DNA of 43,296 nt, taken from NCBI RefSeq assembly GCF_013385985.1, contig NZ_JACAOY010000006.1:478653-521948 (forward strand), in the 5' to 3' direction. A model generated the notes under the pieces. The model was not told the origin of the DNA, did no database searches, and was given only the letters and a program-made list of their open reading frames with translations. Shown in pieces: positions 1-43,296 of this stretch. Position 1 is the first letter of the stretch, and each line of letters starts with the position of its first letter. This DNA is from Pseudomonas sp. B6002. GTDB lineage: Bacteria > Pseudomonadota > Gammaproteobacteria > Pseudomonadales > Pseudomonadaceae. A program made the position numbers and the translations under genes.

Positions 1-27
1 TTGACGGGGCGCCTCAGATCAAGATCA

Positions 28-63
28 AAAGCCAAAGCCAAAGCCAAAGCCAAAGCCAAAGCC
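28..63. repeat. Hexanucleotide microsatellite (AAAGCC)x6
   Basis: Six perfect head-to-tail copies of AAAGCC end about 75 nt before the ATG of the ParB-like gene. The tract could be read as Lys-Ala repeats in a plus-strand frame, but that frame has no protein-like continuation, so it is treated as non-coding. Such a tract can change copy number by replication slippage. No hairpin or CRISPR-like spacer organisation is present. Confidence 0.9.
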
Positions 64-137
64 AGAACTTCTGTAGATACCTGCGTTGCAATGAGGGCTA
101 AGCTTGTCGGCTTACAGGTTCCTTTTTGGAGTTGTCC

Positions 138-755
138 ATGGCTCGGCCCCGCCCGCAACTGGTCACCGGCAAGCTGGAAAAGCTGCATCCTACGCAACTC
201 ACCGTCGGCCTGGCTGAAGTCGCCGCCAAGCGCGAAGCCTGGACCAGGCTCAAGCGCAAGGAGCGCGCCGCTGCGCTGGATAAACACTGGTTTCCCTGCG
301 TACTGGGCCCCGACGAGCGCTATTACATTACCGACCACCATCATTTTGGCCTGGCCCTGCTGCTGGAGGAGGTCAAGAGTGTGTCATTGCTGATGCTCAA
401 GGACTTGTCGTTCGTCGAGCGCAGCACGTTCTGGAATGTCATGGCGTTCAACCAATGGGTGCACCCTTACGATGCCCGGGGGCTGCGTCGCTCCTACGAG
501 GCTATTCCCCGAAAGATTACCGACTTGCAGGATGATCCCTACCGCAGTCTGGCCGGCCTGTTGCGTACGGCGGGTGGTTACGCCAAGGATGCTACGCCGT
601 TCAGCGAGTTTCTCTGGGCTGACTTTTTCCGCACCCGTATCGGTAGCGATGTGGTCAGCCAGCCGAGTGCCAAGGTGTTGGCCAAGGCTATGGTCCTGGC
701 GCGCAGCCAGGAAGCACGTTATTTGCCGGGATGGGTAGGGCCGATTGAAAACTGA
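138..755 (+). CDS. ParB-like superfamily protein (ParBc_2 type)
   Basis: A 205-residue soluble protein with no signal peptide or membrane segment. The ATG at 138 is preferred over an upstream in-frame TTG at 126 because TTGGAG lies at a normal Shine-Dalgarno distance before it. The region YYITDHHHFGLALL (about residues 62-75) resembles the metal or phosphate-binding core of the ParBc_2 family (putative ParB-like nucleases), which is distinct from the chromosome-partitioning ParB. It lacks the helix-turn-helix and C-terminal dimer domain expected of a true ParB, so a segregation role is unlikely. Its stop overlaps the start of the SulP transporter by 11 nt, which implies translational coupling. 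The family assignment is from memory of the motif; the biochemical role is unknown. Confidence 0.75.
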   Translation: MARPRPQLVTGKLEKLHPTQLTVGLAEVAAKREAWTRLKRKERAAALDKHWFPCVLGPDERYYITDHHHFGLALLLEEVKSVSLLMLKDLSFVERSTFWNVMAFNQWVHPYDARGLRRSYEAIPRKITDLQDDPYRSLAGLLRTAGGYAKDATPFSEFLWADFFRTRIGSDVVSQPSAKVLAKAMVLARSQEARYLPGWVGPIEN

Positions 756-2388
756 AACCAATGCTCCTGTTGTTGCATCACCCAACCGTATCCAGGACCT
801 GCTTGCCGGGTTGTCCATTGCCGGGTTGTTGCTGCCCGAAGCGGTGGCGTATTCCAGGATCGCCGCATTGCCGCCCCAGGCCGGGGTGATTGCCCTGTTT
901 GCGGGGCTGCTGTGTTACGGCCTGTTCGGTACCAGTCGCTTTGCAATTGTCTCGGCCACCTCGTCTTCGGCGGCAGTCTTGGCGGCGGCCACGGCCAGCC
1001 TGGCCGGTGGTGACCCGGCGTTGAGGCTGTCCCTGGCGTTCGGCCTGGTGCTGATTACTGCGGTGCTATTCCTGCTGGCGGGGCTGTTCAAGCTCGGAGG
1101 CGTGACGTCGTTTATCGCCAAGCCGGTGTTGCGCGGCTTTGCCTTCGGGTTGGCGCTGACCATCATCCTAAAGCAGCTGGCCAGCGTGGTTGGCGTGCAC
1201 CTGACCGACAACAACCTGATCCGCTTCCTGCCGCAATTGCTCGAGCAGTTGCCCCGCTGGAACTGGCCGGCCGCGACGGTGGCCGGGGTGGCCTTGCTGG
1301 TGCTGTGGGTGTGCGCGCGGATTCCGCGCTTGCCGGGCGGGCTGTTGGTGGTGGTGCTGGGCATCGTTGCCGGGCAATACCTGGACCTGCAGGCCCACGG
1401 CGTTGCACTGATCGGTCTGATCGACCTGCGCCTGGCGTTGGGGCACTTCCCGGATTTGCCGTTCGCCGACTGGCTGCGGTTGGGCGAACTGGCGTTTGCC
1501 TTGGTGATGATCCTGTATGCGGAGTCCTACGGCTCCATCAGCTCGTTTGCGCTTAAACACGGCGATCGCGTGTCATCCAACCGCGACCTGCTGGCCTTGG
1601 GCGCGGCCAACCTGGTGTCCGGGTTGTTCCATGGCATGCCGGCCGGTGCCGGGTATTCGGCCACCTCGGCCAATGAAGCGGCGGGGGCCAACTCGCGCCT
1701 GTCGGGTATTGTCGCGGCCTTGGTGGTGCTGGCGATCGTGTTGACCGTGCTGCCGTATGTGGCGCTGACCCCGGAGCCGGTGTTGGCAGCTATCGTCGTG
1801 TATGCCTTGGCGCGGGGCTTGAGTTTGCAACCCCTGGGGCGTTATTTCCTGTGGCGGCGCGACCGTTTGCTGGTGGTCTGTGCTGTGGCGGCGGTGCTGG
1901 TGTTGGGCGTGCTGGATGGCTTGCTGCTGGCGGTGGCGATCAGCGTGGTATTGATGCTGCGCCAGATGTCGTCGGCGGACATCCAGGTGCTCGGGCGTCT
2001 GGGTAACAGCCATGACTTTGTCGATTGCCAGCACCACGCCGATGTGGTGGCAGTGCCCGGTGTATTGATCGTGCGGCCCAGCGAGGCGCTGTTCTTCGCC
2101 AATGCCGAGCGTATCCTCGGCGCCGCCTTGCGCTTGATGCGCCAGTCGCCGGTGGACGCCGTGGTGTTGAGCCTGGAAGAGTCGCCGGACCTGGATGGCA
2201 CCAGCATCGAAGCCCTGGCGGCGTTCTTTGCCCAGGTGCGCGGGGAGGGCAAGCGCCTGGTGCTGGCGCGTGTGCGGCATCCGGCGATGGACGTGTTGCA
2301 GGCCTTGCCCGAAGCACAGGCACCGCAGGTTCAGCTCAGCGCCTTGAGTGTCGATGGCGCGGTGCAACTGGCCAAATCCCGGGCATAA
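745..2388 (+). CDS. SulP family inorganic anion transporter
   Basis: A 547-residue inner-membrane protein. The first roughly 400 residues are strongly hydrophobic with many transmembrane segments and match the Sulfate_transp fold (opening motif AGLSIAGLLLPEAVAYSRIAALPPQ). The last roughly 110 residues form a cytoplasmic STAS domain beginning near GVLIVRPSEALFFANAERI and including DLDGTSIEAL. SulP proteins carry sulfate, bicarbonate or other anions, often coupled to Na+ or H+. Substrate cannot be read from sequence, and no carbonic anhydrase gene is nearby. The start is TTG at 745, overlapping the upstream ParB-like stop by 11 nt, and no ATG lies in frame before the first membrane segment. Transcription ends at the hairpin at 2393-2420. 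Confidence 0.9.
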   Translation: MKTETNAPVVASPNRIQDLLAGLSIAGLLLPEAVAYSRIAALPPQAGVIALFAGLLCYGLFGTSRFAIVSATSSSAAVLAAATASLAGGDPALRLSLAFGLVLITAVLFLLAGLFKLGGVTSFIAKPVLRGFAFGLALTIILKQLASVVGVHLTDNNLIRFLPQLLEQLPRWNWPAATVAGVALLVLWVCARIPRLPGGLLVVVLGIVAGQYLDLQAHGVALIGLIDLRLALGHFPDLPFADWLRLGELAFALVMILYAESYGSISSFALKHGDRVSSNRDLLALGAANLVSGLFHGMPAGAGYSATSANEAAGANSRLSGIVAALVVLAIVLTVLPYVALTPEPVLAAIVVYALARGLSLQPLGRYFLWRRDRLLVVCAVAAVLVLGVLDGLLLAVAISVVLMLRQMSSADIQVLGRLGNSHDFVDCQHHADVVAVPGVLIVRPSEALFFANAERILGAALRLMRQSPVDAVVLSLEESPDLDGTSIEALAAFFAQVRGEGKRLVLARVRHPAMDVLQALPEAQAPQVQLSALSVDGAVQLAKSRA

Positions 2389-2392
2389 AAAA

Positions 2393-2420
2393 ACGCCGCG
2401 TATCGTGGAATACGCGGCGT
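2393..2420. terminator. Bidirectional intrinsic terminator between SulP gene and acnB
   Basis: An 11-bp perfect GC-rich stem (ACGCCGCGTAT paired with its reverse complement) with a 6-nt loop. It is preceded by a run of A residues (2387-2392) and followed by CCTTTT. It sits between two convergent genes, so the A run can serve as the U tract for minus-strand transcripts from acnB and the T run for plus-strand transcripts. Confidence 0.9.
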
Positions 2421-2439
2421 CCTTTTACGTCAACACACC

Positions 2440-5049
2440 TTAGGCTTGAATCACCGGGATGTTGGCGCTTGCTGCGATTTTACGGAACTCGGCGATCTGG
2501 TCGAAGTTCAGGTAGCGGTAGACGTCACTGGCCATGGTGTCCAGTTTCGCTGCGTAGCCCATGTACTCTTCGACAGTCGGCAGGCGACCCAGGGTGGAGG
2601 CAACCGCCGCCAGCTCAGCCGAGGCCAGGTAGACGTTCGCGCCGTCACCCAGGCGGTTCGGGAAGTTACGGGTGGAAGTCGACACAACGGTCGAGTTCGG
2701 CTCTACACGTGCCTGGTTACCCATGCACAGCGAGCAGCCCGGCATTTCCATGCGCGCGCCAGCCTTGCCGTAGATGCCGTAGTAGCCTTCTTCGGTCAGT
2801 TGGTGAGCGTCCATCTTGGTCGGCGGCGACAGCCACAGACGGGTTGGCAGCTGACCCTTGACCTGTTCCAGCAGCTTACCGGCAGCGCGGAAGTGACCGA
2901 TGTTGGTCATGCACGAACCGATGAACACTTCGTCGATCTTCTCGCCGGCAACGCTCGACAGCAGACGGGCATCGTCCGGGTCGTTCGGTGCGCAGAGGAT
3001 CGGCTCGTTGATGTCGTTCAGGTCGATCTCGATGATTTCGGCGTATTCGGCGTCGGCATCGGCTTCCATCAGCTCAGGGTTCTTGACCCAGGCTTCCATC
3101 GCTTGGGCGCGACGTTCCAGGGTACGTGCATCGCCGTAGCCTTCACCGATCATCCAGCGCAGCAGGGTGATGTTGGAGTTCAGGTACTCGGTGATGGACT
3201 CTTTGGACAGCTTGATGGTGCAACCGGCAGCCGAACGTTCAGCCGAGGCGTCGGACAGCTCGAACGCTTGTTCCAGCGTCAGGTCGTTCAGGCCTTCGAT
3301 CTCCAGGATGCGGCCGGAGAAGGCGTTTTTCTTGCCTTTCTTCTCTACGGTCAGCAGACCCGACTGGATCGCGTAGTAAGGAATGGCATGAACCAGGTCA
3401 CGCAGGGTGATGCCAGGTTTCATCTTGCCTTTGAAGCGCACCAGGATCGATTCCGGCATGTCCAGTGGCATGACGCCAGTGGCTGCGGCGAACGCGACCA
3501 GGCCAGAACCGGCCGGGAACGAGATGCCCATCGGGAAACGGGTGTGGGAGTCACCACCGGTACCCACGGTGTCCGGCAGCAGCATGCGGTTCAGCCAGCT
3601 GTGGATGATGCCGTCGCCTGGACGCAGCGATACACCGCCACGGGTCATGATGAAGTCAGGCAGGGTGTGGTGGGTGGTCACGTCGATCGGCTTTGGATAG
3701 GCCGCGGTGTGGCAGAAGGACTGCATCACCAGGTCGGTCGAGAAGCCCAGGCACGCCAGGTCTTTCAGCTCGTCACGGGTCATGGGACCAGTGGTGTCCT
3801 GAGAGCCCACGGTGGTCATCTTCGGCTCGCAGTAGGTGCCAGGACGAACGCCTTTGCCTTCCGGCAGGCCGCACGCCTTGCCCACCATTTTCTGTGCCAG
3901 GGTGAAGCCTTTGCCGGTATCGACAGGCGCTTCAGGCAGCTTGAACAGGTCGGTCGGGCCCAGGCCCAGCTCTGCACGTGCCTTGTCGGTCAGGCCGCGA
4001 CCGATGATCAGCGGGATACGGCCGCCAGCACGGACTTCGTCCAACAGCACCGGGGTCTTCATTTCGAAGGTGGTGATGACTTCGTCGGTGCCGTGTTTGC
4101 AGACTTTGCCAGCATGCGGGTACAGGTCGATCACGTCGCCCATGTTCATGTTGGTAACGTCGAATTCGATTGGCAGTGCGCCCGCATCTTCCATGGTGTT
4201 GTAGAAGATTGGAGCGATCTTGCTGCCGAAGCAGAAGCCGCCGGCGCGCTTGTTCGGCACGTACGGAACGTCGTCGCCGAAGAACCACAGCACGGAGTTG
4301 GTGGCCGACTTACGCGACGAACCGGTGCCGACCACGTCGCCCACGTAGGCGATCGGGAAGCCTTGGCCGCGCATTTCTTCGATCTGCTTCATCGGGCCGG
4401 TCTTGCCTTGCTCGTCCGGCACAATGCCTTCGCGAGCCATTTTCAGCATGGCCAGGGCGTGCAGCGGGATGTCTGGGCGGGACCAGGCGTCAGGCGCAGG
4501 GGACAGGTCGTCGGTGTTGGTTTCGCCGGTGACCTTGAAGACGCGCAGGCTGATCTTGTCGGCCAGGGTAGGGCGGTTGCGGAACCACTCGCCGTCAGCC
4601 CAGGACTGGATCACGGCTTTGGCGTGTTCGTTGCCGTTACGGGCTTTTTCAGCCACGTCGTGGAACGCATCGAACATCAGCAGGGTGTGCTTGAGTTGGG
4701 CGGCGGCGACAGGAGCCAGGGTGGCGTCGTCCAGCAGCTCGACCAGGGTCACGATGTTGTAGCCGCCTTGCATGGTGCCAAGCAGTTCAACGGCGCGCTG
4801 TTTGCTGATCAGGGGGGAAGTGGCTTCGCCCTTGGCCAGGGCAGACAGGAAACCGGCCTTGACGTAGGCAGCTTCGTCAACACCTGGTGGAATGCGGTTG
4901 GTGATCAGGTCAACGAGGAATTCTTCTTCGCCAGCCGGAGGATTTTTCAGCAGCTCGACCAGGCCTGCGGTTTGTTCGGCGTTAAGCGGCTGGGGAACGA
5001 TACCCAGTGCTGCACGCTCTTCGATATGTTTGCGGTAGGCTTCAAGCAC
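2440..5049 (-). CDS. acnB: Aconitate hydratase B (2-methylisocitrate dehydratase)
   Basis: An 869-residue cytoplasmic TCA-cycle enzyme interconverting citrate, cis-aconitate and isocitrate; AcnB proteins also act on 2-methylaconitate. The order is the AcnB one: N-terminal helical HEAT-like domain (about 1-160), then the swivelling domain, then the cluster-bearing domains. The three [4Fe-4S] ligands are visible at Cys713 (FIGSCMTN) and Cys772/Cys775 (GCSLCMGN), offset by three from the E. coli enzyme. The GTG at 5049 is chosen as start because the family begins with the residues [12 protein letters not shown] and GAGGG sits 8 nt upstream; the ATG further upstream at 5076 would add nine residues absent from the family. 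It has a roughly 270-nt leader with elaborate secondary structure and a 10-11 nt complement to its own ribosome-binding site, suggesting post-transcriptional control. Confidence 0.97.
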
Positions 5050-5057
5050 AGTTATTA

Positions 5058-5067
5058 CCCTCATCAG
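5058..5067 (-). promoter_or_regulatory. acnB Shine-Dalgarno region with an upstream antisense match
   Basis: On the minus strand this reads CUGAUGAGGG; its GAGGG lies 8 nt before the GTG start. The exact reverse complement, CCCUCAUCAG, occurs in the same leader at 5198-5207. Adding the flanking U-A pair (5057 with 5208) makes 11 contiguous Watson-Crick pairs. This decides the GTG start and suggests the site can be masked. Confidence 0.75.
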
Positions 5068-5160
5068 TGGTCCCACGGGACGCTCATCCAGAAATGAACG
5101 GCACGCATGCGCTCGGGGGCTTTTTGGGCCGCAAAGCCAGCGCTGCCGGCATTCCTCACA

Positions 5161-5295
5161 GAAGCTGCTTTCAAAGTTTTACGCCTGCAGAGCGGAGCTG
5201 ATGAGGGTTGGCGCTGGCTATTTACCGCGTAAATAACCGTCGCCAACACCGCTCTGAAGGAACGACTGTGCTCGTGACGCTTTGAAAACAGCTTC
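5161..5295 (-). promoter_or_regulatory. Structured acnB leader RNA element (candidate cis-regulator)
   Basis: Four nested helices, described as minus-strand RNA. P1 pairs 5295-5280 with 5176-5161 (16 bp, one G-U). P2 pairs 5255-5249 with 5195-5189 (AGAGCGG/CCGCUCU, 7 bp). P3 pairs 5247-5241 with 5213-5207 (GUUGGCG/CGCCAAC, 7 bp). P4 pairs 5238-5229 with 5225-5216 (10 bp, one G-U, GCG loop). Both imperfect positions are G-U wobbles in the minus-strand transcript but would be A-C mismatches in a plus-strand RNA, so the structure belongs to the acnB messenger. An 11-nt one-sided bulge between P2 and P3 (5206-5196) carries nearly all of the anti-Shine-Dalgarno sequence. There is no U tract, so control would be translational rather than by attenuation. 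I do not recall a named family matching it. Confidence 0.7.
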
Positions 5296-5328
5296 CAATG
5301 GACTATTGGCGCCTTACAAGGCCGGATG

Positions 5329-5357
5329 ATTCTACGGCAAAAAATTTCTAAAGGTAA
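5329..5357 (-). promoter_or_regulatory. Sigma-70 promoter for acnB
   Basis: On the minus strand: -35 TTACCT (5357-5352), a 17-nt spacer and -10 TAGAAT (5334-5329). Transcription would start near 5322, giving a leader of about 270 nt that contains the entire structured element. The 394 nt between acnB and the divergent DUF1289 gene otherwise hold no gene. Confidence 0.6.
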
Positions 5358-5443
5358 GTTGCCTAACCAAGTTTGCGGGGTGATAGCCGTTAGACAAAGG
5401 GCTAACATGGCGCATTGTTTCGCTGATCGGCGTGTTGTTGCCC

Positions 5444-5917
5444 ATGTCCAACCAAACCATCAAGACCCCCTGCGTCGGCCTGTGCTCCACGGTTTACGGC
5501 GATCTGGTGTGCCGTGGCTGCAAGCGCTTCCACCATGAGGTGATCCAGTGGAATGGCTATAACGAGGAAGAAAAACGGGCGGTCTGGCTGCGCCTGGAGC
5601 AACTGCTGGTGCAGGTGATGGCTGGCAAGCTGGAGGTGTTCGACCCCAAGGCCCTGCGCGGGCAACTGGAGCAGCGCAAGATCCGCTTCGTGCCGCACCA
5701 GTCCGAGTACTGCTGGGCCTACCAGTTGATCGCTCGCGGGGCTCGGGTAATCAATAATCTGGAGGCCTATGGCATGGTGCTGTTGCCCGAGTTTCGCGAT
5801 TGGCCTTTGCCGGATTTGCGCGATGCCATTGATCGGGAGTTTTTTATCCTCTCGGAGGCGCATTACCAGCGCTACATCGCCCCCGGGTTTCTCAAGGATG
5901 CACTCAGCTCTTTGTAG
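5444..5917 (+). CDS. DUF1289 domain-containing protein
   Basis: A 157-residue soluble protein. The N-terminal third carries Cys10, Cys14, Cys23 and Cys26 (TPCVGLC and VCRGCKR) followed by a tryptophan and helix-rich stretch, the signature of DUF1289, probably a small zinc or iron-sulfur binding module. The remaining 100 residues have no motif I recognise. Start ATG 5444 follows a GTTGTTGCCC stretch with no good Shine-Dalgarno; an in-frame TTG four codons earlier is the alternative. The gene diverges from acnB. Its TAG stop (5915-5917) lies inside the first arm of the REP doublet that begins at 5913, so the repeat supplies the stop codon. Function unknown. Confidence 0.8.
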   Translation: MSNQTIKTPCVGLCSTVYGDLVCRGCKRFHHEVIQWNGYNEEEKRAVWLRLEQLLVQVMAGKLEVFDPKALRGQLEQRKIRFVPHQSEYCWAYQLIARGARVINNLEAYGMVLLPEFRDWPLPDLRDAIDREFFILSEAHYQRYIAPGFLKDALSSL

Positions 5918-5996
5918 GAGTCCGGCTTGCCGGCGATGGGGCCTGTTTGTTTTGCGCAAAGACAAAGGGCCCCATCGCCGGCAAGCCGGCTCCTAC
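5913..5996. repeat. REPIN (REP doublet)
   Basis: Two facing REP arms (TGTAGGAGtCCGGCTTGCCG and the inverse ending CCGGCTCCTACA) joined by a short loop. The pairing extends into GGGGCC/GGCCCC, giving a long hairpin. It lies between the convergent DUF1289 and universal stress genes. Its first arm contains the stop codon of the DUF1289 gene. Confidence 0.9.
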
Positions 5997-6006
5997 AGAG
6001 GACGCG

Positions 6007-6870
6007 TTATTGCTGAGACGCCAGTTCTTCCAGATGATCCATCAACGCCTGCGGCTTGAGCACCAGCACATCGCTTTCCAGCGCATCCAGCACGACCTCT
6101 GCGGTGTTGCCGATCAATGCCCCGGAAATACCCGTGCGACCCACGGTGCCGATGATAGTGACCGCCGCCTGCAGCTTGTGGGCGAGATGCGGTATCAACA
6201 CATCCGCCGGCCCTTCCTCGATATGCAGATGTTTGTCATCCACATCGAACTCCGCCTGAAACGCCCTGCATTGCTCGCGATAGCGCGCCTCGATGGTCTC
6301 CTTGAGCTGAAACGTCGGGTCCGCCGCCGACAGCATCGGCGACGGATGGGCACTGATCACATGCAGCTGCGCCTTGGCCAAGTGGGCAATATCAAAGCCA
6401 TGGTCGATGATCGAATTGTGCAATGAACGGTGCTCACCGTCGGTATTCCCCACATCAATCGCCGCCAGGATCACGCCGCCCGCCCAGGGTGTGGCGGTCT
6501 TGACCAGCAACACCGCAGTCGGGCAATAACGCAGCAACTTCCAATCCGCAGGGGTCAGCAGGGCCTTTTTCAGCGGGCTGTCGGCAAAGTGCTGCTTGAT
6601 CACCAGCCCGCAGCCCTCGGCTTGCTGCACATCGATAATGGTCTCATGCAGGCTGTCGTTCCAGGCCTGTTCGGTGGTCACGCTGTAGCCGTCTTCCAGC
6701 AAGCCGGCCTTGAGCAGGCTCAGCAGCGCCGAGTGCTCGTGTTTCTTGTCGCACACCAGCAAATGCAAGTGCGCGCCGGTCACCCCGGCGATCAGCTTGG
6801 CACGCTTGAGGGCCAGGCTTTCCGAATGCTCGGGCTCGATGACCACCAGGATGCTGCGGATGGCTTGCAT
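6007..6870 (-). CDS. Tandem-domain universal stress protein (UspA/UspE-like)
   Basis: A 287-residue cytoplasmic protein with two Usp domains in tandem (about 1-140 and 141-287). The first opens with IRSILVVIEPEHSESLALKRA; the second ends with the nucleotide-binding pattern G-x2-G-x9-G-N (GTVGRTGISGALIGN). Such double-Usp proteins in pseudomonads support survival under low oxygen or stasis. The ATG at 6870 starts exactly at the conserved domain; an upstream in-frame start would add a non-conserved leader. A -10 element and a perfect ANR-type dyad centred about 42 nt upstream of the predicted transcription start indicate oxygen-responsive activation, which agrees with known Anr control of several usp genes in P. 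aeruginosa. Confidence 0.9.
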   Translation of the reverse strand: MQAIRSILVVIEPEHSESLALKRAKLIAGVTGAHLHLLVCDKKHEHSALLSLLKAGLLEDGYSVTTEQAWNDSLHETIIDVQQAEGCGLVIKQHFADSPLKKALLTPADWKLLRYCPTAVLLVKTATPWAGGVILAAIDVGNTDGEHRSLHNSIIDHGFDIAHLAKAQLHVISAHPSPMLSAADPTFQLKETIEARYREQCRAFQAEFDVDDKHLHIEEGPADVLIPHLAHKLQAAVTIIGTVGRTGISGALIGNTAEVVLDALESDVLVLKPQALMDHLEELASQQ

Positions 6871-6905
6871 GATCGGGGACTCCAGAAGAGGGTGGGCGTG
6901 CAACA

Positions 6906-6911
6906 ACTATA
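6906..6911 (-). promoter_or_regulatory. -10 element for the universal stress gene
   Basis: TATAGT on the minus strand, giving a predicted start near 6899 and a 5' leader of about 29 nt. There is no -35 match at the usual distance; that place is occupied by the ANR-type dyad, as expected for a class II activated promoter. Confidence 0.6.
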
Positions 6912-6934
6912 GTTGCTGCCACGCTGCCGTCATG

Positions 6935-6948
6935 TTGATGCACATCAA
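6935..6948. promoter_or_regulatory. ANR/FNR box
   Basis: TTGATGCACATCAA is a perfect match to the FNR/ANR consensus TTGAT-N4-ATCAA. Its centre is about 42 nt upstream of the predicted start of the stress-protein transcript. It is also about 50 nt upstream of the predicted miaE start on the other strand, so it could influence both divergent genes. Confidence 0.8.
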
Positions 6949-6980
6949 GGGCGGTGGCTGGTGGTCTGCGGCGTGGTCGG

Positions 6981-6986
6981 TATAAT
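6981..6986 (+). promoter_or_regulatory. -10 element for miaE
   Basis: A consensus TATAAT 37 nt before the miaE ATG, with no convincing -35 at 16-18 nt. Transcription would begin near 6993. Confidence 0.55.
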
Positions 6987-7022
6987 CGCCGCCCTTTTGT
7001 GATCCTTTTGCCCGTGAGCCCG

Positions 7023-7625
7023 ATGAACCTGCCCGAAATCCACGAATTCCTCGGCTGCCGCACCCCCGACGCCTGGGTCCAGGCCGCACTGGCCGATCAG
7101 GAAACCCTGCTGATCGACCACAAGAACTGCGAATTCAAAGCCGCCAGCACCGCCCTGAGCCTGATCGCCAAGTACTACAGCCATGTCGACCTGATCAACA
7201 TGATGTCGCGCCTGGCCCGGGAAGAACTGGTGCACCACGAACAGGTCATGCGTCTGATGAAGAAGCGCAAAATTGAGCTGCGCCAACTGAATGCCGGGCG
7301 TTATGCCTCGGGTTTGCGCAAAGTGGTGCGCACCCATGAACCGGTCAAGCTGGTGGACACGCTGGTGGTGGGCGCGTTTATCGAAGCGCGCAGTTGCGAG
7401 CGTTTCGAAGCACTGGTGCCGCATTTGGACGAAGAACTCGGCAAGTTCTACTTCGGCTTGCTGAAAAGCGAAGCCCGGCACTTCCAGGGCTACCTGAAGT
7501 TGGCCTACCAGTACGGTGACGCCAAGGATGTCGCCCAAGTGATTGAGCGGGTGAGGGTGGCCGAGCAGGAACTGATCGAATCACCCGACGTCGAGTTCCG
7601 TTTTCACAGTGGCGTGCCAGCCTGA
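7023..7625 (+). CDS. miaE: tRNA-(ms2io6A)-hydroxylase
   Basis: A 200-residue non-haem di-iron monooxygenase. It hydroxylates the isopentenyl side chain of 2-methylthio-N6-isopentenyladenosine at position 37 of tRNAs reading UNN codons. Ferritin-like helices carry the expected ligands: Glu37 (CEFKAAS), Glu67/Glu68 with His71 (REELVHH), and a second set in ARSCERFEALVPHLDEE and KSEARHF. The start ATG 7023 matches the conserved MNLPEIHEFLGC opening. Oxygen dependence of the reaction fits the proximity of an ANR-type site. The 3' end overlaps the convergent MFS gene by 45 nt, so the last 15 codons of miaE are antisense to the end of the transporter. Confidence 0.95.
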   Translation: MNLPEIHEFLGCRTPDAWVQAALADQETLLIDHKNCEFKAASTALSLIAKYYSHVDLINMMSRLAREELVHHEQVMRLMKKRKIELRQLNAGRYASGLRKVVRTHEPVKLVDTLVVGAFIEARSCERFEALVPHLDEELGKFYFGLLKSEARHFQGYLKLAYQYGDAKDVAQVIERVRVAEQELIESPDVEFRFHSGVPA

Positions 7626-8780
7626 CGCAACCGCCACGCCGATCAGCGCGGTGATCCCGGTCAGCAGCAGGATCACCGTCTGCGTGCCCAGGGGCGCCGC
7701 CAACACGGCAATCAGCAAACCGGCCAATGGCTGGGCCAGGTTGTTGAACAGGGTGATCACGCCCACCGTCTTGCCGAAGTCCTGCACCGGGATCACCCGC
7801 TGCCGCGTACTGCGCATGTACACGTTGAACATCTTGTCGAAGCCGGTCACCAGCAGGAACCCCAGGGCGTAGGCCCACAGGTTGGGGCTGATCGCCATGA
7901 TCAGCGCCCCCACGGCAATCATCGAATACGACAGGCCGCCCAGCACCTTCAGGGTCAGTGTCGCGCGCGCCAGGTAAAACAGGATGACGATGGTCACCCC
8001 GGCACCGGCCGCCTGCAGCACGGCATAGCCGTCCTTGCCCGCACCAAACTGGCCGGTGACCATCGCCGCCGAAGTCGCCAGGGTCACGCCGATGATCAAG
8101 TTCACGCCCACGGCCAGGGTGATTACGCGCTTCAACTCCGCCAGGTTGCGGATATGCCCCAGCGCCGTGCGCAATGGCTGCAGCCAGATATCCCGATGCT
8201 GGGCAAAAACGTGCAGGTTCACCGTGCTGTGGCGTTGCCACACGCGCATCGCCACATCGGCCATCACAAACAGCCCGGCCACTCCCAGCACCACCAGGTG
8301 CCACGCCCACACCTCCAGCATCAGCGCCGCCACCAGCGGGCCCAGCACCAGCCCGCTCTGGTCGGCGATTTGTGAATAGGACAGGGTCTTGGCATAGCTG
8401 TACTGCGCGAAGACATGGGGCATGAGCACTTCACGGGCCATGATGCCCTGGGTGGTCAACACCCCGCACAGCGCCGAGAGCAGCACGATCCAGTGGATAC
8501 CGTCGAATACCCCGTACAGCGCCACTGCCGCCACACAGGCCAGTGCCCGGTACACCTGGCTGATATGCAGGATGCGCGCGGGCGGGTACTTGTCGCACAA
8601 TGCCCCGCACACCGGAAAAGCCAGGTAGCGCGGCAGCGACTCGACAAAAAACGCAAGGCCGGCCCAGGAAACGCTGCCGGTGCTCTGGAACACGATCAAC
8701 GGCACGATAAACAGCAGGATCTGGTCTGCCAGCCGCGACAAAAACAGCGAAACGAAGAACGCCAGGTAATCCTTGCGCAT
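7581..8780 (-). CDS. MFS transporter (exporter-like)
   Basis: A 399-residue inner-membrane protein with about twelve hydrophobic segments and an MFS-type loop after the second helix (CGALCDKYPPARIL). The opening MRKDYLAFFVSLFLSRLADQILLFIVPLIVFQSTGSVSWAGLAFF resembles the group that includes siderophore and drug exporters, but no siderophore gene lies nearby to confirm the substrate. It overlaps the convergent miaE gene by 45 nt at the 3' end. The intergenic region to the divergent rstA-like gene is 157 nt. Substrate unknown. Confidence 0.85.
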   Translation of the reverse strand: MRKDYLAFFVSLFLSRLADQILLFIVPLIVFQSTGSVSWAGLAFFVESLPRYLAFPVCGALCDKYPPARILHISQVYRALACVAAVALYGVFDGIHWIVLLSALCGVLTTQGIMAREVLMPHVFAQYSYAKTLSYSQIADQSGLVLGPLVAALMLEVWAWHLVVLGVAGLFVMADVAMRVWQRHSTVNLHVFAQHRDIWLQPLRTALGHIRNLAELKRVITLAVGVNLIIGVTLATSAAMVTGQFGAGKDGYAVLQAAGAGVTIVILFYLARATLTLKVLGGLSYSMIAVGALIMAISPNLWAYALGFLLVTGFDKMFNVYMRSTRQRVIPVQDFGKTVGVITLFNNLAQPLAGLLIAVLAAPLGTQTVILLLTGITALIGVAVASGWHATVKTELDVG

Positions 8781-8894
8781 ACAACTCCCTGTGAATGGCG
8801 TTAAAGAGTGCGGGGTATTTGTTAAAAACTCTTAAAAGCATGAAGCTTCGTCGGCGCGTAATGGCCAACCGCTTCTGTGCACCGGCTTGCCACC

Positions 8895-8900
8895 TATAAT
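8895..8900 (+). promoter_or_regulatory. -10 element for the two-component operon
   Basis: TATAAT, 38 nt before the response-regulator ATG. The -35 position (8872-8877) reads CTTCTG, a poor match, so an activator may be needed. Confidence 0.5.
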
Positions 8901-8937
8901 GCGCACACTTCAATTCGCGCATCCACACTGAGAATTT

Positions 8938-9645
8938 ATGGAAAACCTGGGTCTGGGCAAGGTCCTGCTCGTCGAGGACGATGAAAAGCTGGCGGGGCTG
9001 ATCGCGCACTTTCTGTCGCAACACGGTTTTGAGGTGCGGGTGGTGCACCGGGGTGATGAAGCCTTGGCGGCGTTTCTCGATTTCAAGCCAAAAATCGTCG
9101 TGCTCGACTTGATGTTGCCGGGCCAGAGCGGCCTGCACGTGTGCCGTGAAATCCGCAACGTGTCCGACACGCCCATCGTGATCCTCACCGCCAAGGAAGA
9201 TGACCTGGACCATATCCTGGGCCTGGAGTCTGGTGCCGACGACTACGTGATCAAACCCATCAAGCCGCCCGTGCTGCTTGCCCGTTTGCGTGCCTTGCAA
9301 CGTCGCCAAGTGCCCGAGCCCACGGTGCGCGGCTCCCTGGAGTTCGGCCGCTTGTCGATCGACCGCAGCTGCCGGGTGGTCAGCCTGGGCGACGAGAAGG
9401 TCGACCTCACCACTATGGAGTTCGAGCTGCTGTGGTTGCTGGCCAGCCACTCCGGCACCATTCTCTCGCGCGATGACATCCTCAACCGCATGCGTGGCAT
9501 CGCCTTCGACGGCCTTAACCGCAGCGTTGACGTGTACATCAGCAAGCTGCGCGGCAAGCTCAACGACAACCCCCGGGAACCGGTGTGCATCAAGACCATC
9601 TGGGGCAAGGGCTACCTGTTCAATCCCTTTGCGTGGGAGGTCTAG
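8938..9645 (+). CDS. rstA: OmpR-family response regulator, RstA-like
   Basis: A 235-residue DNA-binding regulator. The receiver domain (about 8-120) has the acidic pocket EDD at 13-15, the phosphoacceptor Asp57 (VVLDLMLPG), Thr84 and Lys106. The winged-helix effector domain (about 135-232) ends with the typical KTIWGKGYLF. The segment DHILGLESGADDYVIKPIKPPVLLARLRAL closely follows E. coli RstA, and the partner kinase is RstB-like, hence the symbol by resemblance rather than proven orthology. The stop is immediately followed by the kinase ATG (TAGATG), so the two are co-translated. A MipA/OmpV outer-membrane gene follows on the opposite strand, an arrangement seen with stress-sensing systems. 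Confidence 0.9.
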   Translation: MENLGLGKVLLVEDDEKLAGLIAHFLSQHGFEVRVVHRGDEALAAFLDFKPKIVVLDLMLPGQSGLHVCREIRNVSDTPIVILTAKEDDLDHILGLESGADDYVIKPIKPPVLLARLRALQRRQVPEPTVRGSLEFGRLSIDRSCRVVSLGDEKVDLTTMEFELLWLLASHSGTILSRDDILNRMRGIAFDGLNRSVDVYISKLRGKLNDNPREPVCIKTIWGKGYLFNPFAWEV

Positions 9646-10923
9646 ATGCTACGGCTGTTTTTGCGCCTGTATGTGATCCTGGCGCTGGGGTTGGCCGGGG
9701 CGATCTGGCTGGTCAACTACACCTTCGACGAACTGCTGCCCGAAGCCAACGAAGTCTATAACCGCGAAGCGCTGCGCGGCCCGGCCTATGGCGTGGTGGA
9801 ACAACTGCGACCGCTGCAGGGCGCGGCCCGCGAGGCGCGTCTGGCCGAGTTGCAACCGCATTATGGGCTGCACCTGAAACTGGTCGAACGGGATGCCCTG
9901 GCGCTCAATGACCGTGAGCAAAAGCTGCTCGCCGACGGCCAGTTGGTGGTGCGCGGGGACTTCATGGAGTTCATCACGAATATCGACGGTGGCCCGCAAC
10001 TGCTGGACATCAAGCTGCCGGAAGAGCCCAAGTGGCTGTACCTGTGGGCCTACGGTTTCCTGGGCGTGAGCCTGGCGATCGTGTTGTATTTCTGGGTACG
10101 CCCCCATTGGCGCGACCTGGAGCATATCCGCCTGGCCGCGCAACGGTTCGGCGACAACGACCTGGGTTCACGCATCCTGCTGCCGCGCCGCTCCACCGTG
10201 CGCGAACTGGCCGGGCACTTCAACCAGATGGCCGAGCGTATCGAAAGCCTGATCGCCAACCAGCGCGAACTGACCAATGCCGTCTCCCATGAGCTGCGCA
10301 CACCGATTGCGCGGTTGTCGTTCGAGCTGGACCAACTCAAGCAACAGGCTGATCCGCGCCAGAGCCGCGAGCTGATTTCCGACATGTATGCCGACCTCGG
10401 CGAGCTGGAGGAAATGGTCTCGGAACTGCTGACCTACGCCAGTCTGGAGCGCGGTGCCACCCAGGTCACCCGGGAAAGCATCGAGGCCCACAGTTGGCTC
10501 GACAGCGTGATCGGCAGCGTGGCGCTGGAGGCCGAGGCGGCCGGTGTGCAGTTGTCGTTGCGCACCTGCGAGGTGGATTTCATCCAGATCGAACCGCGCT
10601 TCATGGCGCGTGCGGTGATCAACCTGCTGCGCAATGCCATCCGCTATGCCGAGCGACGCGTGGAGGTGTCGCTGGTCAAGTTCGGCAGCGGCTACGAAGT
10701 GCGGGTCAACGACGATGGCCCGGGCGTACCGCTGGACGGCCGGGCCAAGATCTTCGAACCCTTCATGCGCCTGGACGCCAGCCGCGACCGCCGCACCGGC
10801 GGCTTCGGCCTGGGCCTGGCGCTGGTGCAGCGCGTCAGCCAGTGGCACGGCGGGCAGGTGGAAGTGCTGGATTCGGAATGGGGCGGGGCATCGTTCCGCA
10901 TGACCTGGGCGTACGCCGAATAA
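9646..10923 (+). CDS. rstB: Sensor histidine kinase, RstB-like
   Basis: A 425-residue inner-membrane kinase. Two membrane segments (about 5-25 and 134-151) flank a periplasmic sensor region of about 105 residues. A HAMP linker follows (VRPHWRDLEHIRLAAQRFGDNDLGSRI), then the HisKA domain with His215 (NAVSHELRTP), then the HATPase domain with an N box (NLLRNAIRY) and G boxes (DDGPGVP and GGFGLGLAL). The MRPHW/AAQRFGD-like linker resembles E. coli RstB. It begins directly at the stop codon of the regulator. The signal is unknown; two REP doublets end the operon. Confidence 0.9.
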   Translation: MLRLFLRLYVILALGLAGAIWLVNYTFDELLPEANEVYNREALRGPAYGVVEQLRPLQGAAREARLAELQPHYGLHLKLVERDALALNDREQKLLADGQLVVRGDFMEFITNIDGGPQLLDIKLPEEPKWLYLWAYGFLGVSLAIVLYFWVRPHWRDLEHIRLAAQRFGDNDLGSRILLPRRSTVRELAGHFNQMAERIESLIANQRELTNAVSHELRTPIARLSFELDQLKQQADPRQSRELISDMYADLGELEEMVSELLTYASLERGATQVTRESIEAHSWLDSVIGSVALEAEAAGVQLSLRTCEVDFIQIEPRFMARAVINLLRNAIRYAERRVEVSLVKFGSGYEVRVNDDGPGVPLDGRAKIFEPFMRLDASRDRRTGGFGLGLALVQRVSQWHGGQVEVLDSEWGGASFRMTWAYAE

Positions 10924-10949
10924 CCTCCACCTCGTGAACGCCACCCCCT

Positions 10950-11039
10950 TGTAGAAGCCGGCTTGCCGGCGATAACGCCGGTTCAGCCAGCTCATTCGTC
11001 ACTGATGCCCCGCCATCGCCGGCAAGCCGGCTCCTACAG
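10950..11039. repeat. REPIN
   Basis: Facing REP arms (TGTAGAAGCCGGC... and ...GCCGGCTCCTACA). The loop CATTCGTCACTGAT is nearly identical to that of the next doublet 36 nt downstream, so the two look like a local duplication. It lies between convergent rstB and the MipA-family gene. Confidence 0.85.
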
Positions 11040-11074
11040 GGAAAGGTGGGGGCTCGGAAGCGGCTGCGATCAAA

Positions 11075-11162
11075 TGTGGGAGCTGGCTTGCCTGCGATAG
11101 CGGTGGTTCAGACAGCATCATTCGTCACTGATACACCGCCATCGCCGGCAAGCCAGCTCACA
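11075..11162. repeat. REPIN, mixed subtype
   Basis: The left arm is the TGTGGGAGCTGGCTTGCCTG subtype, while the right arm has the CGCCGGCAAGCCAGCTC form with the end degraded to CACAG. It shares its loop sequence with the preceding doublet. It looks like a hybrid of two REP subtypes. Confidence 0.8.
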
Positions 11163-11171
11163 GCTGTCAGG

Positions 11172-11963
11172 TCAGAAGGTGTACTCGACCATTCCCATCA
11201 CCGACGTCTGCAACCGTCGCTCCACAATCGGGCTCTTGCCCGCTTCATCTGCCAGGTACTGCACGTCCAGCAAGGTCGAGAACTGGGTGTGTTCGCTGAT
11301 CGGCACGCTCCAGGTCAGGTTCATGCCATTGCTGATGTTGCCCGCGCCAGCCTTGTATTCCTTGAAGCGGCTTTGCGCCGCCTGGCCGGTGGTCACGCCG
11401 TACCAGGTCTGCAAGTACTCGCGGTCGCCGAAGTGGCTGCTCAGGCCGGCATCGACTGAACCATAGCGGCCTTCATACAGGTTGGTACCCAGGCTCAACT
11501 CCAGGTGGGTATAGGCCTTGCCGGTGTCCTTGCGATCGTTTTCCTTGAGCGCATGTTCCAGCGTCGCCCCCACGATCACGCCGCCCAGGTTGTAGCTGGC
11601 GCTCACACCCAACTGCGGGCGTGACTTGATCTCGCCCATGCCTTTGAGGCGCTTGGAGCCTGCGTGCAGGCTGTCATTTTTATCCTTGCGCGAGCCGCTG
11701 GCGCCGACATAGGCGCTGAAGCTCAAGGCATTACCTTCATAGCCCCAGCCCAGGCCCTTATCGGTGTCGAGGAAGATGCCCCAGGGGCTGACGACTTTGC
11801 CGCCCAGCAGCGGCGCGGTCATGCGTTCGTCGCTGCCGCTGTAGCGCGGCGCATTGGCCACGCCAGCCTTGAGGCTGTATTCCCAGTCGTCGGCAAATGC
11901 CGTATTGGCCCCCGCGAGCAGGCACAGCGAGGTCAGCGACAGGCAAAGGTTTCTTGAGCGCAT
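11172..11963 (-). CDS. MipA/OmpV family outer-membrane protein
   Basis: A 263-residue protein with a cleavable signal peptide (about 1-24, ending TAFA before DDWEYSLKAG) and alternating beta strands ending in the aromatic C-terminus MVEYTF typical of outer-membrane barrels. MipA/OmpV proteins are 10-12 stranded barrels linked to peptidoglycan synthesis complexes or envelope stress. The opening pattern of a short strand, AGVANAPRYSGSDERMTAPLLGG, is characteristic of the family. The gene faces the two-component operon and may be its target, but no shared regulatory site is evident. It is followed on the same strand by nothing but REP doublets. Confidence 0.88.
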   Translation of the reverse strand: MRSRNLCLSLTSLCLLAGANTAFADDWEYSLKAGVANAPRYSGSDERMTAPLLGGKVVSPWGIFLDTDKGLGWGYEGNALSFSAYVGASGSRKDKNDSLHAGSKRLKGMGEIKSRPQLGVSASYNLGGVIVGATLEHALKENDRKDTGKAYTHLELSLGTNLYEGRYGSVDAGLSSHFGDREYLQTWYGVTTGQAAQSRFKEYKAGAGNISNGMNLTWSVPISEHTQFSTLLDVQYLADEAGKSPIVERRLQTSVMGMVEYTF

Positions 11964-11980
11964 CAGGGTGGTCTTCCGTA

Positions 11981-13804
11981 TTAGAAAATCAGAGAGTTGT
12001 TGGGGGAATGCGTGCGTTTGAAGGAGTAGCCCGAAGCGCTCAAACCGTTGACCTGACGGCTCACGGTGTCGCCCAGGCCATAGCCGTTGCCGGCCAGTAC
12101 CGCGTGGGCGTTGTCGACGGGGAGCAGGATGTAGTCGGTCAGTGGCTCGTCATGCAGTTGGCCGCGAATCACCAGGAAACCTTCTTCCAGGCGCACGCTG
12201 ATCCCGCTCAAGGGCGCGTCGGGCTCATGGGTATTGAGCACTTGATAGGTGCCGATGGTGTCGGCCCAGGCCAGGGGCAGGGGCGGCGGATTGATGCGTT
12301 CGCCAATGGCAATGCGCTGCCCGTGGCTGCGGGCGGTCAGCATCTGGCGGCCCTGTACCGTCACCACATCCAGCTGCACGCGGCCCAGTTCGCCGAGGTC
12401 TTTGAGCCAGAAGCCGAGGATTTTCTTCTGCGCCCGCAGCCAGCCGTGATCGTCACGCAGCAATTCGAAATCGAACCCGGCCAACTCGCCGCTTAACCGG
12501 TCAGGCTCATCCTTGATCCGGAACACGCCCCACGCCGTCGCGTAAAAACCGGCCAGGCGCTTGCGGTCGACGGCCGCCGGCACATGGCGCAGCTTGAGAC
12601 CGTGGGTGGGGGGCTGGCAGTCGTCGGCGCACACCGGGTCGCCGGTCTGCGCCTGGAGCATCATGCGCAGGGCGTCGGTGGACAACGACACCACCATGTC
12701 CTCGGCGTTACTGTCGTTGGCCATGATGATCACGGCCAGTTGCTGGTCGGGCAGCAGGGTCAGTTGCGCGGCAAAATCATCGCCACCGCCGCTGTGCTGA
12801 TAGGTGCGCACGCCTGGGCCAATCGGCTCGTCGCCACAGGGCGCAAGAAACCAAGCCAGGCCCACTTGGCAATCGAAGTCCAGGGCGTTGCCGGTGTTTT
12901 GCTGGGTGAACATCTCGTCGATCGAAGCGCGGGTCAGCACGGCGCTGCCTTTGTAGACGCCTTGGGCGAACAACATCTGCACGTAATGCGCGAGGTCTTT
13001 GGGGCTCGTCCACAAACCGCCCGCCGCGAGGTCGCGCACCTGGGCGTCGGTACTCGCGACGCCATCTTCGTAACCCAGGGCGCGATAGCCGAGTTCGGCG
13101 CGGGTGCCGACAAAACTCGACTGCTTCATCTGCAGCGGCTTGAGCAGGCTGTTTTGCAATTGGGCCTCGAAGCTTTTGCCGCTGCTGCGCTCGATGGCCG
13201 CGCCGACCAACGAGTAACCGAGGTTGGAATAGGCCACCTGGGAGCCGGGCGGGCTGCTCAGCCACACACCCGACACGCGCGCCGGCATCTGCCCCATGGC
13301 AAAGCTGCTGCGCAGGTCGCGCAGGTGTTCGCTGGGCAAGCCGGATTGATGGCTGAGCAAACGGCGCAAGGTGATATCGCGGTCAGCGGCGGCCTGGTCG
13401 GTATGAAAGCGCGAACGCACGTAGAACTCGCGCAGGGTCTGCCGGATCGGCGCATCCAGCGCCAGGCGTTGCTGCTCCACCAGTTGCAGGGCCGCCGTGG
13501 CGGTCAGCAGCTTGGAAATACCCCCGGCACGAAACGCCGTATTGGGCGTAACCGGCACGCCTTGGGCTTTGTCGGCCAGCCCAAACCCTCGGGCCCAGAT
13601 CAGTTCCTGGCCATTGACCAGGGCAACGGACAGCCCGGGCACATTCTCCCGGGCCATGTCCCGGGGAATGCGCGCCTGCAGGTAGCGAATGATCGCGCCG
13701 TAGTCACCCTTGGGAATCGGCGGCGGGGCAGGCGGTTGCCCATGGCACCCGATACTGCCCAGCAGGCAACCCAGCAGTGGAATACCGCGCAATGTGCGAA
13801 ACAT
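11981..13804 (-). CDS. Beta-lactamase-fold protein with catalytic serine replaced by glycine
   Basis: A 607-residue probable lipoprotein (signal ending LLGSIGC, Cys20). It has a class C beta-lactamase/esterase domain at about 35-375 and a beta-rich C-terminal region at about 400-600. The SxxK motif should hold the nucleophile, but positions 95-98 read Gly-Ile-Ser-Lys (FRAGGISKLLTA). The codon is GGT where the family has Ser, so the motif reads GxxK with the serine shifted two residues. Tyr192-Ser-Asn194 and His337-Ser-Gly339 are intact. It may therefore be a binding pseudoenzyme rather than a hydrolase, or Ser97 may take over. The ATG at 13804 is preferred to GTG 13813. It lies 17 nt upstream of the MipA-family gene on the same strand and so is likely co-transcribed with it. 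Confidence 0.8.
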   Translation of the reverse strand: MFRTLRGIPLLGCLLGSIGCHGQPPAPPPIPKGDYGAIIRYLQARIPRDMARENVPGLSVALVNGQELIWARGFGLADKAQGVPVTPNTAFRAGGISKLLTATAALQLVEQQRLALDAPIRQTLREFYVRSRFHTDQAAADRDITLRRLLSHQSGLPSEHLRDLRSSFAMGQMPARVSGVWLSSPPGSQVAYSNLGYSLVGAAIERSSGKSFEAQLQNSLLKPLQMKQSSFVGTRAELGYRALGYEDGVASTDAQVRDLAAGGLWTSPKDLAHYVQMLFAQGVYKGSAVLTRASIDEMFTQQNTGNALDFDCQVGLAWFLAPCGDEPIGPGVRTYQHSGGGDDFAAQLTLLPDQQLAVIIMANDSNAEDMVVSLSTDALRMMLQAQTGDPVCADDCQPPTHGLKLRHVPAAVDRKRLAGFYATAWGVFRIKDEPDRLSGELAGFDFELLRDDHGWLRAQKKILGFWLKDLGELGRVQLDVVTVQGRQMLTARSHGQRIAIGERINPPPLPLAWADTIGTYQVLNTHEPDAPLSGISVRLEEGFLVIRGQLHDEPLTDYILLPVDNAHAVLAGNGYGLGDTVSRQVNGLSASGYSFKRTHSPNNSLIF

Positions 13805-13898
13805 GAAGAGCACCCGGATGGTGGTTTGGATGCTCGAATGCTAGGGCCGCGCTTGCCCACAATCTTTGAGAGCTTTGTCGGGAAACTGTCAAAGACTG

Positions 13899-14387
13899 TT
13901 AACGGGCCAGTCCCAATCGCTCATGCCATTGGGCGATGGACTCTTCGGGGTATTCGTCGAACTGCAGGTCGCCCTTGCGCACGCTCACTTCAACCCAGGG
14001 TGCCTTGGAGCCCAGCATCAGGTGCGTGTGCTCCGGCGGCACCGGCAACGGCGTGTCGATGGCCGAGGCAAACGGGTGGATCAGCTCCGGCCACTCGGGG
14101 CTGAACACCCACAAGGCGCTGGCGCACTGCGAGCAGAAGTGTCGTTCGGCCGTGCTCGCATGGGCGCGGCTGGCGCCGCCCGGCTTGAGCCTGGCGTGGT
14201 ACATCGAAATGTATTTGCGCCCGCGTACTTTCAGGCTTGAGGCATCGCCGCCCAGGTTGATCGCGTAACCGCCACCGCCCCCGGTCTTGCGACAGATCGA
14301 GCAATAGCAGCGCTGGTAAGGGTAGGGGTGGGCGCTGGTGAGGCTGAACGTCACGGCGCCGCAGTGGCAGGATCCTTCTAAATGCAT
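13899..14387 (-). CDS. GFA family zinc protein
   Basis: A 162-residue cytoplasmic protein of the glutathione-dependent formaldehyde-activating (GFA/CENP-V) family. Zinc-binding cysteines are visible at Cys7/Cys9 (SCHCG), Cys27/Cys29/Cys32 (CYCSICRKTG) and Cys85/Cys88 (FCSQC). The start ATG 14387 has a strong AAAGGAGA Shine-Dalgarno; a longer in-frame form begins six codons upstream but lacks one. Family members bind glutathione adducts or act as glutathione-dependent lyases; the substrate here is unknown. It is a single-gene unit. Confidence 0.88.
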   Translation of the reverse strand: MHLEGSCHCGAVTFSLTSAHPYPYQRCYCSICRKTGGGGGYAINLGGDASSLKVRGRKYISMYHARLKPGGASRAHASTAERHFCSQCASALWVFSPEWPELIHPFASAIDTPLPVPPEHTHLMLGSKAPWVEVSVRKGDLQFDEYPEESIAQWHERLGLAR

Positions 14388-14419
14388 GGTTGTCTCCTTT
14401 GGCAAGGTGACTGTTGAGC

Positions 14420-15310
14420 TTAGGCGCTCTCGGGCATCAAGGTGGCGATCAGTGCGCGGATCGTCCCCGGCAAGGCTTCCAGCTCGCGCACCAGGATGCT
14501 GCGCTCGCGAATCGCCCAGGGCTCGTCCAGCTTGACCGCGACCAGTTGCATGGTCCGGCTGTGCCGCACGGCAGCGGACTCCGGAATAATCCCGATCCCC
14601 ACGCCCGCCTCGACCATCCGGCAGATCGCCTCGAAACTCGACACCTGGATACGCAGCGACAAATGCTTGCCGATACGCTCCACGTGTTCGCGCAAAAAGC
14701 TCAGCAGCGTGCTGCCTTCGTGCAAGCCAATGTGCTGGTAGGCGAGGGTCTGTTCCAGGGTGACCTTGGCGTGGCCGGCCAAGGGGTGGTCCACGGGTAC
14801 CATCAGCACCAGTTCGTCGGTGCTGAAATGCAGCACCTGCAGGCCCGCCGCTTCCACGGGCCCGGCGATGATGCCCATGTCGCTGGTGCCGTCCAGCACG
14901 CCGCGCACGATATCCCGGGACAGGCGTTCCTGCAGGTCCACCGTCACCCCGGGGCGCTTGGACAAGAAACCCGCCAGCACTTCCGGCAGGAACTCGGTGA
15001 CGGCCGTGGTGTTGGCGAAGATGCGGATGTGCCCGGCCGAATCCACGCCGTATTGGGTGAACTCGCTTTTGAGGTAATCCACCTGGCGCATGATCAACCG
15101 CGCATGGTGCAGCAGCCGCTCGCCGGCCGGGGTGATTTCCACGCCCCGGCTGTCACGGTAGAGCAGGCGCGTGTCCAACTGGCCTTCCAGCGCCTTGATC
15201 CGCGCACTCGCGGCGGCTGGTGAGAGGAACGCCCGCTTGGCGCCCTGGGTGAGGCTGGGGGATTCGGCGATATGAATAAACAGGCGCAGGTCGGCAAGAT
15301 CGAAGTGCAT
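14420..15310 (-). CDS. ripR: LysR-type regulator of the itaconate cluster
   Basis: A 296-residue LysR-type transcription factor with an N-terminal winged helix-turn-helix (about 1-60, SLTQGAKRAFLSPAAASARIKALEGQL) and a two-lobed effector-binding domain (about 90-290). It is divergent from the itaconyl-CoA hydratase gene, in the same place as the PA0877/RipR (ItcR) regulator of P. aeruginosa, which responds to itaconate. The start ATG 15310 matches the usual LysR opening (MHFDLADLRLFIHIAE). The upstream in-frame extension runs through the REP doublet and is not coding. A REPIN occupies the middle of the divergent promoter region. Confidence 0.88.
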   Translation of the reverse strand: MHFDLADLRLFIHIAESPSLTQGAKRAFLSPAAASARIKALEGQLDTRLLYRDSRGVEITPAGERLLHHARLIMRQVDYLKSEFTQYGVDSAGHIRIFANTTAVTEFLPEVLAGFLSKRPGVTVDLQERLSRDIVRGVLDGTSDMGIIAGPVEAAGLQVLHFSTDELVLMVPVDHPLAGHAKVTLEQTLAYQHIGLHEGSTLLSFLREHVERIGKHLSLRIQVSSFEAICRMVEAGVGIGIIPESAAVRHSRTMQLVAVKLDEPWAIRERSILVRELEALPGTIRALIATLMPESA

Positions 15311-15335
15311 GCAAAACTCCCAGGCATTCCAGAAC

Positions 15336-15407
15336 TGTAGGAGCCGGCTTGCCGGCGATTGCGGCCACCCTGACACACCGCCATCGCCGGCAAGCCGGCT
15401 CCTACAG
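15336..15407. repeat. REPIN inside a divergent promoter region
   Basis: Facing REP arms with the core GCCGGCTTGCCGGC and inverse. It sits 26 nt upstream of the LysR start and 114 nt upstream of the hydratase start, an unusual place because these doublets mostly lie between converging or co-directional genes. Confidence 0.9.
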
Positions 15408-15442
15408 GGTAGATGGCGTTCAGCATAACCGAACGCTGCTTT

Positions 15443-15456
15443 ATTGAAATGCAAAT
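15443..15456 (+). promoter_or_regulatory. Candidate LysR-type binding site
   Basis: ATTGAAATGCAAAT, an imperfect AT-rich dyad (ATTG...CAAAT) in the otherwise GC-rich interval before the hydratase gene. It fits the general LysR T-N11-A pattern, but the match is weak. Confidence 0.3.
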
Positions 15457-15521
15457 TCTCAGAACGGGCACGCGCTTGCATGATCCGGGGCAGACACCCA
15501 CTGCCAGAGGATCTTCACCCG

Positions 15522-16340
15522 ATGAGCGTCACAGACTGGATCGGCCGAAGCGAAACCGCCCACGACCATTTGAGCCATAACCTGCTCAAACGCATTGCCG
15601 CCACGTTCGGTGAACGCGTGCCTGAAGACGGCGCGCCCGTGCCCCCGCTGTGGCAGTGGTGTTTTTTCCAGGACCCGGTGCCAGAAGCGGCGCTGGGCAG
15701 CGACGGCCATCCGGCCCGAGGCGGCTTCCTGCCGCCGGCCGACAATCGCAACCGCATGTGGGCCGGTGGGCGCCTCGAATTCCTGCACCCCCTGCGTGCC
15801 GGTGAGGCAGCCACCCGCGTATCCACCATCACCCAGGTCGAAGAAAAAACCGGTCGCAGCGGTTCGCTGTTGTTCGTCACCGTGCGCCACGACTACTCCC
15901 AGCAAGGCCGCCTGGCCATCCGCGAAGAACAGGACATCGTCTACCGCGAGCCCACGCCACCCAAACAAGGCAATGGTGAGGCCCTGGCGGCCGGCGAATG
16001 GCGCGAAGGCGTCGAGCCCACCCCCACCTTGCTGTTTCGCTACAGCGCCGTGACCTTCAACGGTCACCGCATTCACTACGACTACCCCTATGTGACCGGC
16101 ACCGAAGGCTACGCCGGGCTGGTGGTGCACGGGCCGCTGATCGCCACCTTGAACCTGCGCGCCTTCTGCCGTGCCCACCCCGACAAGACCCTGCGCCGTT
16201 TCGCCTATCGCGGTGTGCGCCCGTTGATCGTGCCGCAGGCCTTTGAAGTGGGCGGGCGCATCACTGAAAACGGCGTTGCCGAGCTGTGGGCGGGTAACGG
16301 CGATGGCTTGGCGCAGACCGCACACGTGCATTTCGAATAA
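15522..16340 (+). CDS. ich: Itaconyl-CoA hydratase (MaoC/FAS1-like double hotdog)
   Basis: A 272-residue cytoplasmic protein made of two hotdog modules: an N-terminal FAS1-like dehydratase domain (about 1-140) and a C-terminal MaoC-like domain (about 155-270) with the segment FNGHRIHYDYPYVTGTEGYAGLVVHGPL, which includes the Asp/His active-site loop. It hydrates itaconyl-CoA to citramalyl-CoA (and/or mesaconyl-CoA) in the three-step route to acetyl-CoA and pyruvate. The assignment rests on fold, position first in the operon after the LysR gene, and gene-for-gene agreement with P. aeruginosa PA0878 (RipB/Ich). The start ATG 15522 has AGAGGA upstream. Confidence 0.88.
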   Translation: MSVTDWIGRSETAHDHLSHNLLKRIAATFGERVPEDGAPVPPLWQWCFFQDPVPEAALGSDGHPARGGFLPPADNRNRMWAGGRLEFLHPLRAGEAATRVSTITQVEEKTGRSGSLLFVTVRHDYSQQGRLAIREEQDIVYREPTPPKQGNGEALAAGEWREGVEPTPTLLFRYSAVTFNGHRIHYDYPYVTGTEGYAGLVVHGPLIATLNLRAFCRAHPDKTLRRFAYRGVRPLIVPQAFEVGGRITENGVAELWAGNGDGLAQTAHVHFE

Positions 16341-16368
16341 TCAGAGAACAACAGGCGGAGAGCCGTTA

Positions 16369-17532
16369 ATGAACCCCCATGACAATGAAGAACTCAATGC
16401 CATCCGCGAAGGCGTGCGCGCCTTGTGCGCCGAATTCGATGCCGCCTACTGGCGCAAGATCGATGAAGAAAAGGGCTTCCCGGAAGCCTTCGTCAAGGCC
16501 CTGACCGACGCCGGCTGGCTGTCGGCGATGATCCCCGAAGCGTATGGCGGTTCGGGCCTGGGCCTGGCCGAAGCCTCGGTGATCCTTGAAGAAGTCAACC
16601 GTTGCGGCGGCAACTCCGGCACCGTGCATGGCCAGATGTACAACATGTTCACCCTGTTGCGGCATGGCAGCGAAGCGCAAAAAAGTTTCTACCTGCCCAA
16701 GCTGGCCAGCGGCGAATTGCGCCTGCAATCGATGGGCGTCACCGAACCCACCACCGGCACCGATACCACCAAGATCAAGACCACCGCGATCAAGCGTGGC
16801 GACAAGTACGTGATCAACGGCCAGAAGGTGTGGATCTCGCGCATCCAGCATTCCGACCTGATGATTCTGTTGGCGCGCACCACGCCGTTGGCCGAGGTGA
16901 AGAAAAAATCCGAAGGCATGTCGATCTTCCTCGTGGACCTGCGCGAGGCCATCGGCAACGGCCTCACCGTGCAGCCCATCGCCAACATGGTCAACCACGA
17001 AACCAACGAGCTGTTCTTCGACAACCTGGAGCTGCCCGCCGACAGCCTGATTGGCGAGGAAGGCAAGGGATTCAAGTACATCCTCGACGGCCTCAACGCC
17101 GAGCGCACGCTGATCGCCGCCGAATGCATCGGTGACGGCCGCTGGTTCATCGAAAAAGCCAGCGCCTATGCCCGCGACCGCGTGGTGTTCGGCCGGCCCA
17201 TCGGGCAGAACCAGGGCGTGCAGTTCCCGATTGCCGAAGCCCATATCGAAATCGAAGCGGCCGACCTGATGCGCTGGCGTGCCTGCGAGGAATACGACAG
17301 CGGCCGCAATGCCGGGGCCAGCGCCAACATGGCCAAGTACCTGGCGGCCAAGGCGTCCTGGGAAGCGGCCAACGCCTGCCTGCAAACCCACGGCGGTTTC
17401 GGCTTTGCCTGCGAGTACGACGTGGAACGCAAATTCCGCGAGACCCGCCTGTACCAGGTGGCGCCGATCTCCACCAACCTGATCCTGTCCTACGTGGCCG
17501 AGCACTTGCTCGAACTGCCACGCAGTTTCTGA
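16369..17532 (+). CDS. Acyl-CoA dehydrogenase of the itaconate operon
   Basis: A 387-residue FAD-dependent dehydrogenase with the usual three domains: N-terminal helical, middle beta (SMGVTEPTTGTDTTKIKTTA) and C-terminal helical (THGGFGFACEYDVERKFRE). The usual C-terminal catalytic glutamate (in YEGT) is replaced: positions 362-365 read Tyr-Gln-Val-Ala. A glutamate does occur at Glu245 (NAERTLIAAE), the helix G position used by isovaleryl-CoA dehydrogenase, so a relocated base and a branched substrate are likely. The corresponding gene in P. aeruginosa is PA0879. A possible job is oxidation of a branched dicarboxylyl-CoA such as methylsuccinyl-CoA to feed the pathway; this is inference. It lies 28 nt after ich. 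Confidence 0.88.
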   Translation: MNPHDNEELNAIREGVRALCAEFDAAYWRKIDEEKGFPEAFVKALTDAGWLSAMIPEAYGGSGLGLAEASVILEEVNRCGGNSGTVHGQMYNMFTLLRHGSEAQKSFYLPKLASGELRLQSMGVTEPTTGTDTTKIKTTAIKRGDKYVINGQKVWISRIQHSDLMILLARTTPLAEVKKKSEGMSIFLVDLREAIGNGLTVQPIANMVNHETNELFFDNLELPADSLIGEEGKGFKYILDGLNAERTLIAAECIGDGRWFIEKASAYARDRVVFGRPIGQNQGVQFPIAEAHIEIEAADLMRWRACEEYDSGRNAGASANMAKYLAAKASWEAANACLQTHGGFGFACEYDVERKFRETRLYQVAPISTNLILSYVAEHLLELPRSF

Positions 17533-17542
17533 GGGACCGACC

Positions 17543-18892
17543 ATGAGCCATACCCAAGCGCTGTGCCGGTTCCTCGCCGAACTCAATTTCGCGCAACTGC
17601 CTGAAAACGTGCTGGCGCGCACCGAAGACCTGTACCTGGACTGGCTGGCTTCGGCCCTGGCCAGTAAAGGTGCGCACCCGATCCCGTTGTTCGAACGTTA
17701 TGCGCAGAAGATGGGCCCTGCCAGTGGCCCAGCCCAAGTGATCGTCAATGGCGGCAGCAGCAGTGCCTATTTCGCTGCGCTGGTCAACGCGGCTTCATCC
17801 CACTTGGTAGAGCAGGACGACCTGCACAACAGCTCGGTGCTGCACCCGGCCACCGTGGTGTTTCCGGCGGCGTTGGCCGCAGCACAAGACCTCGGCAAAT
17901 CCGGCCGCGACCTGCTGCTGGCATCGGTGGCCGGTTATGAGGCGGGTATTCGCATCGGCGAATTCATGGGCCGCTCCCACTACCGCATCTTCCACACCAC
18001 AGCCACCGTCGGCACGCTCGCCGCCGCTGTGGCGGTGGGCAAGCTGCTGGATTTCAACGAAGAACAATTCATCAACCTGCTCGGCAGCGCCGGCACCCAG
18101 GCGGCTGGGCTGTGGGAGTTCCTGCGTGATGCCGCCGACTCCAAGCAACTGCACACCGCCAAGGCAGCGGCGGATGGTCTGCTGGCCGCTTACCTGACGG
18201 CCGACGGGCTGACCGGTGCGCGCAACATTCTTGAAGGTGATCAAGGGTTGGCCGCAGGCATGTCCACGGATGCCGAACCCGCCAAGCTGTCCGCCGACCT
18301 CGGCAGCCGTTGGGCGCTGTTGGAAACCTCGTTCAAGTTCCACGCCTCGTGCCGCCACACCCATCCGGCCGCCGATGCCTTGCTGGACCTGATGCAGCGC
18401 GAAGGCCTGCACGCCGAGCAGATTGTTCGCGTGCAAACCCACGTGCACCAAGGCGCCATCGACGTGCTGGGCCGGGTGAAGGTGCCGGCCTCTGTGCATC
18501 AGGCCAAGTTCTCCATGGGCACCGTGCTCGGCCTGATCGCCGTGCATGGCAAGGCGGGCCTCACCGAGTTTCACGAACGGGCGTTGAACGACCCGGCTGT
18601 CGCTACCTTTCGCGACAAGGTCGGCATGACCCTCGACCCCGAAGTCGACGGCGCCTACCCCCAGCGCTGGCTCGGCCGCGTCACGGTCACCACCACGGAT
18701 GGCCGCACGCTGCGTGGTGCCATCGACGAACCCAAGGGTGACCCGGGCAACACCCTGAGCCGTGCCGAGCTGGCAGACAAATTCCAGCGCCTCACCCACT
18801 TCAGCGCGGCCCGCACGCCGGCCCAGGCCAGCGCCCTGATCGAGAAGGTCTGGGACTTGCGCAACGCCGCGTCCATGGCCGATTGGCTTTGA
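17543..18892 (+). CDS. MmgE/PrpD family protein (cis-aconitate decarboxylase fold)
   Basis: A 449-residue cytoplasmic protein of the family that includes 2-methylcitrate dehydratase PrpD and the itaconate-forming cis-aconitate decarboxylase. The active-site region SHLVEQDDLHNSSVLHPATVV (about 86-106) has the family Asp-Asp and His-Pro but departs from the decarboxylase pattern, with Glu90 and Leu94 where that enzyme, as I recall it, uses Asp and Thr. It therefore probably acts on a related tri- or dicarboxylate rather than making itaconate. It corresponds to PA0881 and starts 10 nt after the dehydrogenase with GAGGGACC before the ATG. The reaction is not established. Confidence 0.85.
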   Translation: MSHTQALCRFLAELNFAQLPENVLARTEDLYLDWLASALASKGAHPIPLFERYAQKMGPASGPAQVIVNGGSSSAYFAALVNAASSHLVEQDDLHNSSVLHPATVVFPAALAAAQDLGKSGRDLLLASVAGYEAGIRIGEFMGRSHYRIFHTTATVGTLAAAVAVGKLLDFNEEQFINLLGSAGTQAAGLWEFLRDAADSKQLHTAKAAADGLLAAYLTADGLTGARNILEGDQGLAAGMSTDAEPAKLSADLGSRWALLETSFKFHASCRHTHPAADALLDLMQREGLHAEQIVRVQTHVHQGAIDVLGRVKVPASVHQAKFSMGTVLGLIAVHGKAGLTEFHERALNDPAVATFRDKVGMTLDPEVDGAYPQRWLGRVTVTTTDGRTLRGAIDEPKGDPGNTLSRAELADKFQRLTHFSAARTPAQASALIEKVWDLRNAASMADWL

Positions 18893-18901
18893 GGGATCAT
18901 C

Positions 18902-20095
18902 ATGACTAACCAACGACCACTGGACGGCATCACCGTCGTCAGCCTGGAACATGCGATTGCCGCACCGTTCTGCACCCGCCAATTGGCGGACCTGGGGGCG
19001 CGGGTGATCAAGGTCGAGCGCCCGGGCGCCGGCGACTTTGCCCGGGGCTACGACGAGCGCGTGCGCGGCCTGGCCTCGCATTTCGTGTGGACCAACCGCT
19101 CCAAGGAAAGCCTGACCCTGGACCTCAAGCAGGACGAGGCGGGCGCTATTCTCGAGACCCTGCTGGGCGACGCCGACGTGCTGGTGCAGAACCTGGCGCC
19201 CGGCGCGGCGGCACGCATGGGCCTGTCGTTCGAGGCGCTGCATGAGCGTTTTCCGCGGCTGATTGTCTGCGACATTTCCGGTTATGGCGAAGGCGGGCCG
19301 TATGAAAAGAAGAAGGCCTATGACCTGCTGATCCAGAGCGAAGGCGGCTTTCTGTCGGTGACGGGCGGGCCGGGTGAAGAGCAGATGGCCAAGGCCGGCT
19401 GCTCCATCGCCGACATCTCGGCGGGCATGTACGCCTACAGCGGCATCCTCTCGGCCTTGCTGCTGCGCGGCAAAACCGGCAAGGGCAGCCGCATTGACGT
19501 GAGCATGCTGGAAAGCCTGGTGGAGTGGATGGGCTACCCGATGTACTACGCGTTCGACGGCGCGCCCCAGCCACCGCGTGCCGGCGCCGCGCATTCGACG
19601 ATCTACCCCTATGGACCGTTTCCCACCGGCGACGGCGGCACGGTGATGCTCGGTTTGCAGAATGAACGCGAGTGGGCGGCGTTCTGCGACAAGGTGCTGC
19701 TCACGCCGGAGCTGGCGACGGATGAGCGTTTCTCGGCGAATTTCAAGCGCTCGGCCAACCGCGAGGTGCTGCGCCAGATCATCGTCGACCGCTTTGCGCA
19801 GCTGGATGCCGAGGCGGTGATCCAGCGCCTGGAGGATGCGCAGATCGCCAGTGCGCGGGTCAACGACATGCAGGGCGTATGGGAGCACCCGCAGCTCAAG
19901 GCCCGCGACAGCTGGCGTGAGGTTGATAGCCCGGCCGGGCCGTTGCCTTCGCTGCTGCCACCCGCGCGTAACGCGGCTTTTACCCCGCGCATGGATGCCG
20001 TACCGGCACTGGGGCAGCACAGCCAGGCCATCCTCGACAGGCTCGGTTACAGCGCCGACGCCATCGAAACCCTGAAAACCCGCGGCGTCATCTGA
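18902..20095 (+). CDS. ict: Itaconate CoA-transferase (family III)
   Basis: A 397-residue class III (CaiB/BaiF/Frc) CoA-transferase. It activates itaconate by moving CoA from succinyl-CoA. The conserved catalytic aspartate is Asp141 (KKKAYDLLIQSEGG), which forms the anhydride and thioester intermediates; the opening LDGITVVSLEHAIAAPFCTRQLADLGARVIKVE is the family CoA-binding Rossmann start. The position in the operon matches PA0882 (RipA/Ict). It starts 9 nt after the MmgE/PrpD stop, with GAGG upstream. A REPIN separates it from the lyase gene. Confidence 0.9.
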   Translation: MTNQRPLDGITVVSLEHAIAAPFCTRQLADLGARVIKVERPGAGDFARGYDERVRGLASHFVWTNRSKESLTLDLKQDEAGAILETLLGDADVLVQNLAPGAAARMGLSFEALHERFPRLIVCDISGYGEGGPYEKKKAYDLLIQSEGGFLSVTGGPGEEQMAKAGCSIADISAGMYAYSGILSALLLRGKTGKGSRIDVSMLESLVEWMGYPMYYAFDGAPQPPRAGAAHSTIYPYGPFPTGDGGTVMLGLQNEREWAAFCDKVLLTPELATDERFSANFKRSANREVLRQIIVDRFAQLDAEAVIQRLEDAQIASARVNDMQGVWEHPQLKARDSWREVDSPAGPLPSLLPPARNAAFTPRMDAVPALGQHSQAILDRLGYSADAIETLKTRGVI

Positions 20096-20107
20096 CCCGC
20101 AACCCCC

Positions 20108-20191
20108 TGTAGGAGCCGGCTTGCCGGCGATGAGGCCTTTGAGTCTTACGTTGATCGTTCGGCCGCCATCGCCGGCAAGCCGGCTCCTACA
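20108..20191. repeat. REPIN within the itaconate operon
   Basis: Facing REP arms between ict and ccl, both transcribed to the right, so the doublet would form a stable hairpin inside the polycistronic messenger. Confidence 0.9.
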
Positions 20192-20219
20192 AGGTGTGTG
20201 ATAACAAGGAAATTCTGTG

Positions 20220-21035
20220 ATGCCCAAGCCATTAGTGCGCTCTGCGCTGTTTGTACCCGGCAGTCGCCCGGAACGATTTTCCAAAGCCTTGGCCAGTGGT
20301 GCCGATGCGGTGATCGTGGATTTCGAAGACGCGGTGGAAGAACCCCTCAAGCGCCAGGCGCGGGACAACCTCGGCGCCTTTCTCAGCGCCAACCCGGCGG
20401 CCCGGGTCTGGGTGCGCATCAACGCGCCGGAACATGCCGAGCACTTCGAGGACGTGGCGTTCTGTAAAGCCCACTCGAATGTGGCGGGCGTGCTGTTGCC
20501 GAAGGTCGAAAGCGCGGCCCAGGTGGCCGTGGTGGCCGCCACCGGCAAAGTGATATGGCCGATCATCGAAAGTGCACGCGGCCTGTTGGCCGTGGCCGAG
20601 ATTGCCCGCGCCCCTCAGGTGGAACGCCTGTCGTTCGGCGGCCTGGACCTGGCGCTGGACCTTAACCTGAGCAGCCATTCCCCGGCCGCCCAGTTCGCCC
20701 TGGACCAGGCACGCCTGGCGCTCATCGTACATTCCCGCGCAGCCGGGTTAGTCGCACCGCTGGACGGCGTGCACCCGGCCATCGACGACCCCGAGGGTCT
20801 GCGCCGCTCGATCCGGCATGCCTATGAAATGGGCTTTGCCGGGGCGTTGTGTATTCATCCCAAGCAGGTGGCGGTGATTCACGAGGCGCTGGCGCCCAGT
20901 GCCGAGGATTTGGCCTGGGCCAAACGGGTGGTGGAAGGCGGCGCCAGCGGGGCAGGGGCTTATCAGATTGATGGGCAGATGGTGGATGCACCGGTGTTGC
21001 TGCGTGCCCAGAGACTGCTGGCCGCCCAACCCTAG
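20220..21035 (+). CDS. ccl: (S)-citramalyl-CoA lyase (CitE-like)
   Basis: A 271-residue member of the HpcH/HpaI aldolase/CitE family, a TIM barrel using Mg2+. It cleaves citramalyl-CoA to acetyl-CoA and pyruvate, ending the itaconate route. Visible family landmarks are the opening RSALFVPGSRPERFSKALASGADAVIVDFEDAV (CoA and metal site), the KVESAAQV segment, IIESARGLLAVAEIA, and the C-terminal GALCIHPKQV. It corresponds to PA0883 (RipC/Ccl). ATG 20220 is used; an in-frame GTG one codon earlier is closer to the AAGGA ribosome-binding site and cannot be excluded. The gene is bracketed by REP doublets. Confidence 0.92.
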   Translation: MPKPLVRSALFVPGSRPERFSKALASGADAVIVDFEDAVEEPLKRQARDNLGAFLSANPAARVWVRINAPEHAEHFEDVAFCKAHSNVAGVLLPKVESAAQVAVVAATGKVIWPIIESARGLLAVAEIARAPQVERLSFGGLDLALDLNLSSHSPAAQFALDQARLALIVHSRAAGLVAPLDGVHPAIDDPEGLRRSIRHAYEMGFAGALCIHPKQVAVIHEALAPSAEDLAWAKRVVEGGASGAGAYQIDGQMVDAPVLLRAQRLLAAQP

Positions 21036-21055
21036 CTGACACCACCGAATCAAAC

Positions 21056-21145
21056 TGTGGGAGCTGGCTTGCCTGCGATAGCGGTGTATAAGCCAAAAAC
21101 TGCTCTGCCTGACACGCCGCTATCGCAGGCAAGCCAGCTCCCACA
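21056..21145. repeat. REPIN, TGTGGGAGCTGG subtype
   Basis: Facing arms of the GAGCTGGCTTGCCTGCGATA subtype and its perfect inverse; the arms agree over more than 20 nt. It lies between ccl and dctP. Confidence 0.9.
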
Positions 21146-21169
21146 TTGGATTGATGTTGCGCCTCGGAT

Positions 21170-21194
21170 CTGCGTTCGGCCAGGCCGAACGCAG
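21170..21194. repeat. Perfect 25-nt palindrome upstream of dctP
   Basis: Two 12-nt arms (CTGCGTTCGGCC and its exact complement) around a single A. No T tract follows on either strand, so it is not an ordinary terminator. It may be an operator, a messenger-stabilising hairpin or a pausing site. The rest of the 239-nt interval between ccl and dctP holds a REPIN and about 80 nt of unmarked sequence with GAAGGTGA before the dctP start. Confidence 0.8.
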
Positions 21195-21268
21195 GTATCA
21201 AAAAATCGAAATTCACTACACGCGCCACATCAGGCACCTTGCCCTACAACACAACAATAAGAAGGTGA

Positions 21269-22264
<996 letters not shown>

Positions 22265-22267
22265 CCC

Positions 22268-22340
22268 TGTAGGAGCCGGCTTGCTGGCGATGGCGGCCGC
22301 AAGGCTCAAGGGCCTCATCGCCGGCAAGCCGGCTCCTACA
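22268..22340. repeat. REPIN between dctP and dctQ
   Basis: Facing REP arms, the left with one change (GGCTTGCTGGCG). It starts 4 nt after the dctP stop, the place where a hairpin would protect the upstream binding-protein message. Confidence 0.9.
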
Positions 22341-22379
22341 CAAGCCATCCGAATTCCCGTCCTTTTGCGAGGTTTTGCC

Positions 22380-23012
22380 ATGCAAACCCTAAGGCGCGTC
22401 TGGGAGCACCTGGAGGAAGGCTTTATCGCCTTTCTGCTGGCCGCCATGACCCTGGTGACGTTCGTCTACGTCATGCTCAACAACATCTACACGCTGTTCT
22501 TTGCCCTGGCTGACAAGTGGGCGTTCAGCAGCGGCTTCTTCAACGCCCTGGGCGACGGCACCATGACCTGGGCCCAGGACATGACCTGGAGCGTGGCACT
22601 GACCAAGGCCATGTTCGGCTGGCTGATTTTCTTTGGCATTTCCTACGGCGTGCGCACCGCCGGCCACCTGGGGGTGGACGCCCTGGTCAAGCTGACCAAA
22701 CGCCCGGTGCAACGCATCCTCGGCATGCTCGCGTGCCTGTGCTGCCTGGCCTATGCCGGGCTGTTCATGCTCGCCAGCTACAAGTGGGTCAGCGCCGTGA
22801 TGACCGCCCACATCGGCGCCGAAGACCTCGACCAGTACGGCGTCGACGTCGGCGACATCGTGGTGATCGTGCCCATCGGTTTTGCCATGGTGTTCATCCG
22901 CTACCTGGAAATTTTCTACCGCATCTTCACCCACCGTCAGGTCGGGTTGGGGCTGGCCGATGAAGCCGGTGAGGCCAGCAAGTTGGCCGGCAGCCATGAG
23001 GAGCGTCACTGA
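22380..23012 (+). CDS. dctQ: TRAP transporter small membrane subunit
   Basis: A 210-residue inner-membrane protein with four hydrophobic segments (about 15-37, 75-95, 113-135 and 158-178), longer loops than average, and the DctQ opening (LEEGFIAFLLAAMTLVTFVYVMLNN). It pairs with DctM as the scaffold of the transporter. ATG 22380 follows GCGAGGTTTTGCC. Its TGA shares one base with the dctM ATG, so the two are translationally coupled. It corresponds to PA0885. Confidence 0.92.
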   Translation: MQTLRRVWEHLEEGFIAFLLAAMTLVTFVYVMLNNIYTLFFALADKWAFSSGFFNALGDGTMTWAQDMTWSVALTKAMFGWLIFFGISYGVRTAGHLGVDALVKLTKRPVQRILGMLACLCCLAYAGLFMLASYKWVSAVMTAHIGAEDLDQYGVDVGDIVVIVPIGFAMVFIRYLEIFYRIFTHRQVGLGLADEAGEASKLAGSHEERH

Positions 23013-24292
23013 TGGCCGTGCTCTGTCTGTTTCTGCTGTTGTTTGTGTTCATGTTCCTCGGCGTGCCAATTGCGATTTCCCTCGGGTTGTCCGGCGCGGT
23101 ATCGATCCTGATGTTCAGCCAGGACTCGGTGAGTTCCCTGGCGATCAAGCTGTTTGAAACCTCTGACGCCTATACCTTCCTGGCGATTCCGTTCTTCCTG
23201 CTGTCCGGTGCGTTCATGACCACCGGCGGCGTGGCGCAGCGGCTGATCGACTTTGCCAACGCCTGTGTCGGGCACATTCGCGGTGGCCTGGCGATTGCGG
23301 CGGTGCTGGCGTGCATGCTGTTTGCGGCGCTGTCCGGTTCATCGCCGGCCACGGTGGCAGCCGTGGGCTCGATTGCGGTGGCGGGCATGGTGCGTTCCGG
23401 TTACCCGAAGGAGTTCGGCGCGGGGATCATCTGTAACGCCGGTACTTTAGGCATCCTGATTCCGCCGTCGATCGTGATGGTGGTGTACTCGGCGGCCACC
23501 GAGACCTCGGTGGGCAAGCTGTTTATGGCGGGCGTCATCCCGGGGCTGTTGCTGGGCTTGATGCTGATGGTGGCGATCTACATTGTCGCGCGCATCAAGA
23601 AACTGCCGGCCCAGCCACGGGCGACCTTGCGCGAGTGGCTGACCTGCGCACGCCGCGCATTCTGGGGCTTGTTGCTGTTGGTGATCATCCTTGGCGGTAT
23701 CTACAGCGGCATGTTCACCCCGACCGAAGCGGCGGCCGTGGCAGCGGTGTACTCGGCGTTCGTGGCCTTGTTCATCTACAAGGACATGAAGTTCCGTGAT
23801 TGCCCCAAGGTGCTGCTGGAGTCCGGGCGCCTGGCGATCATGCTGATGTTCATCATCGCCAACGCCATGCTGTTTGCCCATGTGCTGACCACTGAGCAGA
23901 TCCCCCAGGAAATCACCGCGTGGGTGATCTCCGAAGGGCTGACACCGATTGGCTTCCTGATCATGGTCAATGTGGTGCTGCTGGTGGCGGGCAGCTTCAT
24001 GGAACCGTCCGCCATCGTGCTGATCCTGGCACCAATCTTCTTCCCGATTGCGATGAAGCTGGGCATCGACCCGATTCACCTGGGCATTGTGATGGTGGTG
24101 AACATGGAGATTGGGCTGGTGCACCCACCGGTGGGGTTGAACCTGTTCGTGACGTCGGCCGTGACCGGGCTGAGCCTGGGGCAGACCATCCGCGCGGCGC
24201 TGCCGTGGCTGATGATCTTGCTGGTGTTCCTGATTATGGTGACCTACCTGCCGTTCATCTCGCTGGCGCTTCCGCACTGGCTGGGCATGTAA
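23012..24292 (+). CDS. dctM: TRAP transporter large membrane subunit
   Basis: A 426-residue inner-membrane protein with about twelve hydrophobic segments, and the family stretches GVPIAISLGLSGAVSI and SGSSPATVAAVGSIAV (hairpin carrying ion and substrate ligands), followed by GILIPPSIVMVVYSA. It forms the Na+-coupled translocation pathway of the itaconate-locus TRAP system. It starts on the last base of the dctQ stop. It corresponds to PA0886 and ends the operon before a REPIN. Confidence 0.93.
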   Translation: MAVLCLFLLLFVFMFLGVPIAISLGLSGAVSILMFSQDSVSSLAIKLFETSDAYTFLAIPFFLLSGAFMTTGGVAQRLIDFANACVGHIRGGLAIAAVLACMLFAALSGSSPATVAAVGSIAVAGMVRSGYPKEFGAGIICNAGTLGILIPPSIVMVVYSAATETSVGKLFMAGVIPGLLLGLMLMVAIYIVARIKKLPAQPRATLREWLTCARRAFWGLLLLVIILGGIYSGMFTPTEAAAVAAVYSAFVALFIYKDMKFRDCPKVLLESGRLAIMLMFIIANAMLFAHVLTTEQIPQEITAWVISEGLTPIGFLIMVNVVLLVAGSFMEPSAIVLILAPIFFPIAMKLGIDPIHLGIVMVVNMEIGLVHPPVGLNLFVTSAVTGLSLGQTIRAALPWLMILLVFLIMVTYLPFISLALPHWLGM

Positions 24293-24308
24293 CCCATACC
24301 CCAAACAA

Positions 24309-24400
24309 TGTGGGAGCCGGGCTTGCCCGCGATGGCGGTGTATCAGTCGCCTGATGTATTGACTGACACACCGCCATCGCGGGCAAGCCCGGCTCCCACA
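24309..24400. repeat. REPIN, GAGCCGGGCTTGCCCGCGAT subtype
   Basis: A third REP subtype with perfect facing arms (TGTGGGAGCCGGG and its inverse) and a 40-nt loop. It lies between convergent dctM and ampC. Confidence 0.92.
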
Positions 24401-24418
24401 TTTGGTTGTTGTTCGACG

Positions 24419-25684
<1,266 letters not shown>

Positions 25685-25701
25685 TTAATTTTGGGTCAGG
25701 C

Positions 25702-26580
25702 ATGCTGCGTTCCCATCTTCCCCTCAACGCCTTGCGCGCCTTCGAGGCCTCCGCCCGGCATTTGAGCTTCACCCGGGCGGCCATCGAGTTGTGCGTCACC
25801 CAGGCCGCGGTCAGCCATCAGGTCAAGAGCCTGGAGGCGCAGCTGAATGTCACCCTGTTCAAGCGCCTGCCTCGGGGCTTGATGCTGACCAGCGAAGGCG
25901 AGACCTTGCTGCCGGTGGTGCGCGAGTCCTTCGACCGTATCGCCCAGACCCTCAGCCAGTTCGAAGGCGGCCACTACCGCGAAGTGCTCACCGTGGGCGC
26001 CGTCGGCACCTTTACCGTGGGCTGGCTGCTGCCACGCCTGGGGGATTTCCAGGCGCGCTACCCCTTTATCGACCTGCGCTTGTCGACCCACAACAACCGC
26101 GTCGACGTCGCCGCCGAAGGTTTGGACTACGCGATCCGTTTCGGTGCCGGTGCCTGGCACGGCACGGACGCCTGCCAGTTGCTCGAAGCGCCGCTGACCG
26201 TGCTGTGTGTGCCCCAACTGGCCGAGCAACTGCACACGCCCGCCGACCTGTTGAAACATACGCTGTTGCGCTCCTACCGTGCCGATGAGTGGACCCAATG
26301 GTTCCAGGCCGCCGGCTTGCCCGCCGATACCCTGGTGCCGCGCAGTATCGTGTTCGACTCCTCCCTGGCGATGATGGAAGCTGCTCTGCAAGGCATCGGC
26401 GTGGCCCTCGCGCCAGCGATGATGTTCTCGCGGCAGTTGGCAAACGATGCGATCCGCCAGCCTTTCGACGTCGGCATCACTACCGGCAGCTACTGGCTGA
26501 CGCGTTTGCAATCACGGGCGGAGACGCCGGCGATGTCGGCGTTCAAGGGCTGGCTGACGGAAGTCATCGGGCCGGCATGA
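25702..26580 (+). CDS. ampR: LysR-type regulator AmpR
   Basis: A 292-residue LysR-type regulator that turns ampC on or off according to bound muropeptides. The N-terminus (LRSHLPLNALRAFEASARHLSFTRAAIELCVTQAAVSHQVKSLE) is nearly that of P. aeruginosa AmpR, with the helix-turn-helix at about 22-45. The effector domain spans 90-285. Gly102 and Asp135, positions at which mutations make AmpR constitutive in other species, both have the wild-type residue here, so the gene predicts normal inducible control. It diverges from ampC across 128 nt. Confidence 0.96.
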   Translation: MLRSHLPLNALRAFEASARHLSFTRAAIELCVTQAAVSHQVKSLEAQLNVTLFKRLPRGLMLTSEGETLLPVVRESFDRIAQTLSQFEGGHYREVLTVGAVGTFTVGWLLPRLGDFQARYPFIDLRLSTHNNRVDVAAEGLDYAIRFGAGAWHGTDACQLLEAPLTVLCVPQLAEQLHTPADLLKHTLLRSYRADEWTQWFQAAGLPADTLVPRSIVFDSSLAMMEAALQGIGVALAPAMMFSRQLANDAIRQPFDVGITTGSYWLTRLQSRAETPAMSAFKGWLTEVIGPA

Positions 26581-26653
26581 AATTTTATTCTTGAAACAAA
26601 ATGAAACATTCATGACGGGCTAACCTCTACCGTACCCCGACCTGAGTGCATTC

Positions 26654-27838
26654 ATGAAAAGTCCGCGCCCCTCCGCCCGCATCCCTCACCTCACTCAACT
26701 CCGTAACCTGAAAATGGCCCGTTCCGCCCACGCCTACGTGCGTGGCAGCACCGTGCAGTTCTATGAATGGCTGCACAGCCAGCGCGGCCGGCGCTTGCCC
26801 CACGGCCCGGCGATCTGGATCTGCGGCGATTGCCACGCCGGCAACCTGGGGCCGACCGGCGATACCAAGGGCCGCATCGACATGCATATCCGCGACCTTG
26901 ACCAGACCGTGATCGGTAACCCGGCCCATGACCTGGTGCGCCTGGCGCTCTCATTGGCCACGGCGGCGCGTGGCTCGGACCTGCCCGGTGTGACCACCGC
27001 ACGCATGCTTGAAGAAATGATGGTGGGCTACGAGCAGGCTTTCAAAGACAAGCCTGATGAAGTGCCACCGCGCCCGTCCCAGGTCAAGGCGGGCATGCGC
27101 AGTGCGGTAGAACGCACCTGGAAAAACCTGGCGCGTGAACGCATCGAAAATGCCCGGCCGACGATTCCGCTGGGCAAGCATTTCTGGTCGTTGTCGCGGG
27201 CAGAAAAAAGCGCGCTGGCCAGCGTGTGTGCTTCGGACGAGATCCATCAGTTGGTCACTTCACTCAAAGGCCGCCCCAAGGACGCCAAGGTCGAACTGCT
27301 GGACTCAGCCTATTGGGTCAAGGGCTGCAGCTCCCTCGGCCTGTTGCGTTATGCCGCGTTGCTGGGTGTGGGTGACAAGGACGACCAGGAATATTGCCTG
27401 ATCGATATCAAGGAAGCCGTCGGCGCCGCTGCGCCCCGTGCCCCGCGCGCAAAGATGCCCCGGGATAACGGCCGTCGCGTGGTGGAGGGCGCCCGCCAGC
27501 TGTCCCCCGGGCTGGGTGAACGGATGGTGGCGACGCGGTTTCTGGACCACGGTTTTTTCATCCGCGAGCTGCTGCCCCAGGACATGAAACTGGAGCTGGA
27601 CGAGCTGAGCGAGATTGATGCCATGCACGCGGCCGGTTACCTGGCGCGTGTGGTCGGCATTGCCCATGCCCGGCAGATGGACCGTGACACGCGCAAGGAC
27701 TGGATGGCGGTGTTGCAGGAAAACCGCTCCAAACAGCTGGATGCGCCGTCGTGGTTATGGACCAGCGTGGTGCAGTTGGTGGGCAGCCATGAGCAGGGGT
27801 ATCTCAACCATTGCCGGCGGTATGCCTTGGAACACTGA
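26654..27838 (+). CDS. DUF2252 domain-containing protein
   Basis: A 394-residue cytoplasmic protein that fills one DUF2252 domain. Landmarks are ARSAHAYVRGSTVQFYEWL, GDCHAGNLGP (a kinase-like catalytic loop), DMHIRDLDQTVIGNPAHDLVRLALS (DFD-like) and the later GCSSLGLLRYAALLGVG. The HxGN and DxD patterns resemble aminoglycoside phosphotransferase/kinase folds, suggesting phosphotransfer, but no substrate is known. The ATG 26654 is preceded by a poor Shine-Dalgarno (GAGTG). It stands alone between ampR and a REPIN. Confidence 0.85.
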   Translation: MKSPRPSARIPHLTQLRNLKMARSAHAYVRGSTVQFYEWLHSQRGRRLPHGPAIWICGDCHAGNLGPTGDTKGRIDMHIRDLDQTVIGNPAHDLVRLALSLATAARGSDLPGVTTARMLEEMMVGYEQAFKDKPDEVPPRPSQVKAGMRSAVERTWKNLARERIENARPTIPLGKHFWSLSRAEKSALASVCASDEIHQLVTSLKGRPKDAKVELLDSAYWVKGCSSLGLLRYAALLGVGDKDDQEYCLIDIKEAVGAAAPRAPRAKMPRDNGRRVVEGARQLSPGLGERMVATRFLDHGFFIRELLPQDMKLELDELSEIDAMHAAGYLARVVGIAHARQMDRDTRKDWMAVLQENRSKQLDAPSWLWTSVVQLVGSHEQGYLNHCRRYALEH

Positions 27839-27850
27839 CCTAACTCCACC

Positions 27851-27921
27851 TGTAGGAGCCGGTTTGCCGGCGATCGCGGTCTGCCTGACACACCGCCATC
27901 GCCGGCAAGCCGGCTCCTACA
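27851..27921. repeat. REPIN
   Basis: Facing REP arms (left arm with one change, GGTTTGCCGGCG) between the convergent DUF2252 and dienelactone hydrolase genes. Confidence 0.9.
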
Positions 27922-27931
27922 GGTTGTGAGT

Positions 27932-28819
27932 TCAAGCCAGGTATTTGCGGAACCAGCCCAAAGTGCGTTCCCACGCCAGGTTCGCCGCCGCTTCGTCATA
28001 CCGCGGCGTCGAGTCGTTATGGAAGCCATGGTTGGCCCCCTTGTAGATAAACGCCTCGTACGTCGTGCCCGCCGCCTTCAACGCCTTCTCATACGCCGGC
28101 CAGCCTTCATTGATTCGCGTATCCAACTCGCCGTAGTGCAACATGATTGGCGCCTTGATGCGCGGCACGTCCTTGGCCTCTGGCTGGCGCCCGTAGAACG
28201 ACACCGCAGCGCCGAGTTCCGGGTAGGCCACTGCCGCCGCATTGGTCACGCCGCCGCCATAGCAAAAGCCGGTGATGCCGACCTTGCCGGTGCTGCTGTC
28301 GTGATGCATCAGCCATTCGATGGCGGCGAAAAAATCGTTCATCAGCTTTTCGGGGTCGACTTTTTGTTGCAGCTCCACGCCTTTTTCATCGTTGCCCGGG
28401 TAGCCGCCCACCGAGGTCAGGCCGTCCGGCGCCAGGGCGATGAATCCGGCCTTGGCCAGGCGTCGGGCGACGTCTTCGATATACGGGTTCAGGCCGCGAT
28501 TTTCATGCACTACCACCACGGCCGGCAGCTTGCCGCTGGCTTTGGCCGGGCGCACCAGGTAGCCGCGCACCGTGCCGTTGCCCTTGGGCGAGGGGTAGGT
28601 GATGTAGTCGGCGACGATGTCCGGGTCGGTGAACTTCACCTGTTCGGCCAGGGCGTAGTTGGGACTCAGGGCGGCGAGCAGGGCCGAGGCGGTGAGACCG
28701 CCAAAGGTGAACAGCGCGGCGCGGTCGAGAAATTCACGGCGGTTGATCTTGCCGTGGGCGTAGCCGTCGTAGAGTTCCAGCAATTCGGGGGCAAAGTCTT
28801 TCGCGGTAAGACGAGTCAT
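27932..28819 (-). CDS. Dienelactone hydrolase family protein, Tat-type leader
   Basis: A 295-residue alpha/beta hydrolase. The triad is visible: Cys186 (GFCYGGG), Asp233 (GELDTRI) and His264 (NHGFHND). The N-terminus has a twin-arginine-like motif ([12 protein letters not shown], Arg27-Arg28) followed by a hydrophobic stretch to about residue 58, so export by the Tat route is likely, as in the YghX-type group. The usual substrate of the family is a dienelactone, but exported members probably act on other esters. ATG 28819 has AGGATTG upstream. Confidence 0.88.
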
Positions 28820-28863
28820 CGGTGCAATCCTCGATTAGCGGTGGCCGTCAATGTAGACCAGGT

Positions 28864-29358
28864 TCAACCTTCGCGGCCATGGGCGGCGGCTGCCAATTGC
28901 CCGGTGTCGACGCGCACGAACACCGAATCGCCAATGGCCGTCAGCACGTCGCCGGCGTACACCTCGCAGACCACGCGGCTCTTGCGCCCTACATCGCCTT
29001 CGACGCGGGCGCGCAAGGTCAGGGTGACGCCCATGGGTGTCGGCTTGATGAATTTGATGCCCAGGTTGCCGGTCACGCAGTCGATGCGCGGCAAACTGCC
29101 GGGCTCACGCCCCTCGGCGCGGTAGTGGTAGGCCATGGCAGTCCAGTTGGAATGGCAGTCCACCAGCATGGCGATCAGGCCGCCGTAGACCAGGTCGGGC
29201 CAACCGGTGAATTGATCCTGCGGCAGGTGCTCGGCGATCACGTGGACGCCGTCGGCATCCCAACGGCTCTTGATGTGCAGGCCGTGCGGGTTACTGCCGC
29301 CGCAGCCGTAGCAAATGCCTTCGGGGGCGGTAATGTCCTGCAGGGAAGGGGTGTGCAT
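28864..29358 (-). CDS. PaaI-type hotdog thioesterase
   Basis: A 164-residue cytoplasmic protein of the hotdog fold. The core VYGGLIAMLVDCHSNWTAMAYHY is the thioesterase helix with the catalytic Asp region. The N-terminus has a short cysteine motif (CYGCGGSNPHGLHI), which in related proteins marks a specific subgroup. It probably hydrolyses acyl-CoA thioesters; the substrate is unknown. AAGGAC precedes the ATG. It is 44 nt upstream of the dienelactone hydrolase gene on the same strand, so the two may form an operon. Confidence 0.82.
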   Translation of the reverse strand: MHTPSLQDITAPEGICYGCGGSNPHGLHIKSRWDADGVHVIAEHLPQDQFTGWPDLVYGGLIAMLVDCHSNWTAMAYHYRAEGREPGSLPRIDCVTGNLGIKFIKPTPMGVTLTLRARVEGDVGRKSRVVCEVYAGDVLTAIGDSVFVRVDTGQLAAAAHGREG

Positions 29359-29398
29359 GGGAAGTCCTTATCTTTCTGGGGCGACTACTCTGTTTAGC

Positions 29399-29460
29399 AG
29401 GACACACGCCGGATGGGAATAAATCCGTGCCATGGCGTGTTAGCTCAGCACGTGTGTCCT
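29399..29460. repeat. 10-bp inverted repeat between thioesterase and yceI
   Basis: AGGACACACG at 29399-29408 and its exact complement at 29451-29460, separated by 42 nt. The interval is the divergent promoter region of the two genes, so the arms may be paired protein-binding sites. Confidence 0.5.
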
Positions 29461-29483
29461 TTTCTCTTGCGGAGTGTTCCCTG

Positions 29484-30047
29484 ATGCGTCGAATGGCCCC
29501 AGTCGTCCTGCTGGCTCTTGTCTTCGGTTGGTTGTCCAGTGCCCAGGCCGTGGAGTACCAGGACGTCAACCGCACCGCCAGCCAGATCAGCTTCACCTTC
29601 CAGCAGTTCGGCCAGCGGGTGTACGGCACCTTCAGCCAGTTCGAAGGCACGTTGACGTTCGACACGCAAAAGCCCGAGGCGGGGCACGCGTTGCTGAAGA
29701 TCCAGCTGGCCAGCATCGACGCCGGCAGCCCCGATGCCAATGACGAGTTGCAACGCGCCTCGTGGTTCGACACCGCGACCTACCCGGTGGGTGTCTACGA
29801 GTCCACCGCGGTCAAAGCGCTGGGCGACAACCGCTTCAAGATCAGCGGCAACCTGACGATCAAGGGCATCACCCAGCCGGTGGATATCGATGTGCTGCTC
29901 AAGGAGCAGAGCGGTATCGGCGTATTCGACGGTGAGTTTGTGCTCAAGCGCGGCGACTTCAAGATCGGCGAGGGTGAATGGGCGGGCAACAGCGTGGTGT
30001 CCGACGCCATCAACATCAAGTTCAAGATGGTTGCGCCCCAGCGCTAG
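29484..30047 (+). CDS. YceI family periplasmic lipocalin-like protein
   Basis: A 187-residue protein with a cleavable signal peptide (about 1-22, ending SSAQA) followed by an eight-stranded lipocalin-like barrel (VEYQDVNRTASQISFTFQQFGQRVYGTFSQFEGTLTFD). YceI proteins bind isoprenoid or long-chain lipids in the periplasm; the ligand here is unknown. ATG 29484 follows GCGGAGTG. Its stop overlaps the stop of the convergent EamA gene by four nucleotides. Confidence 0.92.
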   Translation: MRRMAPVVLLALVFGWLSSAQAVEYQDVNRTASQISFTFQQFGQRVYGTFSQFEGTLTFDTQKPEAGHALLKIQLASIDAGSPDANDELQRASWFDTATYPVGVYESTAVKALGDNRFKISGNLTIKGITQPVDIDVLLKEQSGIGVFDGEFVLKRGDFKIGEGEWAGNSVVSDAINIKFKMVAPQR

Positions 30048-30934
30048 CGCGCAAACTTCTTGGCCCCGGCCACGCAGCCGATCACCGCAACCGTCACCAG
30101 CACCATGCCCAGGCTGACCTGCTCATGCAGCAGGCCGGCGGCCAGCGCCAGGCCAAAGAAGGGTTGCAGCAACTGCAACTGGCCAACCGCGGCAATGCCA
30201 CCCTGGGCCAGGCCGCGGTACCAGAACACAAAGCCGATCAGCATGCTGAACAACGACACGTAACCCAGGCTGAGCCAGGCCGGCAGGCTGATGCCGGTGA
30301 GGCTGTGCGGTGCCAGCACCAGGCTGAACGGCACCACCACCGGCAGCGAAACCACCAGTGCCCAACAGATCACTTGCCAGCCACCCAGGCTGCGCGACAG
30401 CTTGGCGCCTTCGGCGTAACCCAGGCCGCACACCAGCACCGCCAGCAGCATCAACAGGTCGCCGGCCGGTGCCGCGCTCAGGCCTTGGGCCAAGGCGTAG
30501 CCCATCACCAGCGCACTGCCCAGAATCGAAAACAGCCAGAACACCGGACGCGGGCGCTCGCCACCGCGCAGCACGCCGAAAATGGCAGTGGCCAACGGCA
30601 GCAGGCCGATAAACACGATGGAGTGCGCCGAGGTCACGTATTGCAGCGCCAAGGCCGTGAGCAGCGGAAAGCCGATCACCACGCCCAGGGCCACCACTGC
30701 CAGGGGTACCCACTGGTGGCGTGCGGGGCGTTTTTCCTTGAAGGCCTTCAACAACAGCAACCCCAGGACGGCGGCGAGCGTGGCGCGGATCATGGTCAGG
30801 AACACCGGGTCGAACTCCATTACCGCCAGGCGCGTGGCCGGCAATGAGCCGCTGAAAATCACCACGCCGATAAAGCCGTTGATCCAACCCTGGGTACTGG
30901 TGTCCAGGGTGCTGAGTCGCGAAGTACGTTCCAT
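30044..30934 (-). CDS. EamA/DMT family transporter
   Basis: A 296-residue inner-membrane protein with ten hydrophobic segments arranged as two EamA repeats (about 15-145 and 155-290). It belongs to the drug/metabolite superfamily, which exports amino acids and other small metabolites. ATG 30934 gives the family-like N-terminus MERTSRLSTLDTSTQGWINGFIGVVIFSG; an upstream ATG at 30973 would add 13 residues. It is divergent from a MocR-family regulator that probably controls it. Confidence 0.85.
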   Translation of the reverse strand: MERTSRLSTLDTSTQGWINGFIGVVIFSGSLPATRLAVMEFDPVFLTMIRATLAAVLGLLLLKAFKEKRPARHQWVPLAVVALGVVIGFPLLTALALQYVTSAHSIVFIGLLPLATAIFGVLRGGERPRPVFWLFSILGSALVMGYALAQGLSAAPAGDLLMLLAVLVCGLGYAEGAKLSRSLGGWQVICWALVVSLPVVVPFSLVLAPHSLTGISLPAWLSLGYVSLFSMLIGFVFWYRGLAQGGIAAVGQLQLLQPFFGLALAAGLLHEQVSLGMVLVTVAVIGCVAGAKKFAR

Positions 30935-30991
30935 GGGAAGAGGCCCGAAAAAGAAAGGTTGCGTGGCGCTCATCCTAGGATTGAAGATAAA

Positions 30992-31009
30992 GACAATCAA
31001 AAAATTGTC
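30992..31009. promoter_or_regulatory. Palindromic operator candidate for the MocR regulator
   Basis: GACAAT-N6-ATTGTC, a perfect 18-nt dyad that ends directly against the regulator ATG (31010). It lies in the 75-nt divergent region with the EamA gene, so binding could control both and autoregulate. Confidence 0.6.
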
Positions 31010-32350
31010 ATGGATACATCGCCCATGCCTCGCGCTCGCTACAAGTCCTTGGTCGACGCCTTTGCCCAGCGCATTCGCTCCGGCGAAATGCCCCCTGGCA
31101 CGCGCCTGCCTACCCATCGCCAATTGGCTGCCGACCACGGCCTGGCATTGGTCACCGCCAGCCGGGTGTACACGGAATTGGAAGCCATGGGCCTGGTCAG
31201 CGGTGAAACCGGGCGTGGCACCTTCGTGCGTGAAATCGCCTTGCCGCCAGGGCAGGGCAGTGGGCAGATGACCCTGGCCACCGGCATGCTCGACCTCAAC
31301 TTCAACTACCCCTCGTTGCCGGGCCAGGCGGATCTGTTGCGCACCGCGTTGCGCCAATTGGCACTCTCCGGTGACCTGGAAGCCCTGTTGCGATACCAAC
31401 CCCATGCCGGCCGTCTGCATGAGCGCGCGGCCGTGGCGCGCCATTTGTTGAGCCGTGGGCTGGCGGTGGAGGCCGAGCAGGTGCTGGTGGTCAGTGGCGC
31501 CCAGCATGGCTTGGCAGTGGCGATGATGACGTTGCTCAAGCCTGGGGATGTGATCGCGGTCGACGCCTTGACGTATTCCGGGTTCAAGGTGCTGGCCGAA
31601 ACCCTGCACCTGGAAATCGTCGCCATCGCGGTGACGCCCAACGGCCCGGACCTGGACCATCTGCACAGCCTGTGTCGCAAGCGCCCGGTGCGGGCGGTCT
31701 ACAGCATCCCGACTTTGCACAACCCGCTGGGCTGGGTGATGAGCCTGGAGCAGCGCGAACGGTTGGCGGCGATTGCCCGTGAGCACGCGTTGATGATCAT
31801 CGAAGACGCGGCTTACGCCTTCCTGGCAGAGGATGCACCGCCGCCGATGGCGACGCTGGCCCCCGAGCGCACGGTGTATATCGGTGGGTTTTCCAAAAGC
31901 GTTGCCACGGGGTTGCGGGTCGGTTTTATCGCTGCGCCTTCAGCGCTGGTGAAGGGGTTGGAACGCACCATCATGGCCACAACCTGGAACGTGCCGGGGG
32001 TGATGAGTGCGATTGCCGTGGGCTGGATCGAAGACGGTACCGTCGCGCAGTTGGAAGCCCAAAAGCGCCAGGACGCTCAGGCACGGCAAGCGCTGGCGGC
32101 GCAGGCGTTGAAGGGGGTGGATTACATCAGCCATCCATCGTCGTACTTTTTATGGCTACCGCTGGCGGAAGAGATGCGCGCCGATCAGATCACCATGGCG
32201 CTACAACGGGAAAACATCTCGGTGTCCACTGCCGAGCCGTTTGCGGTGTCGGCGACGGTGCCCCATGCGTTGCGCCTGGCGTTGGGCTCGGTCACGATGC
32301 CGTCGCTGCGTGAAGCGTTGCTGGCGGTGCGTAAAGTGGTGGTGTGGTGA
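31010..32350 (+). CDS. MocR/GntR-type regulator with aminotransferase domain
   Basis: A 446-residue transcription factor. The N-terminal GntR winged helix (about 8-75, SGEMPPGTRLPTHRQLAADHGLALVTASRVYTELEAMGLV) is joined to a PLP-dependent aminotransferase-like domain (about 110-440). The Schiff-base lysine is Lys296 (GGFSKSVATGLRVG); PTLHNPLGW and EDAAYAFLAED provide the cofactor Asn and Asp. MocR proteins sense amino acids, amines or vitamin precursors through PLP chemistry. The divergent EamA exporter is the likely target. ATG 31010 abuts the dyad. Confidence 0.93.
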   Translation: MDTSPMPRARYKSLVDAFAQRIRSGEMPPGTRLPTHRQLAADHGLALVTASRVYTELEAMGLVSGETGRGTFVREIALPPGQGSGQMTLATGMLDLNFNYPSLPGQADLLRTALRQLALSGDLEALLRYQPHAGRLHERAAVARHLLSRGLAVEAEQVLVVSGAQHGLAVAMMTLLKPGDVIAVDALTYSGFKVLAETLHLEIVAIAVTPNGPDLDHLHSLCRKRPVRAVYSIPTLHNPLGWVMSLEQRERLAAIAREHALMIIEDAAYAFLAEDAPPPMATLAPERTVYIGGFSKSVATGLRVGFIAAPSALVKGLERTIMATTWNVPGVMSAIAVGWIEDGTVAQLEAQKRQDAQARQALAAQALKGVDYISHPSSYFLWLPLAEEMRADQITMALQRENISVSTAEPFAVSATVPHALRLALGSVTMPSLREALLAVRKVVVW

Positions 32351-32370
32351 GCCGTCGAGCGCGGCTCACC
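32346..32370. terminator. Hairpin between convergent MocR and NTF2-like genes
   Basis: A 9-bp perfect stem (GGTGAGCCG and its complement) with a 7-nt loop that begins inside the last codons of the regulator. No T run follows on either strand, so it is a weak or Rho-assisted terminator at most. Confidence 0.5.
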
Positions 32371-32378
32371 CTCAGGCC

Positions 32379-32810
32379 TCAGTATTTGTAAGCCTGACGG
32401 CCGATCAGCAGCCATTTGCCTTTCTGTTTCTGCCAGACCTGGAAGTTGTCGATGTCGGTCGGCACTTCGACGCCGCTGTTCACTGCCAGGGCGTGGAAGT
32501 GGTTGCGTACGAGGGCGGTGTCGCCATCCAGGGTGATGGTCTGGTTCTGCATTTCAAGGGTCTTGAAGGCGCTGGTGTGGGTTTCCAGGTCGGCGATGAA
32601 TTGCGCCTTGTTCTGCACCTTGCCGCTGGAGTGGCCATAGGTGAGTTTGTCGGAAGTCAGCGCGTGCAGTTGCTTGAGGTCCAGGTGCAGCATGGCTTGG
32701 GTCAGTTGGTCGACCGCTTGGGCCACATCCTTTTCGGCTGGGGCAGGCGCTGCTGCGACGTAGCCGGTGAACAGGCACAGAAAACCGATCAGCACTTTGA
32801 CGTTTTGCAT
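32379..32810 (-). CDS. Secreted NTF2-like (DUF4440) protein
   Basis: A 143-residue protein with a signal peptide (about 1-20, ending GYVAA) and a single NTF2-like domain: an alpha helical start (AEKDVAQAVDQLTQAMLHLDLKQLHALTSDKLTYGHSSG) and a curved sheet ending WQKQKGKWLLIGRQAYKY. Family members bind small molecules or act as isomerases or stress proteins; no catalytic residues stand out. ATG 32810 has AAGGAAAC upstream. Confidence 0.85.
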   Translation of the reverse strand: MQNVKVLIGFLCLFTGYVAAAPAPAEKDVAQAVDQLTQAMLHLDLKQLHALTSDKLTYGHSSGKVQNKAQFIADLETHTSAFKTLEMQNQTITLDGDTALVRNHFHALAVNSGVEVPTDIDNFQVWQKQKGKWLLIGRQAYKY

Positions 32811-32839
32811 GGGTGTTTCCTTATTGTTGTGGGGGTGAC

Positions 32840-32964
32840 ACGACTGGCTTAAGTCGTCGTACAACCATGCAATATTTACCGGCGAGAAGGAAAGTGAAAT
32901 TTTGAAATATCTCGAAAATATTCAGCGATAAGCTGTTCTAAGCGAAGTTTGATCTTGTACGACG
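32840..32964. repeat. Overlapping inverted repeats in an AT-rich spacer
   Basis: CGTCGTACAA (32855-32864) has its exact complement TTGTACGACG 100 nt away (32955-32964). Overlapping the first arm is a tighter dyad, ACGACT/AGTCGT (32840-32857). The DNA between is unusually AT-rich. The 258 nt from 32811 to 33068 hold no gene. Confidence 0.45.
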
Positions 32965-33068
32965 TCCCAACACGTTGAGATCTTCAGACGTGCAGTGCGT
33001 GCGGCTTCCTGCACCAGTAGCACATCGCTATGCTATGGCCCAAATAACAAACCACTTCGAGGGACAGA

Positions 33069-33287
33069 ATGGATTTTGACTGGCACAGCGGTTCCATCAC
33101 CCGCGCCACCCCCGTGACCCCGCGCTATAAAAACACCCAGAACGTTCGCCGCTTCATGCTTGAACACTGCGGCCCTGCGTTCAAATTCGACCGGGCATTC
33201 ATGGCCTGGATTCGCAACGGCCAGCCCAAGACTCTGGGCGATGTGGTGCAAGAATGGCAACGTCGAAACCCGGAGGCACGCCCATGA
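33069..33287 (+). CDS. Small DUF6434-like protein
   Basis: A 72-residue protein (MDFDWHSGSITRATPVTPRYKNTQNVRRFMLEH...) of the small DUF6434 type, rich in aromatic and basic residues and with no membrane segment. ATG 33069 has GAGGGACA upstream. Its TGA overlaps the RidA ATG (ATGA), so the two are coupled. Function unknown. Confidence 0.75.
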   Translation: MDFDWHSGSITRATPVTPRYKNTQNVRRFMLEHCGPAFKFDRAFMAWIRNGQPKTLGDVVQEWQRRNPEARP

Positions 33288-33754
33288 CACGCGACGAAAA
33301 ATACCAGGCCGCCCAGCAGCGTATCGGCTATCTGCTGGAAGCGTTCAAGGTCGGTGGCAACTACACGCCGTTGGTGCGCGACGGCAACCACCTGTACATC
33401 AGCGGCCAGATCCCCCGTGTCGGCGACACGATTGTGCTGCCGGGCAAGGTCGGTGAAAGCCTGACCCTGGCCCAGGCGCAGGTGGCCGCCGGTATCAGCG
33501 CGCTGCGCTGCCTGGGCTTGCTCCAGCAGGCCTTGGGTTCCCTCGACCGAGTCAAGGCGATACCACGCATTGGTGTGTATGTGCGCAGTGCCGAAGACTT
33601 CGACCAGCAAAGTGAAGTGGCCAATGGCGCCTCGGACCTGCTGCATGAAATCCTCGGCGAGGCCGGGGTGCATACGCGTACTTCGGTCGGCGTGTTCCAG
33701 TTACCAAAATCGGCCGCCGTCGAGATCGAAATGCTCGCCATTGCCCACGACTGA
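33284..33754 (+). CDS. RidA family protein
   Basis: A 156-residue RidA/YjgF-like protein. Arg132 (HTRTSVGV) corresponds to the conserved arginine that binds the carboxylate of 2-aminoacrylate, and Glu149 (AVEIEML) to the conserved glutamate, so the deaminase chemistry of the family may be kept. It is longer at the N-terminus than classical RidA (about 128 residues), like the YjgH-type subgroup. It is coupled to the upstream DUF6434 gene and followed by a CPBP protease gene 19 nt downstream. Confidence 0.88.
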   Translation: MTRDEKYQAAQQRIGYLLEAFKVGGNYTPLVRDGNHLYISGQIPRVGDTIVLPGKVGESLTLAQAQVAAGISALRCLGLLQQALGSLDRVKAIPRIGVYVRSAEDFDQQSEVANGASDLLHEILGEAGVHTRTSVGVFQLPKSAAVEIEMLAIAHD

Positions 33755-33773
33755 CCCGAAGGATTGATAAGGG

Positions 33774-34511
33774 ATGATCACCGAAGGAATGGTGGTGCTG
33801 GTGCGGTACGCCGTTCACCTGGCCCCGGGGCTGGCGTTGTTTGGCCTGTGGTTCGCGCTCACGCCCAGGGCGCTGGCCGCAATGCGTATGCTGATTTTGC
33901 TCGCGGCGTTTGTGCTGATGCGCGACGCAATGACGCCCCTGGGTATGTGGCGGTTGAGCAGCGAGGTGCAGATCGCGTTCACCGCCAATGCGTTTGTGTT
34001 GGCGGCGCTGGGCGGTTTGTCGGTGATGTTGATCCTGCTGCTGCCGCGCGCGGCGCCGGACCTGTGGCGGCTGATTCGCTGGTCCATTGGCAACCCGTTT
34101 ACCGGCCTGGCGGTCGGGTTGGCGGTGGGTGGCTTGATTGGCGTGCCGTTGCGGATTTATCAGGGGATCGACGCCGCTGACTTCCACGGCTACTGGGTGT
34201 GGTTGCCGGGCATGGTGGTGTTGGCCTATGGCGCCAATGCATTGGAAGAAGTGCTGTTTCGCGGGTGCTTGCAGGGTTATCTGGAACAACAGGTCTCACC
34301 CCTGCGGGCGGCGTTGATCAGCGGCGTAGCCTTTGCGGCCTGCCATGCATTCCTGGCGTTGAGCGTGACCCAGCTGGGCTGGCCGATCTTGGCCTTTACC
34401 CTGATTGAAGGCCTGGCCTGCGCGCTGGTGCGCCTGCGCTACGGCGTGCTGCCCGCCACCGTGGCCCATGGCACGGCAATCTTGCTGATCGCCGTGCCGT
34501 ACATGGCTTGA
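33774..34511 (+). CDS. CPBP family intramembrane metalloprotease
   Basis: A 245-residue membrane protein with about seven or eight hydrophobic segments. The family motifs are present: Glu158-Glu159-x-x-Phe-Arg-Gly (EEVLFRG), His191 (CHAF) and His232 (VAHGTA). CPBP (Abi/Rce1-like) proteins cleave peptides within the membrane or protect against bacteriocins. The ATG 33774 has AAGGATTGATAAGGG upstream. It is probably in an operon with the DUF6434 and RidA genes. Confidence 0.9.
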   Translation: MITEGMVVLVRYAVHLAPGLALFGLWFALTPRALAAMRMLILLAAFVLMRDAMTPLGMWRLSSEVQIAFTANAFVLAALGGLSVMLILLLPRAAPDLWRLIRWSIGNPFTGLAVGLAVGGLIGVPLRIYQGIDAADFHGYWVWLPGMVVLAYGANALEEVLFRGCLQGYLEQQVSPLRAALISGVAFAACHAFLALSVTQLGWPILAFTLIEGLACALVRLRYGVLPATVAHGTAILLIAVPYMA

Positions 34512-34530
34512 GGCGAAACCCGATCCAACT

Positions 34531-34601
34531 GTAGGAGCTGGCTTGCCAGCGATGGCGGTGAATCAGGCTGACCGCAATCGCCGGCAAGCCGGCTCCTACA
34601 G
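34531..34601. repeat. REPIN
   Basis: The left arm is the GAGCTGGCTTGCCAGCGAT subtype and the right arm the GCCGGCAAGCCGGC subtype, so this doublet also mixes forms. It lies between the convergent CPBP and amidase genes. Confidence 0.88.
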
Positions 34602-34610
34602 GGACCGTGT

Positions 34611-36317
34611 TTAGTCCGTGATCAGCGCCGGGGTGCGGGGTGGGATCTGGCGTTTGCTGCCGGTGGCTTCATAGGCGGCCGCAAGGCGCAGCAAGGTGGA
34701 ATCGTCATAGGCACGCCCCGCAAACGTCAGGCCCACCGGCATGCCAATGTCCGCCATCACGCCCATCGGAACGGTGACGGTCGGCACGCCCAGGTGGCGG
34801 ATCGCGAGGTTGCCGTTGGCCACCCAGATGCCGTTGCTCCAGGCGATGTCGGCGGAGGCTTCGTTGACGTCGGCGTCGGCCGGGCCCACGTCGGCCACGG
34901 TGGGGAACAGCACGGCGTCCAGCCCCAGGGTGTCCATCCAGTCTTCCAGGTCCAGGCGGCGGGTTTGTTCCAAGCCGCGCAAACCGTCCGGCACGGTGCT
35001 GATTTCATTCCACGGGGTGATGCCGCGCTGGGCCATGCGTACGTATTCGTCCATGCCTGCGGCCAGGTCGTCTTCACGGTTGGGCAGGGTGCCCGGGTCG
35101 TGAGGGAAGATCTTCGGCCCGTCCACATCCGCCAGGCGGTTCAAGGTCGGGTCGCCGTTGGCGCGCAGGAAATCATCGAAGGCCCAGGCCGACAGCTCCC
35201 ACAGCTCATCGTGCAGGAACTCCTTGGACACCAGGCCACGGGTGAACACCGTTGGCGCGCCAGGGCGGTCGCCTTCGCAGTTGGACACCAACGGGAAATC
35301 CACCTCGATCACTTCGGCGCCGGCCGCTTCCAGCGCCTGGCGTGCGGCTTGCCACAACGCAATCACAGAGGCGCGGGTGTTGATCTTTTGCCCGGTTGGC
35401 CCGCCAATCCCGGGCTTTTCGCTGGTGCCAGCCTCAGGGTCAGCATTGATGTACATGCGCGGCACGCCGAAACGCTTGCCGGCCAGGGCGGCGCTGCCAG
35501 CGGCCAATTCAGCATAGGACGCCGGGCGCACCGAGGCCACGCTCGGGATCGGCACCCAAGGCTGCAGGCGCCAGAGGTCGCCACGGGTGTCCGGGTCTTC
35601 GGCCACCACCACGTCGAGCACTTCCAGCAGGTCGGCCATGGTGCGGGCGTAGGGCACCACCACGTCCATGGTCGGCGTCAGCGGCCAGTTGCCGCGCACC
35701 GAAATCACCCCACGGGAAGGGGTGTAGGCGCACAGGCCATTGTTGGAGGCCGGGCCGCGACCGCTGGACCAGGTTTCTTCAGCCAGGCCGAACGCGGCAA
35801 AGCTGGCGGCGGTGGCGGTGCCGGCGCCATTCGAGGAGCCGGAGGCAAATGGTGCGGTGAGGTAATTGGCGTTATACGGGCTTTCGGCGCGGCCATAGAC
35901 GCCACGCTGCATGCCGCCATTGGCCATCGGCGGCATGTTGGTCTTGCCCAGGCAGATGGCGCCACCGGCGCGCAGGCGTTCAATGGTGAAGGCGTCACGA
36001 TGGGCTGTGAGCCTGGCAAATGCCGGGCTGCCCGAAGCGGCTGTGAGGCCCTTGATCAGGTAGCTGTCTTTGGCGGTATACGGGATGCCATCCAAGGGCC
36101 CGAGGGTTTCACCCTTGGCCCGGCGCGCGTCGGAGGCCCGGGCTTCTTCCAGGGCCTGGGGGTTGCGCACCACCACGGCGTTCAGTGCGGTCGCGGTCTG
36201 CGGGCCATCGTAGGCATCGATCCGCGCCAGGTACGCCTGGACCAGTTCAACGGCAGTGGTCTGGCCGGTTTCCAGCGCAGCGCGCAATTGGGCAATGGAG
36301 ACTTCGGTAACTTGCAT
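34611..36317 (-). CDS. Amidase signature family protein
   Basis: A 568-residue amidase. The Ser-cisSer-Lys triad can be placed at Lys83 (YTAKDSYLIKG), Ser161 (ASGSSNGAG) and Ser185 (ETWSSGRGPAS). The signature is unusual: the normal GTDTGGSIR around the nucleophile reads AEETWSSGR, so the oxyanion-loop glycines are replaced by Trp and Ser. The enzyme may be active with a different substrate or impaired. The start ATG 36317 is chosen by the conserved N-terminus VTEVSIAQLRAALETGQTTAVELVQAYLARI. It lies 58 nt downstream of an XRE regulator on the same strand. Confidence 0.88.
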   Translation of the reverse strand: MQVTEVSIAQLRAALETGQTTAVELVQAYLARIDAYDGPQTATALNAVVVRNPQALEEARASDARRAKGETLGPLDGIPYTAKDSYLIKGLTAASGSPAFARLTAHRDAFTIERLRAGGAICLGKTNMPPMANGGMQRGVYGRAESPYNANYLTAPFASGSSNGAGTATAASFAAFGLAEETWSSGRGPASNNGLCAYTPSRGVISVRGNWPLTPTMDVVVPYARTMADLLEVLDVVVAEDPDTRGDLWRLQPWVPIPSVASVRPASYAELAAGSAALAGKRFGVPRMYINADPEAGTSEKPGIGGPTGQKINTRASVIALWQAARQALEAAGAEVIEVDFPLVSNCEGDRPGAPTVFTRGLVSKEFLHDELWELSAWAFDDFLRANGDPTLNRLADVDGPKIFPHDPGTLPNREDDLAAGMDEYVRMAQRGITPWNEISTVPDGLRGLEQTRRLDLEDWMDTLGLDAVLFPTVADVGPADADVNEASADIAWSNGIWVANGNLAIRHLGVPTVTVPMGVMADIGMPVGLTFAGRAYDDSTLLRLAAAYEATGSKRQIPPRTPALITD

Positions 36318-36375
36318 CACGTTTTTTTCGCCGCCTTCAAGTGGGAGGTATGGCGGCAGTCTACGTACAGATATT

Positions 36376-37164
36376 TCACAAAACCAGCGCCGCATGGTCG
36401 GCATAGGCCGCGCGCATGACCTGCCAGGTGTACTCGTCGGCGGGAATCAGGTGTTCGATTCGCAGCGAGGTCAGGGTGATGTCCTGGGGCATGCCAAAGG
36501 TGGTGAAGGTCGACAGGAAGTTCAGCTCGCCCTGGCTTGAGCGGATGCGTGTGAGCACCAACGGCGGCATTTGCGCGGGCAGCTCGGTGCTGTCGGGCAC
36601 CGGCAAGGTGGCCAGCAAGGCCGCCAGTTCGGGGTTGCCCAGTGCTTCGCGGGTTGCTCGTTGCCAGGCGAGGGTGCGGATCTCCTCGGCATTGATCAGG
36701 TGGTCGCCCAGGCCACTCGGTTGCAGCAGGGTGGTGAGCAGGTTCAAGCCATCGGCCGCGTCCGCTTGCAGGCCGACCAGCCCGAACAGCACCCCAGCAC
36801 TGGCATTCGCCGCCAGCACTTCCCAGTGGCTGCCCAGCAAAATCGCCGGAGCGGGGTTGTTGGCATGCAACACGTGGTGGACTGCTTCACGTACCGCCGC
36901 CATGGCGGGCGAGGCGAGCGGGGTGGCCGCGTAACGCGGGGCGTAGCCGGCGGCAAAGAACACCCGATTGGCGTGTTCCAGCGGTGCATCCAGGGCCGTC
37001 AACACCCGGTGCAGGGTGCCAGGGCTGGGCTTGGCACGCCCGGTTTCGATGCAACTGAGGTGGCGTTGGGAAACACCGGTGATCAGGGCCAGGTCCAGCT
37101 GGCTGAGCTTGGCGTTGCGGCGCAACTGGCGCAGCAGTTCACCGGCAGGCGTAGGCGTGTCCAT
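36376..37164 (-). CDS. XRE regulator with MmyB-like ligand domain
   Basis: A 262-residue DNA-binding protein. The N-terminal helix-turn-helix (about 8-62, LRRNAKLSQLDLALITGVSQRHLSCIETGRAKPSPGTL) is joined to a MmyB-like ligand-binding PAS domain (about 95-255), which in relatives binds fatty acids. It is on the same strand as, and 58 nt before, the amidase gene and might control or share a transcript with it. The ATG at 37164 has no strong Shine-Dalgarno (AAACCCTT). Confidence 0.9.
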   Translation of the reverse strand: MDTPTPAGELLRQLRRNAKLSQLDLALITGVSQRHLSCIETGRAKPSPGTLHRVLTALDAPLEHANRVFFAAGYAPRYAATPLASPAMAAVREAVHHVLHANNPAPAILLGSHWEVLAANASAGVLFGLVGLQADAADGLNLLTTLLQPSGLGDHLINAEEIRTLAWQRATREALGNPELAALLATLPVPDSTELPAQMPPLVLTRIRSSQGELNFLSTFTTFGMPQDITLTSLRIEHLIPADEYTWQVMRAAYADHAALVL

Positions 37165-37247
37165 AAGGGTTTGATGACCTCCGAGGTCATTGCGAGGGCC
37201 GTCACCTTATCACTAGGGTGGGCCTCGATCACTTCAAGGAAGACGCC

Positions 37248-37553
37248 ATGCGCAGACCTTATCTCGCCCTCGCCGCATTGCTCGGTTTTTCGCTGTACAC
37301 CCTGACCACGATGCTGACGGCGCAGCAATCGCTGCTGGCGTTCGGGCTGGAACTGATGTCACGGCCCGACACCGCCCAGGTGGTCATCGACCTTTACCTG
37401 ATGGCTGTGATGGCCTGTGTGTGGATGTACCAGGATGCCCGCCGGCGTGGGCGCTCGGTGGCGTCGGTGGTGCCGTACTTTGCGCTGACGGCGGTGTTCG
37501 TTTCGGTGGGGCCGCTGTTGTATCTGGTGGTGAATGGAGGCCGCGATGAATGA
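37248..37553 (+). CDS. DUF2834 membrane protein
   Basis: A 101-residue inner-membrane protein with three hydrophobic segments (about 5-25, 44-60 and 74-95), of DUF2834 type. The cytoplasmic loop between the second and third is basic (DARRRGRS). ATG 37248 has CAAGGAAG upstream. It overlaps the following MAPEG gene by eight nucleotides. Function unknown. Confidence 0.8.
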   Translation: MRRPYLALAALLGFSLYTLTTMLTAQQSLLAFGLELMSRPDTAQVVIDLYLMAVMACVWMYQDARRRGRSVASVVPYFALTAVFVSVGPLLYLVVNGGRDE

Positions 37554-37965
37554 CCTGCTGAAGGTGTATGCGCTGTGTGTGCTGGTGCTGTGCCTGAAGA
37601 TGTTTGCGATTTCCTGCTACCAGGGGTACTTCCGGTTACGGGGCTTGGCGTTTACCCATCGGGAAGACGCGGCGTTCTTCAAGCGTGCGGCCCAGCCAGA
37701 AGAACTGCCCCAGGTTGCCCGGGCGGCGAGGGCTTGGGCGAATGATCTGGAGAATATCCCGCTGTTTTTTGTGTTGGGTGGGTTATGTGTGGTGTTGGGG
37801 GATGACAGCGTCGCCTTCTTCTGGCTGTGCGGCGGTTTCACCCTGGCGCGCGTGGCGCACACAGTGACCTATCTGATGGGGTGGCAGCCCTGGCGTACGC
37901 TAGCGTATGGGCTGGGTGTGGCCTGCCTGTTCGGCCTTGGAGTGTGCATCGTTGATTCACTGTAG
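37546..37965 (+). CDS. MAPEG family membrane protein
   Basis: A 139-residue inner-membrane protein with four hydrophobic segments, of the MAPEG (membrane-associated eicosanoid and glutathione metabolism) family. The segment FFKRAAQPEELPQVARAARAWANDLENIPLFFVLG has the Arg/Glu/Asn pattern of the glutathione-binding helices. Bacterial substrates are unknown. It overlaps the DUF2834 gene by eight nucleotides and is preceded by ATGGAGGCC. Its TAG stop (37963-37965) lies inside the REP arm that begins at 37961, so the repeat supplies the stop codon. Confidence 0.85.
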   Translation: MNDLLKVYALCVLVLCLKMFAISCYQGYFRLRGLAFTHREDAAFFKRAAQPEELPQVARAARAWANDLENIPLFFVLGGLCVVLGDDSVAFFWLCGGFTLARVAHTVTYLMGWQPWRTLAYGLGVACLFGLGVCIVDSL

Positions 37966-38064
37966 GAGCCGGCTTGCCGGCGATAGCGGTCTGTCAGGCA
38001 ATGGTTATTTAACTGACGGATCGCCATCGCTGCGGTGCGACGATTCGACAAGCCAGCTCCTACA
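37961..38064. repeat. Degenerate REPIN
   Basis: The left arm is complete (TGTAGGAGCCGGCTTGCCGG), but the right arm is interrupted by a GCTGCGGTGCGACGATTCGA segment before CAAGCCAGCTCCTACA. It looks like a decaying or rearranged doublet. Its left arm supplies the stop codon of the MAPEG gene. Confidence 0.8.
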
Positions 38065-38079
38065 GGGGGGCTGGGGGGA

Positions 38080-39003
38080 TTATGGGTTGAGGAAGGCCTG
38101 GTAGTTGTCCTTGGTGATCTGCTGGTAAGGGATGGTCAGTTCAGCGGTGTAGGGTTGTTTCTTCACCATCTTCACCGCCAGGTCGATGGCGCCCACGGCC
38201 TGGCCCTTGTTGTCCTGGTACGCCGTTACCAGCAACAGGCCTTTTTTCACGGCATCCAACCCGGCGGCGCCGCCGTCGCTGCCGGCGACCAGGATGTCCT
38301 TGCCCGGTTGCATGCCCGCCTGGCTGATCGCCATGGCCGCGCCAATCGCCATTTCATCCGCGTTCGCGGCAACCGCATCAATCCTGGTGCCCGAGACGAT
38401 CCAGTTGTTCATCAGGTCGATCGCCTTGCTGCGCTGCCACTCGGCGCTTTGTTCCTCGACGATCTTGATGCCCGGGTACTCCTTGAGCACGTTCTTCACG
38501 CCCTGGGTGCGGTTGTGGGTGGCGTTGTTGGACAGCAGCCCGAGCATGATCGCAAGGTTGCCCTTGCCGCCCATTTTTTCCGCCAGGTAGCGCATCTGGA
38601 TCTCACCGGCCTTGATCTCGTCGGAGCCGACATACCCCACGCCAGCCGGCACGTCCTTGAACTCCGGGCGGCGGTTGACGTACACCAGCGGCGTCTTGGC
38701 CTGCTGGGCATTGACGGTCATCTTCTGCGTGGCGGCGGTGTCCACGGCGTTGACGATAATCGCGTCCATACCCTGGGCGGTGAAGTTTTGCACCTGGTTG
38801 AGCTGGCGCACCACATCGCCCTGGGCGTCTTCGAATTGCAGGGTCACGCCGGGCAGTTCCTTGGCGTGGGCTGCCATGTAGTCACGCATCTGCGCGAGGA
38901 ACACATCGTCGACCTGAGCGATGCTCACGCCGATCCGTATATCCGCCAGCGCCCACGGGGTGATCGCCAGGGTAAAGAGTGCCGCAAGGACTTGCTTCTT
39001 CAT
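38080..39003 (-). CDS. Periplasmic sugar/inositol-type binding protein
   Basis: A 307-residue secreted protein. The signal peptide covers about 1-20 (ending TPWALA) and the mature part begins DIRIGVSIAQVDDVFLAQMRDYMAAHA, the opening of the ribose/inositol/rhizopine-binding group (Peripla_BP_4). The loop VYVNRRPEFKDVPAGVGYVGSDE and the later NADEMAIGAAMAIS and GSDGGAAGLDAVKKG are characteristic. No permease or ATPase gene lies between it and the end of the window on its strand, so its transporter partners are elsewhere. It follows the oxygenase and SDR genes on the same strand. Confidence 0.9.
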   Translation of the reverse strand: MKKQVLAALFTLAITPWALADIRIGVSIAQVDDVFLAQMRDYMAAHAKELPGVTLQFEDAQGDVVRQLNQVQNFTAQGMDAIIVNAVDTAATQKMTVNAQQAKTPLVYVNRRPEFKDVPAGVGYVGSDEIKAGEIQMRYLAEKMGGKGNLAIMLGLLSNNATHNRTQGVKNVLKEYPGIKIVEEQSAEWQRSKAIDLMNNWIVSGTRIDAVAANADEMAIGAAMAISQAGMQPGKDILVAGSDGGAAGLDAVKKGLLLVTAYQDNKGQAVGAIDLAVKMVKKQPYTAELTIPYQQITKDNYQAFLNP

Positions 39004-39046
39004 GGGGGTGCTCCGTTATTTTTTGTTGTTGTTAAAACAGAGTGAT

Positions 39047-40180
39047 TCACGCCTGGCGTTTGGCGCGCAGCTGCTCCGCGGCAGCGGCAAAGTGTGCCAG
39101 TGGCCAGCGTTCGTTGAGGGCCTGCACCATCAGTTGCTGCCCGGTTTGTGGGGCCAGCCCGTGCAGGGGCGGGTCGGTGTCGAGGTTGGTGGGGAATGAG
39201 TAACCGTCGGCGGTGCAGGCGATCACGGCCTCTACGGCGCTGGCATCCAGCGCGGTGTTTGCCAGCAGCACCGGGTACACCGCCAGCATCATGCGGTCGC
39301 GGTCGAGGGCTTCCATGGGTTTGCCGAACGCCGAGGAGATTTGCAGCAGGTTGGCCATGCGCTGGCGGTCGGGCGTGCGGTTGGTGCCGGCCGCGTGGAA
39401 CAGCGCCGGGTTGAAGAACAGCAGGTCGCCCTTGTTCAGCGGCAGTTGCACGGCGTGTTGCTGGAAGTAGTCGATGAATTCCGCACGCCGCCACGCCAGG
39501 TAGCCCAGGGCGTACTGCTGGGAAAACGGCAGCAACTGGGTGGGGCCGGTTTCCAGCGGCATGTCCGAATGGGCCACCGCGCCTTGCAGCGTCAAGTATT
39601 GGGACAACAGGTGCAGGGGCAGGGGGAAGCGCTCCACCACGTCGTTGGTCTGGAAACCCAGGTGATAGTCGCGATGGGGCTGCTGCGCCTGGCCGCCGGG
39701 ATGCACCACGTTGACCTGCGCGGTGACCTGAAAGCTCGGGCCCAGCCACGCCTCGGCAATCAGCCCCAACAGTGGGTTGGCGTAATACTCGACAAACGAT
39801 TCAGGCGACTGCAACGCAGCCTTTTGCAGGGAGTTCCAGATACGCCCGTTGCTGCCCGCCTTGGCGAAGTGGTCGGCGGCCACACCTTGCGCGGTCTCAT
39901 TGGCAAAGATCGCCTCGAACACCTGGCTATGGCGGTCGACCACCTCAAGGTCTTCGTAGGCGCCGCGTACCACCATCACGCCCGGGCCATCGCGAAACAG
40001 GCGATGCAGTTCATTCATCACCGTCAGGCGGTCGGTGTGACGCAGGCTGCGCGCCTGATAGATCGGCACATTGCTCAGCACCTCAGCGCACAGCGGGTAA
40101 TCATCCTGGGTGGCGCGTTGCGCGCAGACGCGGCTGAAATCCGCCAGTTGCACGGCGTTGCCTGTGACAAACGCCGACAT
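39047..40180 (-). CDS. Phytanoyl-CoA dioxygenase family oxygenase
   Basis: A 377-residue Fe(II)/2-oxoglutarate-dependent oxygenase of the PhyH family. The iron facial triad is visible as His169-x-Asp171 (QPHRDYH) and His262 (LFHAAG), with Arg268 or a nearby Arg to bind 2-oxoglutarate. The true substrate is unlikely to be phytanoyl-CoA; many bacterial members hydroxylate small polar molecules. Its ATG shares one base with the SDR stop (TGATG), so the two are coupled. With the binding protein downstream it forms a likely three-gene operon. Confidence 0.88.
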   Translation of the reverse strand: MSAFVTGNAVQLADFSRVCAQRATQDDYPLCAEVLSNVPIYQARSLRHTDRLTVMNELHRLFRDGPGVMVVRGAYEDLEVVDRHSQVFEAIFANETAQGVAADHFAKAGSNGRIWNSLQKAALQSPESFVEYYANPLLGLIAEAWLGPSFQVTAQVNVVHPGGQAQQPHRDYHLGFQTNDVVERFPLPLHLLSQYLTLQGAVAHSDMPLETGPTQLLPFSQQYALGYLAWRRAEFIDYFQQHAVQLPLNKGDLLFFNPALFHAAGTNRTPDRQRMANLLQISSAFGKPMEALDRDRMMLAVYPVLLANTALDASAVEAVIACTADGYSFPTNLDTDPPLHGLAPQTGQQLMVQALNERWPLAHFAAAAEQLRAKRQA

Positions 40181-41025
40181 CACACACCTCCCGACAGGCT
40201 CAGGGCCTGGTGCGGTTGCGGGGTGCTGCTGTCGGTGCACCCGACCACGCCTTGCTCCAGGTCGATCACCGCGCCGGTCATCATGCCCGACTCCCGGGAC
40301 AGCAAAAACGCCACGCTTTGCGCCACTTCCTCGGGTTTGAGCAGGCGGCCGAAGGGCTGTGCGCCTTCGGCCTTTTCCAGCCAGCCGTCCTCGGCGCCGT
40401 GGTACTGGCGCTGGATCTCATCCTCGTGGGGCGTGTCCATCCAGCCGATGTTCAGGCCATTCACCCGGATACGGTTGCGCAGGGCACTGAACGCGACGTT
40501 CTTGGTCAGGATCGCCAGCGCGCCCTTGGACGCCGCGTAGGCGCTCAAGAACGATTGCCCGCCGTGGCCGGTGACGCTCTGGATATTCACCACGGCGCCT
40601 TCCACGCCGGTGCTGATCATCAGCTTCAACGCTTCTTGCATCAGGAAAAACGGCGCCCGCACGTTCACTGCAAACAGGCGCTCGAACAGTTCGGGCGAGG
40701 TGTCGAGGATGGTGCCGCGGTCGGACATCCCGGCGCAGTTCACCAGGCCATGCAAGGTGCCGAAGTGAGTGCGCGCAGCCTCGATGATCGCGCGGCAGTC
40801 CTCGACGTTTTCCAGGTCGGCCTCGACAAAAAACGCCTGGCAATCGAGCTGCGCCAGTTGCCGCACCTGTTCTTCGCCCTGGGCGCGGCGGCGACCGCAC
40901 AGGATCAGCCCGGCAGCGCCGCGCTGCGCCAGGGTATGGGCCACCGCAGCGCCGAGGCCCTGGGTGCTGCCGGTGACGACAAAGTATTGGCCGCTGAACG
41001 AGGTGGCGAGATCGGTGTGGGGCAT
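40180..41025 (-). CDS. SDR family oxidoreductase
   Basis: A 281-residue short-chain dehydrogenase/reductase. The NAD(P) motif is Thr18-Gly-Ser-Thr-Gln-Gly-Leu-Gly25, with NCAGM (about 96-100) and the catalytic Ser150, Tyr163 and Lys167 (SVTG...SAYAASK). It would oxidise a hydroxyl of a polyol or sugar acid. ATG 41025 has CAGGAGAA upstream. First gene of the minus-strand operon; divergent from the LacI-type regulator across 124 nt. Confidence 0.92.
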   Translation of the reverse strand: MPHTDLATSFSGQYFVVTGSTQGLGAAVAHTLAQRGAAGLILCGRRRAQGEEQVRQLAQLDCQAFFVEADLENVEDCRAIIEAARTHFGTLHGLVNCAGMSDRGTILDTSPELFERLFAVNVRAPFFLMQEALKLMISTGVEGAVVNIQSVTGHGGQSFLSAYAASKGALAILTKNVAFSALRNRIRVNGLNIGWMDTPHEDEIQRQYHGAEDGWLEKAEGAQPFGRLLKPEEVAQSVAFLLSRESGMMTGAVIDLEQGVVGCTDSSTPQPHQALSLSGGV

Positions 41026-41100
41026 GGGGTTCTCCTGGAATTTTTGTTGTTGTGCATCGCCCGGCTCGACGGCGGGCAAAACTGAGACTAGCATTGCGAA

Positions 41101-41139
41101 ACCTCAGTAATGCCCAAAAAAGACCTCAAAAACACCTCA
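41101..41139. promoter_or_regulatory. Phased ACCTCA direct repeats upstream of the LacI-type gene
   Basis: ACCTCA occurs at 41101, 41123 and 41134, i.e. 22 and 11 nt apart, so all face the same side of the helix. An inverted ACTGAG (41081) pairs with CTCAGT (41103-41108). They occupy the divergent promoter region of the SDR operon and the regulator and are a candidate operator. Confidence 0.5.
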
Positions 41140-41149
41140 GGCCAACCCC

Positions 41150-42175
41150 ATGCTCGAACGCGCCAAACACTTCTCCATCAAGCAGCTCGCCACCCAGGCG
41201 GGTGTGAGCAAAGCCACGGTCGACCGTGTGTTGCACCAGCGCGGCAGCGTGCACGGGCAGACGCGGCGGCGTATCGAGCAGGCCCTGGATGAGTTGGAGG
41301 CCCAGGAGAAAAACGGCCTGGCGGTGGGGCGTACGTTCCATGTCGACGTGATCATGCACACGCCCCAGCGTTTCAGCGCGGCGGTGCAGGCGGCCATCGT
41401 CGCGCAGCTGGCCAGCCTGGCGCCGTTTCGCATCGCACCGCGTTTCCACCTGTTCGAAGAGATCGAACCCCAGGCCATGCATGACCAGCTGCTGCGCTGC
41501 CTCGACACCGGCAGCCAGGGCGTGGTGCTCAAGGCCGCCGATGAGCCGGCGGTGAACCAGGCGGTCAAGCAACTGATCGCGGCGGGTATTCCGGTGGTGA
41601 CGCTGGTGACTGACCTGCCGCAAAGCGAGCGCATCGGCTACGTAGGCATGGACAACCGCACGGCGGGGCAGACCGCCGCTTACCTGATGTCGCGCTGGCT
41701 GCCGGTGCAACCCCAGGACGTGGCCGTGGTGATCGGCAGTGAATTGTTCCGCGGCGAAGAAGAGCGCGAGATGGGCTTTCGTGCCTGGCTGCGCGGCCGT
41801 GCTGCGCACCTGCGGGTCATGGATATCAGCGGTGGCTACGGCGTGTATGACCGCACGTTCGAGCGCGTCACCCAGGCCTTGAAACTCAACCCTGACTTGA
41901 AGGCGGTGTACAGCGTGGGCGGTGGCAACCGGGCGATTGTCGATGCGTTCGCCGCGCTGGAGCGGCCGTTGGAGGTGTTTATCGGCCACGACCTTGACGA
42001 AGAGAACCGCCAGTTGCTGCTCGAAGAAAAAGTCGCCGCGATCATCGACCACAATCTGCAGATCGATGCCCGCAGCGTGTTCCTGCACATCCTGCAATAC
42101 CACCGGCTGTGGAAGGCCGGGCCGATTGCGCCGTCCCAGGTGCAGATCGTCACGCCGTTCAATTTGCCGGACTAA
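41150..42175 (+). CDS. LacI-family regulator
   Basis: A 341-residue repressor-type regulator. The N-terminal helix-turn-helix and hinge (about 8-55, SIKQLATQAGVSKATVDRVLHQRGSVHGQTRRRIEQALDEL) precede a periplasmic-binding-protein-like effector domain that resembles the sugar/inositol binding proteins. It diverges from the SDR operon and precedes the inositol dehydrogenase-like gene by 34 nt, so it probably controls both. ATG 41150 has no strong Shine-Dalgarno (CAGGCC). Confidence 0.9.
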   Translation: MLERAKHFSIKQLATQAGVSKATVDRVLHQRGSVHGQTRRRIEQALDELEAQEKNGLAVGRTFHVDVIMHTPQRFSAAVQAAIVAQLASLAPFRIAPRFHLFEEIEPQAMHDQLLRCLDTGSQGVVLKAADEPAVNQAVKQLIAAGIPVVTLVTDLPQSERIGYVGMDNRTAGQTAAYLMSRWLPVQPQDVAVVIGSELFRGEEEREMGFRAWLRGRAAHLRVMDISGGYGVYDRTFERVTQALKLNPDLKAVYSVGGGNRAIVDAFAALERPLEVFIGHDLDEENRQLLLEEKVAAIIDHNLQIDARSVFLHILQYHRLWKAGPIAPSQVQIVTPFNLPD

Positions 42176-42209
42176 GCACTCCCTCAATAACAACATCAGG
42201 AGTTCGACC

Positions 42210-43214
42210 ATGCTGAGAATCGCCGTTCTGGGTGCCGGGCGCATCGCCAAGATCCACGCCGCCAACGTCGCCGCCCACCCGAATGCCACGCTGGTGCTGG
42301 TGGCCGACCCCTGGCGCGAAGGCGTCGATGCGCTGAGCACGCAGTTGGGCTGCGAAGCCGCTTACGATTGCGCGGCGGTGCTGACCCGCAAGGACATCGA
42401 CGCGGTGGTGATCGGCACGCCCACCGACACCCATATCGACCTGTTGCTGGCGGCGGTGGCCGAAGGCAAGGCGGTGCTTTGCGAAAAACCCATCGACCTG
42501 GACATCGCCAAGGCCCGCAGCGCCGCCCAGGCTGTCGAGCGTCAGGGTGGGCGGGTGATGCTTGGCTTCAACCGGCGTTTCGACCCCGACATGCTGCGCC
42601 TGCGCCAGGCCCTGGATGCGGGGCAGATCGGCGCGGTACGCCAGGTGATCATCACCAGCCGCGACCCCGGGCTGGCGCCGCGTGACTACCTGGAACACTC
42701 TGGTGGCATCCTGCGCGACATGACCATCCACGACTTCGACACCGCTCGCCACCTGCTCGGCGAAGAACCGGTGGAGGTCAGCGCCATCGCCAGCCGCCTG
42801 GTGGACCCGAGCCTGGCCGAGATCGACGATTACGACAGCGTGATGGTGCTGTTGCGCACCGCCTCCGGCAAGCAATGCCACATCAATTGCTGCCGCCAGG
42901 CGGTGTATGGCTATGACCAGCGGGTGGAAGTGTCGGGGGCCAGCGGCGTACTGCTCACCGACAACCACCGGCCCAGCACCTTGCGCCATTGGAGTGCCGA
43001 ACACACCGAGGCGCTGGAGCCGTTGCAGCACTTTTTCCTGGAGCGGTACGCCGATGCCTACCGCAATGAGCTGACGCAGTTCATCGATGCGCTGAACAGC
43101 GGCAACCCGTTGCCCACAAGCGTGCGTGATGGCCTGTATGCGTTGCACTTGGCCGATTGCGCGCTCGAATCGGTGAAGACCGGGCGCAGTGTGGCGGTCA
43201 ACTACGACCTATGA
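42210..43214 (+). CDS. iolG: Inositol 2-dehydrogenase-like (Gfo/Idh/MocA family)
   Basis: A 334-residue NAD-dependent oxidoreductase. The Rossmann motif is VLGAGRIAKIH (6-16). The catalytic triad expected for myo-inositol dehydrogenase is present: Lys93 (CEKPIDLD), Asp170 and His174 (SGGILRDMTIHDFD). It would oxidise myo-inositol, scyllo-inositol or a modified inositol such as a rhizopine to the keto form. The symbol is by motif; the substrate could differ because no other iol genes are visible in the window. ATG 42210 has CAGGAGTT upstream. The transcript runs toward the window end. Confidence 0.9.
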   Translation: MLRIAVLGAGRIAKIHAANVAAHPNATLVLVADPWREGVDALSTQLGCEAAYDCAAVLTRKDIDAVVIGTPTDTHIDLLLAAVAEGKAVLCEKPIDLDIAKARSAAQAVERQGGRVMLGFNRRFDPDMLRLRQALDAGQIGAVRQVIITSRDPGLAPRDYLEHSGGILRDMTIHDFDTARHLLGEEPVEVSAIASRLVDPSLAEIDDYDSVMVLLRTASGKQCHINCCRQAVYGYDQRVEVSGASGVLLTDNHRPSTLRHWSAEHTEALEPLQHFFLERYADAYRNELTQFIDALNSGNPLPTSVRDGLYALHLADCALESVKTGRSVAVNYDL

Positions 43215-43230
43215 CTGTACGCCGCTCCCC

Positions 43231-43296
43231 TGTAGGAGCTGGCTTGCCAGCGATAGCGGCGGCACTGCCAACAAAGATGTCGCCTGACCCACCGCC
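43231..43296. repeat. REPIN, cut by the window end
   Basis: The left arm is the GAGCTGGCTTGCCAGCGAT subtype followed by the loop and the first bases of the right arm (CCACCGCC), after which the window stops. Confidence 0.8.

Follow-up and report, generated by a model that had tools for sequence, protein, structure and literature searches.

A conserved, structured RNA leader of acnB in the Pseudomonadaceae, with predicted pairing to the Shine-Dalgarno region and start codon

The acnB leader and its features

The window (the whole stretch of DNA that was analysed, 43,296 nucleotides) carries on its minus strand a gene for aconitate hydratase B, acnB, identified by a TIGR00117 match of 1538 bits against a cut-off of 1287, and preceded by a leader of some 270 nt. 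Its features, in the order in which they would be transcribed, are as follows.

5329..5334, minus strand: TAGAAT, a putative -10 box that is conserved across the genus (aligned upstream regions)
5311..5323, minus strand: GC-rich hairpin at the 5' end, immediately following the predicted start of transcription (sequence and upstream alignment)
5280..5295, minus strand: P1 5' arm, 16 bp with 5176-5161, one U.G (5288/5168); near-invariant
5273..5279, minus strand: conserved CGUCACG, whose ACG can pair with the CGU of 5185-5177 (P1b), its CGUC lying opposite AAAA
5265..5274, minus strand: anti-start segment CGAGCACAGU, a 10-nt complement (one G.U) of 5052-5043
5249..5255, minus strand: P2 5' arm, 7 bp with 5195-5189
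5241..5247, minus strand: P3 5' arm, 7 bp with 5213-5207
5229..5238, minus strand: P4 5' arm, 10 bp with 5225-5216, one U.G; two outer pairs in the covariation count
5216..5225, minus strand: P4 3' arm (sequence; the same two outer pairs counted)
5207..5213, minus strand: P3 3' arm (covariation and sequence)
5198..5208, minus strand: anti-Shine-Dalgarno (anti-SD) segment ACCCUCAUCAG (complementarity and alignment)
5189..5195, minus strand: P2 3' arm (covariation and sequence)
5177..5185, minus strand: conserved GGCGUAAAA (alignment and sequence)
5161..5176, minus strand: P1 3' arm, near-invariant except at one G/A position
5082..5091, minus strand: conserved CUGGAUGAGC block with a GGA motif, upstream of P5 (alignment)
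5070..5081, minus strand: P5 hairpin, GUCCC..GGGAC, directly upstream of the Shine-Dalgarno (SD) region; two-sided changes in four of five pairs across 58 rows
5057..5067, minus strand: acnB SD region CUGAUGAGGGU, also the best match to the PrrF sRNAs
5043..5052, minus strand: start-codon region ACUGUGCUUG, containing GUG at 5049-5047
2440..5049, minus strand: acnB, with its GTG start at 5049-5047

A re-reading of the sequence bore out the initial annotation's description of the leader (5322-5050, minus strand) as a nest of four helices of 16, 7, 7 and 10 bp, in which both imperfect pairs are U.G wobbles in the minus-strand RNA (5288/5168 in P1 and 5236/5218 in P4), a one-sided bulge of 11 nt (5206-5196) separates P2 from P3, and a segment at 5208-5198 is the exact 11-nt complement of the SD region at 5067-5057. 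The first two bases of this anti-SD segment belong to P3, not to the bulge. The P5 hairpin adjoining the SD had been missed; in the window its loop is so short that only four of the five pairs can close. The promoter had been called good, which was an overstatement, as a scan of 5000-5500 for the sigma-70 consensus found none; the conserved TAGAAT at 5334-5329 nevertheless fits a predicted transcription start near 5322. Upstream of P5, the GGAU of the CUGGAUGAGC block (5082-5091, minus strand) is kept in most leaders of the genus, and the block resembles a GGA site for RsmA/CsrA proteins.

The folding energy of 5322-5040 beats all of 200 dinucleotide shuffles (z -3.15), the minimum-energy fold being the locked fold discussed below and not the nested P1 fold. 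With at most one mismatch, CTGATGAGGGT occurs twice in the window, at the anti-SD and SD sites, against an expectation of 0.55, and nine of 100 shuffles also reach two. Conservation is stronger evidence for the leader than these fold-energy and motif-chance figures.

Distribution and covariation of the leader

Of the 200 genomes searched in the genus, 198 matched a BLAST query of 381 bases that comprised the leader and about 100 coding bases; 130 of the 198, chosen among the stronger matches listed, were taken as sequence, and every one has both P1 arms. In 48 diverse leaders of the genus, core columns 1-31 (from the P1 5' arm to CACAGU) are invariant, as is GGCGUAAAACUUUGAAA on the 3' side. 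A covariance model built from these 48 (R1) detects one place in the genome of the window, together with the antisense echo of that palindromic place, and it matches 204 of 248 genomes of the family, in 17 of 19 genera. Among 244 genomes drawn from the order it matches 11, ten of which are members of the family, the eleventh match (G665) being weak. In a public genome set, at least 120 records carry the P1 motif; among the matches listed, all are titled Pseudomonas, Stutzerimonas or a higher-rank bin, and the acnB start lies downstream of the motif in 112 of 120, the remaining 8 ending too soon. Such a constant position upstream of a single gene, among the public records listed, is characteristic of a structured cis-regulatory leader RNA. 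The P1 motif has no exact match in viral contigs.

The extra R1 matches L169 (in G154) and L168 (in G665) were rejected as chance, both being weak and lying between two open reading frames on the opposite strand. L169 (G154:C14:206951-207090), which is intergenic with no acnB nearby, is one of two weak second matches, the other being G389:C1:1992163-1992302.

The annotators knew of no named element at this place, and for Rfam 15 this holds: the window has no match at the gathering cut-off, and a permissive scan of 601 bases gave four weak hits, all far below the cut-offs and none plausible. Among the open-licence papers listed, with motif surveys up to PMC2864571, we recognised no work on the Pseudomonas acnB leader; PA1787 and aconitase are not named in the main text of PMC8297930, nor is acnB in that of PMC3460626. 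The sucA-II and sucC motifs of Pseudomonadales, to judge from a table of PMC2864571, are likewise RNA motifs from comparative genomics that are named after genes of the tricarboxylic acid (TCA) cycle, but the genes are different ones, and the acnB leader has no Rfam match. It is a genuine and apparently unreported RNA family, conserved in most of the Pseudomonadaceae genomes sampled; a conserved RNA family newly described for a central gene, in a genus as widely studied as this one, has a value of its own.

Compensatory changes in related leaders, whose absence would by the initial annotation have refuted its reading, were found in P2-P5, above shuffled and slid controls. In the 48 genus rows (alignment A1, selected from the 130 leaders after L094 and L109 had been left out for their insertions), ten pairs and 42 cells have changed on both sides, where shuffles give 4.4 and 8.4; none of 500 shuffles reaches the observed level, and slid controls give at most 5 pairs and 14 cells. 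These changes sit in P2, in P3 and in the outer pairs of P4, and four of the five pairs of P5 have two-sided changes in the 58 family rows (alignment A2, 58 of 59 chosen leaders, L185 with its large insert being left out). A conserved structure with compensatory changes is what a structured cis-regulatory leader would be expected to have, and on this comparative evidence we take the helices of the leader to be RNA helices. The counts in this and the following section were taken over related sequences and are not independent events; those for the anti-SD, the anti-start segment, fold energy, motifs and the 58 rows also cover only leaders in which a text pattern recognised both P1 arms, a choice that favours those with P1 intact.

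P1 itself varies little. In the 58 family rows 99.8% of its cells are paired (a figure limited by the requirement for the arms), and 12 of its 16 pairs never vary; its 928 cells include 18 one-sided changes of the G.U type, two changes from G-C to A-U, and two that are unpaired (L183, L184). Pairing alone is insufficient to explain this near-invariance.

Insertions are seen in some leaders. In L094 and L109 the anti-start segment is separated from P2 by about 50 additional nt of hairpin-like sequence, with P1 and the rest kept, and L185 (1248-1567) has an insert of well over 100 nt within the P1 interior, where P1 and the SD are kept and the R1 match drops to noise (E 0.29).

Complementarity to the SD region, the start codon and PrrF

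Of 198 distinct leaders (a set that leaves out L168, L169, L174, L175, L176 and L200), 155 have a Watson-Crick run of at least 8 between anti-SD and SD. The longest run that joins the P1 interior to the SD region has a mean length of 9.3, where shuffles give 5.0, and for 159 of these leaders no more than two of 40 shuffles do as well. The genus group (125 leaders; in the motif and fold-energy counts it contains one or more rows from outside the genus, L157 among them) has the exact sequence CCCUCAUCAG in 107 of its members, and the other-genera group has it in 5 of 58; just 13 of these 58 have even 8 nt or more of it. The two segments have changed together in L174 and L176 (AAAGAGGG with CCCUCUUU), L175 (AAAAGAGG with CCUCUUUU), L199 (GAUGAGGU with ACCUCAUC) and L081 (AUGAUGA with UCAUCAU). 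The match is short elsewhere, at 5-6 nt in L083, L084, L085 and L091 and 3-5 nt in L170-L173 and L178-L184, and in many leaders of genus g15 it is just 5-6 nt around CCCUC. In the 58-row alignment 70.1% of anti-SD/SD cells are paired. Energy swap tests are weak on the anti-SD side, in g13 too, and the base after GAGGG (U/A) and that before CCCUC give no decisive covariation. As far as these alignments go, the anti-SD tracks the SD in a few lineages, and outside the genus many leaders have a short one or none.

The anti-SD is not always predicted to lie in a bulge. The predicted local folds of L131, L175, L201 and L218 place it in an apical loop; in L174 and L176 a hairpin with such a loop can be drawn by eye, and the local fold predicts another. 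An apical loop on a closed hairpin has good geometry for kissing, and it may be, although we think it rather unlikely, that the leader is a fixed attenuator, in which the rod formed by P1, P1b and P2 stays folded while the anti-SD (with the anti-start segment) kisses the ribosome-binding site as a pseudoknot, holding translation at a constant low rate that perhaps depends on temperature, with neither ligand nor protein. The preference for P1 over the nested locked fold in other genera (see below) also agrees with this, but a constant low rate needs no near-invariant 16-bp helix with conserved internal loops.

A second complementarity, new here and unnoticed in the initial annotation, places the segment at 5274-5265 against the start codon. 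The near-invariant CGAGCACAGU, a complement of the CGUGCUCG type, matches the start-codon region ACUGUGCUUG over 10 nt, and in the minimum-energy fold of the window's leader these two (5274-5265 and 5052-5043, including GUG) are paired, with the anti-SD/SD pairing nested inside. Both sequences are exact in all 125 leaders of the genus group. Among 183 distinct leaders (L168, L169 and L200 left out), 160 have an anti-start run of at least 10, G.U allowed, and in 170 the energy of the duplex is reached by no more than 5 of 100 shuffles, the 13 that fail being L176, L177, L179-L184, L212, L216, L218, L223 and L225. In the 58-row alignment 91.3% of the cells are paired. Compensation is seen as one change from G-C to A-U in L210 and L212, and in L175 the helix has been re-made (own pair -13.3, swapped -8.2 and -5.4 kcal/mol), though only partly so in L174 (-10.9 against -11.2 and -6.7 kcal/mol); swaps of partners clearly favour the native pairing in L175 alone, whereas for L174 and L210 one swap of the two does so, and L176 and L212 show no such preference. 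The start region of L318 and L320, CCGUGCUCG, faces CGAGCAC in the leader, complementary over 7 nt, with G-C replacing the G.U of the genus. The anti-start pairing may thus be said to rest mainly on conservation, with compensation in few lineages, and if it is accepted, most of the conservation of the CGAGCACAGU segment is accounted for without a ligand.

The SD is also a likely target in trans. The PrrF sRNAs (Rfam RF00444) carry UCUCCUCAUCAG, the same seed as the anti-SD of the leader (they share CCUCAUCAG, which the first reading of the sequence had overlooked), and they match the acnB SD best. The genome has two PrrF loci on different contigs, G000:C20:102174-102323 (L226) and G000:C16:12662-12809 (L227), and UCCUCAUCAG of both finds in 5067-5058 its best contiguous match in the leader (10 nt, one G.U; joint best for L227), so that there is seed complementarity at the ribosome-binding site, as in targets of sRNAs of the PrrF/RyhB type. 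The L227 copy has a second possible partner in the acnB start region (AAUAACUGUG). Folding of whole-length PrrF-leader duplexes was uninformative, 97 of 100 shuffled leaders being equal or better with both copies, and the search for runs was used instead. In P. aeruginosa, deletion of prrF raises acnB expression in low iron, and acnB is a PrrF-dependent gene responsive to iron and heme (PMC2851614, available portion); deletion of hfq raises the acnB transcript (PMC6237836, available portion). The PrrF sRNAs act in trans and are regulated by iron, whereas the copy in the leader is in cis and tracks the SD when the SD changes, as in g13.

Among 31 PrrF matches examined, some of them below the Rfam cut-off, 27 have CCUCAUCA, three (L238, L247, L256) have CUCAUCAG, with one C fewer, and one, L250 (899-1035, genome G234), reads CCUCAUUAG. 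G234 has a PrrF-like locus with CUCCUCAUUAG, an acnB SD reading UUAAUGAGGG (L182) and no clear cis anti-SD; in this one case, PrrF and the acnB SD seem from their sequences to have changed together. It is conceivable, then, that the complementarities within the leader are by-products, the SD and start being conserved for PrrF and for translation, and P1 being a DNA operator pair or an mRNA-stability stem. PrrF does match the same SD best, the L250/L182 case is of the kind expected, and the arms of P1 form an inverted repeat. We nevertheless consider this highly improbable. The one-sided changes in P1 are G.U in the minus-strand RNA, and in g13 (L174-L176) the acnB SD (AAAGAGGG or AAAAGAGG) has left the PrrF seed and the leader has tracked it, while PrrF there keeps CUCAUCAG. 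P1 as the operator of a transcription factor was rejected, because the genome has no site with 0-1 mismatch to the 16-mer outside the two P1 arms; with up to three mismatches there are 81 sites, against 47 for a reversed control, these being counts without context.

Alternative folds and the control of acnB

The two locking pairs are nested with respect to each other, but cross P1, P1b and P2. As both locking segments lie inside the P1/P1b/P2 rod, locking must either open the rod, giving two states, or make a pseudoknot. In 123 leaders of the genus group the median energy difference is 2.4 kcal/mol in favour of the locked fold over the P1 fold, and the locked fold is the lower in 91% (ViennaRNA, by which a pseudoknot cannot be scored); in 57 leaders of other genera the P1 fold has the advantage, with a median of 5.6 kcal/mol, and the locked fold is the lower in 28%. 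This comparison used 180 of 183 leaders, those longer than 330 nt being left out. The ribosome-binding site would be sequestered in one of two predicted alternative folds, which are near balance in the genus group only.

From these features it seems likely that the acnB leader is a cis-acting, autoinhibitory translational leader with a double lock, on the SD and on the start codon, in which some factor is proposed to set the balance. The anti-start (5274-5265) and anti-SD (5208-5198) segments would form two nested pairings, with the start codon and the SD respectively, that exclude ribosomes; the ON form would be the rod with a free ribosome-binding site, and the OFF form would be doubly paired. 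On full locking the rod would either open, as a two-state switch, or stack against the lock as a pseudoknot, and since P1 is transcribed first, an open-then-locked order is possible. The balance would be set by a factor acting on the near-invariant P1/CGUC-AAAA region, and PrrF, pairing with the same SD from outside, would add control by iron. A cis-acting translational switch had been proposed in the initial annotation; the part of that proposal concerned with cis control able to hide the ribosome-binding site is well supported on comparative grounds, by the covariation, by the anti-SD that tracks the SD in a few lineages and by its apical-loop placement in others, while the repression, the switching and its factor are matters that we infer.

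Translational riboswitches and autoregulated pseudoknot leaders use alternative helices to hide or free the SD; the acnB leader would differ in covering the start codon besides the SD, and it is not known to have a ligand. It might be imagined that citrate, isocitrate or another small molecule is bound by the P1/CGUC-AAAA/GGCGU core and decides between the two folds, since the core has near-invariant unpaired and flanking bases, the alternative folds are nearly isoenergetic in the genus group, and the leader serves the single gene of a metabolic step. That it is found at acnB only (one place in the genome of the window, and all 112 of the public records, among the matches listed, that are long enough), that pairing already accounts for the anti-start portion of the conserved core, and that L178-L184 keep P1 but have a degraded core, make such a metabolite riboswitch quite improbable.

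A protein could also be the factor of the double lock, and would then be no alternative to it: AcnB itself, or another RNA-binding protein such as Hfq or RsmA, may read the GGAU block or the conserved region of P1. A helix whose sequence does not vary is well suited to recognition by a protein, the GGAU block precedes P5, and apo-AcnB of E. coli binds its own mRNA, there at the 3'UTR (PMC4150767, available portion); the main text of a paper on RsmN targets, on the other hand, makes no mention of acnB. We regard protein control as a tentative possibility.

The nearest published mechanism is that of E. coli acnB, in which RyhB acts at the ribosome-binding site and apo-AcnB at the 3'UTR (PMC4150767, available portion). 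The gene, the iron logic and the use of an sRNA on the ribosome-binding site are common to both, but the protein site in E. coli is in the 3'UTR, whereas here there is a structured 5' leader of ~270 nt with an anti-SD and an anti-start segment. One might go further and liken this leader to the iron-responsive element, as its bacterial 5' equivalent: a double lock, bistable and provided with its own copy of the PrrF seed and a mask for the start codon, in which apo-aconitase (or an iron or citrate signal) reading the near-invariant P1 would decide between locked and open while PrrF competes for the same site; this fuller version strikes us as unlikely.

The gene acnB encodes an early enzyme of the TCA cycle, and its control by iron in Pseudomonas has, in the literature covered, so far been explained by PrrF. 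If the double-lock reading is true, a family-wide leader that covers the SD and start codon, and carries the PrrF seed, adds a second layer, in cis, and the setting of aconitase level under changes of iron or citrate becomes directly testable.

Two genera (g5 and g3) do not have the element, although acnB and a similar SD are present. In g5 (L257-L263) there is another long acnB leader, extending about 330 nt before acnB, with conserved blocks of its own and a hairpin of the GUUCC/GGAAC type that adjoins an SD with the same CUGAUGAGGGU.
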